Source: Kineococcus xinjiangensis
GTDB taxonomy: Bacteria; Actinomycetota; Actinomycetes; Actinomycetales; Kineococcaceae
Direction of reading: 5' to 3'
Assembly: GCF_002934625.1 (NCBI RefSeq)
Contig: NZ_PTJD01000010.1
Location: 1 to 64,000 of the forward strand
DNA: 64,000 nucleotides
Below are positions 1 through 64,000 of this stretch, piece by piece (within the stretch, counting starts at the first letter, position 1; the number at the start of each line of letters is the position of its first letter). A program made the position numbers and the translations under genes. The notes under the pieces were generated by a model that saw only the letters and a program-made list of their open reading frames with translations, made no database searches and was not told the origin of the DNA.

Positions 1-63
1 GGCCGATTGACCCCTATCGAGTACGAGACCATCATGACCGCACCGGCCAATCAGGCCGCGTGA
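1..63 (+). CDS. IS3-family transposase (OrfB), C-terminal end only
   Basis: The first 63 bases read as one frame ending in TGA and encode the last 20 residues of a protein, including RLTPIEYE followed by an Ala/Gln-rich end. This matches the conserved C-terminus of actinobacterial IS3-family OrfB transposases (DDE integrase fold). The catalytic core lies left of the window and cannot be checked. The right inverted repeat should fall shortly after the stop, roughly within 64-130, but I could not fix its end because the left end is not visible. The insertion sits directly upstream of an orphan gene that may have lost its start. Confidence 0.65.
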   Translation, partial: GRLTPIEYETIMTAPANQAA

Positions 64-213
64 CCTGATCTGACACCGGATCATGCAGCAGACCCGTGTC
101 CCGATTCGCCGCTCGGGCATGGGGGAGACATCCTGCCTGATCACGAGACCCACCTCCTCAAGCGTGGGCAGCCACGCCTGGCCGAGGAGGCCCGAGCTGA
201 CGGGGTCGCTGCC

Positions 214-1107
214 GTGTTGGCGGAGCACTTCGCCGAGCCTGAGGCCGATGGGTCGGCTCTCGTACCAGCCTTCTGCGCTTTCAGTGCCTACTTCAGTCTC
301 CACGACTACGAGCAGATCTTGGCCGTCCTCGCTGACATCGATCCTCGCCGGCTGCGGCAGACGGGGCGCTGGCTAGTCCGTCATAGCCCCGATCGCTGCT
401 CGGTCAACGTGGGGCTTGGACTGCTGGCAGTGACGGCCCAACCGCGTGACATCCCGATGATCCAGACCATCGCTGTGCTGGAGTGCTTCGGCACTCTCGC
501 GGCCGAGATCTTCGAGTACCGCTTCAGGGATGTGGACGCCCTCATTTGGCTGGGTGAGCATGTGGCCGTCTGGGGACGAGTCCACGCCGTGGAAGCGCTG
601 TGCCGCATCGCACCCGAGGAGGCCCGCCCGTGGCTGCTGCGGCGATCTTGTGGGGGAGGTCTCGACACGTACTTCGCTGGCAAGGTTGCCGTCGCTGCGC
701 GTCTCCATGAAGCGATGACCGATAGCGCCTTGGATGGTGAGCTGATTGATCACACCGGACAGCTCCTCGCCGTCATGACAAGGGCCGCGAACACAGGCCT
801 GACGCTGAAGCACTACGAGCACGGGCAGACGGTCGTCCGAGCTCATGTCCGAGCGGCGACGCAGCGGCCGCCAGCAGCGAAGCGGCACCTACATGCGGCA
901 ATGATCGCCGAGTATCTCGGTGACGAGGATGCTTTGCGGAATACCTCCAGGGATGAGCGTTTGAGGCTCCGCGGCCAGTACATCGACTTACTGTCGCGGG
1001 AAGACTGGGTCGCACAAGCCCGTCAGGATCTAGCGGAGCGGCGATTCGAGATGTCTTGGACTGTCAAGAACCTGCTGCCGGGCCTGGGGCTGGCTGAGCT
1101 GTACTGA
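214..1107 (+). CDS. Hypothetical protein, possibly 5'-truncated by an IS element
   Basis: A 297-residue frame opening at a GTG, with no family I recognise. It is rich in Ala, Leu, Arg and charged residues, has no signal peptide or membrane segment, and looks like a soluble alpha-helical (HEAT-like or HTH-associated) protein. The same frame is open upstream to position 64, right after the transposase stop. Codons 124-213 still read as a plausible helical peptide (ETHLLKRGQPRLAEEARADG), so the true start may have been removed by the insertion. Codon choice is visibly less GC-rich than genes after 3 kb, consistent with acquired DNA. No good ribosome-binding site precedes the GTG. The function is unknown. 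Confidence 0.6.
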   Translation: MLAEHFAEPEADGSALVPAFCAFSAYFSLHDYEQILAVLADIDPRRLRQTGRWLVRHSPDRCSVNVGLGLLAVTAQPRDIPMIQTIAVLECFGTLAAEIFEYRFRDVDALIWLGEHVAVWGRVHAVEALCRIAPEEARPWLLRRSCGGGLDTYFAGKVAVAARLHEAMTDSALDGELIDHTGQLLAVMTRAANTGLTLKHYEHGQTVVRAHVRAATQRPPAAKRHLHAAMIAEYLGDEDALRNTSRDERLRLRGQYIDLLSREDWVAQARQDLAERRFEMSWTVKNLLPGLGLAELY

Positions 1108-1319
1108 GACTTGATCGGCGGACGTCGCTCGTCGCGGCCTGGGCTTCAGCCGGTTCACAACCAGTCCGCGGACGTCCAGAAGGAGCAGTCGGCCAGCGGC
1201 AACTGTTGAAAAGCATCACCGCCGACCATGGCGCATCCGCACGGGCCAGCTGATCACCACGAGGGGTCTCGTAGGGCAGAGGTCGGTGACGGTCCCCGAG
1301 AGCCAGTGCCTTCGTCCTC

Positions 1320-1643
1320 TCAGTCGCCGTTGAACCACAAGCGCCGATGGGTCGTGCGATGGTCGCGAGACGGGATGACGAGGTCGGCCAGAGTGCTCAA
1401 GCGCTCCGCGGTACGGCGCAGGTCTTTATCCTCGACCTGCTGCATGAGCGCCTGGACCTCCTTGAGGAGCGCCCTGCACTGACGGGGGTTGAAGATCGTG
1501 TCGTCGTAGCGGTCGACGCCCGCCAGGAGTGGGAAGTCGGCGGGCGTCGCGGCCGCGACATCGACCAGCCTGCTGTACGGGTGTTCGCAGTCCTCCTCGA
1601 CCAGCGTTCCTGAGTACTCCTGCACTCGTACGGTCAGCGCCAC
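1320..1643 (-). CDS. Small conserved-looking hypothetical protein
   Basis: This encodes a 107-residue acidic soluble protein beginning MALTVRVQEYSG. It has no signal peptide or membrane segment, and I recognise no enzymatic motif. The sequence has a well-spread amino-acid composition, and the segment FNPRQCRALLKEVQALM looks like a folded helix, so I treat it as a real gene rather than a chance frame. It lies on the island side of the tRNA remnant at 1798-1840, opposite in direction to the upstream orphan gene, and is probably cargo of the same integrated element. The stretch 1108-1319 between the two genes holds nothing I can identify. Confidence 0.6.
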   Translation of the reverse strand: MALTVRVQEYSGTLVEEDCEHPYSRLVDVAAATPADFPLLAGVDRYDDTIFNPRQCRALLKEVQALMQQVEDKDLRRTAERLSTLADLVIPSRDHRTTHRRLWFNGD

Positions 1644-1797
1644 AGCGGCAGTCTCCCAGCCTCTCGGGTGGAGTGGTGCCCTGTGCCCCCGAGGTGCCCC
1701 CGGTGCCGCCGCGCCTGCCCCCGGCAGCCCCCATCAACCGACTGCCGGACAAGCACGGCGGCACCGCCTCGGCCACCCCTCCGCACCCTGGAACTGG

Positions 1798-1840
1798 CTC
1801 GTAATGCGTAGGTCCGGGGTTCGATTCCCCGAGGCGGCTC
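1798..1840 (+). other. tRNA-Thr(CGT) 3' remnant, putative attR site
   Basis: The 43 bases run from the anticodon loop (CTCGTAA, anticodon CGT at 1800-1802) through the anticodon 3' stem, variable region, an intact T-arm with GGTTCGATTCC, and the acceptor 3' strand GGCGGCTC. No matching 5' half (an acceptor such as GAGCCGCC plus a D-arm) exists upstream, so this is not a functional tRNA gene. A 3' tRNA fragment starting in the anticodon loop is the usual footprint of a tyrosine-recombinase element integrated in a tRNA. The native-looking terminator follows on the right, so the chromosome lies right and the island lies left, where the restored tRNA should be. Confidence 0.75.
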
Positions 1841-1845
1841 AGAGC

Positions 1846-1878
1846 AGCCCCGCAGGTCACAGACCTGCGGGGCTCTTT
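1846..1878 (+). terminator. Rho-independent terminator of the tRNA-Thr locus
   Basis: A perfect 13-bp stem (AGCCCCGCAGGTC pairing with GACCTGCGGGGCT) closes a 3-nt loop and is followed by CTTT. It begins 5 bases after the tRNA remnant, so it is most likely the original tRNA terminator, which supports this side being native chromosome. Confidence 0.8.
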
Positions 1879-1890
1879 GCTGCCCGCGGT

Positions 1891-1979
1891 TGACGCTCTG
1901 CCTGCACCCCGGCTGCGGCGCGCCGGTGAGGGCGGCCGTTGCGGCGGCGTGTCGGGCTCAGCCCGCAGGGAGAGTGTCA
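1891..1979 (+). repeat. 89-bp MITE-like repeat, copy 1
   Basis: An 89-bp segment with imperfect terminal inverted repeats: TGACGCTCTGCCTGC at the left, GCAGGGAGAGTGTCA at the right, 13 of 15 positions complementary. A diverged copy of exactly the same length lies inverted at 7980-8068. The two align without gaps and share TGAC-CTCT-CCTGCACCCCGG near one end and GCGTGTCG further in. It has no coding capacity of its own. Its right end provides the stop codon of the adjoining regulator fragment. Confidence 0.6.
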
Positions 1980-2240
1980 GCGGGTTGCCGTTCTGGACGC
2001 GGGGAGCGTGTACGACAGCACGAAGGAGTCCGCTGCCATCACCGTGTGGCAGACCTCCACGAGCGTGCCGTCGATGCCGTAGGCGGTGCGGAGCAGGTGG
2101 AACACCGGCGCTCCGCAGGCGAGCGCCAGTATGCGGCTCTCCTCAGCGGTGGGCATCCGCTCCTCGACGTGGTCGAGCCGGTGGCCGAGTCCTTCCAAGC
2201 GGGCGTAGGTGCCACCAGAGTCCGGGGCAGTCCCTGATGC
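1977..2240 (-). pseudogene. Remnant of a GntR-family regulator (UTRA domain C-terminus)
   Basis: The open frame encodes about 87 residues that look like the end of a UTRA effector-binding domain: GTYARLEGLGHRLDHVEER, then the turn MPTAEESRILAL, then LLRTAYGIDGTLVEVC and TVMAADSFVLSY. UTRA is the C-terminal ligand domain of HutC-type GntR regulators, which are common on actinobacterial integrative elements. The N-terminal winged helix is missing, and the frame is closed by a stop at 2241-2243 with no usable start. The fragment ends inside the right terminal repeat of the MITE-like element. It is best read as debris of an older integration next to the attR. Confidence 0.65.
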
Positions 2241-2280
2241 CTACGCCCGGGCACGTCACCAACATCCGTGCCCACCACAC

Positions 2281-3069
2281 CTAAGGAAGGAGCTTGCTCG
2301 TCTCGCGGGCGGCCTTGCGGATCCCTGCTCTCTCGTCCAGCCAGCCGCCTGCGACGCCGACGACGGGGAGCTTGCCGATCGCGCGGGTGAGCAGGCCACC
2401 GCGGGGGCGTTCGTCGAGGAGGTTCTGCACCTCGAAGAACGCCCGGGCGAGCCGCCAGACGGTACGGGCTGCCCTCTTGGCGCCGCGCCCGAGCGTCGCG
2501 ACGCGGCCGCTGTCGTCCTCCTCGCCCTCGCCCTCGCCCTCGCCCTCGCCCTCGCCCTCGCCCTCGGCGTCGAGGCGCTGCTCGCTCTCCTCCGGCGCGG
2601 GGATGGGCGGGTCGATGGAGCGCACGTCGCGGTCGAACAGGACCTTGGCCAGGAGCGGCACCCAGTCCGCAGGGTCGGTTCGGCCGTGTTCGCGGGCGGT
2701 CGCGCAGACCGCCAGTCCTGCCGCGGAGGCGCCCAGGGCGGCCTGCAGGGGCAGCCGGTCGGCCAGGGCCCCGGCGAAGCGGGGGGCGGCGGCGGCGAGC
2801 CCGGCGCTGATCCCGATCCGGGTCACCCACCAGTCCACGCGCTGGGAGACGGGGCGGCTGCGCCACGTCGGGGAAGCGGGCGTGACCTCACCGAGGGCGC
2901 GGTCGCGCAGGGCGTCGAAGGCGCGGGCGGGGAAGGAGGCGGTGGGTGGCGGGTCGTCGTCGAGACCCAGCCACCGCTGGGGGTCGGTGAGGATGTGGTC
3001 CACCATGCCGGCGTAGGCGCCCAGGACGCGCGCGATCTGCGCGTCGCTGACGGCGGGGGTCCTGCTCAT
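2281..3069 (-). CDS. Hypothetical protein, EcsC-like C-terminus
   Basis: The ATG at 3069 is chosen because an AGGAGG (complement of 3080-3085) lies about ten bases upstream, giving 262 residues. The C-terminal part has Ala/Gly-rich helices around WVTRIGISAGLAAAAPRF and ends with KLPVVGVAGGWLDE, which resembles the closing motif of the EcsC family (poorly characterised, linked to secretion or membrane processes). No signal peptide is visible. Mid-protein there is a low-complexity Glu-Gly run encoded by seven CTCGCC units. The gene stands alone between the decayed GntR gene and the methyltransferase gene. The EcsC assignment is tentative. Confidence 0.7.
   Translation of the reverse strand: MSRTPAVSDAQIARVLGAYAGMVDHILTDPQRWLGLDDDPPPTASFPARAFDALRDRALGEVTPASPTWRSRPVSQRVDWWVTRIGISAGLAAAAPRFAGALADRLPLQAALGASAAGLAVCATAREHGRTDPADWVPLLAKVLFDRDVRSIDPPIPAPEESEQRLDAEGEGEGEGEGEGEGEEDDSGRVATLGRGAKRAARTVWRLARAFFEVQNLLDERPRGGLLTRAIGKLPVVGVAGGWLDERAGIRKAARETSKLLP
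2521..2562. repeat. Hexanucleotide microsatellite inside a gene
   Basis: Seven perfect tandem copies of CTCGCC (GGCGAG on the coding strand) encode the Glu-Gly run of the EcsC-like protein. Unit gain or loss stays in frame because the period is six. Confidence 0.9.
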
Positions 3070-3229
3070 GTCCGGGTCGCCTCCTGGGCTGACGCATCGC
3101 CTGACGTGGGTGCCCTCGATCGGGTGGGCAACCGCGACCGAATGACACCATCCGCTGCGGAGGCCGACCACTCAGCACGGTCATCAGAGCAGGTCACCGA
3201 TGCCGCCGAGGCGGGGTAGGTCGAGCCCG

Positions 3230-4786
3230 CTACAGCGGTCGGCGCGCCACGAACGTGACGTGCGTGTCCGGCCACTCCACCCGCTCGCCGGTCGAGGCGT
3301 CGCGCAGCGCGGCACCGGCCGAGAGCCGGTTCTCGACGAGCCACTCGTTGCGCCACGCCCCGCTCGCGGGCTCGACGGAGAACCCGACGCCCTCGAGCAG
3401 CGCGACCCAGTCGGGCCACGTCATGTCGCAGAACCGCTCGTGGCACTCGGACAGCCAGCTGTCGACGTAGTCGCGGGTGTAGAGGAACTCCATCGCGGCC
3501 CGCAGGGTGAGTTCCGCGACGCCGTCCGCGACCCAGCGCACGTCGCACTCGCCGCCGGACAGGGCCGGGAAGTCCTGCGCGAACTGCACGAGGCGCTCGG
3601 CCGGCGACAGCGCGGCCACGTGCCCGGCGACGGCCTCCCCGGTCCAGCCGCTCAGGTTCACGGGGGCGACCCCCGCACCGGTGCCGTCGAGCACGAGGTG
3701 CACGAGCCGGTCCCCGCCGACCGGGCCCAGCACGTCCGAGCAGACCCACACGCCACCGGGCGCGGTGTGCTCGTGGATGCGCGTCGCGAGGAGTTCGAGG
3801 TCGCTGCGGCCCTCGCCGTAGCTGGCGATCTCGTGGGTCAGGGCGACGGTCAGCGTCGTGCTGACCGAGGCGACGGGGAAGACGGCGGAGCGCAGCAGGT
3901 TCCGCTGCGCGAAGAAGACGTTCGGGTTCGCGAACACGCCCTGCGCGCGTCGGTGCTCGGCCTCGGCGACGAGGTGGCGTGAGACGTCGACCCCGTAGAG
4001 GTCGGATTCGGCGAGGCGCGGGTCGCGGGCCGCGCGCTCCAGGAGCCCGCCCGCCGCGCAGCCGAGGTCCACGACGCGACCGGGCTCGACGAACGGGGCG
4101 ACCTGCTCCCACTTGCGGTCCGAGGCGTCGTCGAACGCCGCGGTGTAGCTGCGGTAGTCGCGCGTCGTGGTGAGGTCGCCCTCGGTCGAGACCGTCGGGT
4201 CGGCGTGGATCAGTGCGATGTGCGCGTCGAGCCGGTACCGGTCGTAGAAGCGCACGACCTCGGGGTGGGCCAGGTCGCGCCAGCGCTCGTCGCCCGCGGC
4301 CAGCAGTTCGAGCACGTCCCACGGGCGGGCCGGGGCGTCCTCGGCCGCGTCCTCGACGGGGACGATGCGGAACCCCAGCTCGGCGTACATCGCGGCGACC
4401 TGCGGGGTGGAGCACGCGACGACCGTCTCGCGCGGGCTCGCGGTGACCCCGGTCGAGAGCTCGACGCTCGCGAGGACCGTGCGCGCGAAGCGCGGGCTCG
4501 GCGGGACGTCGGCCACGGGGGCGATGAGCGAGGGAAGGCCCTCGACGGCCGTGACGCGCTCGATCATCGCCTCGCGCCGGTGCGCCGGGATCGGGTTGCG
4601 CCGGGTGCCGCTGTGGGTGGCGGAGGTGACGGCCCAGACGACGTCCGCGTCGGGGGTGCACTCGACCCGCGCGCCCGACGAGTCCGCGAGCTCCCCGGCC
4701 AGCAGCGCACGCAGGTGCACCGTCTGGAAGCGCGTCACCAGGTGGTGCCGGCCGGGGAACAGGACGTGGCGGACGGGCGCGGGCAT
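3230..4786 (-). CDS. Class I SAM-dependent methyltransferase with nucleotidyltransferase-like N-domain
   Basis: This 518-residue protein is read from the ATG at 4786. The C-terminal half contains a Rossmann methyltransferase: motif I is VVDLGCAAGG near residue 240, followed by the acidic strand LYGVDVS. It is close to methyltransferases that carry out O- or N-methylation, but the substrate is not predictable. The first ~150 residues do not belong to that fold. They contain LFPGRHHLVTRFQ and ATHSGTRRNPIPAHRREAMIERV, which resemble the HxGH loop and second motif of NMN/cytidylyl-type nucleotidyltransferases, although the HxGH itself is degenerate (HHLV). The gene is monocistronic, and 150 bp separate it from a divergent small membrane protein. 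Confidence 0.75.
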   Translation of the reverse strand: MPAPVRHVLFPGRHHLVTRFQTVHLRALLAGELADSSGARVECTPDADVVWAVTSATHSGTRRNPIPAHRREAMIERVTAVEGLPSLIAPVADVPPSPRFARTVLASVELSTGVTASPRETVVACSTPQVAAMYAELGFRIVPVEDAAEDAPARPWDVLELLAAGDERWRDLAHPEVVRFYDRYRLDAHIALIHADPTVSTEGDLTTTRDYRSYTAAFDDASDRKWEQVAPFVEPGRVVDLGCAAGGLLERAARDPRLAESDLYGVDVSRHLVAEAEHRRAQGVFANPNVFFAQRNLLRSAVFPVASVSTTLTVALTHEIASYGEGRSDLELLATRIHEHTAPGGVWVCSDVLGPVGGDRLVHLVLDGTGAGVAPVNLSGWTGEAVAGHVAALSPAERLVQFAQDFPALSGGECDVRWVADGVAELTLRAAMEFLYTRDYVDSWLSECHERFCDMTWPDWVALLEGVGFSVEPASGAWRNEWLVENRLSAGAALRDASTGERVEWPDTHVTFVARRPL

Positions 4787-4936
4787 GGCGACCAGGATGC
4801 CAGTCCGCCACGCGGGACCCGGGGTTCGGCGGGACCGGTGGACGCCTCCGGTCGGAGGTGCGTCGATGCGGGGTCGGATCCGTGAGCGGGCCGGCGACCC
4901 GTCCCGGGGGTCGCGTCGAGGTGCCACGGTGGGGGG

Positions 4937-5209
4937 ATGCGATCGTCGCCCTCCGCCGGGCCCGCCTGGTTCCGTCTCCTGCTGCGAGGGAGCCTCGGTG
5001 TGACGGTGCTCGGCTTCGTCGCCAGCGTGGTCATGTTCTTCCGGCCGTGGACGGAGTGCGCGGAGTACGAGGACGCTCCGCTGGGGGCCGGGTGCCCGGT
5101 CGAGGGTCCGGAGGTCTACCTCGTTCAGGGTGCCCTGCTGCTGTTCCTGCTGGGCGTCCTGGGCCTGCTCGCCTCAGTCGTGACCGCCGGCCGCGCTGCG
5201 AGGGGATGA
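4937..5209 (+). CDS. Small two-TM membrane protein
   Basis: This encodes 90 residues. Hydrophobic helices at about 15-36 and 63-85 flank a short acidic loop containing two cysteines (WTECAEYEDAPLGAGCP). The loop is probably extracytoplasmic and could be disulfide-bonded. I recognise no family. The ATG follows GGTGGGGGG and a CACGGT hexamer six bases upstream, so it may be leaderless. It is divergent from the methyltransferase gene and convergent with the secreted phosphoesterase gene, and is probably its own unit. Confidence 0.6.
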   Translation: MRSSPSAGPAWFRLLLRGSLGVTVLGFVASVVMFFRPWTECAEYEDAPLGAGCPVEGPEVYLVQGALLLFLLGVLGLLASVVTAGRAARG

Positions 5210-5281
5210 CGAGGACGAGGAGGCCGCCGCGGTCACCGGGTGACCGTGACGACCTCCTCGCCCTCCGCAGGGCCTGCCGCG

Positions 5282-7819
5282 TCAGTACGTCAGGACCAGG
5301 TGGGACCTGTTGCCCGTGGCTTCCTTGGAGGTGTAGTAGGCGCCGTCGGTGGAGGCGTCGGTGATGCGGAAGCTGTAGACGCCCTCAGCCGTGATGTGGC
5401 TGCTCAGGTCGATCTCCTGCCACTGCCCGGTCGTGACGGGCCCGAGTTCGGCCAGCTTCGTCGCGCCGGCGGCCGGTGCCGTCTGCCAGGTGACGGTCCG
5501 CTCGCTCCACAGTGTGTCCGCGACGGGGTGGACGTGACCGCCCTTGTCGGAGCCGTTGGCGACGTGCAGGCGCAGCTTCGCGCTCTTCACCGGCGCGCCA
5601 CCGAGGCCGGTGACGTTGAACTTCACGAGTGCGTGCTTGAGCGGCTCGCCGTCGGTGCCGAACGTGGTCTGCGTCCCGTAGTTCGTCGCGGGCGCCCCGG
5701 ACTCCACGGTGGCGTCGTCCGCGGGCAGCAGCGTCGTCGTCTGCGTCGGGGCCGGCTCGGTCGTGGTGGGGGTGGTGGTCTTGGGTTCGAGGGTGAGGAC
5801 GAGTCGGGGCTTGCCGGTGGTGCTCTCGCGGCTGCCGTAGCCGGCGCCGTCGGTGGAGGAGGAGGCGGTGCGGAAGCTGTAGGTGCCGTCGCCGGTGATG
5901 GCGGAGGTGGCGTCGTGCTCGACCCAGGTGCCGGTGGTGACGGCGCCGAGCGTGGAGAGTGCGGTGGCGTCGGCGGCGGGGGCGGTGCTCCAGGTGACGG
6001 TGCGCTCGTCCCAGCCGGTGGCGGCGGTGCGGTGCAGCCTGCCGCCGCTGGTGGAGGGGTTGGTCACCTGCATCTGGATCCGGGCGCTGCGGACGGTGTA
6101 GCCCTCGGTTCCGGTCACGGAGAACTTCAGGAGTGCTTCCTCGACGGGGCTGGCGTCGACCTCGATGCTCGTGGTGGCGCCGTCGTTGGTGGTCGGCGTG
6201 GCCTGGCGCACCGTCGCATCCGCCACGGCGGTGAAGGTCTTCGTGGTGGGGGTGGTGGTCTTGGGTTCGAGGGTGAGGACGAGTCGGGGCTTGCCGGTGG
6301 TGCTCTCGCGGCTGCCGTAGCCGGCGCCGTCGGTGGAGGAGGAGGCGGTGCGGAAGCTGTAGGTGCCGTCGCCGGTGATGGCGGAGGTGGCGTCGTGCTC
6401 GACCCAGGTGCCGGTGGTGACGGCGCCGAGCGTGGAGAGTGCGGTGGCGTCGGCGGCGGGGGCGGTGCTCCAGGTGACGGTGCGCTCGTCCCAGCCGGTG
6501 GCGGCGGTGCGGTGCAGCCTGCCGCCGCTGGTGGAGGGGTTGGTCACCTGCATCTGGATCCGGGCGCTGCGGACGGTGTAGCCCTCGGTTCCGGTCACGG
6601 AGAACTTCAGGAGTGCTTCCTCGACGGGGCTGGCGTCGACCTCGATGCTCGTGGTGGCGCCGTCGTTGGTGGTCGGCGTGGCCTGGCGCACCGTCGCATC
6701 CGCCACGGCGGTGAAGGTCTTCGTCGTCGTGGTGGGGCTCTCCAGCACCGGCGGCAACGCCGGCGACGTCGCGGACCGGCCGATGGTGAAGCGGTCGGCG
6801 AAGGCCGTGGTGCCGGTGTTGACGAACGTGGACGTCAGCGCGTCGGCGGTGACCTCGATGCGGTTGTAGCCGTAGGTGGGGAGGTCGGCGTTGCCCTCCG
6901 TCACGGCGAAGTACCCGGCCTCGGTGTCGCTGGGGTTGACGGTGCGCGGGGGACGGCCGCCCAGCCCGCTGATGACGAGGACCGTGCCCTTGCCGGCCTC
7001 GTAGCCGCCCGCGTTCCCGCTGGCGGCGATGCAGGAGGAGTTGACGGTGTTGGTGGGGACCCTGGTGCAGCCGCTGCCGTGGGCGAGCTGGTGGGAGCGC
7101 TGGTAGTCGTGCTCGTGGCCCTGGAGCAGGAGGTCGACCTTCTTGCTCACGACGGTGTTGAAGAACGCCGAGCCGATCTGGTCGACCTTGCTCCCGGTGG
7201 TGATGTAGTTCATGTGGTTGGCCACGATGACCCACTTGATGCCTGCGGCGCGGGCCTGGTCGATGCTGTTGCTGAGCCACGTGTGCTCGGGGGAGCCGCT
7301 GGCGAACGTGTACTCCAGGCCGGGGGACATCACGATGAAGCGGGCCAGCGGCGCCGTCGCCGGGTGGTCGAAGTAGTAGTCGCGGCCGTGGGTGCTGCCG
7401 GGCATGACGGTGCTGCCCATCCGGTCCGGCAGGCAGGGCAGGTACTCGTCGAAGTTGTGGGTCTCGTGGTTGCCCTGGACCAGCGGGAAGCGGAACGTCT
7501 CACCGAACTGGTCGCCCGCCGGCTTGCCCGCACCGCGGTTGATGTTGTCCTTCACGAACGTGCACCAGGACGCGGGCGCGATCGTGTCGTAGCTGAGGTC
7601 GCCCAGGCTGAGGAAGAACGAGGGGTTCTCCGCGCCCACCCGCTGCATCAGCGTGGCCGCCGGGCTCGCCGAGCCGTGGTCGCCGGCCGTGGCGAACGTG
7701 AAGGAGCCGGTGGTGGAGGTCGAGGCCGAGGCGGCTCCGGAGCCCGCGAGCGTTCCCGCCACCATGAGGGCCGCGGCCGCGAGGCCGGCCCATCGGTTGC
7801 GCTGACGACCTGTGCCCAT
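5282..7819 (-). CDS. Secreted metallophosphoesterase with three DNRLRE/CBM96-type modules
   Basis: The 845-residue product starts at an ATG preceded by GGAGGA. Residues 1-33 are a signal peptide (hydrophobic core AGLAAAALMVAGTLAG, cleavage near ASA). The catalytic domain shows the calcineurin-like metal motifs in order: TAGDHG (46), LGDLSYD (72), QGNHET (115), VANHMNY and QGHEHDYQ. The C-terminal half is three ~160-residue beta modules of the DNRLRE/CBM96 type (TFTAVADATVRQ, DERTVTWSTAP), probably for polysaccharide or surface binding. The first two modules are identical at the DNA level. The family hydrolyses phosphate esters outside the cell; the substrate is unknown. A TGAGCGCTCA palindrome lies 31 bases upstream of the start. 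Confidence 0.88.
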   Translation of the reverse strand: MGTGRQRNRWAGLAAAALMVAGTLAGSGAASASTSTTGSFTFATAGDHGSASPAATLMQRVGAENPSFFLSLGDLSYDTIAPASWCTFVKDNINRGAGKPAGDQFGETFRFPLVQGNHETHNFDEYLPCLPDRMGSTVMPGSTHGRDYYFDHPATAPLARFIVMSPGLEYTFASGSPEHTWLSNSIDQARAAGIKWVIVANHMNYITTGSKVDQIGSAFFNTVVSKKVDLLLQGHEHDYQRSHQLAHGSGCTRVPTNTVNSSCIAASGNAGGYEAGKGTVLVISGLGGRPPRTVNPSDTEAGYFAVTEGNADLPTYGYNRIEVTADALTSTFVNTGTTAFADRFTIGRSATSPALPPVLESPTTTTKTFTAVADATVRQATPTTNDGATTSIEVDASPVEEALLKFSVTGTEGYTVRSARIQMQVTNPSTSGGRLHRTAATGWDERTVTWSTAPAADATALSTLGAVTTGTWVEHDATSAITGDGTYSFRTASSSTDGAGYGSRESTTGKPRLVLTLEPKTTTPTTKTFTAVADATVRQATPTTNDGATTSIEVDASPVEEALLKFSVTGTEGYTVRSARIQMQVTNPSTSGGRLHRTAATGWDERTVTWSTAPAADATALSTLGAVTTGTWVEHDATSAITGDGTYSFRTASSSTDGAGYGSRESTTGKPRLVLTLEPKTTTPTTTEPAPTQTTTLLPADDATVESGAPATNYGTQTTFGTDGEPLKHALVKFNVTGLGGAPVKSAKLRLHVANGSDKGGHVHPVADTLWSERTVTWQTAPAAGATKLAELGPVTTGQWQEIDLSSHITAEGVYSFRITDASTDGAYYTSKEATGNRSHLVLTY
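5761..6724. repeat. Perfect 480-bp tandem duplication
   Basis: Positions 5761-6244 match 6241-6724 base for base (period 480, 160 codons, in frame). The match breaks immediately outside these limits. It duplicates one DNRLRE module of the phosphoesterase. The third module (5282-5760) is only distantly similar. Confidence 0.97.
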
Positions 7820-7850
7820 GGTGTCCTCCGTCTGCCCCGCGAGCGTTCCG

Positions 7851-7860
7851 TGAGCGCTCA
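7851..7860. promoter_or_regulatory. Putative LacI-type operator upstream of the phosphoesterase
   Basis: TGAGCGCTCA is a perfect 10-bp palindrome located 31 bases before the phosphoesterase ATG. It shares the GAGCGCTC core with the operator in front of the GH9 cellulase gene at 35770-35783. This is consistent with a LacI-family sugar regulator; the assignment rests on the motif alone. Confidence 0.35.
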
Positions 7861-7979
7861 GCCTTGTGACTCTGCGTAGCCAATCGGACACTTCTGGCCG
7901 AACCTTGAGGGGCTAACGCGCCACGATGTGGTGATCAAGCGCGCAGTGCGCCGGGGCGCCCGCTCACGTGCGGGCCGGG

Positions 7980-8068
7980 TGACGGCGAGCCTGCGCGCTG
8001 CGCGCGACACGCCCGCTGGTGGGCGGCTCGAAGCGGCGTGTCACGGCCGGGGTGCAGGGAGAGTGTCA
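7980..8068 (-). repeat. 89-bp MITE-like repeat, copy 2 (inverted)
   Basis: Same length as the copy at 1891-1979 and aligning to its reverse complement without gaps. The terminal repeats here are TGACGGCGAGCCTGC at the left and GCAGGGAGAGTGTCA at the right. It fills part of the 281-bp intergenic space between the phosphoesterase and YdcF-like genes. The rest of that space (7820-7979) holds only the putative operator. Confidence 0.6.
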
Positions 8069-8100
8069 GGCTGGGACCGCGCCGAGCCGGGGGAGCCGCC

Positions 8101-8757
8101 GTGACCGCCACCGCCCTGCCCGCAGGCATCCGGGCCGACGTCGAGACGCTGTGGGGCTACCACCAGCTGCACCACCCGCCCGCGACCACCGACGTCGGCA
8201 TCGGCCTCGGCAGCCACGACCTCGGCGTGGCGACCTGCGCGGCCCAGCTCTACGCCGCCGGCCGCTTCCCGTTCGTCGTCTTCACCGGCGCCAACGCACC
8301 CACGACCATCGAGCGCTTCCCCCGCGGCGAGGCCGTGCACTACCGCGAGCACGCCCTGTCCCTCGGCGTTCCGGACGAGGCGATCGTCGTCGAGCCCCGC
8401 GCCCGCAACACCGGGGAGAACATCACCCTCGTGCGCGAGCTGCTGGCCGCCCGCGGCGTCGAGGTGGCGTCGGTGACGCTGATCTCCCGGCCCTACCAGC
8501 AGCGCCGCGCCCACGCCACGTGCCGCAAGCTCTGGCCTGAGATCGAGGTCTACTGCGCTTCCCTGCCCATGGCGCTGGACGACTACGTCGCCGGCATCGG
8601 CGACGCCGACCGGGTGGTGAACATGCTCGTCGGGGACACCCAGCGCATCGACGTGTACGCCGAGGAGGGCTTCGCCATCGCGCAGGAGGTTCCCGACGAG
8701 GTGCGCGCCGCGTACCGGCGCCTCGTCGACGCCGGCTACACCGCCCGGCTCGTCTGA
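8101..8757 (+). CDS. YdcF-like (DUF218) protein
   Basis: This encodes 218 residues from a GTG preceded by GGGGGAG. The fold signatures are those of YdcF/DUF218 proteins: VGIGLGSHDLGVATCAA and FVVFTGANAP early, the glycine-rich NTGENITL segment, and VTLISRPYQQRRA. The family is a Rossmann-like alpha/beta domain reported to bind nucleotides or SAM, with uncertain cellular roles. There is no signal peptide or membrane anchor, so this is the soluble form rather than the SanA/ElyC-type envelope form. It is transcribed alone, starting just after the MITE-like repeat. Confidence 0.85.
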   Translation: MTATALPAGIRADVETLWGYHQLHHPPATTDVGIGLGSHDLGVATCAAQLYAAGRFPFVVFTGANAPTTIERFPRGEAVHYREHALSLGVPDEAIVVEPRARNTGENITLVRELLAARGVEVASVTLISRPYQQRRAHATCRKLWPEIEVYCASLPMALDDYVAGIGDADRVVNMLVGDTQRIDVYAEEGFAIAQEVPDEVRAAYRRLVDAGYTARLV

Positions 8758-8928
8758 GCGGTCCCGCGCCTCGGATCCGCGAACTCCGAGCCCGCCGCGG
8801 TTTCGGATGGCGGCGTGCCCCGGCGCATGGCACTTTGATCGTCATCACCCGTTGGACCCCAGCAGCGGCGCAGACGCCCTCCCGGCTCTCTGCGTCGCTT
8901 TTGCTGTGTCCACCACTGAAGGAGTTTC

Positions 8929-9459
8929 GTGAGCACTGCAGGCACCCCCGGCGTTTCGAGCTACAACGACACCGTCGGTGCGTTCCGTCCGCACGAGTCC
9001 CGCCGGGCACGGTCCACCGGTCTGGCGGTCGCTGCCGCCGGCATCCTGGTCTTCAACGTCGCACCCTTCCTGAACTGGGTGGACCCCAACAGCGAGGACA
9101 ACCCCCGCACCGGTTACGAGAGCGACTCCCTCGTCCCGTTCATCGCCTACCTCGGCCTGGGGCTGCTGGTCGCCATGGCCTACGCCTTCAAGCGCGCCCG
9201 GCGCGGTCAGCACCGCGGCCTGACGCTGACCTCCATGGCGACCGGCATCGCAGCCACCCTGTGGTGCACCGCCTACGCCTTCAACCCCATGGGCGGCATG
9301 GAGCGCGGTGACGACGTCTCCGCGCAGTTCGGCATCTTCGTCGGCATCCTCGGTGCTGCGCTGTGGGCCATCGGCTCGGGCCTGCTCGCCAAGGAGATCG
9401 AGGGCGACGACGACGAGCGCACCGACGCGCACACCCGCGACGGCTCCCGCAACCGCTGA
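8929..9459 (+). CDS. Four-TM membrane protein of unknown function
   Basis: A 176-residue protein from a GTG with a clear AGGAG seven bases upstream. Hydrophobic helices fall near residues 30-48, 68-86, 101-120 and 133-152. The loop after TM1 is acidic (DPNSEDNP), and the C-terminal tail is charged (EIEGDDDERTDAHTRDGSRNR). I recognise no family. The 171 bases upstream (8758-8928) are free of genes. A strong bidirectional hairpin follows the gene and separates it from the convergent molybdoenzyme gene. Confidence 0.75.
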   Translation: MSTAGTPGVSSYNDTVGAFRPHESRRARSTGLAVAAAGILVFNVAPFLNWVDPNSEDNPRTGYESDSLVPFIAYLGLGLLVAMAYAFKRARRGQHRGLTLTSMATGIAATLWCTAYAFNPMGGMERGDDVSAQFGIFVGILGAALWAIGSGLLAKEIEGDDDERTDAHTRDGSRNR

Positions 9460-9522
9460 CGCAGGGGCGACGCGCGCGGGCGGCGGCTCACCGGTCCTGG
9501 TGAGTCCGGCCGCGCATCGCAC

Positions 9523-9561
9523 GACATGAGGGGAGCGGCGTCATGCCGCTCCCCTCATGTC
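9523..9561. terminator. Bidirectional terminator hairpin
   Basis: A perfect 17-bp stem (GACATGAGGGGAGCGGC with its complement) closes a 5-nt loop in the gap between two convergent genes ending at 9459 and 9577. Confidence 0.85.
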
Positions 9562-9576
9562 ATGTCGGGGGCCGCG

Positions 9577-11157
9577 TCACACGTCCCGGACCCGGGCCTG
9601 GACGGTGTGGTGACCGGAGGCCCCGTCCGGCGCCACGGGCGTGCGCTCGTCCGTCTGGACCTCCCCGCGGCCGTCGGTCGCCCGGGTCGAGATGACGTGC
9701 TCACCGGGGGTCGCGTCCCAGGGCAGGTACCACTGCCGCCAGCAGTCCACGTCGAGCGGTGCGGCGAGTTCGGCGGTCTGCCAGGGGCCGTCGTCCACCC
9801 GCACCTCCACGCGCTCGATGCCGCGGGTCGGCGCCCACGCCACCCCCGCGATGACGCCACGACCGGCGGGCACGGTGGTCCCCGGGCGGGGGACGTCGAT
9901 GCGGGACTGCGTCTTGACGGGGCCCTCCTTGGCCCATCCCCGCGGGATCCAGTACCCCTCCACGTCGTCCCAGCGTGTGAGCTCGATCGCGGCGAGCCAC
10001 TTGGTGGCGGAGACGTAGCCGTACAGGCCCGGTACCACCAGCCGCGCCGGGAAGCCGTGCTCCAGCGGCAGCGGTTCGCCGTTCATGCCCACCGCCACCA
10101 TCGCCTCGCCCACGTCCAGGGCGGTGACCGTGGGGAACCCGGCGGTGAAACCGTCCACCGAGCGGCCGATGAGCTGGGTCGCTCCCTCCTGCACCCCGGC
10201 GCGCTCGAGGAGTTCGCGCAGCGGCACGCCCTGCCAGCGGGCGTTGCCGACGAGGTCACCGCCCACCTCGTTGGACACGCACGACAGCGTGACGTCCGCC
10301 TCGATGTGCGGGAGGTCCAGGAGTTCCCGGTAGGTCAGCGAGAACGGCCGGTCGACCATCCCGCGGACCTCCATGCTCCAGGTCTCGGGGTCGACGACGG
10401 GAACGCGCAGCGCGGTGTCGATGCGGAAGAACCGATCGTTGGGCACGAACAACGGGGTCAGGCCGGCGATCTCCAGGTCGGCCTCCGGGGGCACCGGGCC
10501 CGCGGGCCGGGCCGGGGCCGGCAACCGGACCGCCGCGCGCAGGCGCCCGAGCTGCTCGCGGCCCGCCAGCAGCCAGCCCCCCGCGCCGCCCAGGACGCCG
10601 AGCGCGGTGGCCGTGCCGGCGAACGCGACGAAGCGGCGCCGGTCCACCCCGGTGCCGTCCGCGGTGCGCGGCACCGCCATCCGGAGCAGCCGGTGCAGCA
10701 CGGCGACGCCGACGAGCACCCCCAGGGCGCCGACGGCCACCGCGGGAAGGGCCGCCGTCCGCGGGTCCTGCAGCGCGGCGGCCACCCCGGCGGCGGCCAC
10801 GGCCGCGAAGGCGGCGGCGGCGGGGACGAACCACCGGCGGGCCAGCACGCCGAGGGCGGCACCGAGGACGGCGCACACCAGGAGGATGCTGAGGACGAGG
10901 ACGGGCTTGTCGGCGCGCCCCAGCAGCGCGATCGCGGCCCGCTCCAGCCATCCGGGCACGCTGTCGATGACGGCGTCACCCACGGCGAGCACCAGGGACG
11001 GCACCGGCCCGACGAGACCCGCGGCCAGTTCCACGGCGCCCAGGGCGGCGGCGACCGCCGCCACACCGGCGAGGGCGCCGCGCCGTGCCGTGCCGCGCTC
11101 CCGCTCGGAGCGGCCCTGGTCAGCGGGGGACGTCGAGGCGGCGGCCATGCCGCTCAT
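9577..11157 (-). CDS. Membrane-anchored sulfite-oxidase-family molybdopterin oxidoreductase
   Basis: This 526-residue protein has an N-terminal membrane region with about five hydrophobic segments (residues ~25-150), then a short linker (RRRFVAFAG). The sulfite-oxidase-type molybdopterin domain spans about 205-390, with the Mo-ligating cysteine in TLSCVSNEVGG and the RLVVPGLYGYVSATKW segment. The C-terminal Mo-co dimerisation domain (VRVDDGPWQTAEL) completes it. Such actinobacterial proteins are annotated as molybdopterin-dependent oxidoreductases, probably acting outside the membrane; the substrate is unknown. The start could also be the in-frame ATG nine bases downstream. It lies 127 bp downstream of the GAF-ANTAR gene on the same strand. 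Confidence 0.88.
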   Translation of the reverse strand: MSGMAAASTSPADQGRSERERGTARRGALAGVAAVAAALGAVELAAGLVGPVPSLVLAVGDAVIDSVPGWLERAAIALLGRADKPVLVLSILLVCAVLGAALGVLARRWFVPAAAAFAAVAAAGVAAALQDPRTAALPAVAVGALGVLVGVAVLHRLLRMAVPRTADGTGVDRRRFVAFAGTATALGVLGGAGGWLLAGREQLGRLRAAVRLPAPARPAGPVPPEADLEIAGLTPLFVPNDRFFRIDTALRVPVVDPETWSMEVRGMVDRPFSLTYRELLDLPHIEADVTLSCVSNEVGGDLVGNARWQGVPLRELLERAGVQEGATQLIGRSVDGFTAGFPTVTALDVGEAMVAVGMNGEPLPLEHGFPARLVVPGLYGYVSATKWLAAIELTRWDDVEGYWIPRGWAKEGPVKTQSRIDVPRPGTTVPAGRGVIAGVAWAPTRGIERVEVRVDDGPWQTAELAAPLDVDCWRQWYLPWDATPGEHVISTRATDGRGEVQTDERTPVAPDGASGHHTVQARVRDV

Positions 11158-11284
11158 GGTGCCCCCGGCCCGGCACCTCCACGCGCCCGCGACCGCCCGG
11201 GGCCGGAAATGACGCAAGAACGTCATGCGCGGTCGTGCGGCTGCGGCGCGAAGGGCGGCGCGACCCGCGGCGCCGCCCGGACCC

Positions 11285-11989
11285 TCAGGAGCCGGTCGGC
11301 TGGGCGACGCCGGCGACGATGCCGGCGGCGAGGTCGCGCAGCTTGACGTTCCGGTTCTGCGAGGCCCTGGTCAGGATCCGGAAGGCCGCCTGCGCGTCGC
11401 AGCGGTTCTGGGCCATGATCACGCCCATGGCCTGGTCGATGACCGCGCGGCTGTCCATCGCGGTCCGCATCTGCTCGGCGAGCTGGGCGGCGCCGGTGTA
11501 GGCGACGGCGTTGCCGACCGCGACCGCCAGGTGGGAGGCCAGCTCGTGCGCGACCGCGATGTCCTCGTCGGAGAAGGCCCCCGGCTTCCGGGAGTAGCAG
11601 TTCAGGGCGCCGACGATCTCGGTCTGCACCGGCAGGGGCACCGAGAGGGAGCTCCGGACGCCGTGGGCGGCGACGTGGGCGGTGTAGTCCGGCCAGCGGG
11701 TCTCCGAGCGCGTGTCCTCGATGAGCAGGACGGTGCCGGTGAGGCCGGCCTCGATGCAGGGGCCGTAGCCGTGCTCGTACTGCAGCTCGTCGGCGTCCAG
11801 GGCGAGCCTGCCGGTGTGGGCCGCCGTCCACGGCCTGCCGCTGCGCACCAGCGTGGTCGACACCTCGTCCGCCCCGTGCAGGCAGTCCCTGGCGATGACG
11901 ACGAGCTGGTGCAGGACGTCCTCCAGCGACCCCTCGCCGAGCCGGACGCCCAGCAGGGCCGTCGTCGCCGACGGGGGGAGCTGAGGCAT
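11285..11989 (-). CDS. GAF and ANTAR domain regulator
   Basis: The 234-residue protein has a GAF sensor domain at about 10-160 (EHGYGPCIEAGLTG, RSSLSVPLPV, GALNCYSRKPGAFSDED) and an ANTAR RNA-binding domain at about 170-230 (RAVIDQAMGVIMAQNRCDAQAAF). ANTAR proteins are antiterminators that bind paired hexanucleotide hairpins in leader RNAs. The GAF domain would sense a small molecule or redox state. The ATG lies seven bases after TAGGCT, a good -10, so the mRNA is probably leaderless. It is divergent from the MoxR/VWA operon across 83 bp, which could indicate co-regulation. Confidence 0.9.
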   Translation of the reverse strand: MPQLPPSATTALLGVRLGEGSLEDVLHQLVVIARDCLHGADEVSTTLVRSGRPWTAAHTGRLALDADELQYEHGYGPCIEAGLTGTVLLIEDTRSETRWPDYTAHVAAHGVRSSLSVPLPVQTEIVGALNCYSRKPGAFSDEDIAVAHELASHLAVAVGNAVAYTGAAQLAEQMRTAMDSRAVIDQAMGVIMAQNRCDAQAAFRILTRASQNRNVKLRDLAAGIVAGVAQPTGS

Positions 11990-12072
11990 GCGACCGAGCC
12001 TAACGCCGGATCGGCGCCCCACCTCCGCCGCCGGGGCGGCGCCGTGCGCGCGGGCCTGCCTACGCTGGGCCG
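11990..12072. promoter_or_regulatory. Divergent leaderless promoter region
   Basis: On the minus strand TAGGCT (complement of 11997-12002) lies seven bases before the GAF-ANTAR ATG. On the plus strand TACGCT (12061-12066) lies six bases before the GTG at 12073. Both fit the -10 hexamer spacing of leaderless actinobacterial transcripts. No convincing -35 is seen. Confidence 0.55.
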
Positions 12073-12756
12073 GTGCCCGCCCGACGCCGTCACCGACGCC
12101 CCCGCCCGGGGCCCGCGCCGGCGCGTGTGACCCTCGACGCCCTGGACCTCGTCGCGGACCCGCCGGCCCGTCCGCTGCCCCACGGCGGCGTCCCCGGTGC
12201 GGTGTGGAGCGCGTGGCGCGCCCGCCGCCCCGACGGGCCGCCTGCGCGGCCGCTGACCCTGACCCACAGCCGCCCGGCGTCCGCCCCCTCGCCATGGGCG
12301 GGGCAGCAGCCGCCGTTCGACTGGCCCGACGTCCTGGTGACGCTGCACCGCCACCTCCTGCTCCCGGACCTGCGGCACCGGGTGGAGGTCGCCGCGCTCG
12401 GCGCGACCGTCCGCCTGACCCGCCTCGACGGAGCCCCGCTGGCGCTGGCCGACCCGGCGGCCCGGTTGCGCGCGCACGGCGTGCTGAGCGGGCGCCGCGT
12501 CGACCTCGACCCCGGGGAGGTCCTGGCCTTCGCGCTGCTGCACGCGGAACTGCGCTCGTTCCTCGCCGCGCACCCCCCGGGCGGGGGCCTCGACCTGCGC
12601 CTGGTGCTCGCCGCGGCCGACGTCGGGCTGAGCGCGGCGGACGTCGAGGCGGCCCACGCGGCCGGGACGCTGACCCCCGACCGCATCGAGTTCCTCGCCG
12701 CCTTCCAGGGAGTGGACGGGCGGATGTTCGACGGATCCGGGAGAACCCCCGCATGA
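12073..12756 (+). CDS. Unknown first gene of the MoxR/VWA operon
   Basis: A 227-residue protein from a leaderless-looking GTG. It is Arg/Pro-rich at the N-terminus, then contains a compact hydrophobic region (FDWPDVLVTLHRHLLLPDLRHRV) and a C-terminal helical part (GLSAADVEAAHAAGTLTPDRIEFLAAF). I recognise no domain, signal peptide or membrane helix. Its TGA overlaps the ATG of the MoxR ATPase (ATGA), so the two are translationally coupled and probably act together. A substrate- or adaptor-type subunit is possible but is inference. Confidence 0.75.
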   Translation: MPARRRHRRPRPGPAPARVTLDALDLVADPPARPLPHGGVPGAVWSAWRARRPDGPPARPLTLTHSRPASAPSPWAGQQPPFDWPDVLVTLHRHLLLPDLRHRVEVAALGATVRLTRLDGAPLALADPAARLRAHGVLSGRRVDLDPGEVLAFALLHAELRSFLAAHPPGGGLDLRLVLAAADVGLSAADVEAAHAAGTLTPDRIEFLAAFQGVDGRMFDGSGRTPA

Positions 12757-13886
12757 GCCAGCAGCACACGGACACCTGCGACGCGCTGGGCATCGCCCTG
12801 CTCGCCAACGTCCCCGTCGTCCTGTGGGGGCCGCCCGGGCAGGGCAAGTCGTCGGTCATCCGGGAACTGGCGGAGGGCATGGGCGCCCACCTGGAGACGG
12901 TCATCGCCTCGATCCGCGAGCCGAGCGACTTCGCGGGGCTGCCGATCGTCGACGCCGGCTCGGGAACGGCCGTCCTGGCGCCGCCGTCGTGGGCGGTGCG
13001 GCTGCGCGACGCGGTGGAGGAGGGGCGGGCGGGCATCCAGTTCTACGACGAGGTCTCGACCGCGCCCCCCGCGACGCAGGCCGCGCTGCTGCGCCCCATC
13101 CTCGAGGGCGTCGTCGGCGACCTGCGGCTGCCCCCGCAGGTCCGCACCGTCGCCGCGGCGAACCCGCCGGACGTCGCGGCCGACGGGTGGGACCTCGCCC
13201 CGCCGGTCGCCAACCGCTTCCTGCACCTGACGTGGACCCTGGACGCCGCGACCGTGCGCGAGGGGTTCACCGGCGGCTGGCCGGCCGTCACCGTGCCGCA
13301 GGCGGACGAGGCGGAGGTCGCGGCCCTGCTGGAGCAGGCGACGACGCTCGTCGGGGTGTTCCTCGGCTCGAAGCCCGAACTGGTCACGCGGATGCCGTCG
13401 TCCTCGGAGGAGGCCGGCCGCGCGTTCCCCACCCCGCGCTCGTGGGAGATGGCGGCACGGCTGTACGCCCACGCCCGTGCCGCGGGGATGAACAGCACGG
13501 TGGTCACCCTCCTCGTCGCGGGCACGGTGGGGGTCGCCGCGGCCGGGGCGTTCCTGGCCTACGTCCGCGAACTGGACCTGCCCGACCCCGAGGAACTGCT
13601 GCGCGACCCCGACTCCTACGTCGTGGACCCCCAGCGCACCGACAAGACGTACGCCGTGGCGGCCTCGGTGTGGGCCGCGACCGCCGCGGACAACACCGTC
13701 GAGCGGTGGCTGAACTGCGGCCGGGTGCTGGCCAGGATCGCCGACGCCCGCAGCGCGGACATCGCGTTCTCCTACGGCCGCAGGTGGGCGCAGGACCGCC
13801 CGGCGGGCGCGATGCCGACACCGCAGATCATCGCCTCCCTCGGCCCGATCCTGCAGGAACTCGGCCTGCTGACCCGCGACGCATGA
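12753..13886 (+). CDS. MoxR-type AAA+ ATPase
   Basis: The 377-residue protein carries Walker A GPPGQGKSS near residue 30 and Walker B GIQFYDEV near 95, with AAANPPDV resembling sensor 1 and PVANRFLHL as the arginine-finger region. Helix-rich C-terminal sequence follows. MoxR ATPases work as chaperone-like motors together with VWA-domain partners, often in maturation of enzyme complexes or in stress and conflict responses. Its start overlaps the preceding stop (ATGA), and its own stop overlaps the next start (ATGA), so the three genes form a compact operon. Confidence 0.92.
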   Translation: MSQQHTDTCDALGIALLANVPVVLWGPPGQGKSSVIRELAEGMGAHLETVIASIREPSDFAGLPIVDAGSGTAVLAPPSWAVRLRDAVEEGRAGIQFYDEVSTAPPATQAALLRPILEGVVGDLRLPPQVRTVAAANPPDVAADGWDLAPPVANRFLHLTWTLDAATVREGFTGGWPAVTVPQADEAEVAALLEQATTLVGVFLGSKPELVTRMPSSSEEAGRAFPTPRSWEMAARLYAHARAAGMNSTVVTLLVAGTVGVAAAGAFLAYVRELDLPDPEELLRDPDSYVVDPQRTDKTYAVAASVWAATAADNTVERWLNCGRVLARIADARSADIAFSYGRRWAQDRPAGAMPTPQIIASLGPILQELGLLTRDA

Positions 13887-16102
13887 ACCGGCGGGAGCGG
13901 GGCGGGCAGCGCACCCCGGGCCGCGGGGGCGGCGCCGCGGCGGGGGAGTCGCTGGAGGAGCGGGCCGCCCTGCGCCTGGCCGCCGGTCGTGCCAGGGCCT
14001 GCGACCTGATGCCGTACCTCAGCGACGCGCTGTACGCCGTCAAGGCCGTTCCCACCACCGCGATCCCCACCGCCGGCATCGACCCGCGCTGGCGGATGCA
14101 CTACAACCCCGAGTTCGTCCTCACCCTCGACGTGGCCGAGGTCGTCGGCGTCTGGCTGCACGAGGTCGGCCACCCCCTGCGGGGGCACCACGAGCGGTTC
14201 GAGGCCCTCGCCGAACCGCAGGAACGCCACCCGCTGTTCAACCAGGCCGGGGACTGCGCCATCAACGACGACCTGCGGGCGGCCGGGATCCGCCTGCCCG
14301 CCCTCAAGGCCTGGTACCCGGAACGGGTGCCCGGTGCCGGTCCTGGCATGACGGCGGAGCAGATCTACCGGCTCCTCGTCGCCGGCCCCGCGGGCCGTCG
14401 GCTGGCGGCCGCCTCGCCGTCCCTGCTGCTGCTCCCCGCCGCTCTGCGCCACGACCACGGGGTGCCGACCCGGGTCCTCGGGCACACCCGCGAGGCGTTC
14501 CTCACCGGGCTCGCCAGCGTCGTGCTCCGCGGCCCCGACGGCGCCGCCCGCACCGGCGAGGGCGGTTCGCCGGCAACCGGGCCGGTCACGGTCCACGACG
14601 AGCGCACCGTCTCCTTCGACCTGCGGGTGCGGCTGCCCGCGGGGGAGCACACCGTCGAGGTCACCTGCGGTGGCACCGGCGCGAGCGCCGTGCTGGAGGT
14701 CACGGCACCGACGATCGCCTTGCGCCCGGACCACCTGCCCCGCAGGCGCGGTGAGCGGGAGAAGGTGGTGGTCGCGGGCCGGGAGACGCGGTTCACCGCC
14801 GCGTCGGTCGTGGAGGTGCTCGACGCGGGCGGTGCCCCCGGCGCAGCGCCCGGCGTCGTGCCGGGCGTCGTGTCGAACGTCGCCCACGTCAGCGCCACCT
14901 ACCTGACGTTCGACCTCGGCCCCGTCCCCGACGGCGCCTACCTCGTGCGCGTGGGCGACGGCGGCGAGGTCGTGCAGGCGGTGCTCCCCGTCGGCCTGCC
15001 GCACCTGGACCTCAGCCCCGGCCGGCTGCCCAGCGGCTACGCGGTACCGGCGCCGGTGGCGCTCGTCGGTGACGACGTGACCCTCGACGCGACGAGCACC
15101 GTGGACCTCCTCGACCCGGCGGCCGGAACCGCGCCGCTGGCCGGTGCGACGGGAAGGCCGACGGTGGCAGGCCCGGGCGTCCTGAACGTGGAACTGACCC
15201 GCAGCCTGCCCGACGGGCGCTACCTCGTCGTGGTCACCACGGCCGGTGAGCGAGCCGTCGCGACCCTCACCGTCGGCGCGGACCGTCCCGAGGGGACGGC
15301 GCCCCTGCCCGCGACCGCCGGCCACGACGACTGCGGTTCCGGTGCCGGCGGTCCGCGCCGCCCGTGGGAGGGAGACTCCGGCGGTCGCGACGCCGCCGGG
15401 AACGACGACGGCAGCGTGGACGCGGGACGCGCCGAACTGATCCGGCGGCAGACCGCGCAGAACGTCCTGGAGCACGCCCGCAGCCGGGGTTCCGTTCCCG
15501 CGGGTCTGCAGCGGTGGGCGGAGTCCACCCTCACGCCGGTCGTCGACTGGCGCCGGGAGCTGGCGAGCGTCACCCGGCGGGTCAGCGCCCACGTCGCCGG
15601 GATGCGCGACTACTCCTACGCCCGACCCTCCCGGCGCAGCTCCTCGACCCCGGGAGTGGTGCTGCCCGCGATGCGGCAGCCACGACCGCCCCGGGCCGCC
15701 GAGGTCGTCGACACCTCGGCCTCGGTCACCGACGAGATGCTCTCGCGGGTGCACGCGGAGACGGAGGCGATCATCCGCCGCTGCCACGGGGCCGGGGTGC
15801 AGGTCATCGCCTGCGACGCCGCCGCGGGGCGGGCGCGCCTCGTCCGGCGGATGCGGGACCTCACGATGGTCGGCGGTGGCGGCACCGACATGCGCGTCGG
15901 CATCGCCGCGGCCGCCGCGCTGCGCCCGAGGGTGGACCTCGTCATCGTCGCCACCGACGGCGACACCCCCTGGCCCGAGGACCCGCCCCCGGAGAACCCC
16001 GACGCCACGTACGTGGCGCTGCTGCTCGACGGCGACCGCGAGGGGGTGCCGCGCTGGATGCGCAGGATCGTCGTCGAGCGCGACGGCCCCGACGGTCGCT
16101 GA
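13883..16102 (+). CDS. VWA-like metallopeptidase-domain protein with inserted Ig-like repeats
   Basis: 739 residues. Residues ~20-165 are a putative metallopeptidase domain with HEVGH at 93-97. Residues ~480-739 form a VWA-like domain with an intact MIDAS: DTSAS at 610-614, Thr668 in GGGGTD, and Asp692 in ATDGD. This pairing is typical of DUF2201 proteins encoded beside MoxR ATPases. What is unusual is residues ~172-465: three consecutive ~95-residue beta-rich repeats, each ending in a pattern like LPDGRYLVVV followed by a hydrophobic strand, resembling Ig/IPT folds. No signal peptide is present, so the Ig-like block is probably cytoplasmic. Expected role: the VWA partner, and possibly protease, of the MoxR motor. 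Confidence 0.88.
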   Translation: MNRRERGGQRTPGRGGGAAAGESLEERAALRLAAGRARACDLMPYLSDALYAVKAVPTTAIPTAGIDPRWRMHYNPEFVLTLDVAEVVGVWLHEVGHPLRGHHERFEALAEPQERHPLFNQAGDCAINDDLRAAGIRLPALKAWYPERVPGAGPGMTAEQIYRLLVAGPAGRRLAAASPSLLLLPAALRHDHGVPTRVLGHTREAFLTGLASVVLRGPDGAARTGEGGSPATGPVTVHDERTVSFDLRVRLPAGEHTVEVTCGGTGASAVLEVTAPTIALRPDHLPRRRGEREKVVVAGRETRFTAASVVEVLDAGGAPGAAPGVVPGVVSNVAHVSATYLTFDLGPVPDGAYLVRVGDGGEVVQAVLPVGLPHLDLSPGRLPSGYAVPAPVALVGDDVTLDATSTVDLLDPAAGTAPLAGATGRPTVAGPGVLNVELTRSLPDGRYLVVVTTAGERAVATLTVGADRPEGTAPLPATAGHDDCGSGAGGPRRPWEGDSGGRDAAGNDDGSVDAGRAELIRRQTAQNVLEHARSRGSVPAGLQRWAESTLTPVVDWRRELASVTRRVSAHVAGMRDYSYARPSRRSSSTPGVVLPAMRQPRPPRAAEVVDTSASVTDEMLSRVHAETEAIIRRCHGAGVQVIACDAAAGRARLVRRMRDLTMVGGGGTDMRVGIAAAAALRPRVDLVIVATDGDTPWPEDPPPENPDATYVALLLDGDREGVPRWMRRIVVERDGPDGR

Positions 16103-18271
<2,169 letters not shown>

Positions 18272-18433
18272 TCGGTGACCGCGGCCGGCGAGCCCGGTCC
18301 CGATCGGCCCCGATCGCGCAGCCGACGTACGGCGGGAAGTGGCCGACGGCTCGTCGTGCACCCCCGTCGCGGGGCGCCGTTCCCGGTGCGCGTCGCCTTC
18401 TGAACGGGGTGGCCGACGCGCCACCGGGCCCGC

Positions 18434-19714
18434 TCAGCGCCGCGGCACGTCCTCGCCGTCGACGGGGGAGGGGGACAGGTCCTCCCCGGCGATGCCGCCC
18501 GTCCCCGTGGACAGGAGGGTGTGCTCGCCGCCCGTGCTCCACTCCGCGATCAGCAGGGTGGCGTCGTCCTGCAGGACCCCGCCCTGGTGGTCGAGGACGT
18601 CGTGGCTGATGCGGCGCAACGTCTCCGGGGTGGGCAGGCGGGCGGAGGCGGAGCGTTCCAGGTGCTCGACGAGGCGGTCGAGCCCGAAGAACTCCCCGTC
18701 GCGGCCCCGGGCCTCGGTGATGCCGTCGGTGTAGCAGACGATCCAGTCGCCCGGTTCGAGGGCCTCCTCGGCGACGGGGGCGTGCCCGTCGCCGAGGCCG
18801 AAGAGGATGCGCACGCCGCCGCTGAGTTCCTTCACGACCCTGCCCTCGCGCATGAGCAGCGGCGCGGGGTGGCCGGCGTTGAGGTAGCGCAACCGCCCCG
18901 TGGGCAGGTCTAGTTCTGCCAGGACGCCGGTGGCGAAGCGCTCGCCGTTGCTGTGCGCACCGACGTGCTCGTCCATGGCGGCGGCGCTGCCGGTGAGGTC
19001 GTGGCCCTGCCGGCGGCGGTTGCGGTAGGCGGACAGGGCCACCGCGGCGAGCACGGTGCCCCGCAGGTCGTGCCCGGTGGCGTCCAGCACGGCGAGGTGG
19101 GCGGTGTCGTCGACGACGCTGTAGTCGAAGGCGTCGGCCGCCACGTCGTAGCAGGGCTGCAGGAACCCGGAGAGCACCAGGCCGTCGCAGGCGAACGTCA
19201 GCGGCGGCAGCAGCTGCTGCAGCAGTTCCGAGGCCACCGTGCGCTCGCGGCGGCGCTTCAGCCGGTCCAGGGCGTCGCCGTAGGGGCGCTTGGCGGCGAT
19301 CAGGTGCCCCGTCAGGTGGCCCAGCAGCCGGCACCGCTCGGCGTCGGTCGCGTCGTCGAGGTCGATGCCGCCGGGCGCGCTCACCTCGAGGACGCCGAGG
19401 CGGTCGGCGCCGTCCACCACGGGGATCCAGACCCCGCGCCCCTCGCCGGAGGCGGTCACGGGCTGCACCGTCCGGAAGCAGCGCCCCGCCAGGGTGGTGT
19501 CGACGGCCTGCGGCCGGCAGGGGTGCATCCCCATCGGCGGTGCCGGGACGAGCAGTCGCTGCTCGTAGTCGACGACGTGCAGGACCGCTGTCCACCCCAG
19601 CGTCCGCGCCGACTCCAGCACGACCTCGGGCAGCTGCCCCGGGGTGGCCAGGTGGACGCGGTCGAGGAACGTCCGCACCATCGCCAGCGTCAGCTCGTCG
19701 GCACCGGGCACCAT
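18434..19714 (-). CDS. GAF-type sensor / SpoIIE-family PP2C phosphatase
   Basis: A 426-residue protein. Residues ~1-160 form a GAF-like sensor (AVLHVVDYEQRLLVPAPP, GVWIPVVDGADRLGVLEV). Residues ~190-400 are the SpoIIE/PP2C domain: CYDVAADAFDYSVVD, LDATGHDLRG, YLNAGHPAPLLM, DWIVCYTDGITEARG and DDATLLIAEW carry the metal-binding aspartates. Such phosphatases usually dephosphorylate anti-anti-sigma factors in partner-switching stress pathways, though no such partner is in the window. The ATG lies six bases after TACGGT (complement of 19721-19726), so the mRNA is probably leaderless. The next gene upstream, the GGDEF-EAL gene, is on the same strand 71 bp away. Confidence 0.9.
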   Translation of the reverse strand: MVPGADELTLAMVRTFLDRVHLATPGQLPEVVLESARTLGWTAVLHVVDYEQRLLVPAPPMGMHPCRPQAVDTTLAGRCFRTVQPVTASGEGRGVWIPVVDGADRLGVLEVSAPGGIDLDDATDAERCRLLGHLTGHLIAAKRPYGDALDRLKRRRERTVASELLQQLLPPLTFACDGLVLSGFLQPCYDVAADAFDYSVVDDTAHLAVLDATGHDLRGTVLAAVALSAYRNRRRQGHDLTGSAAAMDEHVGAHSNGERFATGVLAELDLPTGRLRYLNAGHPAPLLMREGRVVKELSGGVRILFGLGDGHAPVAEEALEPGDWIVCYTDGITEARGRDGEFFGLDRLVEHLERSASARLPTPETLRRISHDVLDHQGGVLQDDATLLIAEWSTGGEHTLLSTGTGGIAGEDLSPSPVDGEDVPRR

Positions 19715-19785
19715 GGGCCGACCGTAGCGGCGCGGGCTGCTCCGGCACCCGCGAACGGACCGGGGCGCCCACCGCCACGCGGCGC

Positions 19786-21684
19786 TCAGGAACCCGCGGG
19801 CGCCCCCACGGGCGTCGCCGAGGGCACCTGCTGCCGGCTGCGCAGCAGGTCGGTGATCGCGTCGGCCGGCTGCGGCCGCGCCCACAGGTAGCCCTGCGCC
19901 TGCGGGTACCCCAGCTCCACCAGGGCCCGCTGCTGCTCAGCGGTCTCCACGCCCTCGGCGAGCACCCGCACCCCGAGGGCAGCGCCCAGGTCGGCGACCG
20001 CGCGCAGGATCGGCGCGTCGGTCACGAACGACCTGTCCGCCTTGAGCTTGCCCACCTGGAAGCGGCGCAGCTGCGCGAGGGAGGAGTAGCCGCTGCCGAA
20101 GTCGTCCACCGCCAGCTCCACCCCCGCCTCGTGCAGGGCGCGCAGGTTGGCGCTGCTGACCTCGTTGGCCTCCAGCAGGACGCCCTCGGTGACCTCCAGG
20201 CAGAGGTGCTGCGGGCTGACGCGGGTCTGGGCCAGCAGGCGCTGCACCTCGGCGGCGAATCCGGGGCGCTGGAGCTGGACGGGGGAGACGTTGACCGCGA
20301 CCTCGAAGGCCGGGTGCAGGCTCTGCCACCACGCGGTGTGCTCCAGGGCGGTGCGCAGCACCGTGCGCCCGAGGGTGTGGATGAGGTCGGAGTCCTCGGC
20401 GATGGCGATGAACTCCTCCGGCGGCACCGCCCCGTAGCGCTCGCAGTTCCAGCGGGCCAGGGCCTCCACCCCGAGGACGTGGCCGCTGGCGGGGTCCACG
20501 ACGGGCTGGAACGCCACCGAGAGCGCCCCGGAGCCGCTCTCCACGTCGTGGCGGAGCTGGTTCTCCAGGTCGAGGTGGCGCTGGGCGTCGCGGCCCATGC
20601 TCTCGTCGAAGAGCTCCGTGTGCCCGCGCCCGCGCGCCTTCGCCTTGTACATCGCCGCGTCCGCCTCGCGCAGCACGGCGCCGAGGTCGCTGTCGCCGTC
20701 GCGGCCGCGGGCGAAGGCGATGCCCGTGCTGGCGGTCACGTGGACCTCCTGCGCCTCGTCGCCGGGCTCCGTCCCGCCGATGAGGAAGGGGGCGCGCAGG
20801 ACCTCCCGCAGGTGGGTGGCGACGACGAGGGCGTCGCGCGGTTCGTGGACGTCCTGCACGATCACCGCGAACTCGTCGCCGCCGAGGCGGGCGAGGGTGT
20901 CGCTGGCGCGCATCGCTCCCCGCAGGCGCCGGGCGATGGCGACGAGCAGCTCGTCGCCGCAGCGGTGGCCGCGGCTGTCGTTGACGAGCTTGAAGCGGTC
21001 GACGTCGATGAGCAGCACGGCGACGTCGGTGCCGAAGCGGTGGGTGCGGGCGACGGCCGCGGCGAGGCGGTCGGCGTAGAGGGTGCGGTTGGGCAGCCCT
21101 GTCAGGGCGTCGTGCAGGGACTGCTCCTGCGCGCGGGCCTCGCTGGCCGCGAGCGCCCGGGACAGGTGGATCGTGGAGTACGCGGCCACCAGCACCGCGA
21201 CCCCGAACATCACCGGCATCCACAGGGCGGGCAGGCCGGCGGTGCGGACCGGAAGGCCCATCAGCGCTCCGGCGCCGCCGAGCATCACCCCGAGCACGAG
21301 GAGCATCGGCCGCCGCGGCAGGGCGGCGCAGATGAAGGGCACCCGCAGCAGGCAGTGCGCGATGAGCGCCGCGTGCGCGAACGGCACCAGGGAGAACGCG
21401 AGCACGAGCTCGGCGATGTCGAGCAGCAGCAGGACCGGCAGGGTCCACCGGTGCCGGCGCCGCCCGCGCGTGGCCAGCAGCCAGGCGGCCGCGCCCGCCC
21501 GCCCGAGCAGGCCGACCGCGGCGACGGCGTGGAAGGCGGGCGGCGCGGGCGTCGCGAGCGACGTCAGGCCGAAGAGGACGGTCACCAGGAAGATGACCGC
21601 CAGGACCGAGTCGGGCACCGCCCGCACCCCTGCCCTGCTGAGGACCGCGGAGCTGGTGGGCTCCGGTCGGCGTGCTGCAGCCAC
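19786..21684 (-). CDS. Membrane GGDEF-EAL cyclic-di-GMP enzyme
   Basis: 632 residues from a GTG preceded by AGGAGG. An N-terminal membrane module has about six helices (25-180). The GGDEF domain has an intact active site RLGGDEFAV, and an RASD five residues before it forms the inhibitory I-site. The EAL domain keeps its key residues: GVEALARW, VNVSPVQLQ, LEVTEG, VDDFGSGYSSL, KADRSFV, EGVETAEQ and GYPQAQGY. Both cyclase and phosphodiesterase activities therefore look possible. It is the only protein in the window that could degrade c-di-GMP, and the only GGDEF with an RxxD I-site. It is divergent from the large PAS kinase. Confidence 0.92.
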   Translation of the reverse strand: MAAARRPEPTSSAVLSRAGVRAVPDSVLAVIFLVTVLFGLTSLATPAPPAFHAVAAVGLLGRAGAAAWLLATRGRRRHRWTLPVLLLLDIAELVLAFSLVPFAHAALIAHCLLRVPFICAALPRRPMLLVLGVMLGGAGALMGLPVRTAGLPALWMPVMFGVAVLVAAYSTIHLSRALAASEARAQEQSLHDALTGLPNRTLYADRLAAAVARTHRFGTDVAVLLIDVDRFKLVNDSRGHRCGDELLVAIARRLRGAMRASDTLARLGGDEFAVIVQDVHEPRDALVVATHLREVLRAPFLIGGTEPGDEAQEVHVTASTGIAFARGRDGDSDLGAVLREADAAMYKAKARGRGHTELFDESMGRDAQRHLDLENQLRHDVESGSGALSVAFQPVVDPASGHVLGVEALARWNCERYGAVPPEEFIAIAEDSDLIHTLGRTVLRTALEHTAWWQSLHPAFEVAVNVSPVQLQRPGFAAEVQRLLAQTRVSPQHLCLEVTEGVLLEANEVSSANLRALHEAGVELAVDDFGSGYSSLAQLRRFQVGKLKADRSFVTDAPILRAVADLGAALGVRVLAEGVETAEQQRALVELGYPQAQGYLWARPQPADAITDLLRSRQQVPSATPVGAPAGS

Positions 21685-21770
21685 GTCGTCCGCCTCCTGG
21701 TGGGGTCCGGCCGCTTCTGCGGAGAACCGGTGAGCCGTCGGTCGCCCGGCGGCCCTCCAGCATCACCTGA

Positions 21771-21786
21771 TGACAGGCGGTTGTCA
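21771..21786. promoter_or_regulatory. Inverted repeat TGACA-N6-TGTCA in a divergent promoter
   Basis: The ~296-bp intergenic region between the GGDEF-EAL gene and the PAS kinase gene contains a locally AT-richer patch (about 21765-21825). Within it, TGACA and TGTCA are separated by six bases, 86 bp from the GGDEF-EAL start. This looks like an operator for an unidentified dimeric regulator. Confidence 0.3.
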
Positions 21787-21980
21787 CGCGATTGCACACA
21801 GTTAGTTGAGAGTTTGTCGGCCTCGCGTCCCCCTGGGACGGCGCACACCGGCCGACCGTCACGCCGCGTGTCGGCGCCGGTCAGGAACTGCTCCATCCGG
21901 GGGACTCAAGTTCTCGCGGCACCCGCCGATGGAGGAGGTGGTCGACCGACGACCGCACGTGAGCGGAACAGCAGGTGGGG

Positions 21981-24900
21981 ATGAGCGCAGGAGCGGGCGA
22001 GGCAGGGCACGAGGAGGGGCGTCAGCCGGGGACGGACCGCGTCTCCGACCCCACCCGCCTGGCGGCGCTCGCGGCCACCGGCCTCGTCCCCCGCCCGCAG
22101 ACCCCCGGCGCCCCGGGCGTCGGTCCGGGCTGGGCGCCCGCCCTCGACCGGCTCACCGGCCTCGCCTCCCGGCTGCTCGGCGCCCCGGTGACCCTGGTCT
22201 CCCTCGTCGACGCCGACCGGCAGTGCTTCGTCAGCGAGGTCGGACTCACCGGGTCCCTGGCCGAGGAGCGCGGCACGCCCCTGACGCACTCCTACTGCCG
22301 CCACGTCGTGGACACCGGTGAGACCCTCGTGGCGCCCGACGCGCGGGAGCACCCCCTGCTGCGGGGCAACCCCGCCATCGCCGACTACGACGCGATCGCC
22401 TACCTCGGCGTCCCCGTGCGCACCCCGGGCGGCCAGGTCCTCGGCTCGCTGTGCGCCCTCGACACCGAACCCCGGAACTGGACCGCCGCCGACGTCGCGC
22501 TGCTGGAGGACCTCGCCGCCGCCGCGTCCTCGGAGATCGCCGCCCGGCTGGCCGCACAGGAGGCCCTCGAAGCCGCCACCCGCACGCAGCGGATCCTCGA
22601 AACCACCCAGGACGCCTTCATCTCCCTCGACGGCGCGGGCCGGATCACCGGCTGGAACCGGGCTGCGGAAGCCCTGTTCGGCTGGAACGAGGTGGAGGCG
22701 CTGGGGCACGCCCTCGACGAGCTGATCATCCCCGCGCGCTTCGGAGCCTGCCACGCGCAGGGCCTCGCCCGGGCCGTGGCCGCGGGCGCCTCCGCGCTCT
22801 CCGGGCGGCTGCTCGAACTCAGCGCCGTGCACCGGGGCGGGCGGGAGTTCCCCGTCGAGCTGGCGATGACCGCCATGGAGGGGGCCGGTGGGCTCACCTT
22901 CCACGCCTTCCTCCGCGACATCAGCGCCCGCAAGCGCAGCCAGCAGCTCCGCGACGTCGAGCACGACGTCTCCCAGGTCCTGCTGTCCGCACGCTCCGTG
23001 CTCGAGGCCGCCGACGCCGTGGTCCGCTGCGTCGGCGAGGGCCTCGACTGGCACTACGTCGAGCACTGGCAGCTCGACCCTGCGCGCGGCCGCCTCGTCC
23101 GCCTCGCCGGCTGGTCCGGCGACCCCGCCGTCGCCGCCGGGATGGGTGCCGTCGCCGACTGCAGCCTCGACGAGGGCGTCCTCGGGAGCGTCCTCGCCGA
23201 GGGGGGAGCCCAGTGGGTCACCGAGCCCGGCGCGGTGGCCTGCCGGCGCTCCGCCCGCACCGAGGCCCTGGGCCTGCGCACCTGCGTGGCCATCCCCGTC
23301 CGCAACGGCGAGGACGTCGACGGCGTCCTGGTGCTCTTCGACCGCCGTCGCCACGCCGAGCGCGACACCGAGCTGCTGGCCTCGCTGGAGGCGCTCAGCG
23401 GCCACATCGGGCAGTTCGTGCACCGCCGCCGCGCCCAGGACCTGAACCGCGAGCTCGCGCGCACCCGGCGCGACTTCGACCGCGCCATCGCCAACGTCAC
23501 CGACCACCTCTGGACCGTGCAGGTCCTGCCCGACGGCCGGCTGGAGCGCGTCTACTCCAGCCCCAGCGGGCGGCACGTCCACGGCGGGGAACTGCCCGCT
23601 GACGCCGACGTCCTCACCGCGCTGACGCGCAACCTGCACGAGGACGACACGGCCGCGTTCGCCGCCTTCCATCGCGCGGTGGCCGTGGAGGGGCGGCGTG
23701 CGGAGGTCGAGTGCCGGGTCCGCGGCGTGGACGGCCGCGTCCGCTGGATCTGGTTCCGCGCCGCACCCCGGCACGAGGGGGAGGAGCACTACGTCGACGG
23801 GGTCAGCACCGACATCACCGGGCGCCGGGAGGCGGAGCACGCCCTGCGGCAGCAGGCGGCGCTCCTGGAACTGGCACCCGCGGCGATCATCGTGCGCGAC
23901 CTCGCCAGCCGGGCCACGTACTGGAACCGGGCGGCGCAGGAGATGTACGGCTGGGAGGCGTCCTCCGCGCTCGGCTGCGTCACACACCGGCTGCTGGACA
24001 CGGTGTTCCCGGTCAGCCGGCGGGCCGTCGACGAGGCGCTGGAGGCCGCCGGGCGCTGGGAGGGAGAACTCGACCACCTGCGCGCGGACGGCACCCGCAT
24101 CACCGTCCTCAGCCGCCAGGCGATCCAGCGCGGTCCGGACGGAGCCCCCGCGGCCATCCTGGAGTTCAACCTCGACGTCACCGACCGCAAGCGCACCGAG
24201 CAGGAGCTCGCCGACAACGAGCAGCGGCTGCGCACGCAGTTCTCCCTCGCGACCGTGGGCCAGGCGACGATGGGGCTCGACGGCGCGTTCGTGCAGCTCA
24301 ACCCGGCCCTGGCCGCGATGCTCGGCTGCACCGTGGAGGACCTCCTGGGGCGCACGATGGACGAGGTGACCCACCCCGACGACCGGGCGGGCAACCGCCG
24401 CACGGCGGCACGGCTGTTCGCCGGTGACGAGGACTCCATCGAGCGCACGCAGCGCCTGCTGCACGCCGGCGGGCGCGCCGTGGACGCCACCATCGGGATG
24501 TCCCTCGTGCGCGACAGCGGAGGCCGTCCGCGCAGTTTCGTCGCCGTCGTCCAGGACGTCACCGCCCGCCTCGCCGCAGAACGCGAGCGCGACGCCGCCG
24601 CCGCGGAACTGGCGCAGCGCAACCGCGACCTGGAGTCCAGCAACACCCAGCTCGCCGCCGCCAACGTCCTCAAGCTCGACCTCATGGGAATGCTCTCCCA
24701 CGAGATCGGCGGGCCGCTCACCACGATCTCCGGCTACGCGGAGATGCTCCTCGACGACCCCACCGCCCTCGACGAGGGCACCGGCGCGGGACTGCGCGCC
24801 ATCCAGCGCGCGGCAGCGCGCGTCGCCGAGCTGCGCGAGGAGGTGCTCACCATGTGCACCCTGGACGCCGACCGCATGCACGCGAACCCCGAGCCCCTGC

Positions 24901-25319
24901 ACGTGGCGCGAGCGCTCGCGGAGCTGCAGGCCGCACTGGAGACCGACGTTCCCGTCTCCTGCCCGGAGGGCCTGGAAGTGCTCGTGCACCCGGCCCACTT
25001 CCAGCAGGTCGTCACGAACTTCCTCTCCAACGCCGCCAAGTACGGTGGCGGGGCCATCGCCGTCACCGCCACCGTGCTCCCCGGCGAGCCGGGGCGGGCG
25101 CGCATCGAGGTCCACGACAACGGCCCCGGCGTCCCCGAGGAACTGCGGCCGCACCTGTTCGAGCGCTACACCCGGGCCAGCGCCACCCGCAGCGTGTCCG
25201 GCCACGGCCTCGGCCTCTACATCGTGAAGGGCCTCGCGGAGGCGAACGGCGGAACGGTGGACCACGCGCCGCGGATCCCCTCGGGCAGCACCTTCGCCGT
25301 CGAACTGCCGCTGGCCTGA
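21981..25319 (+). CDS. Multi-GAF/PAS sensor histidine kinase
   Basis: About 1112 residues and soluble. Order: GAF (~40-200, LVSLVDADRQCFVSEVGL), PAS (~205-330, FISLDGAGRITGWNRAAEALFGW), GAF-like (~335-490), then PAS with PAC-like segments (~495-640), PAS (~640-770, ATYWNRAAQEMYGW) and PAS (~770-890, TMGLDGAFVQLNPALAAMLG). The HisKA domain has LSHEIGGPLTTISGY with His907. The ATPase domain shows NFLSNAAKYGGG, DNGPGVP and GHGLGLYIV. No receiver domain or adjacent response regulator is present, so it is an orphan kinase with many cytoplasmic sensing modules. The ATG at 21981 follows AGGTGGGG; a GTG at 21975 is an alternative. Confidence 0.93.
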   Translation: MSAGAGEAGHEEGRQPGTDRVSDPTRLAALAATGLVPRPQTPGAPGVGPGWAPALDRLTGLASRLLGAPVTLVSLVDADRQCFVSEVGLTGSLAEERGTPLTHSYCRHVVDTGETLVAPDAREHPLLRGNPAIADYDAIAYLGVPVRTPGGQVLGSLCALDTEPRNWTAADVALLEDLAAAASSEIAARLAAQEALEAATRTQRILETTQDAFISLDGAGRITGWNRAAEALFGWNEVEALGHALDELIIPARFGACHAQGLARAVAAGASALSGRLLELSAVHRGGREFPVELAMTAMEGAGGLTFHAFLRDISARKRSQQLRDVEHDVSQVLLSARSVLEAADAVVRCVGEGLDWHYVEHWQLDPARGRLVRLAGWSGDPAVAAGMGAVADCSLDEGVLGSVLAEGGAQWVTEPGAVACRRSARTEALGLRTCVAIPVRNGEDVDGVLVLFDRRRHAERDTELLASLEALSGHIGQFVHRRRAQDLNRELARTRRDFDRAIANVTDHLWTVQVLPDGRLERVYSSPSGRHVHGGELPADADVLTALTRNLHEDDTAAFAAFHRAVAVEGRRAEVECRVRGVDGRVRWIWFRAAPRHEGEEHYVDGVSTDITGRREAEHALRQQAALLELAPAAIIVRDLASRATYWNRAAQEMYGWEASSALGCVTHRLLDTVFPVSRRAVDEALEAAGRWEGELDHLRADGTRITVLSRQAIQRGPDGAPAAILEFNLDVTDRKRTEQELADNEQRLRTQFSLATVGQATMGLDGAFVQLNPALAAMLGCTVEDLLGRTMDEVTHPDDRAGNRRTAARLFAGDEDSIERTQRLLHAGGRAVDATIGMSLVRDSGGRPRSFVAVVQDVTARLAAERERDAAAAELAQRNRDLESSNTQLAAANVLKLDLMGMLSHEIGGPLTTISGYAEMLLDDPTALDEGTGAGLRAIQRAAARVAELREEVLTMCTLDADRMHANPEPLHVARALAELQAALETDVPVSCPEGLEVLVHPAHFQQVVTNFLSNAAKYGGGAIAVTATVLPGEPGRARIEVHDNGPGVPEELRPHLFERYTRASATRSVSGHGLGLYIVKGLAEANGGTVDHAPRIPSGSTFAVELPLA

Positions 25320-25360
25320 GCGGAACCGGCCGGAGCGGGCCGAAGCGTGGGGGGCGTGGG

Positions 25361-25421
25361 TCGGGCGGGGACGTTCGGCCGCGACACGCCGGCGTGTCGC
25401 GTGCGGAACGTCCCCGCCCGA
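25361..25421. terminator. Long palindrome between convergent genes
   Basis: A ~30-bp nearly perfect inverted repeat without a real loop (arms TCGGGCGGGGACGTTC and GACACGCC around CGCCGGCG) fills the 121-bp gap between the PAS kinase and lysE stops. It is probably a bidirectional terminator. It lacks a U-tract, so a structural or repeat role is also possible. Confidence 0.65.
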
Positions 25422-25440
25422 GTGGGGCCAGCTCGGGAGT

Positions 25441-26064
25441 TCAGGCGGGGGCCAGCACCAGCGACGCCGCCAGTCCCGTCATCACCACCGCGATGGAGCC
25501 GTCCAGGACCCGCCACGCCGACGGCCGCGCGAACACCGGCCGCAGCAGCCGCGCGCCGTAGCCGAGCGCGGAGAACCACACGACGCTGCCCACCGCCGCC
25601 CCCGCCGCGAACCACCACCGCTGCTCCCCGTGCGTCTGGGCGATCGAGCCGAGCAGGACGACGGTGTCGAGGTAGACGTGCGGGTTCAGCCACGTCAGCA
25701 GCAGGCAGGTGCCCACCGCGGAGGACAGCGGCACCCGCGCACCCGTGTCACCGGCGTCCAGCGCGGCCGGGCGCAGCGCGCGGCGGGCGGCCAGCACGGC
25801 GTACCAGACCAGGAACGCCGCGCCGCCGTAGCGGATGACCGGCAGCAGCCACGGGACCCGCTCCAGCACCGCCCCCGCACCGCCGACACCCGCGGCGATG
25901 AGGACCGCGTCGGAGACCGCGCACAGCGCCACCACCGCCGGCAGGTGCTCGCCGCGCAGGCCCTGGCGCAGCACGAAGGCGTTCTGCGCGCCGATCGCGA
26001 CGATCAGGGACAGCCCGAGGCCGAGGCCGGAGAGGGTGGCGAGCAGCGCCGCGGAGAGGAGCAC
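25441..26064 (-). CDS. lysE: LysE/ArgO-type basic amino acid exporter
   Basis: The 207-residue, six-helix membrane protein has the family's N-terminal signature LIVAIGAQNAFVLRQGLRG and the mid-protein TWLNPHVYLDTVVLLG. LysE/ArgO proteins export lysine or arginine and prevent toxic build-up, for example from peptides. The GTG lies six bases after TAGCGT (complement of 26071-26076), suggesting leaderless transcription. It is divergent from its cognate LysR-type regulator, the classic lysE-lysG arrangement. Confidence 0.93.
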   Translation of the reverse strand: MLLSAALLATLSGLGLGLSLIVAIGAQNAFVLRQGLRGEHLPAVVALCAVSDAVLIAAGVGGAGAVLERVPWLLPVIRYGGAAFLVWYAVLAARRALRPAALDAGDTGARVPLSSAVGTCLLLTWLNPHVYLDTVVLLGSIAQTHGEQRWWFAAGAAVGSVVWFSALGYGARLLRPVFARPSAWRVLDGSIAVVMTGLAASLVLAPA

Positions 26065-26135
26065 CCCTCGACGCTAGGCGCCGTCCCATCCTCACTCCAG
26101 CTCATGTTCCTTCCCGACCATTAGCGTTGCTGTTC

Positions 26136-27077
26136 GTGGACCTCGACCCCGGCCAGCTCCGCGCGCTCGACGTGGCGGTGTCCCAGGGCACCTTCGAAGC
26201 GGCGGCGCGGGCCCTGCACGTCACCCCCTCCGCCATCAGCCAGCGGATCCGCGCGCTCGAGATCGCCACCGGGCGCGTCCTGCTGGTCCGCACCAGGCCG
26301 GTGCAGGTCACCGACTCCGGCCGCGTCGTGCTGCGCCTCGCGCGGCAGGTGGCGCTGCTCGCGGCCGAGGCCGCCCGGGAGCTGGGCAGCGGACCCGGCG
26401 ACGGCGAGGCCCCGCGGCAGCGGCCGTCCGTGCCGGTCGCCGTCAGCGCCGACTCCCTCGCCACCTGGATCCTGCCCGCCCTGGCGCCGCTCGCGGCGGA
26501 CCTGGACCTGCACCTGCACCGGGAGGACCAGGACCGCACGACCGTGCTGCTGCGGGAGGGCTCGGTGATGGCCGCCGTCACCGCGGAGGCCGAGCCCGTC
26601 CCCGGCTGCCGCTCCGTGCGGCTGGGGGCCATGCGCTACCGGCCGATGGCGGCACCGGGGTTCGCGGCCCGCTGGTTCTCCGGCGGGGCGACGCCGCAGG
26701 CGCTGGCGGAGGCACCCGTCGTGGTCTTCGACCGCCACGACGACCTCCAGCACGGGTTCCTGCGCCGTCGCGCCGACCGCCCCTCCCCGGACGCGCCCGT
26801 GGAGCCGCCCGTGCACCTGGTGCCGTCCTCGGAGGGGTTCCTCACGGCGGTGCGCCTGGGCATGGGCTGGGGGATGCTGCCCGACCTGCAGAGCGCCCCG
26901 CACGAACGGGACGGCGAACTCGTCGACGTCGACCCGCGCGGCGGCGTGGACGTCGTCCTGCACTGGCAGCAGTGGAAGCTGCGCTCGCAGTCGCTGGACC
27001 GGGTGGCGGCGGCCGTGGGCGAGGCGGCCCGGCAGCGGCTGATCCAGTCCGGTGCCCGCGCTGCGCCGTCCGAGTGA
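26136..27077 (+). CDS. lysG: LysG/ArgP-type LysR regulator
   Basis: A 313-residue LysR-type regulator. The N-terminal winged helix reads LRALDVAVSQGTFEAAARALHVTPSAISQRI; after it comes the ArgP/LysG-typical GRVLLVRTRPVQVTDSGRVV, then an effector domain. The family activates the divergent exporter gene with lysine, arginine or histidine as co-inducers. The GTG at 26136 is preferred because the homologous N-terminus begins there. TAGCGT eight bases upstream suggests a nearly leaderless transcript; a TTG at 26127 is an alternative. The shared 71-bp gap with lysE should hold the operator. Confidence 0.92.
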   Translation: MDLDPGQLRALDVAVSQGTFEAAARALHVTPSAISQRIRALEIATGRVLLVRTRPVQVTDSGRVVLRLARQVALLAAEAARELGSGPGDGEAPRQRPSVPVAVSADSLATWILPALAPLAADLDLHLHREDQDRTTVLLREGSVMAAVTAEAEPVPGCRSVRLGAMRYRPMAAPGFAARWFSGGATPQALAEAPVVVFDRHDDLQHGFLRRRADRPSPDAPVEPPVHLVPSSEGFLTAVRLGMGWGMLPDLQSAPHERDGELVDVDPRGGVDVVLHWQQWKLRSQSLDRVAAAVGEAARQRLIQSGARAAPSE

Positions 27078-27121
27078 CCGGTGCTCAAGGTCGCCCGCGC
27101 GGACGCCGACGGAGGGACGTG

Positions 27122-28558
27122 GTGGACCGGTGGTGGGTGGCCTACGCGTCGGCGGCAGCCGTCGCGGCGCTCACCTACGCCCTCCTGCCGGCAGGTGCGG
27201 CCCGGGACGTGCTCTTCCTGTGCCTCGCCGCCCCCGTGGTCGCCGTGATCCTGGTGGGGGTGCGCCGCAACCGGCCGGTGCGGCCCGCGCCGTGGTACCT
27301 GATGGCGGCCGGGACGGTCCTGCTGGTCGCCGGTGACGCGATCTTCAGCTACCACGTGCGGGTCCTGGAGCAGGAGCCGTTCCCGTCGGCCGCGGACGTG
27401 GCGTACCTCGCCGCCTACCCCGTGCTGGCGGCGGCCTTCATGCTGCTCGTGCGGGGCCGGCAACCCGGACGCGACCGCGAGAGCCTCATCGACTCGAGCA
27501 TCTTCACCATCAGCCTGGGCCTGCTCACCTGGGTGCTCGTGGTGCGCCCGACGGCCGCGGACTCGGAGCTGACGGCGCTGGAGCGCGGGGTCGCCCTCGC
27601 CTACCCGTTGATGGACGTCCTCCTCGTGGGCCTGCTCGTCCGGCTGCTCACCGGGCCCGGTGCCCGCACCGCCTCGTTCTGGATGCTCGCCGCCTCCGGC
27701 GCCCTGCTCCTCGCCGCCGACCTGGGCTTCCAGGTCTCGGAGCTGCACGGGGCCGAGGTGTTCCGCTGGACGGAGGTGCTCTTCGCCCTCTCCTACCTGG
27801 TGCTGGGGGCCGCCGCCCTCCACCCCTCCATGCGGCTGCTGTCCGAACCCGCGCCGGAGACGGCGGTCGTGTTCACCCGTCGCCGCCTGCTCGCGCTGAC
27901 CGCGGCCAGCATGGTCGCCCCCGGCGTCCTCGGGGTGCAGCTCGCGCTCGGCGGAACCCTCGACGCGTGGGCGGTCGTCGTCAGCTCCGTGGCGCTCTTC
28001 GGCCTCGTCGTCCTGCGCATGAACGGTCTCCTCACCCGCGTCCAGGAGCAGGCCGGCGCGCTCGCCGCGATGGCCCGCACCGACGCGCTGACGGGCCTGC
28101 CGAACCGGCGCACCGCGGACGCGGAGCTGGAGCGCATGCGGGAGCGCGCGCAGGAGGAGGGCCGGCCGCTGGTGGTCGCGATGATCGACCTCGACCGGTT
28201 CAAGAGCTTCAACGACACCTTCGGGCACCAGGCCGGGGACAAGCTGCTCCGGGGGGCGGCCGCCGCGTGGAGGTCCGGCCTGAAGGGCAGCGGCATCGTG
28301 CTCTCCCGCTACGGCGGGGAGGAGTTCCAGGCCGTGGCGGTCGGGCGGACCCTCGGCGACGTCGAGCGGGCCCTGCAGGGCCTGCGCGGCACCACCCCGG
28401 CGGGGCAGACGTTCTCGGCGGGCGTCGCCGCCTGGGACGGCACCGAGAGCCTCGCCGCGCTCGTGCGCCGCGCGGACGTGGCCCTCTACGCCGCCAAGCG
28501 CGAGGGGCGGGACCGCGTCGTGGCCGCCGCGACCCCCAGGGTCCGGGTCGTGGCCTGA
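27122..28558 (+). CDS. Membrane diguanylate cyclase (GGEEF)
   Basis: 478 residues from the GTG at 27122, chosen because GGAGG lies six bases upstream. About eight or nine hydrophobic helices occupy residues 5-300, unlike the 7TM module of the four cyclases at 36-43 kb. They resemble integral membrane sensor (MASE-like) regions. The C-terminal GGDEF domain has TDALTGLPNRR, DLDRFKSFNDTFGHQAGD and active site SRYGGEEF, with no RxxD I-site before it. It should make c-di-GMP in response to a membrane or extracellular signal. It starts 44 bp after lysG and may be cotranscribed. Confidence 0.9.
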   Translation: MDRWWVAYASAAAVAALTYALLPAGAARDVLFLCLAAPVVAVILVGVRRNRPVRPAPWYLMAAGTVLLVAGDAIFSYHVRVLEQEPFPSAADVAYLAAYPVLAAAFMLLVRGRQPGRDRESLIDSSIFTISLGLLTWVLVVRPTAADSELTALERGVALAYPLMDVLLVGLLVRLLTGPGARTASFWMLAASGALLLAADLGFQVSELHGAEVFRWTEVLFALSYLVLGAAALHPSMRLLSEPAPETAVVFTRRRLLALTAASMVAPGVLGVQLALGGTLDAWAVVVSSVALFGLVVLRMNGLLTRVQEQAGALAAMARTDALTGLPNRRTADAELERMRERAQEEGRPLVVAMIDLDRFKSFNDTFGHQAGDKLLRGAAAAWRSGLKGSGIVLSRYGGEEFQAVAVGRTLGDVERALQGLRGTTPAGQTFSAGVAAWDGTESLAALVRRADVALYAAKREGRDRVVAAATPRVRVVA

Positions 28559-28600
28559 CGTCCGTCGTGCCGCTGGAGTGCCGGCCGGGCACGACGGACG
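28559..28600 (+). terminator. Terminator hairpin between convergent genes
   Basis: CGTCCGTCGTGCC pairs perfectly with GGCACGACGGACG across a 16-nt loop, starting right at the stop of the diguanylate cyclase gene. The convergent GH13 gene ends at 28661. Confidence 0.7.
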
Positions 28601-28660
28601 GCCGCGCCCGAGGGCCCGGCCGTCCGTGGTGCCTGCTGCAGCGTCGCCCGCCCGGGGCGC

Positions 28661-30943
28661 CTACTCGGAGATCGCGAGCTCGCGCACGTCCTCGGTGTCG
28701 TCGTCGGCGGCGGTGTCCTTCAGGATCAGGAAGAGCCCCGCGTACGGGCCCAGCCACACGCCGAAGCTCTGCAGGTCGTCCACCCAGCCGATCTCCGCGC
28801 CCGTGCTGGCGTCCACGACCGCCAGCCGCGGGGTGAACGCCTCCGAGTGCACGGTGCCCTCGATGGTCTCCCCGGTGAAGTTCAGCACCGTCACCTGGAT
28901 CGGGGCGTCCTCGCGGCCGGCGTCGCCTTCGTCGAGGCGGTGCACCATCACGAGCATCCCCGGGTGCGCGACCGGGGGGACGTCGATCTGCGTGGCGCAG
29001 GCGATCCGGTGCTCCGTGCGGGTCTTGAGCACCGAGCGCAGGCCCGACGCGAAGGAGTTCTCCTGCTCCAGCTGCTTCGGCAGCGACCCGTACAGCACCC
29101 GCCCGCGCGGCATGCCCGACGCTGAGGCCGTCGCCTCCGGCGCGACGTCCATGAGGTCGTGCGCGCCGCGGTGGACCCAGCGGGTGTCGCCGCTCTCGAT
29201 GAGGTCGCGCACCTGCTCCGCGGGGACGGGCAGCGCCCCCGCCAGGTCCCAGCCGGACAGGGCGAACACGCCGGGCTGCCAGGCGTTGAACATCGCCATC
29301 AGCAGGTGCGCCCGGCGGATGCCCTCGACGTGCTCCTCGCCGATCTCGTCCAGGGTCCGCAGCCCCTGGGTGGCGGCGATGACGGAGGCCGTGGTGCAGG
29401 CGATCCCGTTGGTGGTGAAGACCAGGTTGTAGTCGGCCGCCTCCCCGGTGAGGTGCTTGAGCAGGTCCGCGCGGATCGTCTCCGCCAGCGCGCCGCCCCG
29501 CACCTCCCGGCCGCGGAAGCGGAACGTGTCCTCGCTGTGCAGGGTCGCCCAGTGCACGAGCTCGTACGTCAGCTCGTCGTGGTTCTGCATCGCGTGCACC
29601 AGCGTCACCGGGTCCACGCCCGTCTCCCGCGACGTGCGCAGGGTCAGGCGGAGGAACTCCGTGTCGCCCGTGGCGAGGGCGTGGTGGTAGGCGGGGCGGT
29701 TCACGAAGTCGTAGGACAGGTCCGCACCCACCCGGCCGGTGTCGCGGATGTCCTCCATCGTCAGGTTCAGCTCCTGGAAGGTGAACCCGCCGACCTTGCG
29801 CACCATGCCGGCGATGACGTGGTTCGCCGCCTGCGACAGCGGGTGTCCCTCCGACCAGGCGGGCAGGCCCTCGGCGCTCTTCTCCACCCCGAGGAACCCG
29901 TTGGCGTCCAGCCGCAGCGCGTGCGTGCCCAGGTCGCCCAGGGAGTGCAGGGCGTCGCCGATCACCAGCCGCATCCCGGCGAACGTCGGGTCCAGCCAGT
30001 TGATGGAGGGCTGGCCCTGCTTGAAGTAGTGCAGGTACACCCAGCGGCGCACCTTCCCGTCGACACCCCGGACCGGGCCGGTGGCGCTCCAGTTCGTCTC
30101 CTTCACGCCGGGCGCGTAGAAGATGACGCGCTGCAGGGCGCCGATGATGTAGCCGTGCTCGGCCAGCTCGGCCTCGGTCGCGGCGTCGAGGTTGACCGCG
30201 TCACGGCCCGCCGGCACCTCGGGGAGCAGGTGCCAGTCCTCCTCCGGGATCTCCACCATGTGGTAGATGCCGGGGTAGTCCTCGTACGCCATCTCCGCGA
30301 GGCGGAAGTCCGCGCCCTTGCCGGTGTGGCCGGGGACGATGTCGTCGATGACGCTGCCGCCGTGGGCGTCGGCGACCTCGCACATCCGCCGGAACTCGTC
30401 CTCCGTGCCGAAGGCGGGGTCGATGTGCGTGCTGATGCGGTCGAAGTGCCCGTCGACGCTGGGCGTCTGCTCCCAGCCGGTGATGCCCCCGGCCAGCTTC
30501 ACGGGGCCGGTGTGGATGGCGTCGATGCCGATGTTCTGGAACGCCTGCCACAGGTCCTCGTCCCCGATGGCCCCCAGGAAGGACTCACCGGGCCTCGTGA
30601 TCAGCGAGATGGGGTAGGCGGTGAACCACACGGAGGCCGTGGACAGGGCGCGGCGGGCGTCGGGGCGGGCGTAGGGGTTGCGCCACATGCTCGCCTGCCC
30701 GGAGAGCTGCCGGCTGAGGACGTCGGCGTCGGCGAGCATCGACTGCCCCACCAGCCACTGCACGTAGGTGGGGTTGCCCCCGTCGGCGGTGCGCGGGTCC
30801 GTGGTCCGCCGGCCGCCGCCGCCCCTCAGCTGAGCGCGCGGGCGGAGACGCTGCGGGCGCCGCGGGTAGCGCGACTCGTCGTAGGTGATCTCCGGTGCGT
30901 CGTGCTCGACGACCTCGGTGCCGCCGTCGTCCTCGTTGCTCAC
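28661..30943 (-). CDS. GH13 alpha-amylase family enzyme, trehalose-synthase-like
   Basis: The 760-residue cytoplasmic protein has a disordered first ~55 residues. The GH13 barrel motifs are [11 protein letters not shown] (region I), [11 protein letters not shown] with the nucleophile Asp (II), [12 protein letters not shown] with the acid/base Glu (III), and [11 protein letters not shown] (IV). The C-terminal beta domain follows (ITVLNF-like [13 protein letters not shown]). The overall architecture resembles maltose alpha-D-glucosyltransferases/trehalose synthases, but it is longer and has unusual spacing, so isomerase versus hydrolase activity cannot be decided by reading. No treY/treZ/glgE partner is nearby. 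A GTG start is used. Confidence 0.8.
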
Positions 30944-31117
30944 AGGGGGATCCTCGCTGTTCCTCGCACGTCCACCCCCACTGGTCTAGCAGTGCGGGGG
31001 CCATCGGTCGCCTCGAAGTGGACCTCCGGACGGTATCGGGGAACCGGCCGGGCTGCCCCCGCGGCCCCTCGGGCGGCGGGTCTCGTGCGGGCCGTCCCGA
31101 CGCGGGAGGATGCCGGC

Positions 31118-31318
31118 ATGACCGGTGCGGGCGACGACCTCGGCGGTGACCCCGGGGGTGACCTCGGCGGTGACCTCGGGGGTGACCTCGGCGGTGAGTC
31201 CGTGTGCTGGCTGGAGCGCGTCTGCCCGGACTGCGGGCGCCTCCCCGACGAGCCGGACGGGGGAGCAGCCGGGGACCACGCCCCCGGCTGCAGCGCCCTG
31301 CGGAGCCGGGGCGGCTGA
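31118..31318 (+). CDS. Small cysteine-containing protein with Gly-Asp-Leu repeats
   Basis: This 66-residue protein begins at an ATG seven bases after GGGAGGA, a strong site. The N-terminal third is a tandem Gly-Gly-Asp-Leu repeat encoded by 12-bp direct repeats (31137-31196). The C-terminal part, CWLERVCPDCGRLPDEPDG then PGCSALRS, carries four cysteines and resembles the short zinc-ribbon-like CWLxRVCPxCG proteins common in actinobacteria. The function is unknown. It is divergent from the GH13 gene and 121 bp upstream of the next membrane protein gene. Confidence 0.6.
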   Translation: MTGAGDDLGGDPGGDLGGDLGGDLGGESVCWLERVCPDCGRLPDEPDGGAAGDHAPGCSALRSRGG

Positions 31319-31439
31319 GGCGCTCCCGCCCCCGGGAGCGCCCCGCCGTCCCACCGCCCCCGCGGCGCGCATCGGCGCGGCGTCGCGGGGTAGTGCCCGG
31401 CAGGAGCGGCCGCCCGGCCGCGCACGGAGCGGAGGCGGC

Positions 31440-32051
31440 ATGGGTTCGCAGTGGTGGGGCACGGACGGGGTCGGTTCGGACCGGCAGGCGCTCGCGCAGA
31501 CGGTGCACGACCTCGGCTCGGCGCTGTGGTTCGGCGGCGCGGTGATGGGGATCGCGGGGGTGAACAAGTCCGGCGCAGACCTGTCCCAGGGCATCGACCG
31601 CATCAGGGTGGCGAGCTCGGCGTGGAGCCGGTTCGCGCCGGTGCAGTGGGCCGGGATCACGGCCGTCTTCGTCGCCGGGGCGAAGCTGACGGCGGGCAGC
31701 GCCGGTCGCTACGTCGTGCAGCAGGGCTATCCCAGCCTCGGCGCCGCGAAGGTGGCCGTCAGCGTCGCCGGCGCCGCCGCCACGGCCTTCGCCGCCTACA
31801 GCGGCATGAAGGTGGGGAGGGTCGCCGAGGAGCTGCACGCCCGCGGGCGGGACGTCGAGGTGAAGGACGCCTCGATCCCCACCGCCGGCACGCCCGCGGA
31901 GCTGGCCGTCTGGCAGCGGCGGCAACGCGCCTCGCAGTACCTCGTGCCCGTGTTCGCGGGCGCCAACATCGCCCTGAACTCCACGCTCGTGCAGTCCTAC
32001 CGGGCGGGCACCACCGCCCGCGGCGCGCTGCGGCGGCTCCTGCCGGGCTGA
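31440..32051 (+). CDS. Membrane protein of unknown function
   Basis: This 203-residue protein starts at an ATG following GGAGCGGAGG. Hydrophobic segments lie near 24-42 (LGSALWFGGAVMGIAGV), 68-85, 100-125 and 170-190, separated by charged loops (GKVAEELHARGRDVEV-like). I recognise no named family, although similar four-helix proteins occur widely in actinobacteria. It ends before a strong hairpin shared with the convergent acetyltransferase gene. Confidence 0.75.
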   Translation: MGSQWWGTDGVGSDRQALAQTVHDLGSALWFGGAVMGIAGVNKSGADLSQGIDRIRVASSAWSRFAPVQWAGITAVFVAGAKLTAGSAGRYVVQQGYPSLGAAKVAVSVAGAAATAFAAYSGMKVGRVAEELHARGRDVEVKDASIPTAGTPAELAVWQRRQRASQYLVPVFAGANIALNSTLVQSYRAGTTARGALRRLLPG

Positions 32052-32063
32052 CGGCCCCGCGCC

Positions 32064-32101
32064 GTCGACGGATGCGGCACGACGAGGTCGCATCCGTCGA
32101 C
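32064..32101. terminator. Bidirectional terminator hairpin
   Basis: GTCGACGGATGCG pairs perfectly with CGCATCCGTCGAC around a 12-nt loop, between convergent genes ending at 32051 and 32118. Confidence 0.75.
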
Positions 32102-32117
32102 GAGCGGATCCCCGGGT

Positions 32118-33260
32118 TCACCCGCCGTCGAGCTCCTCCCGCAGCAGGTCGTAGCGGAGGAGGTCCTGCCGGCTGCCGTCGCGCAGGAGCTCCGCCTCGC
32201 GGTCCCGTCCCACCTCCCGCGCCCCGAGCCGCACCGCCACCGCCTGCGAGGCCGCGTTGCCCTCCGCCACCCGCACGAGGAGGCGGTGCAGGCCGAGACC
32301 CCCGGCCTCCCTGGAGGCCAGGGCGTGCCCCGCCGCCAGCCGCGCCGCGCGGGTCATCACCCCCCGTCCCCGCGCCGCCGGGTGGGTCCACCAGCCCAGC
32401 TCCGCGGCGCCCGCCCCGGCACCACGACCGGCGATCATCACGCTCACCGACGCCACGCAGCGGTCGTCCCCGTCCGCGACGCACCAGTAGACGCCCCCGC
32501 CCGCGGCGGCCTCCTCCTGCTGGAAGTCGAGGTACCACTCCGCGTGCGCCCGGGTGTACGGCGCCGGCAGGTGCGGCAGCCAGCGCCGGGTCCGGGGGTC
32601 GTCGCACGCCTCGACGACGCGCTCGGCGTCGTCCGCCCGCCACGGCCGCAGCCGCACGCCGTCCCCGTCGAGGACCGGCACGTCGAACCACGGCGAGGCC
32701 GGCTCCCTCGGGTCCTCCCGGCGCAGGGAGCCCACCCACGCGTCGTGCCGGCCGTCGCGCAGGACGCATCCGCCGCGCAGGACCCCCTCGACCCGGAAGC
32801 CGCAGGCCCACGCCACCCGGCGCGAGGCCCAGTTCCCCAGCCGGGCCCTCCAGTGGACCCCCTCCAGCCCGAGCTCGTCGAAGCCCCAGCCCAGCGCCGC
32901 CCGCACGGCTCGCACGGTCAGGCCCCGCCCGCGGAACCCGGCGCTGGTGGCGAACCCGAGCTCCGCCCATCCGCTGTCGTCGGGGCGCAGGTGCACCCGG
33001 CCCACGTAGCGGCCGTCGTGCTCCACCGCGAAGGACACCAGCGTGCCGTCGGCCCACCCCTGCTCCGCCCGGGCGAGGTGCTCCTCGGCCTCGGCCGCGC
33101 CGAAGGGGACGGCGACCCGGGTCCAGCGCTGCTCCTCCGGGTCCTGGCACTGCGCGACGAGCGCGTCCAGGTCCGCGGCGGTGTGCGGGCGCAGCAGCAG
33201 GTCCTGCCCGTCGGTGAGCCGGGGAGGCGCCGGGGCGCGGAGTGCGTGCGGACGTCCCAT
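32118..33260 (-). CDS. Tandem GNAT acetyltransferase (RimJ/RimL-like, two domains)
   Basis: The 380-residue protein is two fused GNAT domains. The first (about 20-185) has LGFATSAGFRGRGLTVRAVRAAL as its acetyl-CoA loop. The second (about 195-370) has AELGWWTHPAARGRGVMTRAARL followed by LHRLLVRVAEGNAASQAVAVRLG. Both keep the R/Q-G-x-G/A-type pyrophosphate loop (RGRG), so both could bind acetyl-CoA. RimJ/RimL-like enzymes acetylate protein N-termini or small amines; the substrate is unknown. It is monocistronic, bounded by hairpins on both sides. Confidence 0.85.
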   Translation of the reverse strand: MGRPHALRAPAPPRLTDGQDLLLRPHTAADLDALVAQCQDPEEQRWTRVAVPFGAAEAEEHLARAEQGWADGTLVSFAVEHDGRYVGRVHLRPDDSGWAELGFATSAGFRGRGLTVRAVRAALGWGFDELGLEGVHWRARLGNWASRRVAWACGFRVEGVLRGGCVLRDGRHDAWVGSLRREDPREPASPWFDVPVLDGDGVRLRPWRADDAERVVEACDDPRTRRWLPHLPAPYTRAHAEWYLDFQQEEAAAGGGVYWCVADGDDRCVASVSVMIAGRGAGAGAAELGWWTHPAARGRGVMTRAARLAAGHALASREAGGLGLHRLLVRVAEGNAASQAVAVRLGAREVGRDREAELLRDGSRQDLLRYDLLREELDGG

Positions 33261-33330
33261 GGCGGTCGATCCTGGCGCACCGGCGAGCGGGCGGTCGAGG
33301 CGGTTTCCGCCGGGCCCTGCCGCACACGGA

Positions 33331-33368
33331 CGCGGGCCCTGCTCCTCCGGGAAGGGGCAGGGCCCGCG
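33331..33368. terminator. Terminator downstream of the GH9 gene
   Basis: CGCGGGCCCTGC pairs with GCAGGGCCCGCG across 14 nt. It lies just after the stop (33385, minus strand) of the cellulase gene. Confidence 0.7.
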
Positions 33369-33384
33369 GTGCGGGGAGAGCGGG

Positions 33385-35754
33385 TCAGTGCTTCCGGGCG
33401 GAACCCCTGTCGTCGCCGTTGTCCTGGTCGGCCAGGAACGAGGACACCCAGGACAGCGGGGCGTTCCAGTTGACCGTGATCTCGTTGGTCGACCAGGAGC
33501 CGATGTCGTCGATGAAGCAGAGCTGGGCCGCCGTCGCGCACTGCTCCTGCAGGTGCTTCAGGGCGATCGGGTCGCCGGTGGCCAGCGCGGTGGAGTTCGG
33601 CCCGCCGGAGACCGTGCCGGCCGGCGGGTTCGGCAGCGAGGGGTCGACCTGGTTCGCGTACATCCGGGAGTGCTGGTTGCGCACGTCCACGTCGCCGTAG
33701 CCGGTGATGTACGAGAGGTTCAGCGCGTTGCGGCCCAGGAGGTAGTCCATCGAGCGGACCACCGCGTCGCGGTAGCGCGTCTCACCGCTGAGGTCGAAGG
33801 CCGTCCCCAGCACCTGCATGTTGTTGAGGACCTGGGCGTTCGAGCCCCAGACGTAGTTCCCGTCCCCGGGGGCGTAGGCCTGCCCGAACGGCTGGGCGGC
33901 CTGGTCCGCGAGGTAGCGGTCGGCGGCTGCCAGCACCGACGCCCGCGCCCGGCGCAGCTCGGCGGTGTTGAGGCGGCTCGGGACGGTGGCGAGGTCCATC
34001 CGGGCCAGCGGCGCGACGTGGCCCCAGTCGAAGCCGCCCGGCCCGAACACGTCGGCGGTGTGCACGGGGGAGCGGAGGACGTCCTTGCGGAACTGCGGCT
34101 CACCGGTCGTCAGGTACAGCTCGACGGCGGCCCAGTAGAACTCGTCGGACACGTCGCGGTCGTTGTACGGGCCGCTGCCGGGGTTGGGGTCCAGGGCGCC
34201 GTCGGGAGCCGGGGCGTAGAGCGCGGGGTTGGCCTGCGCCGCGGCGTAGGCGGTGCGCGCCGCCGCCAGCAACCGCTGCGAGAACTCCTCGTCGTAGGGC
34301 GCGAACAGCCGGGCGCCCTGCGCGGCGGTCGCGGCGACGTTCAGGGTGGCGGCGGTGGAGGGCCGGTAGAGCACGCGCTCCTGCGGGTCGTCGGCCGGGG
34401 CGAGCGGCAGGCCCGTCCAGTCCACGTCGGCGACCTTGTGGAAGACCATGCCCTCCAGCGGCCGGCCCGGCTGGACCTGCATCTTCAGGAACCACTCCAG
34501 CTCCCAGCGCGCCTCGTCGAGCAGGTCGGGCACGCCGTTGCCGGCCTCGGGGATGCGCAGGGTGCCGTCACCCAGGGCGCCGCGGTCGGCGGTGGGGGCC
34601 GTGAGGCTGCGTTCGTACTCCTGCATCAGCTGCGCGACGGCGATGCCGCCGTTGACGACGTACTTGCCGTGGTCGCCGGCGTCGTACCAGCCGCCGGTGA
34701 CGTCGCTGGTGTAGTCGCACGTCCAGGGCTCGTCACCCTGTCCGACCAGCAGCTCCTGCGAGTCGTCGTCGAGGCGCTGGCAGGGCACGGCGGTGTCGCC
34801 GGTGTTGGGCGCGACCCCGACGTGGCCGGCCTCGCGGCCGTAGCCGGGGACCAGGGCGTCGGAGATCGCGATGCCGCTGCGGTTGGTGTGGAAGAACGTC
34901 TTGGAGTCGTCGCGCAGGCGCTCGTAGGCGGCGGCGCCGATGTCGAACGGGTGGCTGGTCTCCCCGTCCGCGGTGAGCGTGAAGCCGGTGCCGGCGCTCC
35001 GGTGCCCGCCGAAGTCGATGGTGTGGACGTTGAGCGCCGCGGTGGGGTCGACGCCGCGCGGGGTGGTGGTGCCGGTGGCGACGACCCTTCCCGAGCCGTC
35101 CCGCAGCTGCCAGGGCAGCGCGGACGTGGAGTCGGTGACCAGCGTGGCGCCCTTGGGTCCCTGCGGGAGGTAGGTCTCCTGGTTGACGCGGACGCGCGGG
35201 CCGGTGTCCGGCTGGTACTGCGGCGCCTCGGCCCCGCCCTCGAGGACGACGTCGTCGACGCAGATCGTGTAGGCGACGGGGTTGGTGATGTCCTGCTGGA
35301 TGGCGAGCTGGGCGGTCAGGGAGCGCGAGGCCGTGAAGAAGAACTCGTGCTCGCCGAAGGCCTCGGTGAACGTGGGCTTCTCCGCGGGCAGGAACTGCTC
35401 GTAGGAGCCGCCGTTCTCCTGGACCACGACGCGGACGGGGCCCTGGATCTGCGGGGTGCTGCGGGCGCGGAAGCTCAGCCGGTACTCCTCGCCGGCGACG
35501 AGGGGGACGTCCTGCTGGATCGCGGCGCTGTAGGGGCCGCTGCCCGCCGGCACGGTGTTGCAGCCCGCGCCGTCGAGGACGGAGGGGTTCGGGTAGATCG
35601 TCCATCCCGCGGTGCCATCGCTGAAGTCCCCGTTGGTGATCTGGTCCGCGGCGAGCGCCGGGGTGGGCGCGAGGACCAGGGCGGAGGGGACGAGCAGAGC
35701 GGTGGCCGCGGTGAGGGCGCCGGCGCGGCGCTTCCGGTGGTGGTTGAGCGGCAC
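33385..35754 (-). CDS. Secreted GH9 cellulase with CBM4-like and Ig-like domains
   Basis: 789 residues from a GTG preceded by AGGAGGA. The signal peptide covers about residues 1-35 (LLVPSALVLAPTPALA). A CBM4/9-like carbohydrate-binding domain follows (QITNGDFSDGTAGW), then a CelD-N-type Ig-like domain (VRVNQETYLPQGPKGATLVT). The GH9 catalytic barrel shows GGWYDAGDHGKYV with the catalytic aspartates and, near the end, NEITVNWNAPLSW with the acid Glu. It should hydrolyse beta-1,4-glucan outside the cell. A CebR/CelR-like operator overlaps its 5' region, predicting induction by cello-oligosaccharides. No other cellulase gene is nearby. Confidence 0.93.
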   Translation of the reverse strand: MPLNHHRKRRAGALTAATALLVPSALVLAPTPALAADQITNGDFSDGTAGWTIYPNPSVLDGAGCNTVPAGSGPYSAAIQQDVPLVAGEEYRLSFRARSTPQIQGPVRVVVQENGGSYEQFLPAEKPTFTEAFGEHEFFFTASRSLTAQLAIQQDITNPVAYTICVDDVVLEGGAEAPQYQPDTGPRVRVNQETYLPQGPKGATLVTDSTSALPWQLRDGSGRVVATGTTTPRGVDPTAALNVHTIDFGGHRSAGTGFTLTADGETSHPFDIGAAAYERLRDDSKTFFHTNRSGIAISDALVPGYGREAGHVGVAPNTGDTAVPCQRLDDDSQELLVGQGDEPWTCDYTSDVTGGWYDAGDHGKYVVNGGIAVAQLMQEYERSLTAPTADRGALGDGTLRIPEAGNGVPDLLDEARWELEWFLKMQVQPGRPLEGMVFHKVADVDWTGLPLAPADDPQERVLYRPSTAATLNVAATAAQGARLFAPYDEEFSQRLLAAARTAYAAAQANPALYAPAPDGALDPNPGSGPYNDRDVSDEFYWAAVELYLTTGEPQFRKDVLRSPVHTADVFGPGGFDWGHVAPLARMDLATVPSRLNTAELRRARASVLAAADRYLADQAAQPFGQAYAPGDGNYVWGSNAQVLNNMQVLGTAFDLSGETRYRDAVVRSMDYLLGRNALNLSYITGYGDVDVRNQHSRMYANQVDPSLPNPPAGTVSGGPNSTALATGDPIALKHLQEQCATAAQLCFIDDIGSWSTNEITVNWNAPLSWVSSFLADQDNGDDRGSARKH

Positions 35755-35769
35755 GTGGTTCCTCCTCGT

Positions 35770-35783
35770 TGAGAGCGCTCTCA
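35770..35783. promoter_or_regulatory. CebR/CelR-like operator of the GH9 gene
   Basis: TGAGAGCGCTCTCA is a perfect 14-bp palindrome 15 bases upstream of the cellulase GTG. It differs symmetrically at one position per half-site from the known CelR/CebR site TGGGAGCGCTCCCA of Thermobifida and Streptomyces. Its position just 5' of the Shine-Dalgarno would block transcription when bound. Confidence 0.75.
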
Positions 35784-35828
35784 CGAGCGCTGGGAGGAAG
35801 CGTGCGTCGTCCGTGGCGGGATTGTCAA

Positions 35829-35842
35829 TGTGAGCGTTCACC
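35829..35842. promoter_or_regulatory. Second LacI-operator-like site in the GH9/cyclase intergenic region
   Basis: TGTGAGCGTTCACC contains the near-palindrome GTGAGC-GTTCAC. It shares its first ten bases with the complement of a site upstream of the dehydrogenase gene (50443-50456). It sits between the divergent GH9 gene and the first diguanylate cyclase gene. Motif evidence only. Confidence 0.3.
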
Positions 35843-35939
35843 GATCGACGCCCGCCGGCACCCCTCCCGCTACAGGAGCGCGCCGCCGCGGCCGATGTCC
35901 TGTGAGGACCGCGAACCACCCAGGACGGAGGGACGACCC

Positions 35940-37598
35940 GTGTTCCTCTGGCAACCCTGGGCGCTGCTCCTCGCGGCCGCGTCCCTGGCCTCGCTCCTCG
36001 CCGCGCAGGCCACCTGGCGACGGCGCCACGAGACCTCCGCCGTGGCGGCGCTCTCGGTCGTGATGCTCGGCACCTGCCTGTGGTCCGGCGCCAAGGCCCT
36101 CGGCCTCAGCCTCGCCTCGATCGAGGCGCAGATCCTCATGGGCGTCGTCGCCTACCCCGGCATCTGCGCCGTCGTCCTCGGCTTCTTCTGCCTCGCCCGC
36201 GCCATGTGCGACCGGCGCTGGACCTGGCGGTGGAACCGCGACGGCCTCCTCGCCATCGCGTTCGTCGTCCTCTTCGCCCTCCTGGCGACGAACCGCTGGC
36301 ACAACCTGGTCTCCAGCAACCGCCGCCTCGAGGGCGACCCGCCCAAGCTCCGGTACGACCCCGAGGTCCTCTTCTGGGTGCACACGCTCTACAGCTACGC
36401 GCTGCTGGCCTGCGCCCTCCTGCTCCTGCTGCGGGGCGCCCTGCGCGTCTCCCGCGCCCACCGCGCCCGCTTCGTCTGGCCCGTCATCGGCGGCCTGGTC
36501 CCCATCGCGGGAAACGTCCTGAACATCTTCGTCCTACCGGATCTGCCCGTGGACCCCGCACCCATCCTCTTCCTCATCACCGCCCTCATCTGCCTGTGGG
36601 CGCTGACCCGCTCCGTCACCCCCGACGTGCTGCCCATCGCGCTGCCGCAGGTCGTCGCCGCCATCGGCGACTGCGTGGCCGTCGTCGACCGGCGCGGGCG
36701 CATCCTCGAGGCCAACCCCGCCGCCGACGCCTTCCTCCGCCGCACGGCCCGGCGGCGCAGCGGGCCGCAGGCGGTCCCGGCGCGGCTGGAGGGCACCGTC
36801 CTGCAGGAGCTCACGGGGCCCCTCGGCTTCGAGTTCGACCCCTCCGCCCCGCAGGAGCGGACCCTCGACCTGCCCGACGACGGCGTCGTCCTCGACGTGC
36901 ACACCTCCCCGCTGACGGACAACCGGGGCACCTGCATCGGCTGGGTCCTCGTCGCCCGCGACGTCACCGCCGCCCTGCGCCAGCAGCAGGAGGTGCTCGC
37001 CGCCAACGAGGCCCTGCGCGAGCAGCTCGACCTCGTGGAGCGGCTGCGCGCGGAGCTGGCCGAGCAGGCCGTCCGGGACCCCCTCACCGGCCTGTTCAAC
37101 CGCCGCAAGCTCGTCGAGATGCTCCACCGCGAGGTGCCCGAGCGCCTCGCCGCGGGGGATCCGGTGAGCCTGCTGATGATGGACGTCGACAAGTTCAAGG
37201 GCGTCAACGACAACCACGGCCACGCCGTCGGCGACGCCGTCCTCATCGGGATGGGCCGCGCCCTGAGCGTCGGCATCTGCCCGCGCGAGCTGCTGGCCCG
37301 CTACGGCGGGGAGGAGTTCGTCATCGTCCTGCCCGGCGTCGGCGCCGCGGAGGCCAGGGAGCGGGCGGAGGAGTGGCGCGCGCGGTGCGCCCTCGTCGAG
37401 GTCGACGGCGCCGCCGGGACCAAGGTCTCCACCACCATGAGCATCGGCCTGGTGACCGCCACCGCGGGTTCGCCGGTGGAGGTCGAGCACCTCCTCGCCA
37501 CCGCCGACGCCGCCCTCTACGAGGCCAAGGCGAGCGGCCGCGACCGCGTCGTCACCGGCCGCCTGCAGCCCGCCGCGGTGCAGCCGGCCGGGGCCTGA
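35940..37598 (+). CDS. 7TM-PAS-GGDEF diguanylate cyclase, array member 1
   Basis: 552 residues from a GTG with GGAGGG upstream. Residues 1-~220 are a seven-helix membrane sensor of the histidine-kinase N-terminal 7TM type (NRWHNLV, FWVHTLYSYALL). A PAS domain follows (~225-343: VAAIGDCVAVVDRRGRILEANPAA, IGWVLVARDVT), then a 35-residue coiled-coil linker (36969-37073) and a GGDEF domain with RDPLTGLFNRRK and active site RYGGEEF (Gly456). The residues six to nine before it are C-P-R-E, so there is no RxxD inhibitory site. It should make c-di-GMP. Its GGDEF half is almost identical in DNA to that of the next gene. Confidence 0.93.
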   Translation: MFLWQPWALLLAAASLASLLAAQATWRRRHETSAVAALSVVMLGTCLWSGAKALGLSLASIEAQILMGVVAYPGICAVVLGFFCLARAMCDRRWTWRWNRDGLLAIAFVVLFALLATNRWHNLVSSNRRLEGDPPKLRYDPEVLFWVHTLYSYALLACALLLLLRGALRVSRAHRARFVWPVIGGLVPIAGNVLNIFVLPDLPVDPAPILFLITALICLWALTRSVTPDVLPIALPQVVAAIGDCVAVVDRRGRILEANPAADAFLRRTARRRSGPQAVPARLEGTVLQELTGPLGFEFDPSAPQERTLDLPDDGVVLDVHTSPLTDNRGTCIGWVLVARDVTAALRQQQEVLAANEALREQLDLVERLRAELAEQAVRDPLTGLFNRRKLVEMLHREVPERLAAGDPVSLLMMDVDKFKGVNDNHGHAVGDAVLIGMGRALSVGICPRELLARYGGEEFVIVLPGVGAAEARERAEEWRARCALVEVDGAAGTKVSTTMSIGLVTATAGSPVEVEHLLATADAALYEAKASGRDRVVTGRLQPAAVQPAGA

Positions 37599-37717
37599 CG
37601 ACGCCTCCCCGGCGATCGCCCGACGGGGCGTCACGGACTACAGCACGGCCCCCCGCCCGTCGATGACCCAGCGAGGACCCCGCCCGGCGGGGCGCGACGG
37701 TGGGAAGGTGGTGCGCG

Positions 37718-39403
37718 ATGCTGCAGTGGCAGCCGCTGGCCCTGCCCTTCGTCGCCGCCGCGATCGCCTCCCTCCTCGCCGCCCGCATGGTCTGGCGGCG
37801 CCGGCAGGAGACCCCGGCCATCGCGGCCCTCGTGGTGACCATGCTGGGCCTGGCGCAGTGGTCCGGCACGACCGCCATCGGGATGAGCGGCACGACCCTG
37901 CGGATGCAGGCGTTCTTCCTCGACGGGATCTACCCCGGCGTCTGCGCGGCGGTGGCCGGGATCTTCTGCCACGCCCAGGCCATGGCGGACCGCCGGTGGA
38001 CGTGGAGCCCGCGCCGGTACTGGTGGCTGTTCGTCGAGCCCGTCTTCATCGTGGTCTCGGTCGCCACCAACCCCTGGCACCACCTGTTCCGCGACGGCTA
38101 CCAGCTGGTCGGCGAGCCGGCGGGACTGCGCTCGATCCCCGGACCGCTGTTCTGGATCCACACCTACTACAGCTACGCCCTGCTGGGAGCCGCCGCGTTC
38201 CTGCTGCTGCGCGGGGCCTGGCGGGCATCCCCCGTGCACCGCCGCCGGTTCGTCTGGCCGGTCCTCGGCGGCCTCTTCCCCGCCGTCGGCAACGTCCTCA
38301 GCGTCTGGATCATGCCGCACGGGCGCAGCGTCGACCTGACGTCGATCTTCTTCCTCGCCACCGCAGGCGCCTTCTGGTGGGCGCTGCAGCGCTCCGCCCT
38401 CCCCGACGTGCTGCCCGTCGCCTTCGGCCACGTCGTGGAGACCATCGACGACGCCGTCCTCGTCGTGGACCGCCGCCACCGCATCGTCCAGCTCAACCCC
38501 GCCGCCGAGGCCCTCCTGCGCCGGGCCGTGCCCGACGCCCCGCGACAGCTCGTGGGGGAGGAGCTGCCCGAGCCGGTGGCGGAGCTGCGCCTGCCGCTGG
38601 ACGAGGCCGGGCGCGGGCAGCGCGTGCTGCGGCTGGCCGCCGCGGAGGTCGACGTCGACGTGCGCACCGCCCCCCTCACCGACGCCCGGGGGATCTGCAT
38701 CGGCTGGGTGCTCGTCGCCCGCGACGTCACCGAGTCGCTGCGGCTGCGCCGCGCGATGGAGCACCAGCAGGCGGAGCTGGAGCGGCAGCGGGCCGAGGCC
38801 GTCGCCGCGAACGGAGCGCTGCACCAGCAGCTGGAACTGGTGGAGCGGTTGCGTCGGGAGCTGGCCGAGCAGGCCACCCGCGACCCGCTGACCGGCCTGT
38901 TCAACCGCCGCAAGCTCGTCGACGTCCTCCAGCGCGAGGTGCCCGAGCGCCTCGCCGCGGGGGATCCGGTGAGCCTGCTGATGATGGACGTGGACCGGTT
39001 CAAGGGCGTCAACGACACCCACGGCCACGCCGTCGGCGACGCCGTGCTCATCCGGATGGCACAGGCCCTGTCGCCCGGCGTGCGCCCGCGCGAGCTGCTG
39101 GCCCGCTACGGCGGGGAGGAGTTCGTCATCGTTCTGCCCGGCGTCGGCGCCGCGGAGGCCAGGGAGCGGGCGGAGGAGTGGCGCGCACGCTGCGCCCTCG
39201 TCGAGGTCGACGGCGCCGCCGGGACCAAGGTCTCCACCACCATGAGCATCGGCCTGGTCACCGCCGACGGCGGCGCCGTGGTGCGCGTCGAGGAGCTGCT
39301 GGCCGCCGCCGACGCAGCCCTCTACGAGGCCAAGGCCGGCGGCCGCGACCGCGTCGTCACCGCCGGCCCCCGCTCCCGCGCGCAGCAGCCCGCCATCGCC
39401 TGA
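37718..39403 (+). CDS. 7TM-PAS-GGDEF diguanylate cyclase, array member 2
   Basis: 561 residues from an ATG preceded by GGGAAGG. The layout is that of member 1: 7TM sensor beginning MLQWQPLALPF, PAS (VVETIDDAVLVVDRRHRIVQLNPAA), a 49-residue linker (38732-38878) and GGEEF active site at ~465. The preceding residues R-P-R-E are an incomplete I-site. The sensor and PAS halves match member 4 closely, while the GGDEF half matches member 1, so the gene appears to be a recombinant. The 119 bp before it contain no gene; the spacing suggests separate promoters or a loose operon. Confidence 0.93.
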   Translation: MLQWQPLALPFVAAAIASLLAARMVWRRRQETPAIAALVVTMLGLAQWSGTTAIGMSGTTLRMQAFFLDGIYPGVCAAVAGIFCHAQAMADRRWTWSPRRYWWLFVEPVFIVVSVATNPWHHLFRDGYQLVGEPAGLRSIPGPLFWIHTYYSYALLGAAAFLLLRGAWRASPVHRRRFVWPVLGGLFPAVGNVLSVWIMPHGRSVDLTSIFFLATAGAFWWALQRSALPDVLPVAFGHVVETIDDAVLVVDRRHRIVQLNPAAEALLRRAVPDAPRQLVGEELPEPVAELRLPLDEAGRGQRVLRLAAAEVDVDVRTAPLTDARGICIGWVLVARDVTESLRLRRAMEHQQAELERQRAEAVAANGALHQQLELVERLRRELAEQATRDPLTGLFNRRKLVDVLQREVPERLAAGDPVSLLMMDVDRFKGVNDTHGHAVGDAVLIRMAQALSPGVRPRELLARYGGEEFVIVLPGVGAAEARERAEEWRARCALVEVDGAAGTKVSTTMSIGLVTADGGAVVRVEELLAAADAALYEAKAGGRDRVVTAGPRSRAQQPAIA

Positions 39404-39528
39404 GGCGCACGGGCGCAACCCGTGTGACCCTGCTACAGGCCCGGGCCCCCGGTGCCGATGTGCCAGACGAGGTGGCCGGCGCGGCCACGACGCAACGCTG
39501 CCCCGGGCAGCGGGAAGGGAGGGGCGCG

Positions 39529-41190
39529 GTGCTCGTCTGGCAGCCCTGGGCGGTTCTGTTCCTCGCCTCGACCATCGGCTCACTGCTCGCCGCGCGCGTC
39601 ATCTGGCGCCGCTGCGGCACCTCGCCCGCCGCCGTCGCCCTCGTCGTGCTCGTCCTGGGTGCCGCGATGTGGTCCGGGATGCGGGGCGTCGGGATGCTCT
39701 TCGGCAGCCTGGCGATCCAGTCCGTCTTCAGCGTCCTGATCTACCCCGGGGTCTGCGCCGTCGTCCTCGGCCTCTACTGCCACGCCCGGGCGCTCACCGA
39801 CCGGCGCTGGACCTGGAACTGGCGCCGGCACTGGTGGCTGCTGATCGAGCCGGTCCTCTGCGTGGTCGTCGCGCTGACGAACTCCACCCACCAGCTCTTC
39901 CGCGTCGGCTACCGCCTCGAGGGCGACCCGCCGATCCTCGCCTCCGAGGGCGGGCCGCTCTTCCAGATCCACACCTACTACAGCTACGCGCTGCTGGGGG
40001 CGGCCTTCTTCGTCCTCCTGCGCGGGGCCTTCCGGGTCTCCGCCGCCCACCGCGTCCGGTTCGTGCTCCCCATCGTGGGCGGCCTGTTCCCCACCGTAGG
40101 CAACATCGTCAGCGTGATGATCATGCCGGAGCTGCCGGTCGACCTCACCTCCGTGCTCTTCCTCGCCACCGCCGCCATCTGCGCGTGGGCGATGTACAAC
40201 TCCGCCCTGCCCGACGTGCTGCCCGTCGCGCTGAGCCAGGTCGTCGCCACCATCGGCGACGCCGTGCTCGTCGTCGACCGCAAGCAGCGCATCGTCGAGC
40301 TCAACCCCGCCGCCGACACCCTGCTGCGCTCCCTCGCCCCGCAGGCGCCCGCCAAGCTCGTCGGGACCTCCCTGCGCGACCTCGCCGACCCGATGGGGCC
40401 CAGCCCCCGCACCGCCGGCCCCGAGCAGCGGACCCTCGCCGTCGAGGAGCTCGACCTGCACCTCGACCTGCGCACCGCGCCGCTGACGGACTCCAAGGAC
40501 GCCTGCATCGGCTGGGTGCTGGTCGCCCGCGACGTCACCGAGTCCCTGCGCCAGCGAGCGGAGCTGGAGCGCCAGCGCGCCGAGGCCGTCGCCGCCAGCG
40601 ACGCCCTGCGCGAGCAGCTCGACCTCGTGGAGCGGCTGCGCCGGGAGCTGGCCGAGCAGGCCACCCGCGACCCGCTGACCGGGCTGTTCAACCGCCGGCG
40701 CATGGTGGAGTTCCTCTCCCGGGAGGTGCCCGACACCCTCGCCGCCGGCCGCCCCGTGAGCCTGCTCATGATGGACGTCGACAAGTTCAAGGGCGTCAAC
40801 GACAACCACGGCCACGCCGTCGGCGACGCCATCCTCATCGGCATGGCGGCCGCGCTGTCCGAGGACCTGCGCGCCGGGGAGCTGCTGGCCCGCTTCGGCG
40901 GCGAGGAGTTCGTCCTCGTCATGCCGGGTGTCGGCCTGGAGGAGGCCCTCGCGCGCGCCGAGGTCTGGCGCGCCCGGTGCGCGCAGGTCGAGGTGGAGGG
41001 CGCCGGTGGGGCGACGGTGCGCACGACCATGAGCATGGGCGCCGCCGGGCTGCTGCCGGGCGCCCGGGTGCCCGACACCAACGGGCTGCTCGTCGCCGCC
41101 GACGGTGCGCTCTACGCCGCCAAGGCCGGTGGCCGCAACCGGGTGGTCTCCAGCGGTGTGCTCACCGAGCAGGTCGCCGCCGCGCACTGA
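39529..41190 (+). CDS. 7TM-PAS-GGDEF diguanylate cyclase, array member 3
   Basis: 553 residues from a GTG preceded by GGGAAGGGAGG. The 7TM sensor resembles member 1 most (VLVWQPWAVLFL, YPGVCAVVLGLYCHARAL). PAS has VVATIGDAVLVVDRKQRIVELNPAA. The linker is 42 residues (40540-40665). The GGDEF domain has RFGGEEF near 457, preceded by R-A-G-E, again not a full RxxD. The most divergent GGDEF tail of the first three (AAGLLPGARVPDTNGLLVAADGAL) argues that this copy is older. Sensor ligand unknown. Confidence 0.93.
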   Translation: MLVWQPWAVLFLASTIGSLLAARVIWRRCGTSPAAVALVVLVLGAAMWSGMRGVGMLFGSLAIQSVFSVLIYPGVCAVVLGLYCHARALTDRRWTWNWRRHWWLLIEPVLCVVVALTNSTHQLFRVGYRLEGDPPILASEGGPLFQIHTYYSYALLGAAFFVLLRGAFRVSAAHRVRFVLPIVGGLFPTVGNIVSVMIMPELPVDLTSVLFLATAAICAWAMYNSALPDVLPVALSQVVATIGDAVLVVDRKQRIVELNPAADTLLRSLAPQAPAKLVGTSLRDLADPMGPSPRTAGPEQRTLAVEELDLHLDLRTAPLTDSKDACIGWVLVARDVTESLRQRAELERQRAEAVAASDALREQLDLVERLRRELAEQATRDPLTGLFNRRRMVEFLSREVPDTLAAGRPVSLLMMDVDKFKGVNDNHGHAVGDAILIGMAAALSEDLRAGELLARFGGEEFVLVMPGVGLEEALARAEVWRARCAQVEVEGAGGATVRTTMSMGAAGLLPGARVPDTNGLLVAADGALYAAKAGGRNRVVSSGVLTEQVAAAH

Positions 41191-41357
41191 CGTCCTCGTC
41201 GTCCTCCCGCAGGGGCGGGACGGCGCACGCCCCGCCCCACTACCCTGCGCACGGCTGCACCCGCCGTGCGCGGGCCCCGGGCAGCTCCCACCTCAGGCGG
41301 CTCGCGCCTCGGGCGGCAGAAGACCGGGCAGCGCGGACGTGAGGGAGGTCGGAGCGG

Positions 41358-42956
41358 ATGTTCCAGTGGCAACCGCTGGCCCTGCCCTTCGCCGCGGCCG
41401 CGATCGCCTCCCTGCTCGCCGCCCGGATCATGTGGCGGCGGCGGGAGGAGACCCCCGCCGTCGCGGCCCTGGTCGTGACCATGCTGGGCCTGGCGCAGTG
41501 GTCCGGCACGACCGCCATCGGGATGAGCGGCGCGACCCTGCGGATGCAGGTCCTCTTCCTCGACGCCATCTACCCCGGCGTCTGCGCGGCCGTCGCGGGG
41601 GTCTTCTGCCACGCGCTGGCCATGTCGGACCGCCGCTGGGCCTGGAGCTGGCGCCGGCACTGGTGGCTGCTCGTCGAGCCGGTGCTCATCGTCGTGGCGG
41701 TGGCCACCAACCCCTGGCACCGCCTGTTCCGCGACGGCCACCAGCTCGTCGGCGACCCGGCGGGACTGCGCTCGTTCCCCGGGCCGCTGTTCTGGGTGCA
41801 CACCTACTACAGCTACGCCCTGCTGGCGGCTGCCGCGTTCCTGCTGCTGCGCGGGGCCTGGCGCACCTCCCGCGTCCACCGCCGCCGCTTCCTCTGGCCC
41901 GTCCTCGGCGGCCTGGCCCCCGCCGCGGGCAACGTCGTCAGCGTCTGGCTCCTCCCGCACGGTCGCAGCGCCGACCTGACGTCGATCTTCTTCCTGGCGA
42001 CGGCCGGTGCCTGCTGGTGGGCGCTGCAGCGCTCCGCCCTGCCCGACGTGCTGCCCGTCGCCTTCGGCCACGTCGTGGAGACCATCGACGACGCCGTCCT
42101 CGTCGTGGACTGCCGCCACCGCATCGTCCAGCTCAACCCCGCCGCCGAGGCCCTCCTGCGCCGGGCCGTGCCCGGCGCCCCGCGACAACTGGTCGGGATG
42201 GAGCTGCCCGAGCCCGTCGCCGGGCTGCGCCTCGCCCTCGACGAGAGCGCCCGCGGCCAGTGCACGCTGCGGCTGGCCCAGGGCGGCCTCGCGGAGGGCA
42301 CCGACGTCGACGTGCGCGCGACGCCGCTCACCGACGCCCGCGGCGCCTGCATCGGGTGGGTGCTCGTCGCCCGCGACGTCACCGAGTCGCTGCGCCTGCG
42401 GCGGGAACTGGCCGAGCAGGCCCTGCGCGACCCGCTGACGGGGTTGTTCAACCGCCGCCGGGTGGTCGAGGCGCTGGAGGAGGAGGTGCCCGCCGCCCTC
42501 GCCGCCGGCCGGCCGGTCAGCGTGCTGCTCGCCGACGTCGACCGGTTCAAGGCCGTCAACGACACCCACGGCCACGCCGTCGGCGACGCCCTGCTCGTCG
42601 CGATGGCCCGCGCCCTCACCGGCGGGGTGCACCCCGGGGACCTCCTGGCCCGCTTCGGCGGGGAGGAGTTCGTGGCCGTGCTGGTGGGCGTGGACCTGGG
42701 GGAGGCTCTGGAGCGGGCCGAGGACCTGCGCCGCCGCTGCGGCGCGGTCGAGGTGCCCGGCGCCGACGGCGCCCGCGTGCGGACGACCATCAGCGTCGGG
42801 GTCGCCGGCCTGCCCGGCGGGGCGTCGGTCGACGCCCCCTCCGACCGGCTCCTGTCCACCGCCGACGCCGCCCTCTACGCCGCCAAGGCCGGCGGCCGCG
42901 ACCGCGTCATCACCCGCAGGGTCCGCTCCTACGTCGAGCTCCCCGCGCCCCGGTGA
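41358..42956 (+). CDS. 7TM-PAS-GGDEF diguanylate cyclase, array member 4
   Basis: 532 residues from an ATG after GAGGGAGG. The 7TM and PAS regions closely match member 2 (MFQWQPLALPF, MLGLAQWSGTTAIGMSG). The coiled-coil between PAS and GGDEF is reduced to 14 residues (42384-42425), compared with 35-49 in the other members, yet still an exact multiple of seven. The active site RFGGEEF is intact (~434), and the preceding H-P-G-D lacks the I-site arginine. It ends 37 bp before the convergent response-regulator gene. Confidence 0.93.
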   Translation: MFQWQPLALPFAAAAIASLLAARIMWRRREETPAVAALVVTMLGLAQWSGTTAIGMSGATLRMQVLFLDAIYPGVCAAVAGVFCHALAMSDRRWAWSWRRHWWLLVEPVLIVVAVATNPWHRLFRDGHQLVGDPAGLRSFPGPLFWVHTYYSYALLAAAAFLLLRGAWRTSRVHRRRFLWPVLGGLAPAAGNVVSVWLLPHGRSADLTSIFFLATAGACWWALQRSALPDVLPVAFGHVVETIDDAVLVVDCRHRIVQLNPAAEALLRRAVPGAPRQLVGMELPEPVAGLRLALDESARGQCTLRLAQGGLAEGTDVDVRATPLTDARGACIGWVLVARDVTESLRLRRELAEQALRDPLTGLFNRRRVVEALEEEVPAALAAGRPVSVLLADVDRFKAVNDTHGHAVGDALLVAMARALTGGVHPGDLLARFGGEEFVAVLVGVDLGEALERAEDLRRRCGAVEVPGADGARVRTTISVGVAGLPGGASVDAPSDRLLSTADAALYAAKAGGRDRVITRRVRSYVELPAPR

Positions 42957-42993
42957 GCCCGGCGGGCGGTCCCGCGGGCGGCGCCGGCGTCCC

Positions 42994-43656
42994 TCAGCCG
43001 GGGCGGACGAGCCCCGTCTCGTAGGCCAGCACCACGGCCTGGACCCGGTCGCGCAGCCGCAGCTTCATCAGCACGTTGCTCACGTGGGTCTTCACCGTCG
43101 TCTCCCCGAGGACGAGGTGCTCGGCGATCTCGGCGTTGGACATCCCCCGCGCGACGAGCAGGAGCACCTGGCGCTCCCGCTCGGTCAGCGCGGCCAGCCG
43201 GTCCGCCGGGGGGACGGCCGAGGCCGACGGCAGGTGCTGGGCGAAGCGGTCGAGCAGGCGCCGGGTGACGGCCGGGGCCACGATCGCCTCCCCGCGGTGC
43301 ACGACCCGCACGGCCGCGACGAGGTCGTCGGTGGGCACGTCCTTGAGCAGGAAGCCGGACGCCCCGGCGCGCAGCGCCTCCACCACGTACTCGTCGTGGT
43401 CGAACGTCGTGAGCACGAGCACGCGGGGGCCGTCCCCGCGCGCGGTCAGCCGCCGGGTGGCCTCGATGCCGTCCATGCGCGGCATGCGGATGTCCATGAG
43501 CACCACGTCCGGGCGCAGCGCCTCCACCTGGCTGAGCGCCACCGCGCCGTCGGCGGCCTCGCCCACGACCTCCAGGTCCGGCTCGGAACCCAGCACCATC
43601 GCGAAGCCCGTCCGCAGCAGCGGCTGGTCGTCGACGAGCAGCACCCTGATCGTCAC
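42994..43656 (-). CDS. NarL/LuxR-type response regulator
   Basis: 220 residues: receiver domain (VLLVDDQPLLRTGF, phospho-Asp in VLMDIRMPRMDG, the LLKDVP segment) and C-terminal LuxR HTH (LTERERQVLLLVARGMSNAEIAEHLVLGETTVKTHV). Its GTG overlaps the TGA of the upstream kinase gene (GTGA), so the pair is coupled. It probably controls the neighbouring ABC exporter or kinase genes, as is common for this operon type, but no binding site can be named. Confidence 0.95.
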   Translation of the reverse strand: MTIRVLLVDDQPLLRTGFAMVLGSEPDLEVVGEAADGAVALSQVEALRPDVVLMDIRMPRMDGIEATRRLTARGDGPRVLVLTTFDHDEYVVEALRAGASGFLLKDVPTDDLVAAVRVVHRGEAIVAPAVTRRLLDRFAQHLPSASAVPPADRLAALTERERQVLLLVARGMSNAEIAEHLVLGETTVKTHVSNVLMKLRLRDRVQAVVLAYETGLVRPG

Positions 43657-44879
43657 CGCGGGCTCCCCGCCGGCGCCGAGGTGGGCAGCACGGCGCGCAG
43701 GAGGTAGCCGCCACCGCCGCGGGGCCCCGCCTCCACGCTCCCGCCGTAGGACGCGACCCGGTCCCGCAGCGCCAGCAGCCCCACCCCGGCCGCGGACGCC
43801 GTCCCCCACGCGGAGGCGCCGCGGCCGTCGTCGGCCACCTCCACCTCCAGCCGCCCGTCGCGCCCGTGCAGCAGGACCCGCACCCGCGCCGGCCCGGCGT
43901 GGCGCTCGGCGTTGGCCAGCGCCTCCTCGACCACCCGGTACGCGGCGAGATCCGCACCGGTGTCCAGGACCACGTCCTCCCCGTCGCGGGTGAGCTCCAC
44001 GTCCAGGCCCCGGCCCCTGGCCGCCGCGACCAGGTCGGGCAGGTCCTCCAGACCGGGCTGGGGACGGCTGGGGGCCTCCTCCACGCCGAGCACCCCGAGG
44101 ACGCGGCGCACCTCCTGCACGGCCGAGCGACCCAGCCGCTCGACCTCCACCAGCGCCCGCTCGGCGGCCTCGGGATCGCGCCCGAGGACGCGGCGCGCGG
44201 CGCTCGCCTGCACCGTCATCGCCATCACGCCGTGCCCGACGACGTCCTGCATCTCCCGCGCCACGGCGCTGCGGGCGTCGGCCAGCGCGGCGCGCGCCTG
44301 GGACTCCCGCGCCGCGAGGAGGGCCGCGTTGCGCTCCTCCAGCCCCCGCACGTACTGCGCGCGGCTGCGCGACCACGCCCCGGCGCCCCAGACGAGCGCG
44401 ACGCCCAGCGCGTTGGCGAGGACGTCCGCGAGGCCGAAGCCGTAGGGGGCCGTCAGCAGCAGGACCGTGAGCGCCAGCGCGGTGAGCAGGGCGGTGGGGA
44501 TGCTGGTGCGCCGGGAGGTGAGCGCGGCGACGGAGTACAGGCACAGCAGGGCGCCGAGGCCGCCGTTGACCTGGAGGTGGCCGAGGGCGGGGGCGGCCAG
44601 CGCCGCGGGCAGCGCCAGGGCCAGCGCCGCCACCGGAGCGCGGGAGCGCACGGCGACGGGAGCCGCGGACAGCACCGCCAGGGCGTAGGCGAGCGCGTCC
44701 GGCTCCCGCCCGCCGATGATGCTGGTCATCGCCCCGCTCATCAGGCCGCCGACGCCCACGGCCACCAGGACGACCGCCAGCGCGGCGTCCAGGGCCACGG
44801 GCGGCTGCAGCGCCCAGCGCCGCCAGCGGGCGTCGGCGTCCGCGCCGTGCGCGCCGGCTTCCTCGTCCACGTCGTCCAC
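43653..44879 (-). CDS. Membrane sensor kinase of the NarL family, phosphoacceptor His replaced by Gln
   Basis: 408 residues from a GTG. An N-terminal membrane domain has about six helices (~25-165), then a dimerisation helix and an HATPase domain (VVEEALANAERHAG, VEVADDGRGAS, GVGLLALRDRV). In HisKA_3 kinases the phosphoacceptor is the His of the E-[LIM]-H-D motif. Here the motif reads AREMQDVVGHGV, with CAG at 44247-44249 (Gln211). The ATP-binding residues look intact, so it may bind ATP but not autophosphorylate in the usual way. It is paired with the response regulator and divergent from a soluble kinase with an intact His. Confidence 0.92.
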   Translation of the reverse strand: MDDVDEEAGAHGADADARWRRWALQPPVALDAALAVVLVAVGVGGLMSGAMTSIIGGREPDALAYALAVLSAAPVAVRSRAPVAALALALPAALAAPALGHLQVNGGLGALLCLYSVAALTSRRTSIPTALLTALALTVLLLTAPYGFGLADVLANALGVALVWGAGAWSRSRAQYVRGLEERNAALLAARESQARAALADARSAVAREMQDVVGHGVMAMTVQASAARRVLGRDPEAAERALVEVERLGRSAVQEVRRVLGVLGVEEAPSRPQPGLEDLPDLVAAARGRGLDVELTRDGEDVVLDTGADLAAYRVVEEALANAERHAGPARVRVLLHGRDGRLEVEVADDGRGASAWGTASAAGVGLLALRDRVASYGGSVEAGPRGGGGYLLRAVLPTSAPAGSPR

Positions 44880-44933
44880 GGTAGGCGGCGAGGTGATCCG
44901 CCCGACTCCTCCTCCAGGAGGAACCCGCGCGGC

Positions 44934-44939
44934 TACGCT
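44934..44939 (+). promoter_or_regulatory. -10 element of a leaderless kinase gene
   Basis: TACGCT ends six bases before the GTG at 44946, the spacing expected when transcription begins at the start codon. Confidence 0.55.
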
Positions 44940-44945
44940 CGGACG

Positions 44946-45752
44946 GTGGCCGACCTGGGGATCGTCCCGGTCCAGCCGACGCTCGGTCCGGACGGCGACG
45001 CGCGCCCGGGCGAGGCCGTGCCCGTCACTGCGACCACCGCGGTGCCCGTCGCTGCGACCACCGTGCAGCGGGCCGCCGAGGCCGCGGCCACCGCCGAGCG
45101 CCGCCGCATCGCCCGCGAGCTGCACGACTCCGTCAGCCAGGCCCTCTTCGTCCTGCACCGCCGCGCGGAGGTCGTCGAGCGGGCCCTCGACGCCGGCGAC
45201 GAGACGACGCTGCGGGCTGCCGCCGCCGGCCTGCGGGAGGTGTCGCAGCAGGCCATCGACGAGCTGCGCGCCGTGCTGGGGGACCTGCGCTCGGCCGAGG
45301 CGCCGGCCCAGGGCTTCGGGGCCGCCCTGAGCGCGCTGGCCCGCTGGGTGCGCGACACCCACGAGCTGCCGGTGCTGGTCGAGGTCGGCGCCGACGCCGA
45401 CGCGGCCGTGGCGGGGCTCGGCCCCGAGGCCGCCCGGCACCTGCAGCGGCTCGTGGGGGAGGCCCTGCACAACACCGTCAAGCACGCCCGTGCCTCCGGG
45501 GTCCTGGTGCACGCCGCGGTCGAGCACGGCGGCCCCGGGCGCTGCCTGGTCGTGGGGGTCAGCGACGACGGCTGCGGGTTCCCGGAGCCCGCCCGGCCGG
45601 ACCCGGCCGAGACCGCCGCCGGGCGGGGCCACGGGCAGCAGACGATGCGGGAGCGGGCCCGGCTGTGCGGGGGGCACCTCGCCGTGGACAGCGCAGCGGG
45701 GGAGGGGACCCGCGTCGTGGTGCGGATCCCCCTGCCTGGCGAGGGCCGCTGA
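44946..45752 (+). CDS. Soluble NarL-family histidine kinase
   Basis: 268 residues with no membrane segment. After a ~45-residue disordered N-terminus comes the HisKA_3 dimerisation domain with ERRRIARELHDSVSQALF (His60) and an HATPase domain (LVGEALHNTVKHARA, VSDDGCGFP, GRGHGQQTMRERA). There is no evident sensor domain, so its input may be a protein partner. It is divergent from the membrane kinase that lacks the His (66 bp between starts) and convergent with the ABC permease. It could supply phosphoryl groups to the same response regulator. Confidence 0.9.
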   Translation: MADLGIVPVQPTLGPDGDARPGEAVPVTATTAVPVAATTVQRAAEAAATAERRRIARELHDSVSQALFVLHRRAEVVERALDAGDETTLRAAAAGLREVSQQAIDELRAVLGDLRSAEAPAQGFGAALSALARWVRDTHELPVLVEVGADADAAVAGLGPEAARHLQRLVGEALHNTVKHARASGVLVHAAVEHGGPGRCLVVGVSDDGCGFPEPARPDPAETAAGRGHGQQTMRERARLCGGHLAVDSAAGEGTRVVVRIPLPGEGR

Positions 45753-45776
45753 GGGCCCCGGCTCACTGCACCCGGC

Positions 45777-48308
45777 TCACTGCGCCGTGGCGAGGGCGCG
45801 CAGCACCGGCATCCGGGAGGCCCGGTGCGCCGGCCACGCCGCCGCCAGCACGCCCACCAGCGCGGACACCGCGAGGAGGACCGCGAGCCTGCCGCCGGGC
45901 ACGGCCAGCTCGTCGATGCCCTGCCCGTCCAGCACCGACACCAGGCCGACGCCGAACACCAGCCCCAGCCCGAGGCCGAGGACCGCGCCGAACAGGGCGA
46001 TGAGGACCGCCTCCAGCCGGATCGTGCGGCGCAGCTGCCGCCGCGCCATGCCCACCGCCCGGAGCAGGCCGACCTCGCGGGTCCGCTCCAGCACCGACAG
46101 GGCGAGGGTGTTCACGATGCCGAGCACCGCGATCAGCACCGACAGGACGAGCATGGCGTTGATGATCATCAGGAGCTGCGCGACCTGGCCCTGCTGCTCC
46201 TGCACGAACTCGCCCATGTCCTTCACCGAGACGATCGGGTGGTCGGCCACCACGGCCTCGACGGCCTCCCGCACGGCCCCGGCGCCGGCGCCCTCGGCCA
46301 GCTGCACGAACACCCACCGGTCCAGCGGCTCCCCACCCAGCTCCCCGAGCGTCGCCAGCGGCAGCAGCGCCGGCCCCACCGACGGGGCGGTCTCGTAGAT
46401 GCCGCGCAGCTCCAGCTCGCGCTGCTCGCCGTTGACCCCGCGCACGGCGACGGTCTCCCCGACCTCCCAGCCGCGGTCGCGGGCGAGGTCGGCGTCCACC
46501 AGGAGCTGGCCGTCGGCCGGCGCCCCGCCCTGCCCGGCGATGACGTCGAGGGCGAAGACGTCGTCGCCGGTCGTCTCGTCCACGCCGAACAGCATCGTCG
46601 GCTCGCCGTCGAGCTCGACGAACCCGAGGCGGGCGACCCCCACGGACGCCACCCCGTCCAGGCCGCGCACCTCCTCCGCGACCTGCGGGGAGAAGGGCTG
46701 GGTCACGGCGCTGGAGACGATGAAGTCGCTGCGCATCCGCTCCGCGACGGCCGAGCCGATGGAGGCGTTCGCGGACTGCCCGATGATGCTGAAGCCCGTC
46801 ACGAGCGCCACCCCGACCATGAGCGCCGAGGCCGTGGCGGCGGTGCGGCGCGGGTTGCGCAGGGCGTTCTCCCGCGCCAGCCGCCCCGCCGGCCCCCAGA
46901 TCCGGGGCAGGGCCGCGCCGGCGACCCGCAGGAACGGCCGGGCCAGCACCGGGCTCAGGGCGATCGCCGCGACCACCAGGGCGAGGGAGCCGAGCAGGAC
47001 GAGCGTGGCGGGGGCGTCGTCCAGGGCGGTGCCGGCGACCAGCGCGGTCCCGCCGGCGACGCCCAGCACCGCACCTGCCCGCGTGCGTCGCCGCAGGGAG
47101 CCGTCGGGCATGGCGTGGTCGTCGCGCAGGGCCGCGACCGGTGGGACCTTCGCGGCGCGCCGGGCGGGCAGGTAGGCGGCGAGGACGGTGACGAGCACGC
47201 CCACCGCGTAGGCCGCGACGACCGTGCGCGGCGCCACCACGAGGGAGCCGTCCAGCGTCAGGCCGACCCGCCCGAACGCCCAGCGCAGTCCCGCCGCCAC
47301 GGCCAGGCCCAGCAGCAGCCCCGCGGTCGAGCCGAGCACCGCCAGGACGAGCGCCTCGGCCAGGACGGACCCCGTCACCTGGCGCCGGCTCGCGCCCAGC
47401 GCACGCAGCAGCGCGAGCTCCCGCGTCCGCTGCGCGACGAGCATGGAGAAGGTGTTGAGGATGATGAAGCTGCCGACGAACAGCGCGATGCCGGCGAAGA
47501 CGAGCAGGAACACGTCGATGAAGCCGAGCGACTCCGCGAGCTGCTCGGTCCGCTTCTCGCTGGCCTCCTCGCGGGTGGCCACCGCCAAGCCCTCGCCGAG
47601 CGCCGCGTCCACGCGCTCGGCGAGCTCCTCGCGCCCGACGCCGTCGGCGGCCTGCACGCTCACGCCGTGGAACGTCCCCGGCGCGGCCAGCAGCTCCTGG
47701 GCGGTGGCGGTGTCGAAGGCCACCAGCGAGGCCCCGGCGAGGCCGCCGCTCTCCCCGAAGCGCAGGGTGCCGACCACGGTGGCGCTCAGGCGCGGGCCGG
47801 GGGTGAGCAGCTCCACGGTGTCGCCGATGCCGTAGCCGGTCCGCTCGGCGGTCGCCTCGTCGAGGACGACCTCGTCGCGGGCGGCGGGGGCGCGCCCGGC
47901 GGTCAGCGTCATGCCCAGGCCCTCGGCGGGGTCCCAGCCGGTGCCGATGCCCGGGGCGCCGCCGGTGGCCACGACCTTGCCGTCGGGGCCGATGACGTAG
48001 ACGCCCGGGGACTGCACGTACCCGGTGGCGGAGGCGACGCCGTCGACGGCGGCGATCTGCCCGGCGAGGGCGGCGTCCAGGGGCTGCGGCGGTGCGCCGC
48101 CGGGGGCGCCGGTGGGCTCGAAGGCCCGCTCGGCGCTGACGTCGACGTCGGCCGTGGTGCTCTCGAAGAGGGCGGTGAAGGTCCGCTCGAGCGTGTCGGT
48201 GAAGACGAGCGTGCCGGCCACGAACGCGACGCCGAGGACGACGGCGAGGCCGCTGAGGGCGAGGCGCACCTTGTGCGCGAGGAGGTTGCGCCAGACCACG
48301 CGCCGCAT
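45777..48308 (-). CDS. FtsX/MacB-type ABC permease, two FtsX units
   Basis: 843 residues. TM1 is near 15-35, then a large extracytoplasmic domain, an FtsX core with three helices (~265-425: FLLVFAGIALFVGSFIILNTF), a second TM group and extracytoplasmic domain, and a second FtsX core at the C-terminus (LLMIINAMLVLSVLIAVLGIVNTL). This duplicated architecture is typical of actinobacterial exporters linked to lipid, peptide or antimicrobial transport. The ATG overlaps the stop of the ATPase gene by one base (TGATG), so the two are one transporter. The neighbouring kinases and regulator suggest signal-controlled expression. Confidence 0.93.
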   Translation of the reverse strand: MRRVVWRNLLAHKVRLALSGLAVVLGVAFVAGTLVFTDTLERTFTALFESTTADVDVSAERAFEPTGAPGGAPPQPLDAALAGQIAAVDGVASATGYVQSPGVYVIGPDGKVVATGGAPGIGTGWDPAEGLGMTLTAGRAPAARDEVVLDEATAERTGYGIGDTVELLTPGPRLSATVVGTLRFGESGGLAGASLVAFDTATAQELLAAPGTFHGVSVQAADGVGREELAERVDAALGEGLAVATREEASEKRTEQLAESLGFIDVFLLVFAGIALFVGSFIILNTFSMLVAQRTRELALLRALGASRRQVTGSVLAEALVLAVLGSTAGLLLGLAVAAGLRWAFGRVGLTLDGSLVVAPRTVVAAYAVGVLVTVLAAYLPARRAAKVPPVAALRDDHAMPDGSLRRRTRAGAVLGVAGGTALVAGTALDDAPATLVLLGSLALVVAAIALSPVLARPFLRVAGAALPRIWGPAGRLARENALRNPRRTAATASALMVGVALVTGFSIIGQSANASIGSAVAERMRSDFIVSSAVTQPFSPQVAEEVRGLDGVASVGVARLGFVELDGEPTMLFGVDETTGDDVFALDVIAGQGGAPADGQLLVDADLARDRGWEVGETVAVRGVNGEQRELELRGIYETAPSVGPALLPLATLGELGGEPLDRWVFVQLAEGAGAGAVREAVEAVVADHPIVSVKDMGEFVQEQQGQVAQLLMIINAMLVLSVLIAVLGIVNTLALSVLERTREVGLLRAVGMARRQLRRTIRLEAVLIALFGAVLGLGLGLVFGVGLVSVLDGQGIDELAVPGGRLAVLLAVSALVGVLAAAWPAHRASRMPVLRALATAQ

Positions 48309-49093
48309 CACGCACCGCCGCGGGGGTCGAGGGCCTTCATCCGCTCCAGCACGCCGTCGGCGGAGGGGGCGGCGAGGGAGTCGACGACGCGGCCGTCGGC
48401 GAGGAAGAGCACCTCGTCGGCGTAGGAGGCGGCGACGGGGTCGTGGGTGACCATGACGACGGTCTGGCCCATCTCGCGCACCGAGCTGCGGAGGAAGCGC
48501 AGCACGTCCGCCCCGCTGCGGCTGTCCAGGTTGCCCGTCGGCTCGTCCGCGAAGACGATCTCCGGTCGCCCGGCGAGGGCGCGGGCGCAGGCGACGCGCT
48601 GCTGCTGCCCGCCGGACAGCTCCGACGGGCGGTGCGAGAGGCGGCCCTGGAGTCCGACGGCGTCGATCACGGTGTCGAGCCACTCCTGCTCCACCCGCCG
48701 GCCGGCGAGGTCGAGGGGGAGGGTGATGTTCTCCGCCGCGGTCAGGGTGGGGAGGAGGTTGAACGACTGGAACACGAAGCCGACGCTGTCGCGGCGCAGG
48801 GCGGTGAGGCGGGCGTCGCCGAGCCCGCTGAGCTCGACGTCACCGATCCAGGCCCGGCCGCTGGTCGCGGCGTCGAGCCCGGCCATGCAGTGCATCAGGG
48901 TGGACTTGCCGGAGCCCGACGGGCCCATGATCGCGGTGAACGCCCCCCGGGGGAACGCCACGTCGACCGCGTCGAGGGCCACGACCCGGGCCTCCCCGCG
49001 GCCGTAGACCTTGGTCAGCGACTCCGCGCGCGCCGCGACCGCGCTCGCCGTGCGCGCCGGGCCGGTGGTGCTCGTCTCCTGGACCGGGTTCAC
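48308..49093 (-). CDS. LolD/MacB-type ABC transporter ATPase
   Basis: The 261-residue ATPase has Walker A GPSGSGKST, Q-loop FVFQSFNLLP, signature LSGGQQQRVACARAL, Walker B IVFADEPTGNLD and switch VMVTHD. It starts at a GTG with a strong AGGAGGAGG upstream. A ~22-residue Ser/Thr/Ala-rich N-terminal extension precedes the core. It energises the downstream permease. The 180 bp upstream hold a terminator for the dehydrogenase gene plus the promoter. Confidence 0.95.
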   Translation of the reverse strand: MNPVQETSTTGPARTASAVAARAESLTKVYGRGEARVVALDAVDVAFPRGAFTAIMGPSGSGKSTLMHCMAGLDAATSGRAWIGDVELSGLGDARLTALRRDSVGFVFQSFNLLPTLTAAENITLPLDLAGRRVEQEWLDTVIDAVGLQGRLSHRPSELSGGQQQRVACARALAGRPEIVFADEPTGNLDSRSGADVLRFLRSSVREMGQTVVMVTHDPVAASYADEVLFLADGRVVDSLAAPSADGVLERMKALDPRGGA

Positions 49094-49213
49094 GGTCCGC
49101 CTCCTCCTGTCGGGGGCGGCACCGTTCGCCGCCGCTTCCGACGCTAGGGAGCCGGGTCAGGCCGCGGATCCTGCTGCGGAACCGCCCGTTCCCCTCCGCA
49201 GGGGGGAGGGACG

Positions 49214-49247
49214 CGAACGGCCTCCTCCCGAAGGAGGAGGCCGTTCG
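49214..49247 (-). terminator. Terminator of the dehydrogenase gene
   Basis: CGAACGGCCTCCTCC pairs perfectly with GGAGGAGGCCGTTCG around a CGAA tetraloop, 27 bases downstream of the stop at 49274. Confidence 0.8.
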
Positions 49248-49273
49248 TCGGCGGGGTCGTCCCCGGACCGGGG

Positions 49274-50362
49274 TCAGGGGTGCAGCAGCACCTTCAGCGC
49301 CCCGGAGGAGCGGTCGCCCAGCAGGGCGAGGGCCTCCTCCGCCTGCTCGATGCCGAACTCGTGGGTGACGATGACCGAGGGGTCGAGGATGCCCTGCTTG
49401 AAGGCGCGGACTGCGTAGGCCCAGGCGCGGGTCGGGGCGCCGAAGACGGTGAGGACGTGCACCTGGCTGGTCACCAGCTCCAGCGAGGACAGGTCGTCGG
49501 CGTCCTCGCCGGGGATGCCGGTGAGCACGACGCGGGCGCCGGGGCGGCCCAGGCGGGTGGCCAGCCGTGCGACACCGGGCGCGCCCGCGGCCTCGATGAC
49601 CGCGTCGAACGTGCCGAACAGCCCGTCCTCCTCGGCCGTGCCGGACACGCCGTAGTGGGCGGCGCCGCAGCGGCGGGCCAGCTCCTCGCGGGAGTCGTTG
49701 TGGTGCAGGACGGTGACCTCGGCCCCGGCGCCCTTGAGGAGCTGGGCGGCGAGCAGGCCGAGCGCGCCGGCGCCGATGACGGCGACCTTGCTGCCGACGG
49801 TGAGGTCGGCGAGGAGCACGGCCTCGGCGACGCAGGCGGCCGGCTCGATGCCCGCGGCGGCGCGCAGGTCGGCGTCGTCGGGGAGGACGTGCAGGAGGTT
49901 GGAGGGCAGGAGGAGGTAGTCGCTCCAGCCGCCGGGCAGCGTGAAGCCGGTCTCCTCGTAGTCGGTGGTGGAGCCGTCCACGTCGCCCTCGACCGAGGCG
50001 GGGTTGGCGCTCGAGGGCCGGATCCCCTCGCCGACGACGCGCTTGCCCACCAGCGCGGGGTCCACGCCCTCGCCCACGGCGGCCACCGTGCCGGACCACT
50101 CGTGCCCGGGTACGACCGGGTAGCGCACGAACTGCGCGGGCCGGGTGCCGGCGAGGACCTCGCGGTCGGAGCCGCAGATGCCGCACCAGGCGATGCGCAC
50201 GAGCACCTCGCAGGGGCCCGGGGCGGGGACGTCCACCGGGACGACGCTCAGGGATCCCGGTTCGGTGACGAGCACTGCGCGGCCCGTGCGTGCGGCGGCT
50301 CTCGTGCCGTTCGCGGCCTCCGGCGTGCTCACGTGGGTGGCCTTTTCGGCGATCATGGACAT
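49274..50362 (-). CDS. Medium-chain alcohol dehydrogenase lacking structural-zinc cysteines
   Basis: 362 residues from an ATG preceded by GGAGGGGG. The catalytic zinc ligands are present: CGICGSD, GHEWSG and the following acidic residue in KRVVGEG. The Rossmann loop is VAVIGAGALGLLAAQLL. The lobe that normally carries four closely spaced cysteines for structural zinc reads RPSSANPASVEGDVDGS and contains none. Polyol and threonine dehydrogenases are the nearest relatives, and a sugar-alcohol substrate is plausible. A LacI-like operator lies upstream, so it may belong to a sugar regulon. Confidence 0.88.
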   Translation of the reverse strand: MSMIAEKATHVSTPEAANGTRAAARTGRAVLVTEPGSLSVVPVDVPAPGPCEVLVRIAWCGICGSDREVLAGTRPAQFVRYPVVPGHEWSGTVAAVGEGVDPALVGKRVVGEGIRPSSANPASVEGDVDGSTTDYEETGFTLPGGWSDYLLLPSNLLHVLPDDADLRAAAGIEPAACVAEAVLLADLTVGSKVAVIGAGALGLLAAQLLKGAGAEVTVLHHNDSREELARRCGAAHYGVSGTAEEDGLFGTFDAVIEAAGAPGVARLATRLGRPGARVVLTGIPGEDADDLSSLELVTSQVHVLTVFGAPTRAWAYAVRAFKQGILDPSVIVTHEFGIEQAEEALALLGDRSSGALKVLLHP

Positions 50363-50442
50363 CCCGGTTCCCCCTCCGGCACGGCGCCGTGCCTGCTCTC
50401 CTGCGCAGCTCATGGTGCTGGCTCGCACACTCTAGGGCCTTC

Positions 50443-50456
50443 TGTTAACGCTCACA
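50443..50456. promoter_or_regulatory. LacI-operator-like site upstream of the dehydrogenase
   Basis: TGTTAACGCTCACA lies 81 bases upstream of the dehydrogenase ATG. Its complement TGTGAGCGTT-AACA shares ten bases with the site at 35829-35842. The rest of 50363-50609 contains no gene I can support. Confidence 0.35.
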
Positions 50457-50609
50457 TCGACCTCTCCACTTTCGGTCCAACGGAGATTCGCGTCGTGAGC
50501 CGGCGACTCCGCTCCGACCCGTCGACCACGCAGCGTGACGCGCCGACTGCTTCGAGCGTCCGTCGAGGGCGTCCGCCCGACGCTGCACGGCGTGCCGCGG
50601 CGCGGACGC

Positions 50610-50987
50610 TCAGCCGCCCGCCGGGCCCCGGCCCCCGTCCACCGGCCCGTCCGCGGGGTCCCGCCCCGCGAGGTCGTCGCGCACGAGCAGGCTCAGGTCG
50701 GCGTCGCCGTTGCGGTAGGCGGCCCGGCCGATGGCGTGCGCCCCCACCGGCGAGGTGATCAGCTGGAAGACCGCCACCAGCAGGATCGTCGCGCTGAGCC
50801 CGGCGCTGCGCGTGTCCAGCGCGGCACCCGCCAGCACCAGCAGCAGGCCCAGCACCGCCGGCTTCGTCTGCGCGTGCATCCGCGTCAGCGCGTCGGGGAA
50901 GCGCAGCAGCCCGATGCCCGCCAGCAGCGTCAGGCCCACCCCGCTGAGCAGCAGGACGGCCGCGAGGACGTCGAGGACCGCGCTCAC
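50610..50987 (-). CDS. mnhG: Na+/H+ antiporter subunit G
   Basis: 125 residues with three membrane helices and the family signature GIGLLRFPDALTRMHAQTKPAVLG. MnhG/MrpG is the small terminal subunit of the multisubunit Mrp antiporter. The GTG overlaps the mnhF stop (GTGA). Last gene of the operon; a hydrophilic tail (RDDLAGRDPADGP) extends it slightly beyond the usual length. Confidence 0.95.
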   Translation of the reverse strand: MSAVLDVLAAVLLLSGVGLTLLAGIGLLRFPDALTRMHAQTKPAVLGLLLVLAGAALDTRSAGLSATILLVAVFQLITSPVGAHAIGRAAYRNGDADLSLLVRDDLAGRDPADGPVDGGRGPAGG

Positions 50988-51247
50988 GGCTCCTCCCGCC
51001 GCTCCAGGAACCGGGCCGCCGTCACCGTGCCGGCGAACGCCAGCAGCGAGACCACCACGAGGATCCCGACGTAGCCCTCCTCGTCCGAGCGCGCCACCTG
51101 CACGGCGACCAGCCCCACCGCCACGAGCAGCAGGGTGTCCAGCGCGACCACCCGGTCGCTGGCCCTCGGCCCCTGCAGCAGCCGCACCGCCACCATCGCC
51201 CCCGCGAGGGCCAGCCCCGCCAGGCAGACGGCGTAGACGAAGATCAT
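50984..51247 (-). CDS. mnhF: Na+/H+ antiporter subunit F
   Basis: 87 residues, three helices, with the MrpF hallmark RLLQGPRASDRVVALDTLLLVAVG. Both ends overlap neighbours (ATGA with mnhE, GTGA with mnhG), so synthesis is coupled across the complex. Confidence 0.95.
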   Translation of the reverse strand: MIFVYAVCLAGLALAGAMVAVRLLQGPRASDRVVALDTLLLVAVGLVAVQVARSDEEGYVGILVVVSLLAFAGTVTAARFLERREEP

Positions 51248-51843
51248 CCCCGGGCCTCCCGTTCCGCTCGCCCGGCCCCCGGCCGGCCGCCGGCCTGCGC
51301 CAGGTCGATCCGCAGCGCCCGCGCCCCGTGCTCCTCCAGCGAGCGCGCGTGGCGGACCACGTCCTCGGCCGCGCCGGACCGGTCCTCCAGGTGCAGGACG
51401 TGCACCCAGATCCTCGGGCCCGCCTCGTCCACCTCCAGCGTCAGCGTCCCCGGTGTCAGGGTGATCGAGTTCGACACCAGCGACAGCAGCGCCCGGTCCC
51501 GGCAGCGCAGCGGCACCTCCACGACCGCAGGGCGCAGCCGCGACACCGGCCACAGGACCTGCCGAGCCACCTCGGCGGTGGCCACCACGAGGTCGCGCAC
51601 GAACCGCAGCGCGTACGTCAGGGTGGGCAGGGGCGCCGGCCACCGGAACGGCCCGTGCTCCACCGGCGGCGAGACGTGGAGGACGAACGCCCCCACCAGC
51701 AGCCCGCTCAGCACGTTCGCCCAGGACACGTCGCCCCACAGGGCCAGCCACACCACCAGCAGCCACGCCAGCCGCGGCAGGTTCCGCCGCCACGCGCCCG
51801 CCCGGCGCCCGGGTGCGGCCCCCGGCGCCTGCACCGCCGTCAC
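51244..51843 (-). CDS. mnhE: Na+/H+ antiporter subunit E
   Basis: 199 residues. Hydrophobic N-terminus (LAWLLVVWLALWGDVSWANVLSG), then the MrpE pattern FVRDLVVATAEVARQVLWP and SLVSNSITLTPGTLTLEVD. The C-terminal cytoplasmic domain ends in an Arg/Gly-rich tail. It is required for complex assembly in Mrp systems. It begins 13 bases after the mnhD stop. Confidence 0.95.
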   Translation of the reverse strand: MTAVQAPGAAPGRRAGAWRRNLPRLAWLLVVWLALWGDVSWANVLSGLLVGAFVLHVSPPVEHGPFRWPAPLPTLTYALRFVRDLVVATAEVARQVLWPVSRLRPAVVEVPLRCRDRALLSLVSNSITLTPGTLTLEVDEAGPRIWVHVLHLEDRSGAAEDVVRHARSLEEHGARALRIDLAQAGGRPGAGRAEREARG

Positions 51844-51856
51844 CGCGGCACCGCCG

Positions 51857-53419
51857 TCATCCCAGCACCGCCTCCACGTAGGGACCCGCCGCCAGCAGGT
51901 CCGCCGCGGCCCGCAGGCACAGCGCGTACAGCGGACCGCCCAGCACCGGGATCGCCAGGCCCACCAGCACCACCGCCGCGGTCGCCGCCGTCATCGTCGC
52001 CGGGACCGTGCGCACGCCCACCTGCACGGCGTCCTCCGGGTCCTCGTCCGGCACGACGTCGGAGGGGGAGCCCCAGAACGCCGAGCCCCAGATCAGCGCC
52101 ATCGAGTACAGCGTGAGCAGGCTCACCAGCACGGCCAGGCCCACGATCACCCACGAGCCCACCGCGCTGCCCGCCTGCAGCAGGGCCAGCTTCGCCAGGA
52201 ACCCCGAGAACGGCGGGATGCCCGCCAGGGACAGCGCGGGCAGCGCGAACAGCACCCCCAGCAGCGCCGAGCGGTGGGTGAGGCCGCTGATGCGGTCCAG
52301 CCGGCTCGTGCCCGTGCGCCGCTCGATCAGCCCCTCCACGCAGAACAGCGTCGTCTGGATCACGATGTGGTGGACCATGTAGAGCACGGCCCCGGCCACG
52401 CCCGCCACGGTGAAGAAGGCCAGCCCCATCACGATGAAGCCGATGTGGCTGACGATCGTGAACGACAGCACGCGCTTGATCTCGTTCTGCGCGATGGCCC
52501 CGAGGATGCCGACGAGCAGCGTCGCGCCCGCCAGCACCAGCAGCACCGGCCCCGTCACCGCCGTGTCGTCCGGGAAGATCAGCGTCTGCGTGCGGATGAT
52601 CGCGTAGACGCCGACCTTCGTCAGCAGGCCCGCGAAGACCGCCGTCACCGGCGCCGGCGCCACCGGGTAGGAGTCCGGCAGCCAGAAGTACAGCGGGAAC
52701 AGCGCCGCCTTGATCCCGAAGACCACGATCAGCAGCAGCGCCAGCGACAGCCGCACCCCGCCCGGCACCTCCGCCAGCGCCCCCCGCAGGTCCGCCATGT
52801 TCACCGTGCCCGTGGCGGCGTAGACCAGCCCGATGACGGTCACGAACAGCACCGAGGCCAGCAGCGACACGACGATGTACGTCATCGCCGAGCGGACCGC
52901 CGACGGGCCCGCCTGCAGCGTGATGAGCACGTAGCTGGCGGTCAGCATCACCTCGAACGCCACGAACAGGTTGAACAGGTCGCCGGTGAGGAAGGAGAAC
53001 GACACCCCCGAGGCCAGCACCAGGTACGCCGGGTGGAAGACCACCCGGACCCGGTCGCTGCGCTCGTCGGCGGCGTCCGCCACGCCCTGCCCGATCGCGT
53101 AGACCAGCACCACCATCAGGACGATCACCGAGACCAGCGTCAGCAGCGACGACAGCCGGTCGGCCACCAGCGAGATGCCGAACGGCGCGTCCCAGTTCCC
53201 CGCCTGCACGGCCAGCGGCCCGTCGGCGTCCGCCCGCAGCAGCAGCGCCGCCGCGTCCAGCGCCATCACCGGCAGCACCAGCAGCGGGATCGCGCGCTGG
53301 GTGCCCGCCCGGCGCAGCAGCAGCGCCAGCGCCGCCCCCAGCAGGGGCAGCAGCACGGGCAGGCCGACGAGGACCCCCGCGGGAACCGTCCGCGCCAGCC
53401 CCGTGAGCACGTCGGTCAC
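51857..53419 (-). CDS. mnhD: Na+/H+ antiporter subunit D
   Basis: 520 residues, about 14 helices, related to complex I NuoN/NuoM. The proton-channel region includes FVAFEVMLTASYVLI with the conserved glutamate, FGIKAALFPLYFWLPDSYP with the lysine and proline-broken helix, and the second lysine region AQNEIKRVLSFTIVSHIGF. With MnhA it forms the main ion-translocating core. The GTG overlaps the mnhC stop (GTGA). Confidence 0.96.
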   Translation of the reverse strand: MTDVLTGLARTVPAGVLVGLPVLLPLLGAALALLLRRAGTQRAIPLLVLPVMALDAAALLLRADADGPLAVQAGNWDAPFGISLVADRLSSLLTLVSVIVLMVVLVYAIGQGVADAADERSDRVRVVFHPAYLVLASGVSFSFLTGDLFNLFVAFEVMLTASYVLITLQAGPSAVRSAMTYIVVSLLASVLFVTVIGLVYAATGTVNMADLRGALAEVPGGVRLSLALLLIVVFGIKAALFPLYFWLPDSYPVAPAPVTAVFAGLLTKVGVYAIIRTQTLIFPDDTAVTGPVLLVLAGATLLVGILGAIAQNEIKRVLSFTIVSHIGFIVMGLAFFTVAGVAGAVLYMVHHIVIQTTLFCVEGLIERRTGTSRLDRISGLTHRSALLGVLFALPALSLAGIPPFSGFLAKLALLQAGSAVGSWVIVGLAVLVSLLTLYSMALIWGSAFWGSPSDVVPDEDPEDAVQVGVRTVPATMTAATAAVVLVGLAIPVLGGPLYALCLRAAADLLAAGPYVEAVLG

Positions 53420-53841
53420 GACGGACCCTCCTCGACGTGGTGCGCGATGCGCGAGTCCTCCGGGTCGTCCTGCACGACGTCGTCACGGGTGAGGGCGTAG
53501 CTGCGGTAGGCCACGGCCAGCAGCAGGGCGCTCACCGCGAAGGAGATGACGATCGCGGTCAGCGCCATCGCCTGCGGCAGCGGGTCGGCCATGCGCTCGG
53601 GGACGCTGCCGTCGTCGCCGATGAACGGGGCCGCCCCCGACAGCCCCCCCGCCACCAGCAGCAGCAGGTTCGCCGCGTGGGTGAGCAGCGCCAGCCCGAT
53701 CAGCACCCGGGTCAGGGGCCGCTGCAGCAGCAGGTACGTCCCCGTCGCGAACAGCACGCCCACGACCAGCGCCAGCACCAGGCTGGAGCCGGTCGGCGCC
53801 AGCACCGTGCCCTCCGCCGCGGCCCGCGCGAGCGCGCTCAC
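53416..53841 (-). CDS. mnhC: Na+/H+ antiporter subunit C
   Basis: 141 residues, three helices, NuoK-like: TGTYLLLQRPLTRVLIGLALLTHAANLLLL and DPLPQAMALTAIVISFAVSAL. Starts are coupled by GTGA overlaps on both sides. The acidic C-terminal tail (DDVVQDDPEDSRIAHHVEEG) is longer than in minimal homologues. Confidence 0.95.
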   Translation of the reverse strand: MSALARAAAEGTVLAPTGSSLVLALVVGVLFATGTYLLLQRPLTRVLIGLALLTHAANLLLLVAGGLSGAAPFIGDDGSVPERMADPLPQAMALTAIVISFAVSALLLAVAYRSYALTRDDVVQDDPEDSRIAHHVEEGPS

Positions 53842-54341
53842 CGGTCCTCCTCCCCACCCGGGGCCAGCGAGGTGCCGGCCTGCTCCCCGAGCGTGGACAG
53901 CACCGCCAGCACCAGCCCCACCACCACCAGGTACACCCCGATGTCGAAGATCAGCACGGACGCGAGGGAGACTCCGCCCAGCACCGGCACGTGCGGGTGC
54001 GAGTAGCCGCTCTCCAGCACCTGCCCGCCCCCCAGCCACGGCGCCACGGCCGTCCCCGCCGCCAGCAGCAGGCCCACCCCCAGCACCACCCCCGGCCGCG
54101 GGGTCGCGCCCGCGGCCCGCCGCCCCGCCGAGGTGTCCCCTGCGAGGTAGGCCAGCACCAGCGCCGTGCCCGCCACCAGGCCCGCGATGAAGCCGCCACC
54201 GGGGGCGTTGTGCCCGCGGAAGAGGAAGAACAGCGAGGTCACCAGGACGGCGTGCAGGACGAGCCCGGTGCCGACCTCGAACAGCACGGACGGGCGGCGC
54301 GGGGACGGGGTGCCGGGGCGGGGACCGGCCGGTGTGCTCAC
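53838..54341 (-). CDS. mnhB: Na+/H+ antiporter subunit B
   Basis: 167 residues. Four helices with the MrpB motif FLFRGHNAPGGGFIAGLVAGTALVL and SVLIFDIGVYLVVVGLVLAVL. GTGA overlaps link it to mnhA and mnhC. It is part of the membrane-embedded cation pathway. Confidence 0.95.
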   Translation of the reverse strand: MSTPAGPRPGTPSPRRPSVLFEVGTGLVLHAVLVTSLFFLFRGHNAPGGGFIAGLVAGTALVLAYLAGDTSAGRRAAGATPRPGVVLGVGLLLAAGTAVAPWLGGGQVLESGYSHPHVPVLGGVSLASVLIFDIGVYLVVVGLVLAVLSTLGEQAGTSLAPGGEEDR

Positions 54342-56734
54342 GGCGCCCGCACCTCCGGCTCCTCGCGGCGCACCGCGTCGTGGGGGCCGTCCGCCCCCGG
54401 CCGGCCGCGGCGCAGCGTCAGCACCAGGCTCGACATGCCCAGGGCCGCGATGAGCACCACCGTGATCTCGCCGAGGGTGTCCAGGCCGCGGAAGTCCACC
54501 AGGATGACGTTGACCACGTTCAGCCCGCCGCCCTCCGGCTTGGAGCGGGCCACGAACTCCTCCGCCACGCTCGGCCTGACGCGCACGGACGTCGCCGCCA
54601 GCGTCAGCACCGTCATCCCCACACCCACCGTGACCGCGACCGCGGCGCGCCGCAGCCGCGAGCGCCGCGTCTGCACCGGGAAGCGGCGCGGCAGCAGGCG
54701 CAGCACCAGCAGGAAGATCACCACGGAGAGCGTCTCGACGAGGAACTGCGTCAGGGCCAGGTCCGGGGCGCCCTGCAGCACGTAGAGCGCCGCCACGCCG
54801 TAGCCGACGCCACCCAGCATGAGCACGGCCGCGAAGCGCGACGACGTGCGCGCCGCCGCCAGCGCCGCCAGCGCGATGACGACGCCCACCCCGATCTGCA
54901 CCGGCCGGTCGACGATCACCCCCGGCGCCAGGTCCGCGCCGCGCAGGGCCAGGCCCCCCAGCGGCAGCAGCGTCGCGGACAGCGCGATGACGCCCAGGTA
55001 GCGCGGCAGCGAGCCGCTCTGGGTGCGGCCGGTGACCACGTCCGCGGCGGAGTCCAGCCCGTACACGGCCGCGTCGTAGGTGCGGTCGGCGTCCAGCGCC
55101 TGCGGCAGCACCCGTCCGACGGAGCGCTGCAGCAGCCCCCAGCGCCGCCGCGCGGCCACCAGGGCGACCCCCAGCGCCAGCGTCAGCACCGACAGCAGCA
55201 GCGCCGGCGTCACCCCGTGCCACAGCGCCAGGTGCACCGGCTCGCCCGCGCCCGGGTACGGCGCGGCCACGGCCGAGACCAGCGGGTCCAGCAGCGCGGG
55301 CAGCACCCCCAGCGCCACCGCGGCCGCCGCCAGCACCACCACGGGCGCGACCAGCCCGGCGCCGGGGGCGTGCACGTCCTGCGCCGCCACGGCGCGCTCC
55401 CCGGCCGGCACCGCGTCCAGGTCCTCCGCCCCCGACGGCTGCGGGCGGCCCGCGAAGGCCCCCCACAGGAACCGCCCCGCGTAGCCCAGGGTCAGGACGC
55501 TGCCCAGCACCAGCCCGGCCAGCGCCACCGTCGCGAAGGTGCCCTCGGCCTCGGCGAAGGCCGTGTAGACCTCCTCCTTCGCGATGAACCCCAGCAGCAG
55601 CGGCACGCCCCCCAGGGACAGCGCCGCCACGGTCGCCGCCACCGCCAGCACCGGCATCCGCCGCCCCAGCCCGTCCAGCAGCCGCAGGTCACGGGTGTGG
55701 GCGGCGTGGTCCACGGCGCCCACCGTCAGGAACAGCGCCGCCTTGGCGAAGCCGTGCGCCAGCAGCAGCAGCGCCGCCGCGACCGCCGACTCCGCCGAGC
55801 CCCACGCGGCCACCGCCGTCAGGAAGCCCAGCTGGCTCACCGTCGAGTACGCCATCAGGCTCTTCAGGTCGTGCTGGCGCAGGGACCGCCAGCCGCCCAG
55901 CAGCATCGTCGCGATCCCGACCGACACCAGCAGCGGGCGCCACCAGGACAGCTCGGCGAAGCCGGGCGCCAGCCGCGCCACGAGGTAGACGCCGGCCTTC
56001 ACCATCGCCGCCGCGTGCAGGTAGGCGCTGACGGGCGTGGGGGCGGCCATCGCCGCGGGCAGCCACGGGTGGAACGGCACCTGCGCCGACTTCGTCAGCG
56101 CCCCGAGCAGCACCAGCAGCAGCGCGGCGGTCACCAGGGCGCCCGAGGGGGGCTCGGCCACGATCTCCGACAGGCGGGTGGTGCCGGCCTGCTGCGCCAG
56201 CACGATGAGGCCCAGCAGCATCGCCAGCCCGCCCAGGGTGGTGATGAGCAGCGCCTGCATCGCCGCGCGCCGGGCGGTGCGGTCCTCGTCCGACAGGCCC
56301 ACGAGCAGGTACGACGTGATCGTCGTGGCCTCCCAGAAGACGTACAGGAGGATCACGTCGTCGGCGAGGACCAGGCCGACCATCGCTCCGGCGAAGGCGG
56401 TCAGGGTGGCGGCGAAGCGCACCAGGGGGCTGTCGCGGTCGGCGTAGGAGGCGCAGTAGAGGAAGATCAGGGTTCCGACGCCGCTGACCAGCACCAGCAT
56501 CAGCAGCGACAGGGCGTCCAGGCGCAGCGCCACGGTGAGGTCGAGGCCGGGCACCCAGGGCACCTCGCGCCCCCAGGCCCGGCCGGCGAGCACGTCCGGC
56601 GCCGCCGCGAGCGCGAGGACGACCCCGGAGAGGGGGGCGAGCGCGGCCACGTAGAAGGCGCGGGGCCCGAGCCGGGGAGCCAGCAGCCCCGCGAGCACCG
56701 CCAACCCCGCGTGAGCGGCGAGGACTGCGAGCAC
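54338..56734 (-). CDS. mnhA: Na+/H+ antiporter subunit A
   Basis: 798 residues from a GTG with AGGAGGAGG upstream. The NuoL-like core spans about 1-500 (FWEATTITSYLLVG, KSAQVPFHPWLPAAMAAPTPVSAYLHAAAMVKAG, LKSLMAYSTVSQLG, HGFAKAALFL). The C-terminal extension holds the MbhD/MbhE-like helices (LQGAPDLALTQFLVETLSVVIFLLVL and DFRGLDTLGEITVVLIAALG). First gene of the mnhABCDEFG operon, which exchanges cytoplasmic Na+ for H+ and supports pH, salt and membrane-potential homeostasis. Promoter presumably in the 136-bp gap after rtcB. Confidence 0.97.
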   Translation of the reverse strand: MLAVLAAHAGLAVLAGLLAPRLGPRAFYVAALAPLSGVVLALAAAPDVLAGRAWGREVPWVPGLDLTVALRLDALSLLMLVLVSGVGTLIFLYCASYADRDSPLVRFAATLTAFAGAMVGLVLADDVILLYVFWEATTITSYLLVGLSDEDRTARRAAMQALLITTLGGLAMLLGLIVLAQQAGTTRLSEIVAEPPSGALVTAALLLVLLGALTKSAQVPFHPWLPAAMAAPTPVSAYLHAAAMVKAGVYLVARLAPGFAELSWWRPLLVSVGIATMLLGGWRSLRQHDLKSLMAYSTVSQLGFLTAVAAWGSAESAVAAALLLLAHGFAKAALFLTVGAVDHAAHTRDLRLLDGLGRRMPVLAVAATVAALSLGGVPLLLGFIAKEEVYTAFAEAEGTFATVALAGLVLGSVLTLGYAGRFLWGAFAGRPQPSGAEDLDAVPAGERAVAAQDVHAPGAGLVAPVVVLAAAAVALGVLPALLDPLVSAVAAPYPGAGEPVHLALWHGVTPALLLSVLTLALGVALVAARRRWGLLQRSVGRVLPQALDADRTYDAAVYGLDSAADVVTGRTQSGSLPRYLGVIALSATLLPLGGLALRGADLAPGVIVDRPVQIGVGVVIALAALAAARTSSRFAAVLMLGGVGYGVAALYVLQGAPDLALTQFLVETLSVVIFLLVLRLLPRRFPVQTRRSRLRRAAVAVTVGVGMTVLTLAATSVRVRPSVAEEFVARSKPEGGGLNVVNVILVDFRGLDTLGEITVVLIAALGMSSLVLTLRRGRPGADGPHDAVRREEPEVRAP

Positions 56735-56870
56735 CGACCCTCCTCCTCCTCGCCGCCGTGGAACCTCCCGTGACCCTAGGGGGCCGGGGGTGCCCGCGCA
56801 CTCGCCCGCCCGCCCGGCCGTCCGCTCGGGCAGCTCTCGGCGGGCGCCCGCGAGCGGGGGCGCGGCCGCC

Positions 56871-58046
56871 TCAGTCGCCCTTGACGTTCACCACCTGCCG
56901 CAGCGTGTGCAGGACCTCGACGAGGTCGGCGGCGTCCGCCATCACCCGGTCGACGTCCTTGTAGGCCAGGGGGTGCTCGTCCAGGAAGGCGTCGGTGTCG
57001 CGGTACTCGATGCCCGCCATCGCCTCCCGCAGCTCCGCCACGCTGAACTGCTTGCGCGCCTTCGTCCGCGACAGCCTGCGCCCCGCCCCGTGCGGGGAGG
57101 AGTGCAGGGACAGCTCGTTGCCGAGGCCGCGGACCACGTAGCTCGCCGTCCCCATCGAGCCCGGGACCAGCCCCAGCCGGCCCGCGTCGGCCTGGATGGC
57201 GCCCTTGCGCGAGATCCACAGGTCCCGGCCGAAGTGCCGCTCCGGCTGGGAGAAGTTGTGGTGGCAGTTGATGCGCTCCTGCTCGACCACGTCGGCGCCC
57301 ATGAACTCCGCCAGGCAGGCCACGACCCGGTCCATCATCTCCTCGCGGTTGAGCAGCGCGAAGTGCTGCGCCCACTGCAGGTCGCGCAGGTAGGCGTCGA
57401 ACTCGGGCGTGCCCTCCTCGAGGTGGGCGAGGTCCATGTCCGGCAGCACGAGCCCGGTGCGCTCCGCCAGCCGGCGCGCCACCGCGATGTGCTGCTGGGC
57501 GAGCTTGTTGCCGATGCCGCGCGAGCCGGAGTGCAGGAACAGCCACACCGCGCCGGTCTCGTCGAGGGTCACCTCGATGAAGTGGTTGCCGGAGCCGAGC
57601 GAGCCGAGCTGCAGGTCCCAGTGGGCCAGGACGGCGCCGTAGTCGCGCCGGGCCATCGCCTGCAGCTCCTCGACGCGGGGCGCGGCGGACGGCAGCACCT
57701 TCCGGTTGCGGGCACCGGCGGACAGCGGCACCGCCCGCTCGATCGCCTCGCGCAGCGGCGACAGCCCGCGCTTGCGGGAGCCGCGGGCGCGCAGCTCGTC
57801 CTCCGAGAACTGGCTGCGGACCGCGATCATGCCGCAGCCGATGTCCACCCCCACCGCGGCGGGGATGATCGCGCGCTCGGTGGGGATGACGGAGCCCACG
57901 GTGGCGCCCTTGCCCAGGTGGGCGTCGGGCATCAGGGCCAGGTGCGGCTGCACGAAGGGCAGCTCGCTGGTGCGGCGGGCCTGCTCCAGGGTGTCGGGCT
58001 CGATGTCGGACGCCCAGTTGAGCAGCTTCGGGGTGATCTTCTCCAT
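56871..58046 (-). CDS. rtcB: RtcB-family RNA-splicing ligase
   Basis: 391 residues, the compact bacterial length, from an ATG after GGAGGAG. RtcB joins 2',3'-cyclic phosphate or 3'-phosphate RNA ends to 5'-OH ends using GTP and Mn2+. Metal and nucleotide motifs: GVDIGCGMIAVR, LGSGNHFIE, FLHSGSRGIGNKLA, INCHHNF, and SSPHGAGRRLSR with the guanylylated histidine. No rtcA or archease gene is adjacent. It precedes the Mrp operon on the same strand but is separated by 136 bp, so a functional link is not implied. Confidence 0.95.
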   Translation of the reverse strand: MEKITPKLLNWASDIEPDTLEQARRTSELPFVQPHLALMPDAHLGKGATVGSVIPTERAIIPAAVGVDIGCGMIAVRSQFSEDELRARGSRKRGLSPLREAIERAVPLSAGARNRKVLPSAAPRVEELQAMARRDYGAVLAHWDLQLGSLGSGNHFIEVTLDETGAVWLFLHSGSRGIGNKLAQQHIAVARRLAERTGLVLPDMDLAHLEEGTPEFDAYLRDLQWAQHFALLNREEMMDRVVACLAEFMGADVVEQERINCHHNFSQPERHFGRDLWISRKGAIQADAGRLGLVPGSMGTASYVVRGLGNELSLHSSPHGAGRRLSRTKARKQFSVAELREAMAGIEYRDTDAFLDEHPLAYKDVDRVMADAADLVEVLHTLRQVVNVKGD

Positions 58047-58122
58047 GGCTCTCCTCCCGCTCCCACCCTGCCCCGGACGGGCCGTGCGCCGCCCTCCGGG
58101 AGCGCCGCCACCCCTCTCTCCT

Positions 58123-58244
58123 CCCCGGAAAGGACCCTTTCCGGGGTCCTTTCGCCCTCTCCGGGCCCGGAAAGGGTCCTTTCCGGGGGAGGAGCCCCCG
58201 GGGGAGGAGCCCCCGGGGGAGGAGCCCCCGGGGGAGGAGACCCC
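58123..58244. repeat. Two GGAAAGG palindromes followed by four 15-bp tandem repeats
   Basis: CCCCGGAAAGG-AC-CCTTTCCGGGG (58123-58146) is followed at about 58166-58189 by its inverted counterpart CCCGGAAAGGGTCCTTTCC. Then come four copies of GGGGGAGGAGCCCCC (58185-58244, the last with one change). The block fills the rtcB-metY intergenic region and could form nested hairpins. No gene is seen in 58047-58337. Confidence 0.85.
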
Positions 58245-58337
58245 GAGGGGAGGCGTCGGGGCGGCCAGGGTGCGGGCGGCGTCCCAGCAGGTGAGCGGAG
58301 TTGCTCCGCGGGCACCCCGTGGAGGACCATCGGCGAC

Positions 58338-58430
58338 ATGGCTCCCGGCGCGCTCCTCGACGAGTTCTGGCCGGGCCGCCGTCCTTACCTCTTCGACGGC
58401 TGGTGTCGCCAGGTCAGCTCCCGCCCCTGA
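58338..58430 (+). CDS. Possible 30-residue leader peptide upstream of metY
   Basis: An ATG eleven bases after GGAGGA opens a short frame (MAPGALLDEFWPGRRPYLFDG, then WCRQVSSRP) ending 51 bases before metY. It contains one cysteine and no methionine beyond the start. Its placement suggests an upstream frame that could affect metY expression. No SAM riboswitch is recognisable in this leader. The evidence is positional only. Confidence 0.3.
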   Translation: MAPGALLDEFWPGRRPYLFDGWCRQVSSRP

Positions 58431-58481
58431 CCGGCACGACGCTGCCCCCGCGCAGCAGCCACCCGTCCCCGGAGGACCCCC

Positions 58482-59843
58482 GTGACCGACCCCACCCCTG
58501 CGCACGACCGCGCCCCCGAGCGTCCCCTGCGCTTCGAGACCCTGGCCGTGCACGCCGGGCAGGTGCCCGACGAGGCCACCAGCGCCCGCGCGCTGCCGAT
58601 CTACCAGACCACCAGCTACACCTTCCGCGACTCCGACCACGCGGCCGCCCTCTTCGGCCTGGCCGAGACCGGCAACATCTACACGCGGATCATGAACCCG
58701 ACGCAGGCGGTCGTCGAGGAGCGCATCGCGGCCCTCGAGGGCGGGATCGGGGCCCTGCTGGTCGCCAGCGGGCAGGCCGCCGAGACCCTCGCGATCCTCA
58801 ACATCGCCGAGGCCGGCGACCACGTCGTGGCCAGCCCCCGCCTCTACGGCGGCACCTACAACCTGCTGCGGCACACGCTGCCCAAGTACGGGATCTCCGC
58901 GACGTTCGTGGACGACCCGGACGACCCCTCCTCCTGGGCGCGGGCCGTGCGGCCGGAGACGAAGCTCTTCTTCGCGGAGACGATCTCCAACCCCGCCGGT
59001 GACGTCCTCGACATCGAGGCCGTCGCAGGGGCCGCGCACGCCGCCGGGGTGCCGCTCGTGGTGGACAGCACCGTCGCCACCCCGTACCTCGTGCGGCCGC
59101 TGGAGTGGGGCGCCGACGTCGTCGTGCACTCGGCCACCAAGTACCTCGGCGGGCACGGCACCGCCGTCGCGGGCGTCATCGTCGACGGCGGCCGCTTCGA
59201 CTGGGCCGCCCACGCCGGCCGCTTCCCCGGCCTGACCACCCCCGACCCGAGCTACCACGGCGTCGTCTACACCGATGCGCTCGGCCCGGCCGCCTACATC
59301 GCCAAGGCCCGCGTGCAGCTCCTGCGCGACCTCGGCCCCGCCGCCACCCCGTTCAACGCGTTCCTCATCGCCCAGGGCATCGAGACCCTCGCCCTGCGCA
59401 TGGAGCGGCACGTCGCCAACGCCCAGCGCGTCGCGGAGTGGCTGCAGGCCCACGAGCAGGTCGAGTCCGTGCGCTACGCGGGGCTGCCCGGCTCGCCCTG
59501 GTACGAGCGGGGCCGCAAGTACGCGCCGAAGGGGACGGGTGCGGTGCTGGCGTTCGAGATCGCGGGGGGCCGCGAGGCGGGCCGCGCGTTCGTCGACGCC
59601 CTGACGCTGCACAGCCACGTCGCCAACATCGGCGACGTGCGCTCGCTGGTCATCCACCCCGCCTCGACGACGCACTCGCAGCTCGACGTGGAGGCGCAGC
59701 TCGCCAGCGGGGTGACGCCCGGCCTGGTGCGCCTGGCCGTGGGCATCGAGCACGTCGACGACATCCTCGCCGACCTCGAGACCGGCTTCGCCGCCGCGCG
59801 CAGCGTCGCCGGTTCCGGGGCTGCCGCGACGGCCTCGGCATGA
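58482..59843 (+). CDS. metY: O-acetylhomoserine sulfhydrylase
   Basis: 453 residues from a GTG eight bases after CCGGAGGA. A PLP enzyme of the Cys/Met metabolism family. RFETLAVHAGQ opens the fold, PIYQTTSYTF and GNIYTRIMNPTQAVVEERIAALEGG follow, and SATKYLGGHGTAVAG contains the PLP lysine. The length and the NIGDVRSLVIHPASTTHSQL segment are typical of MetY. It converts O-acetylhomoserine plus sulfide to homocysteine. It overlaps metX by ATGA, so the two consecutive steps of direct-sulfhydrylation methionine synthesis are co-expressed. Confidence 0.96.
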   Translation: MTDPTPAHDRAPERPLRFETLAVHAGQVPDEATSARALPIYQTTSYTFRDSDHAAALFGLAETGNIYTRIMNPTQAVVEERIAALEGGIGALLVASGQAAETLAILNIAEAGDHVVASPRLYGGTYNLLRHTLPKYGISATFVDDPDDPSSWARAVRPETKLFFAETISNPAGDVLDIEAVAGAAHAAGVPLVVDSTVATPYLVRPLEWGADVVVHSATKYLGGHGTAVAGVIVDGGRFDWAAHAGRFPGLTTPDPSYHGVVYTDALGPAAYIAKARVQLLRDLGPAATPFNAFLIAQGIETLALRMERHVANAQRVAEWLQAHEQVESVRYAGLPGSPWYERGRKYAPKGTGAVLAFEIAGGREAGRAFVDALTLHSHVANIGDVRSLVIHPASTTHSQLDVEAQLASGVTPGLVRLAVGIEHVDDILADLETGFAAARSVAGSGAAATASA

Positions 59844-61084
59844 CGGCCGTGGCGCACCCCTCGCAGGCCACGGGCCCGCTGCCGCGTCCGGCGGTGCCCG
59901 ACCAGAGCGCCCGGACGGCGCCCCTGCCGGCGGCCACGGGCGCCTGGCGGGAGGGCGACCCGGTGGCCGGGCGCCGCTTCGCCGACCTCGGCACCCTGCC
60001 CCTCCAGTTCGGCGGCGAGCTGCCCGGGGTGCGGCTGGCGTACGAGACGTGGGGGACGCTGGACGCCGACGGCGGCAACGCGGTCCTCGTCCTGCACGCC
60101 CTCACCGGTGACGCCCACGTCAGCGGCCCCGCCGGTCCCGGCCAGCCCACCCCGGGCTGGTGGGACGGCCTGGTGGGGCCGGGCCTGGCGCTGGACACCG
60201 ACCGCTGGTTCGTCGTGGCGGCCAACGTCCTCGGCGGCTGCCAGGGCAGCACCGGCCCGGCCTCGATCCGCCCGGGCACTGACCGGCCGTGGGGTTCGGC
60301 GTTCCCGCGCGTGACGGTGGCCGACCAGGTCACGGCCGAGGCCCGGCTCGCCGACCACCTCGGCGTCGGGCGCTGGGCGACGGTGATCGGCGGCTCGATG
60401 GGCGGGATGCGCGCGCTGGAGTGGGCCGTCGGGCACCCCGACCGGGTGGGCGCGGCCCTCGTGCTGGCCACCAGCGCCGCCGCGACCGCCGACCAGATCG
60501 GCACGCAGTCGACGCAGATCGCGGTGGTGCGCGCCGACGCCGGCTGGCACGGCGGCGACTACCACGACCTGCCGCCGGGCTGCGGGCCGCACACGGGCCT
60601 CGGCCTGGCCCGCCGCATCGCGCAGCTGACGTACCGCACGGCGGAGGAGCTGCACCTGCGCTTCGGGCGCGACGCCCAGGAGGGCGAGGTCCCGGAGGTC
60701 GGGGGCCGCTACGCGGTGCAGTCCTACCTGGACCACCACGCCGACAAGCTGGTCCGCCGCTTCGACGCGGGCAGCTACGTCGCCCTCACCGACGCGATGA
60801 ACACCTGGGACGTCGGCCGCGGCCGCGGCGGCACGGAGGCGGCCCTGCGCTCCTGCCGCACGCCGCTGGTGGTGGCCGGGGTGGACTCCGACCGCCTCTA
60901 CCCGATCGCGGAGCAGCGGTTCATCGCCGAGGCGGCCGCCGGGACCGTCGGTGGCCTGCGCGTCATCCGCTCGCCGTTCGGCCACGACGGGTTCCTGCTG
61001 GAGGCGGACCAGCTCGTGCCGCTGGTGCTGGAGGCGCTGGAGCTGGGGGAGCGGGCCGGGCGCTCGCCGGCGGGCCGCGCCTGA
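59840..61084 (+). CDS. metX: Homoserine O-acetyltransferase
   Basis: 414 residues, alpha/beta hydrolase fold. LVLHALTGDAHVSGP forms the oxyanion region, NVLGGCQGSTGPAS follows, and the nucleophile elbow is GGSMGGMRALEWA with the catalytic Ser. Near the end are the Asp (VAGVDSDRLYP) and His (FGHDGFLLE). It acetylates homoserine with acetyl-CoA to feed MetY. The start overlaps the metY stop (ATGA). A 20-bp hairpin terminates the operon. Confidence 0.96.
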   Translation: MTAVAHPSQATGPLPRPAVPDQSARTAPLPAATGAWREGDPVAGRRFADLGTLPLQFGGELPGVRLAYETWGTLDADGGNAVLVLHALTGDAHVSGPAGPGQPTPGWWDGLVGPGLALDTDRWFVVAANVLGGCQGSTGPASIRPGTDRPWGSAFPRVTVADQVTAEARLADHLGVGRWATVIGGSMGGMRALEWAVGHPDRVGAALVLATSAAATADQIGTQSTQIAVVRADAGWHGGDYHDLPPGCGPHTGLGLARRIAQLTYRTAEELHLRFGRDAQEGEVPEVGGRYAVQSYLDHHADKLVRRFDAGSYVALTDAMNTWDVGRGRGGTEAALRSCRTPLVVAGVDSDRLYPIAEQRFIAEAAAGTVGGLRVIRSPFGHDGFLLEADQLVPLVLEALELGERAGRSPAGRA

Positions 61085-61103
61085 CCGGCAGTCGCACTGC
61101 AGA

Positions 61104-61146
61104 CGAGGAGAGGGCGCCCCGCCACCGGCGGGGCGCCCTCTCCTCG
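61104..61146. terminator. Strong bidirectional terminator
   Basis: CGAGGAGAGGGCGCCCCGCC pairs perfectly with its complement over 20 bp around a 3-nt loop. It lies between metX (stop 61084) and the convergent dctA (stop 61186). Confidence 0.85.
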
Positions 61147-61185
61147 TGGGCCCGGCTGCGCGCCGGGCCCTGTGCTGCGCGGGTG

Positions 61186-62598
61186 TCAGTGCTGCCGGGC
61201 GCGCGCCACGTCCTCCGGGGACGAGGCGGGCGAGGCGGAGGCCGCCGTCAGGTCGACGTTGTCGGGGCGCGGCGAGTGGTCGTGCGGGTCGCTGCTCATG
61301 CTCGACTCGTCGAAGGGCAGGTCCCCGTCCAGCACCCGGCGGGTGCGGTCCAGGTCCACCTGCTGGGTCCAGGCGCCGATCACGAGCGTGGCGACGGCGT
61401 TGCCGGAGAAGTTCGTCACCGCACGGGCCTCGGACATGAAGCGGTCGATGCCGACGATGAGCCCGACGCCCTCCAGCAGCTCGGGGCGGTGGGAGGACAG
61501 CCCGCCCGCCAGCGTCGCCAGGCCGGCGCCGGTGACGCCCGCGGCGCCCTTCGAGGCGATGATCATGAAGACGAGCAGCGAGACCTGCTCGCCGATCGAG
61601 AGCGGGTCGCCCAGGGCGTTGGCGATGAACAGCGACGCCATCGTGAGGTAGATGGCCGTGCCGTCGAGGTTGAACGAGTAGCCCGTGGGGACCACGATCC
61701 CGACGGTCGTGCGCTGCACGCCCGCGTGCTCCATCTTGGCGATGAGGCGGGGCAGGGCGGTCTCCGAGGAGGAGGTGCCCACGATGAGCAGGTACTCCCG
61801 GGCGAGGTAGCGGAACAGCTTGAAGATCGACATCCCGGTGCTCGCCTTCAGCAGGACCCCGAGGACGACCACGATGAAGAGGAAGCAGGTGGCGTAGAAG
61901 CCGCCCATCAGCCACGCCAGGCTCACGAGGGCGTCGACGCCGGTCTCCCCGACGACCGCGGCGATGGCACCGAAGGCCCCGATGGGAGCCACCCACATGA
62001 TCATGGCGAGGATCTTGAAGATCACCCGCTGTGCCGCGGCGATGGCCTGCAGCGGCCCCTCGCCGCGCTCGCCGAGTGCCTGGATCGCGAAGCCGACCAG
62101 CAGGGCCACGAACAGCGCCTGCAGCACCTCGCCCTCCGTCAGGGCCGAGACGAGGGTGTCCGGGATGATCCCGAGGATGAACTCCGACGTCGACGCGGCC
62201 TCCCCGGCCCGCTCGGCGCCCTCCCCGCGGATCTCCTCGGTCAGCTGCAGCTGCGTGGTGGGCAGGACGTTGCCCACCACCAGGCCGATGACCAGCGCGA
62301 AGCCGGACATGACCATGAAGTACGCCAGGGCGATGCCGCCGACCCGGCCCACCTGGGCGGCCTTCCGCACGGAGCCGATGCCGAGCACGATCGTGCAGAA
62401 GATGATCGGCGCGATCATCATCTTGACCAGGGCCACGAAACCGGTGCCGAGCGGCTTCAGCTCGCGGGCGAACGCGGGGGCGAGCAGGCCGATGGCGATG
62501 CCGAGGGCCACCGCCACGAGGACGCTGATGTACAGGAAGTGGGTGCGGTCCTTCTTCGCCGGCGCGTTCGGGTCGGCGGGGCGAGCGGTAGCGCTCAC
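61186..62598 (-). CDS. dctA: Dicarboxylate:cation symporter (DctA/GltP family)
   Basis: 470 residues from a GTG with AGGAGGAG upstream. DAACS-family transporter: LVKMMIAPIIFCTIVLGI, the serine-rich hairpin VGTSSSETALPRL, PTGYSFNLDGTAIYLTMASLFIA, and DRFMSEARAVTNFSGNAVATLVI with the substrate- and ion-binding Asp/Asn/Arg residues. It imports C4-dicarboxylates or similar acids with Na+ or H+. The tail after the last helix is hydrophilic and acidic. It is divergent from a CitA/DcuS-type kinase, a common sensor-transporter pairing. Confidence 0.94.
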   Translation of the reverse strand: MSATARPADPNAPAKKDRTHFLYISVLVAVALGIAIGLLAPAFARELKPLGTGFVALVKMMIAPIIFCTIVLGIGSVRKAAQVGRVGGIALAYFMVMSGFALVIGLVVGNVLPTTQLQLTEEIRGEGAERAGEAASTSEFILGIIPDTLVSALTEGEVLQALFVALLVGFAIQALGERGEGPLQAIAAAQRVIFKILAMIMWVAPIGAFGAIAAVVGETGVDALVSLAWLMGGFYATCFLFIVVVLGVLLKASTGMSIFKLFRYLAREYLLIVGTSSSETALPRLIAKMEHAGVQRTTVGIVVPTGYSFNLDGTAIYLTMASLFIANALGDPLSIGEQVSLLVFMIIASKGAAGVTGAGLATLAGGLSSHRPELLEGVGLIVGIDRFMSEARAVTNFSGNAVATLVIGAWTQQVDLDRTRRVLDGDLPFDESSMSSDPHDHSPRPDNVDLTAASASPASSPEDVARARQH

Positions 62599-62678
62599 TG
62601 TCTCCTCCTGCTGCGACGCCGGGCGCACTCCACTGTGCGTCCGGTCCTGCAGACCACTCTGAGGGAGAGGGTGTGACG

Positions 62679-64000
62679 GTGCCACGTTGTGCAACTTCCG
62701 GTCACGGGCGGGCACTGCCCGCGGCCTGGCGCGCGCGGCGCACCGCACCCGCCGCACCCCGGTCCCGGCGGCGCGGCATCGCCGGTGCGGTGCTGCGCGC
62801 CCAGCTCCTCGTGCTCGCCGTCCTCGTCCTCGGCGGCGGCGCGGGCGTCCTCTGGGAGGCACGGCAGGCGGAGGAGCGCGCCGCCGCCGCCCGCGCCTCC
62901 GGGGTCGCCGCCACCGTCGCGCTCGCCCCCGCCGTCACCGCGGCCCTGCCGCTGGAGGGCGCCCCGCCCGCGGCGCGCGCCGCCGTCCAGCCGTACGCGG
63001 AGGCCGTCCGCCGCGCCACCGGCACCGACTTCGTCGTCGTCATGGGCACCGACCGCACCCGCCTCAGCCACCCCGACCCCGCCCAGATCGGCCGCACCTT
63101 CCTCGGCACCACCGCCCCCGCCCTGCGCGGGGAGGCGTTCACGGAGACCTTCACCGGCACCCTCGGGCCGTCCGTGCGGGCGGTCGTCCCCGTGCGCGCC
63201 TCCACGGAGGCCGACGCACCCGTCGTCGGCATGGTCGCCGTGGGCGTCACCCGCGAGGCCATCAGCCGCTCGTTCGTGCGGCAGCTGCCCGCCCTCCTCG
63301 CAGCCCTCGCTCTCGCCCTGCTGCTCGCCGCCGCCGGCAGCGTCTCGATCAGCCGCTGGGTGCGGCGCAGCACCCACGGGATGGAACCGGCCGAGCTGAC
63401 CCGCCTCTACGAGTACTCCGAGGCCGTGCTGCACGCCCTCGGCGAGGGCCTCCTCGTCGTGGACCGGCAGCAGCGGCTGCAGCTGGTCAACGACGAGGCC
63501 CGCCGCCTCCTCGCCCCGGCCCTCGACGACGCCGGGCCCGGCACGGCCGTCGAGGGCCTCCCGCTGCCGCCGGCGCTGCGCGCGCTGCTGCTCGAGGGGA
63601 GCGGGGCCAGCGACGAGGTGCTCCTCAGCGCCGACCGCGTCCTGCTCGTCGACCAGGCCCCTGCCGTGTGGGAGGGCCGGGTGCTGGGCAGCGTCACGAC
63701 CCTGCGCGACCACACGCGGCTGCGGGAGCTGAGCCGCGACCTCGACGAGACCCGCGACCTCGCCGAGGCCCTGCGCTCCCAGGCGCACGAGTCCGCCAAC
63801 CGCCTGCACACGGTCGTCGCGATGGTGGAGATGGGACGGACGGAGGACGCCGTGCGCTTCGCCACCGCCGAGCTGGACGTGGCCCAGAGCCTCACCGACC
63901 TCCTCGTCAGCGAGGTCGAGGAACCGGCCGTGGCGGCGCTGCTGCTGGGCAAGAGCGCCCAGGCCGCGGAGTGGGGGGTGGAGCTGCGGCTCGACCCGGC
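62679..64000 (+). CDS. CitA/DcuS-type sensor histidine kinase (cut by window end)
   Basis: The open frame runs to the end of the window; 440 residues are visible. The first helix is near 37-58 (QLLVLAVLVLGGGAGVLW). An extracytoplasmic PDC/CitA-like domain (~60-190) contains TDFVVVMGTDRTRLSHPDPAQIGR, and a second helix lies near 205-225. A PAS domain follows (VLHALGEGLLVVDRQQRLQLVNDEA), then the SPOB-type dimerisation helix LRSQAHESANRLHTV with His370. Such kinases sense citrate or C4-dicarboxylates and control uptake genes such as the divergent dctA. The ATPase domain and partner regulator lie to the right. A GTG at 62673 is an alternative start. Confidence 0.92.
   Translation, partial: MPRCATSGHGRALPAAWRARRTAPAAPRSRRRGIAGAVLRAQLLVLAVLVLGGGAGVLWEARQAEERAAAARASGVAATVALAPAVTAALPLEGAPPAARAAVQPYAEAVRRATGTDFVVVMGTDRTRLSHPDPAQIGRTFLGTTAPALRGEAFTETFTGTLGPSVRAVVPVRASTEADAPVVGMVAVGVTREAISRSFVRQLPALLAALALALLLAAAGSVSISRWVRRSTHGMEPAELTRLYEYSEAVLHALGEGLLVVDRQQRLQLVNDEARRLLAPALDDAGPGTAVEGLPLPPALRALLLEGSGASDEVLLSADRVLLVDQAPAVWEGRVLGSVTTLRDHTRLRELSRDLDETRDLAEALRSQAHESANRLHTVVAMVEMGRTEDAVRFATAELDVAQSLTDLLVSEVEEPAVAALLLGKSAQAAEWGVELRLDP

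Follow-up and report, generated by a model that had tools for sequence, protein, structure and literature searches.

The window, a 64,000-nucleotide stretch of Kineococcus xinjiangensis DNA, contains four tandem genes at positions 35940-42956 of the plus strand, each coding for a seven-transmembrane (7TM) sensor (HisKA_7TM, PF16927) followed by a PAS and a GGDEF domain. All four proteins scored over the curated Pfam cut-offs in the order HisKA_7TM, PAS, GGDEF, and the active-site motif GG(D/E)EF is intact in each of them, as GGEEF. By domain order and intact motif they are 7TM-PAS-GGDEF putative diguanylate cyclases. The genes are separated by 119, 125, and 167 nt. The RxxD motif of the product-inhibition site (I-site), whose usual place we take to be before GG(D/E)EF, is altered in all four, to CPRE, RPRE, RAGE, and HPGD in genes 1 to 4, respectively; RxxD was present at this place in 31 of the 60 homologues described below (among the matches listed). 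Directly upstream of the array lies a divergent glycosyl hydrolase gene, and genes for a two-component system converge on its 3' end (Table 1). The whole 4.6-Mb genome contains 100 GGDEF matches, fragments among them.

Table 1. Features of the four-gene array and its surroundings (positions in the window).
Feature	Position	Strand	Basis
Family 9 glycosyl hydrolase (cellulase type), CelD_N + CBM_4_9	33385-35919	-	
Gene 1: HisKA_7TM-PAS-GGDEF (GGEEF) protein, 552 aa, GTG start	35940-37598	+	ORF and Pfam
Gene 1 linker, 35 aa, 5 heptads	36969-37073	+	Residue count
Gene 2: HisKA_7TM-PAS-GGDEF, 561 aa; mosaic (gene-4-like sensor, gene-1-like cyclase)	37718-39403	+	Pfam, identities, trees, informative sites
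Gene 2 linker, 49 aa, 7 heptads; predicted single helix, residues 338-387	38732-38878	+	Count, AlphaFold2 model
Interval with the gene 2 mosaic switch	38738-38893	+	Informative sites
Gene 3: HisKA_7TM-PAS-GGDEF, 553 aa, GTG start	39529-41190	+	ORF and Pfam
Gene 3 linker, 42 aa, 6 heptads	40540-40665	+	Residue count
Gene 4: HisKA_7TM-PAS-GGDEF, 532 aa	41358-42956	+	ORF and Pfam
Gene 4 linker, 14 aa, 2 heptads; predicted helix, residues 342-356	42384-42425	+	Count, AlphaFold2 model
Altered I-sites, genes 1 to 4	37278-37289, 39083-39094, 40870-40881, 42630-42641	+	Motif reading before GG(D/E)EF
LuxR-type response regulator and HisKA_3 histidine kinase	42994-45677	-	

The linker between the PAS and GGDEF domains was counted from the first residue past the PAS-terminal RDVT up to the last residue before RDPLTGL. 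The initial annotation had reported that all four linker lengths are multiples of seven; our recount agreed, at exactly the coordinates claimed. It had also called the linker the most length-variable part of the array proteins, which was shown by their alignment, and the gaps among the four aligned linkers are whole heptads. In AlphaFold2 monomer models of the gene 2 and gene 4 products, the linker is predicted to form one continuous helix. Taken alone, the array makes a modest case, because the anchors were freely chosen and the genes are related: the chance prior is ca. (1/7)^3, one length being free.

One of the four genes is composite. At the nucleotide level, gene 2 is 89% and 88% identical to gene 4 in the 7TM and PAS parts, respectively, and 74% identical in the GGDEF part, while the corresponding values for gene 2 versus gene 1 are 65%, 66%, and 90%. 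Gene 2 is the sister of gene 4 on the sensor-half tree (SH-aLRT 99) and of gene 1 on the GGDEF-half tree (98). With 469 informative sites, the best single breakpoint was placed after position 38890, with a score reached by none of 2000 permutations; 284 gene-4-like and 46 gene-1-like sites lie to its left, and 111 gene-1-like and 28 gene-4-like sites to its right. To judge from these comparisons, gene 2 is a mosaic of the sensor of gene 4 and the cyclase of gene 1, joined at the linker or at its GGDEF end, a range set by the fact that positions 38738-38847 hold no informative site. The encoded sensors of genes 2 and 4 are 85% (7TM) and 86% (PAS) identical in amino acid sequence, and all other sensor pairs are 50-61% identical. 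An earlier suggestion that the array proteins respond to the same signal is thus plausible for genes 2 and 4 only.

Linker lengths modulo seven were tabulated for homologues from the Kineococcus genome, its family, order, and class, the sample being the matches listed (at most 30 loci per search; the larger searches scored the top 3 to 23 candidates of each genome). The linker was a multiple of seven residues in all 60 distinct full-length homologues counted among these matches; a scatter over the residues modulo seven, named beforehand as the outcome that would contradict the heptad rule, did not occur. Eight lengths were observed: 14 residues (5 homologues), 21 (4), 28 (8), 35 (31), 42 (2), 49 (6), 63 (3), and 77 (1). 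Parsimony on quick trees gave minimum counts of at least 16 length changes on the sensor-half tree and at least 19 on the GGDEF-half tree; repeat-templated steps of 14 residues are among them, so the changes are not fully independent draws. With 60 of 60 lengths in phase and at least 16 changes, the family-wide test is far stronger than the four-gene array. In 21 disjoint pairs of close homologues, linkers differed by 0 residues in 14 pairs, by 7 in one, by 14 in five, and by 35 in one; of the 25 control gaps that the same pairs show within their sensor and GGDEF regions (sizes 1 to 9), a single one was a multiple of seven. The linkers of 63 and 77 residues (L092, L080, L089, and L090) resemble runs of 14-residue repeats.

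A phylum-wide search yielded 17 measurable relatives among the matches listed, and all of them fit heptads (linkers of 14 residues in 14 of them, of 21 in two, and of 35 in one); two loci with no GGDEF domain downstream (L169 and L170) and three that are the array itself (L152, L171, and L173) were excluded. A linker of 14 amino acids was also found in all 16 of the other, non-7TM PAS-GGDEF proteins recognised in the Kineococcus genome. Because the homologues and these other proteins share the heptad rule, it is not peculiar to the array. Of what had been proposed at the outset, the coiled-coil phase constraint stood, while its being special to the array did not, since every measurable homologue obeys it and such constraints have been published elsewhere. 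An orthologous four-gene array was not found among the matches listed, in which the genus is represented by one genome and the nearest relative, G238, by one match. This match, a single gene from the same class and a different order, is the best relative outside the genome among the matches listed (631 bits). Since it scores well above the non-array homologues of the Kineococcus genome and family (400 bits or less, among the matches listed), its relation to the array hints at horizontal transfer.

Twenty-five rows were left out of the homologue count: 18 partial ORFs, L044, L055, and five low-scoring ORFs from other families. Most of the partial ORFs were truncated duplicates of genes already in the count; three separate genes among them (L042/L088, L093, and L062) also have 35-residue linkers. 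L042, from Planobispora longispora, is the same ORF as L088, and the two were treated as one; the contig profile search gave two relatives. In L044, a 16-nt run of N inside the linker makes its length unmeasurable (nominally 38 residues, not a multiple of seven). The GGDEF domain of L055, a homologue from G007, starts with DAPT instead of DxLT, and its linker, counted by eye, is 35 residues long. The same length was measured with a widened anchor in L041 (REIT) and L084 (RDTT). For the census of the Kineococcus genome, eight of the 100 GGDEF rows were left out as fragments or second halves of matches, and 70 ORFs were scanned. Motif matches at 41, 43, 47, and 53 residues (L142, L143, L108, and L132, respectively) were rejected and one at 14 residues (L101) was dropped, Pfam giving no PAS domain at these places. 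L004 (DCT, 14 residues) was left uncounted, and in L019 and L027, which have two matches per ORF, the one nearest the cyclase was used. The first motif was absent from 22 loci; a looser motif read 17 of these 22, none of which was judged to be PAS-ended. One of these 17, L129, has RDLT at 18 residues within a stretch that is GAF-like by eye. Among the 16 non-7TM proteins counted, the PAS domain was recognised by Pfam in all four that were run (L019, L027, L103, and L118) and by motif in the other 12.

The register of the linker was read backwards from the D of DxLT. Position a (-7, -14, -21, -28, and so on) carries large hydrophobic residues in 266 of 301 cells in the 60 homologues, and the Leu at -7 is invariant. 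Leu-11 (position d) occurs in 58 of 60 homologues, Leu/Val-17 (position e) in 50 of 55, and Ala-3 (e) in 54 of 60, next to Gln/Glu-4 (d), also in 54 of 60. Large hydrophobic residues fill no more than 66 of the 301 d cells and 54 of the 301 e cells when all heptads are taken together; because these positions are often polar, the sequence does not show a strong a/d repeat of the classical kind. Ala-3, Leu-11, and Leu/Val-17 resemble the ambiguous axxdexx repeat described for Rec-GGDEF proteins (PMC8041772). In gene 4, the -17 place sits in the RDVT that ends the PAS domain, N-terminal of the predicted helix. Judged by its length steps and fixed-phase position a, the array would belong among GGDEF proteins with heptad-discretised linkers.

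Very probably, the linker is a parallel dimeric coiled-coil signal helix whose phase is kept by selection acting on mutational changes in length. The linker helix would pair with its twin in the dimer and pass the PAS signal to both GGDEF domains. Gain or loss of whole heptads would preserve the angle between the PAS dimer and the cyclase dimer, while other lengths would rotate it and be lost. Length mutations would arise from tandem duplications, deletions between short repeats, and exchange between paralogues, with selection retaining multiples of seven. In the weakest step of this scheme, gene 4, with its 14 residues, would leak and respond modestly, and the longer linkers of genes 1 to 3 (35-49 residues) would hold their cyclases off more tightly. 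The dimeric coiled coil, the register switching, and the selection are what we infer from the data above. Non-heptad lengths need not always be fatal, since the tested PadC proteins with a -4 linker still respond (PMC9587094, in the parts available).

Slippage or unequal exchange in DNA with 21- or 42-nt repeats could yield whole heptads by mutation alone, without selection on phase, and traces of such events are present. In the L068 linker, 42 nt are duplicated in tandem, with 38 of the 42 nucleotides identical; its near relative L071 lacks this duplication. The gene 4 linker corresponds to the gene 2 linker minus 35 amino acids, agreeing at 13 of 14 residues, and the missing 105 nt are flanked by similar 11-mers (gene 2 linker offsets 9 and 114; 9 of 11 identical), the first of which matches the corresponding gene 3 copy at 11 of 11 positions. 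Five of the seven linker differences in close pairs are 14 residues, the offset at which self-identity of linker DNA is highest (0.499). However, self-identity at 7 codons is at background (0.382), and at 10 codons there is a peak near that at 14 (0.464), yet 10-residue steps were not seen among the homologue linkers, so slippage alone is insufficient to explain the heptad rule. The short-linker PAS-GGDEF proteins of the genome, all in the same phase, also argue against mutation alone, which we consider quite improbable. It looks as if repeats supply the length mutations and selection retains only multiples of seven. Common descent on its own, with the four lengths inherited from a few ancestral ones and the array silent on any constraint, agrees with the prevalence of 35-residue linkers among the matches listed and with a ten-member homologue clade that holds 35 throughout on the sensor tree. 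On the same tree, however, the four array genes group in a single clade that needs three or more internal length changes, and the sisters genes 2 and 4 are 35 residues apart. Given also the number of changes across the family and the fact that both trees contradict one old clade per length class, this explanation is extremely unlikely.

Tuning of the lengths after duplication, so that the cyclases would respond to one signal with graded basal activity or gain, is compatible with the coiled-coil explanation, and we regard it as less likely than not. In LOV-GGDEF proteins (LadCs), linkers of 14 residues go with ca. 15-fold activation and higher dark activity, and linkers of 28 with activation of over 10,000-fold (PMC10396304). 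Genes 2 and 4 combine closely similar sensors with linkers of 49 and 14 residues, and the other tandem 7TM-PAS-GGDEF sets met have equal lengths (28/28/28 on contig C1 of the Kineococcus genome, 28/28 in G003, and 35/35 in G146). Against tuning, genes 1 and 3 have unlike sensors; in genes 2 and 4 the cyclase domains diverge as well (65% identity in amino acid sequence), so that length is not the sole variable; and neutral drift among permitted lengths is expected to give the same pattern. By analogy, a different basal activity of gene 4 due to its linker length is plausible; leakiness is expected because short LadCs show higher dark activity, an extrapolation across sensor types. A bolder extension, fairly unlikely in our opinion, is that the array is a recombining kit, in which sensor and cyclase halves would be swapped between neighbours at or beside the linker and the heptad number would be a selected gain control, through which a single cell would read closely related signals at graded basal activities.

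The general heptad claim is already known, since it has been published for Rec-, PAS-, LOV-, and phytochrome-GGDEF proteins (PMC8041772, PMC10396304, and PMC9587094, in the parts available). The observation made here is real, ordinary in kind, and a useful natural test set; four lengths within one array, together with the mosaic gene 2, are locally notable. It extends the heptad rule to a membrane-sensor family of sensor-cyclase linkers. Two natural pairs offer themselves for study of the effect of heptad number: genes 2 and 4, with a similar sensor and linkers of 49 versus 14 residues, and genes 1 and 2, with a similar cyclase and linkers of 35 versus 49. A search of open-licence papers by title and abstract start did not find a description of such a tandem array with differing linkers. 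Outside the array, genome G290 has four linker lengths among six paralogues (among the matches listed).

The following comparison draws on the available parts of the cited papers. The S-helix (PMC1592074) is a helical segment of ca. 40 residues joining receptor and effector domains, and the array linker is likewise helical by prediction. In the LOV kinase YF1, linker variation showed that the response depends on heptads (reviewed in PMC6798134). In phytochrome-linked PadC proteins, 54% of linkers fall in steps of seven, 38% belong to a -4 class, and a +2 class also exists; as in the array, steps of seven prevail, and in PadC, length is linked to dynamic range (PMC9587094). No organism with PadCs of unequal linker length was seen by the authors of that paper, whereas the array alone has four lengths. 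LadC proteins share with the array a PAS-class sensor, the same anchors, and the same phase, the LadC count being ours plus 7, so that LadC lengths of 21 and 35 equal 14 and 28 here; unlike the array proteins, they have a light sensor without 7TM, and their two main length classes were compared between organisms (PMC10396304). Rec-GGDEF proteins such as DgcR and WspR, whose input is a receiver domain rather than 7TM and PAS, are like the array in their discrete lengths with steps of seven, in the Leu at position a, and in the ambiguous axxdexx last heptad before DxLT; PAS- and LOV-GGDEF linkers are said there to have been reported to behave likewise (PMC8041772). The same authors tied the axxdexx ambiguity to a register switch and considered it worth seeking in PAS-GGDEF proteins, a question left open by them to which the array speaks.
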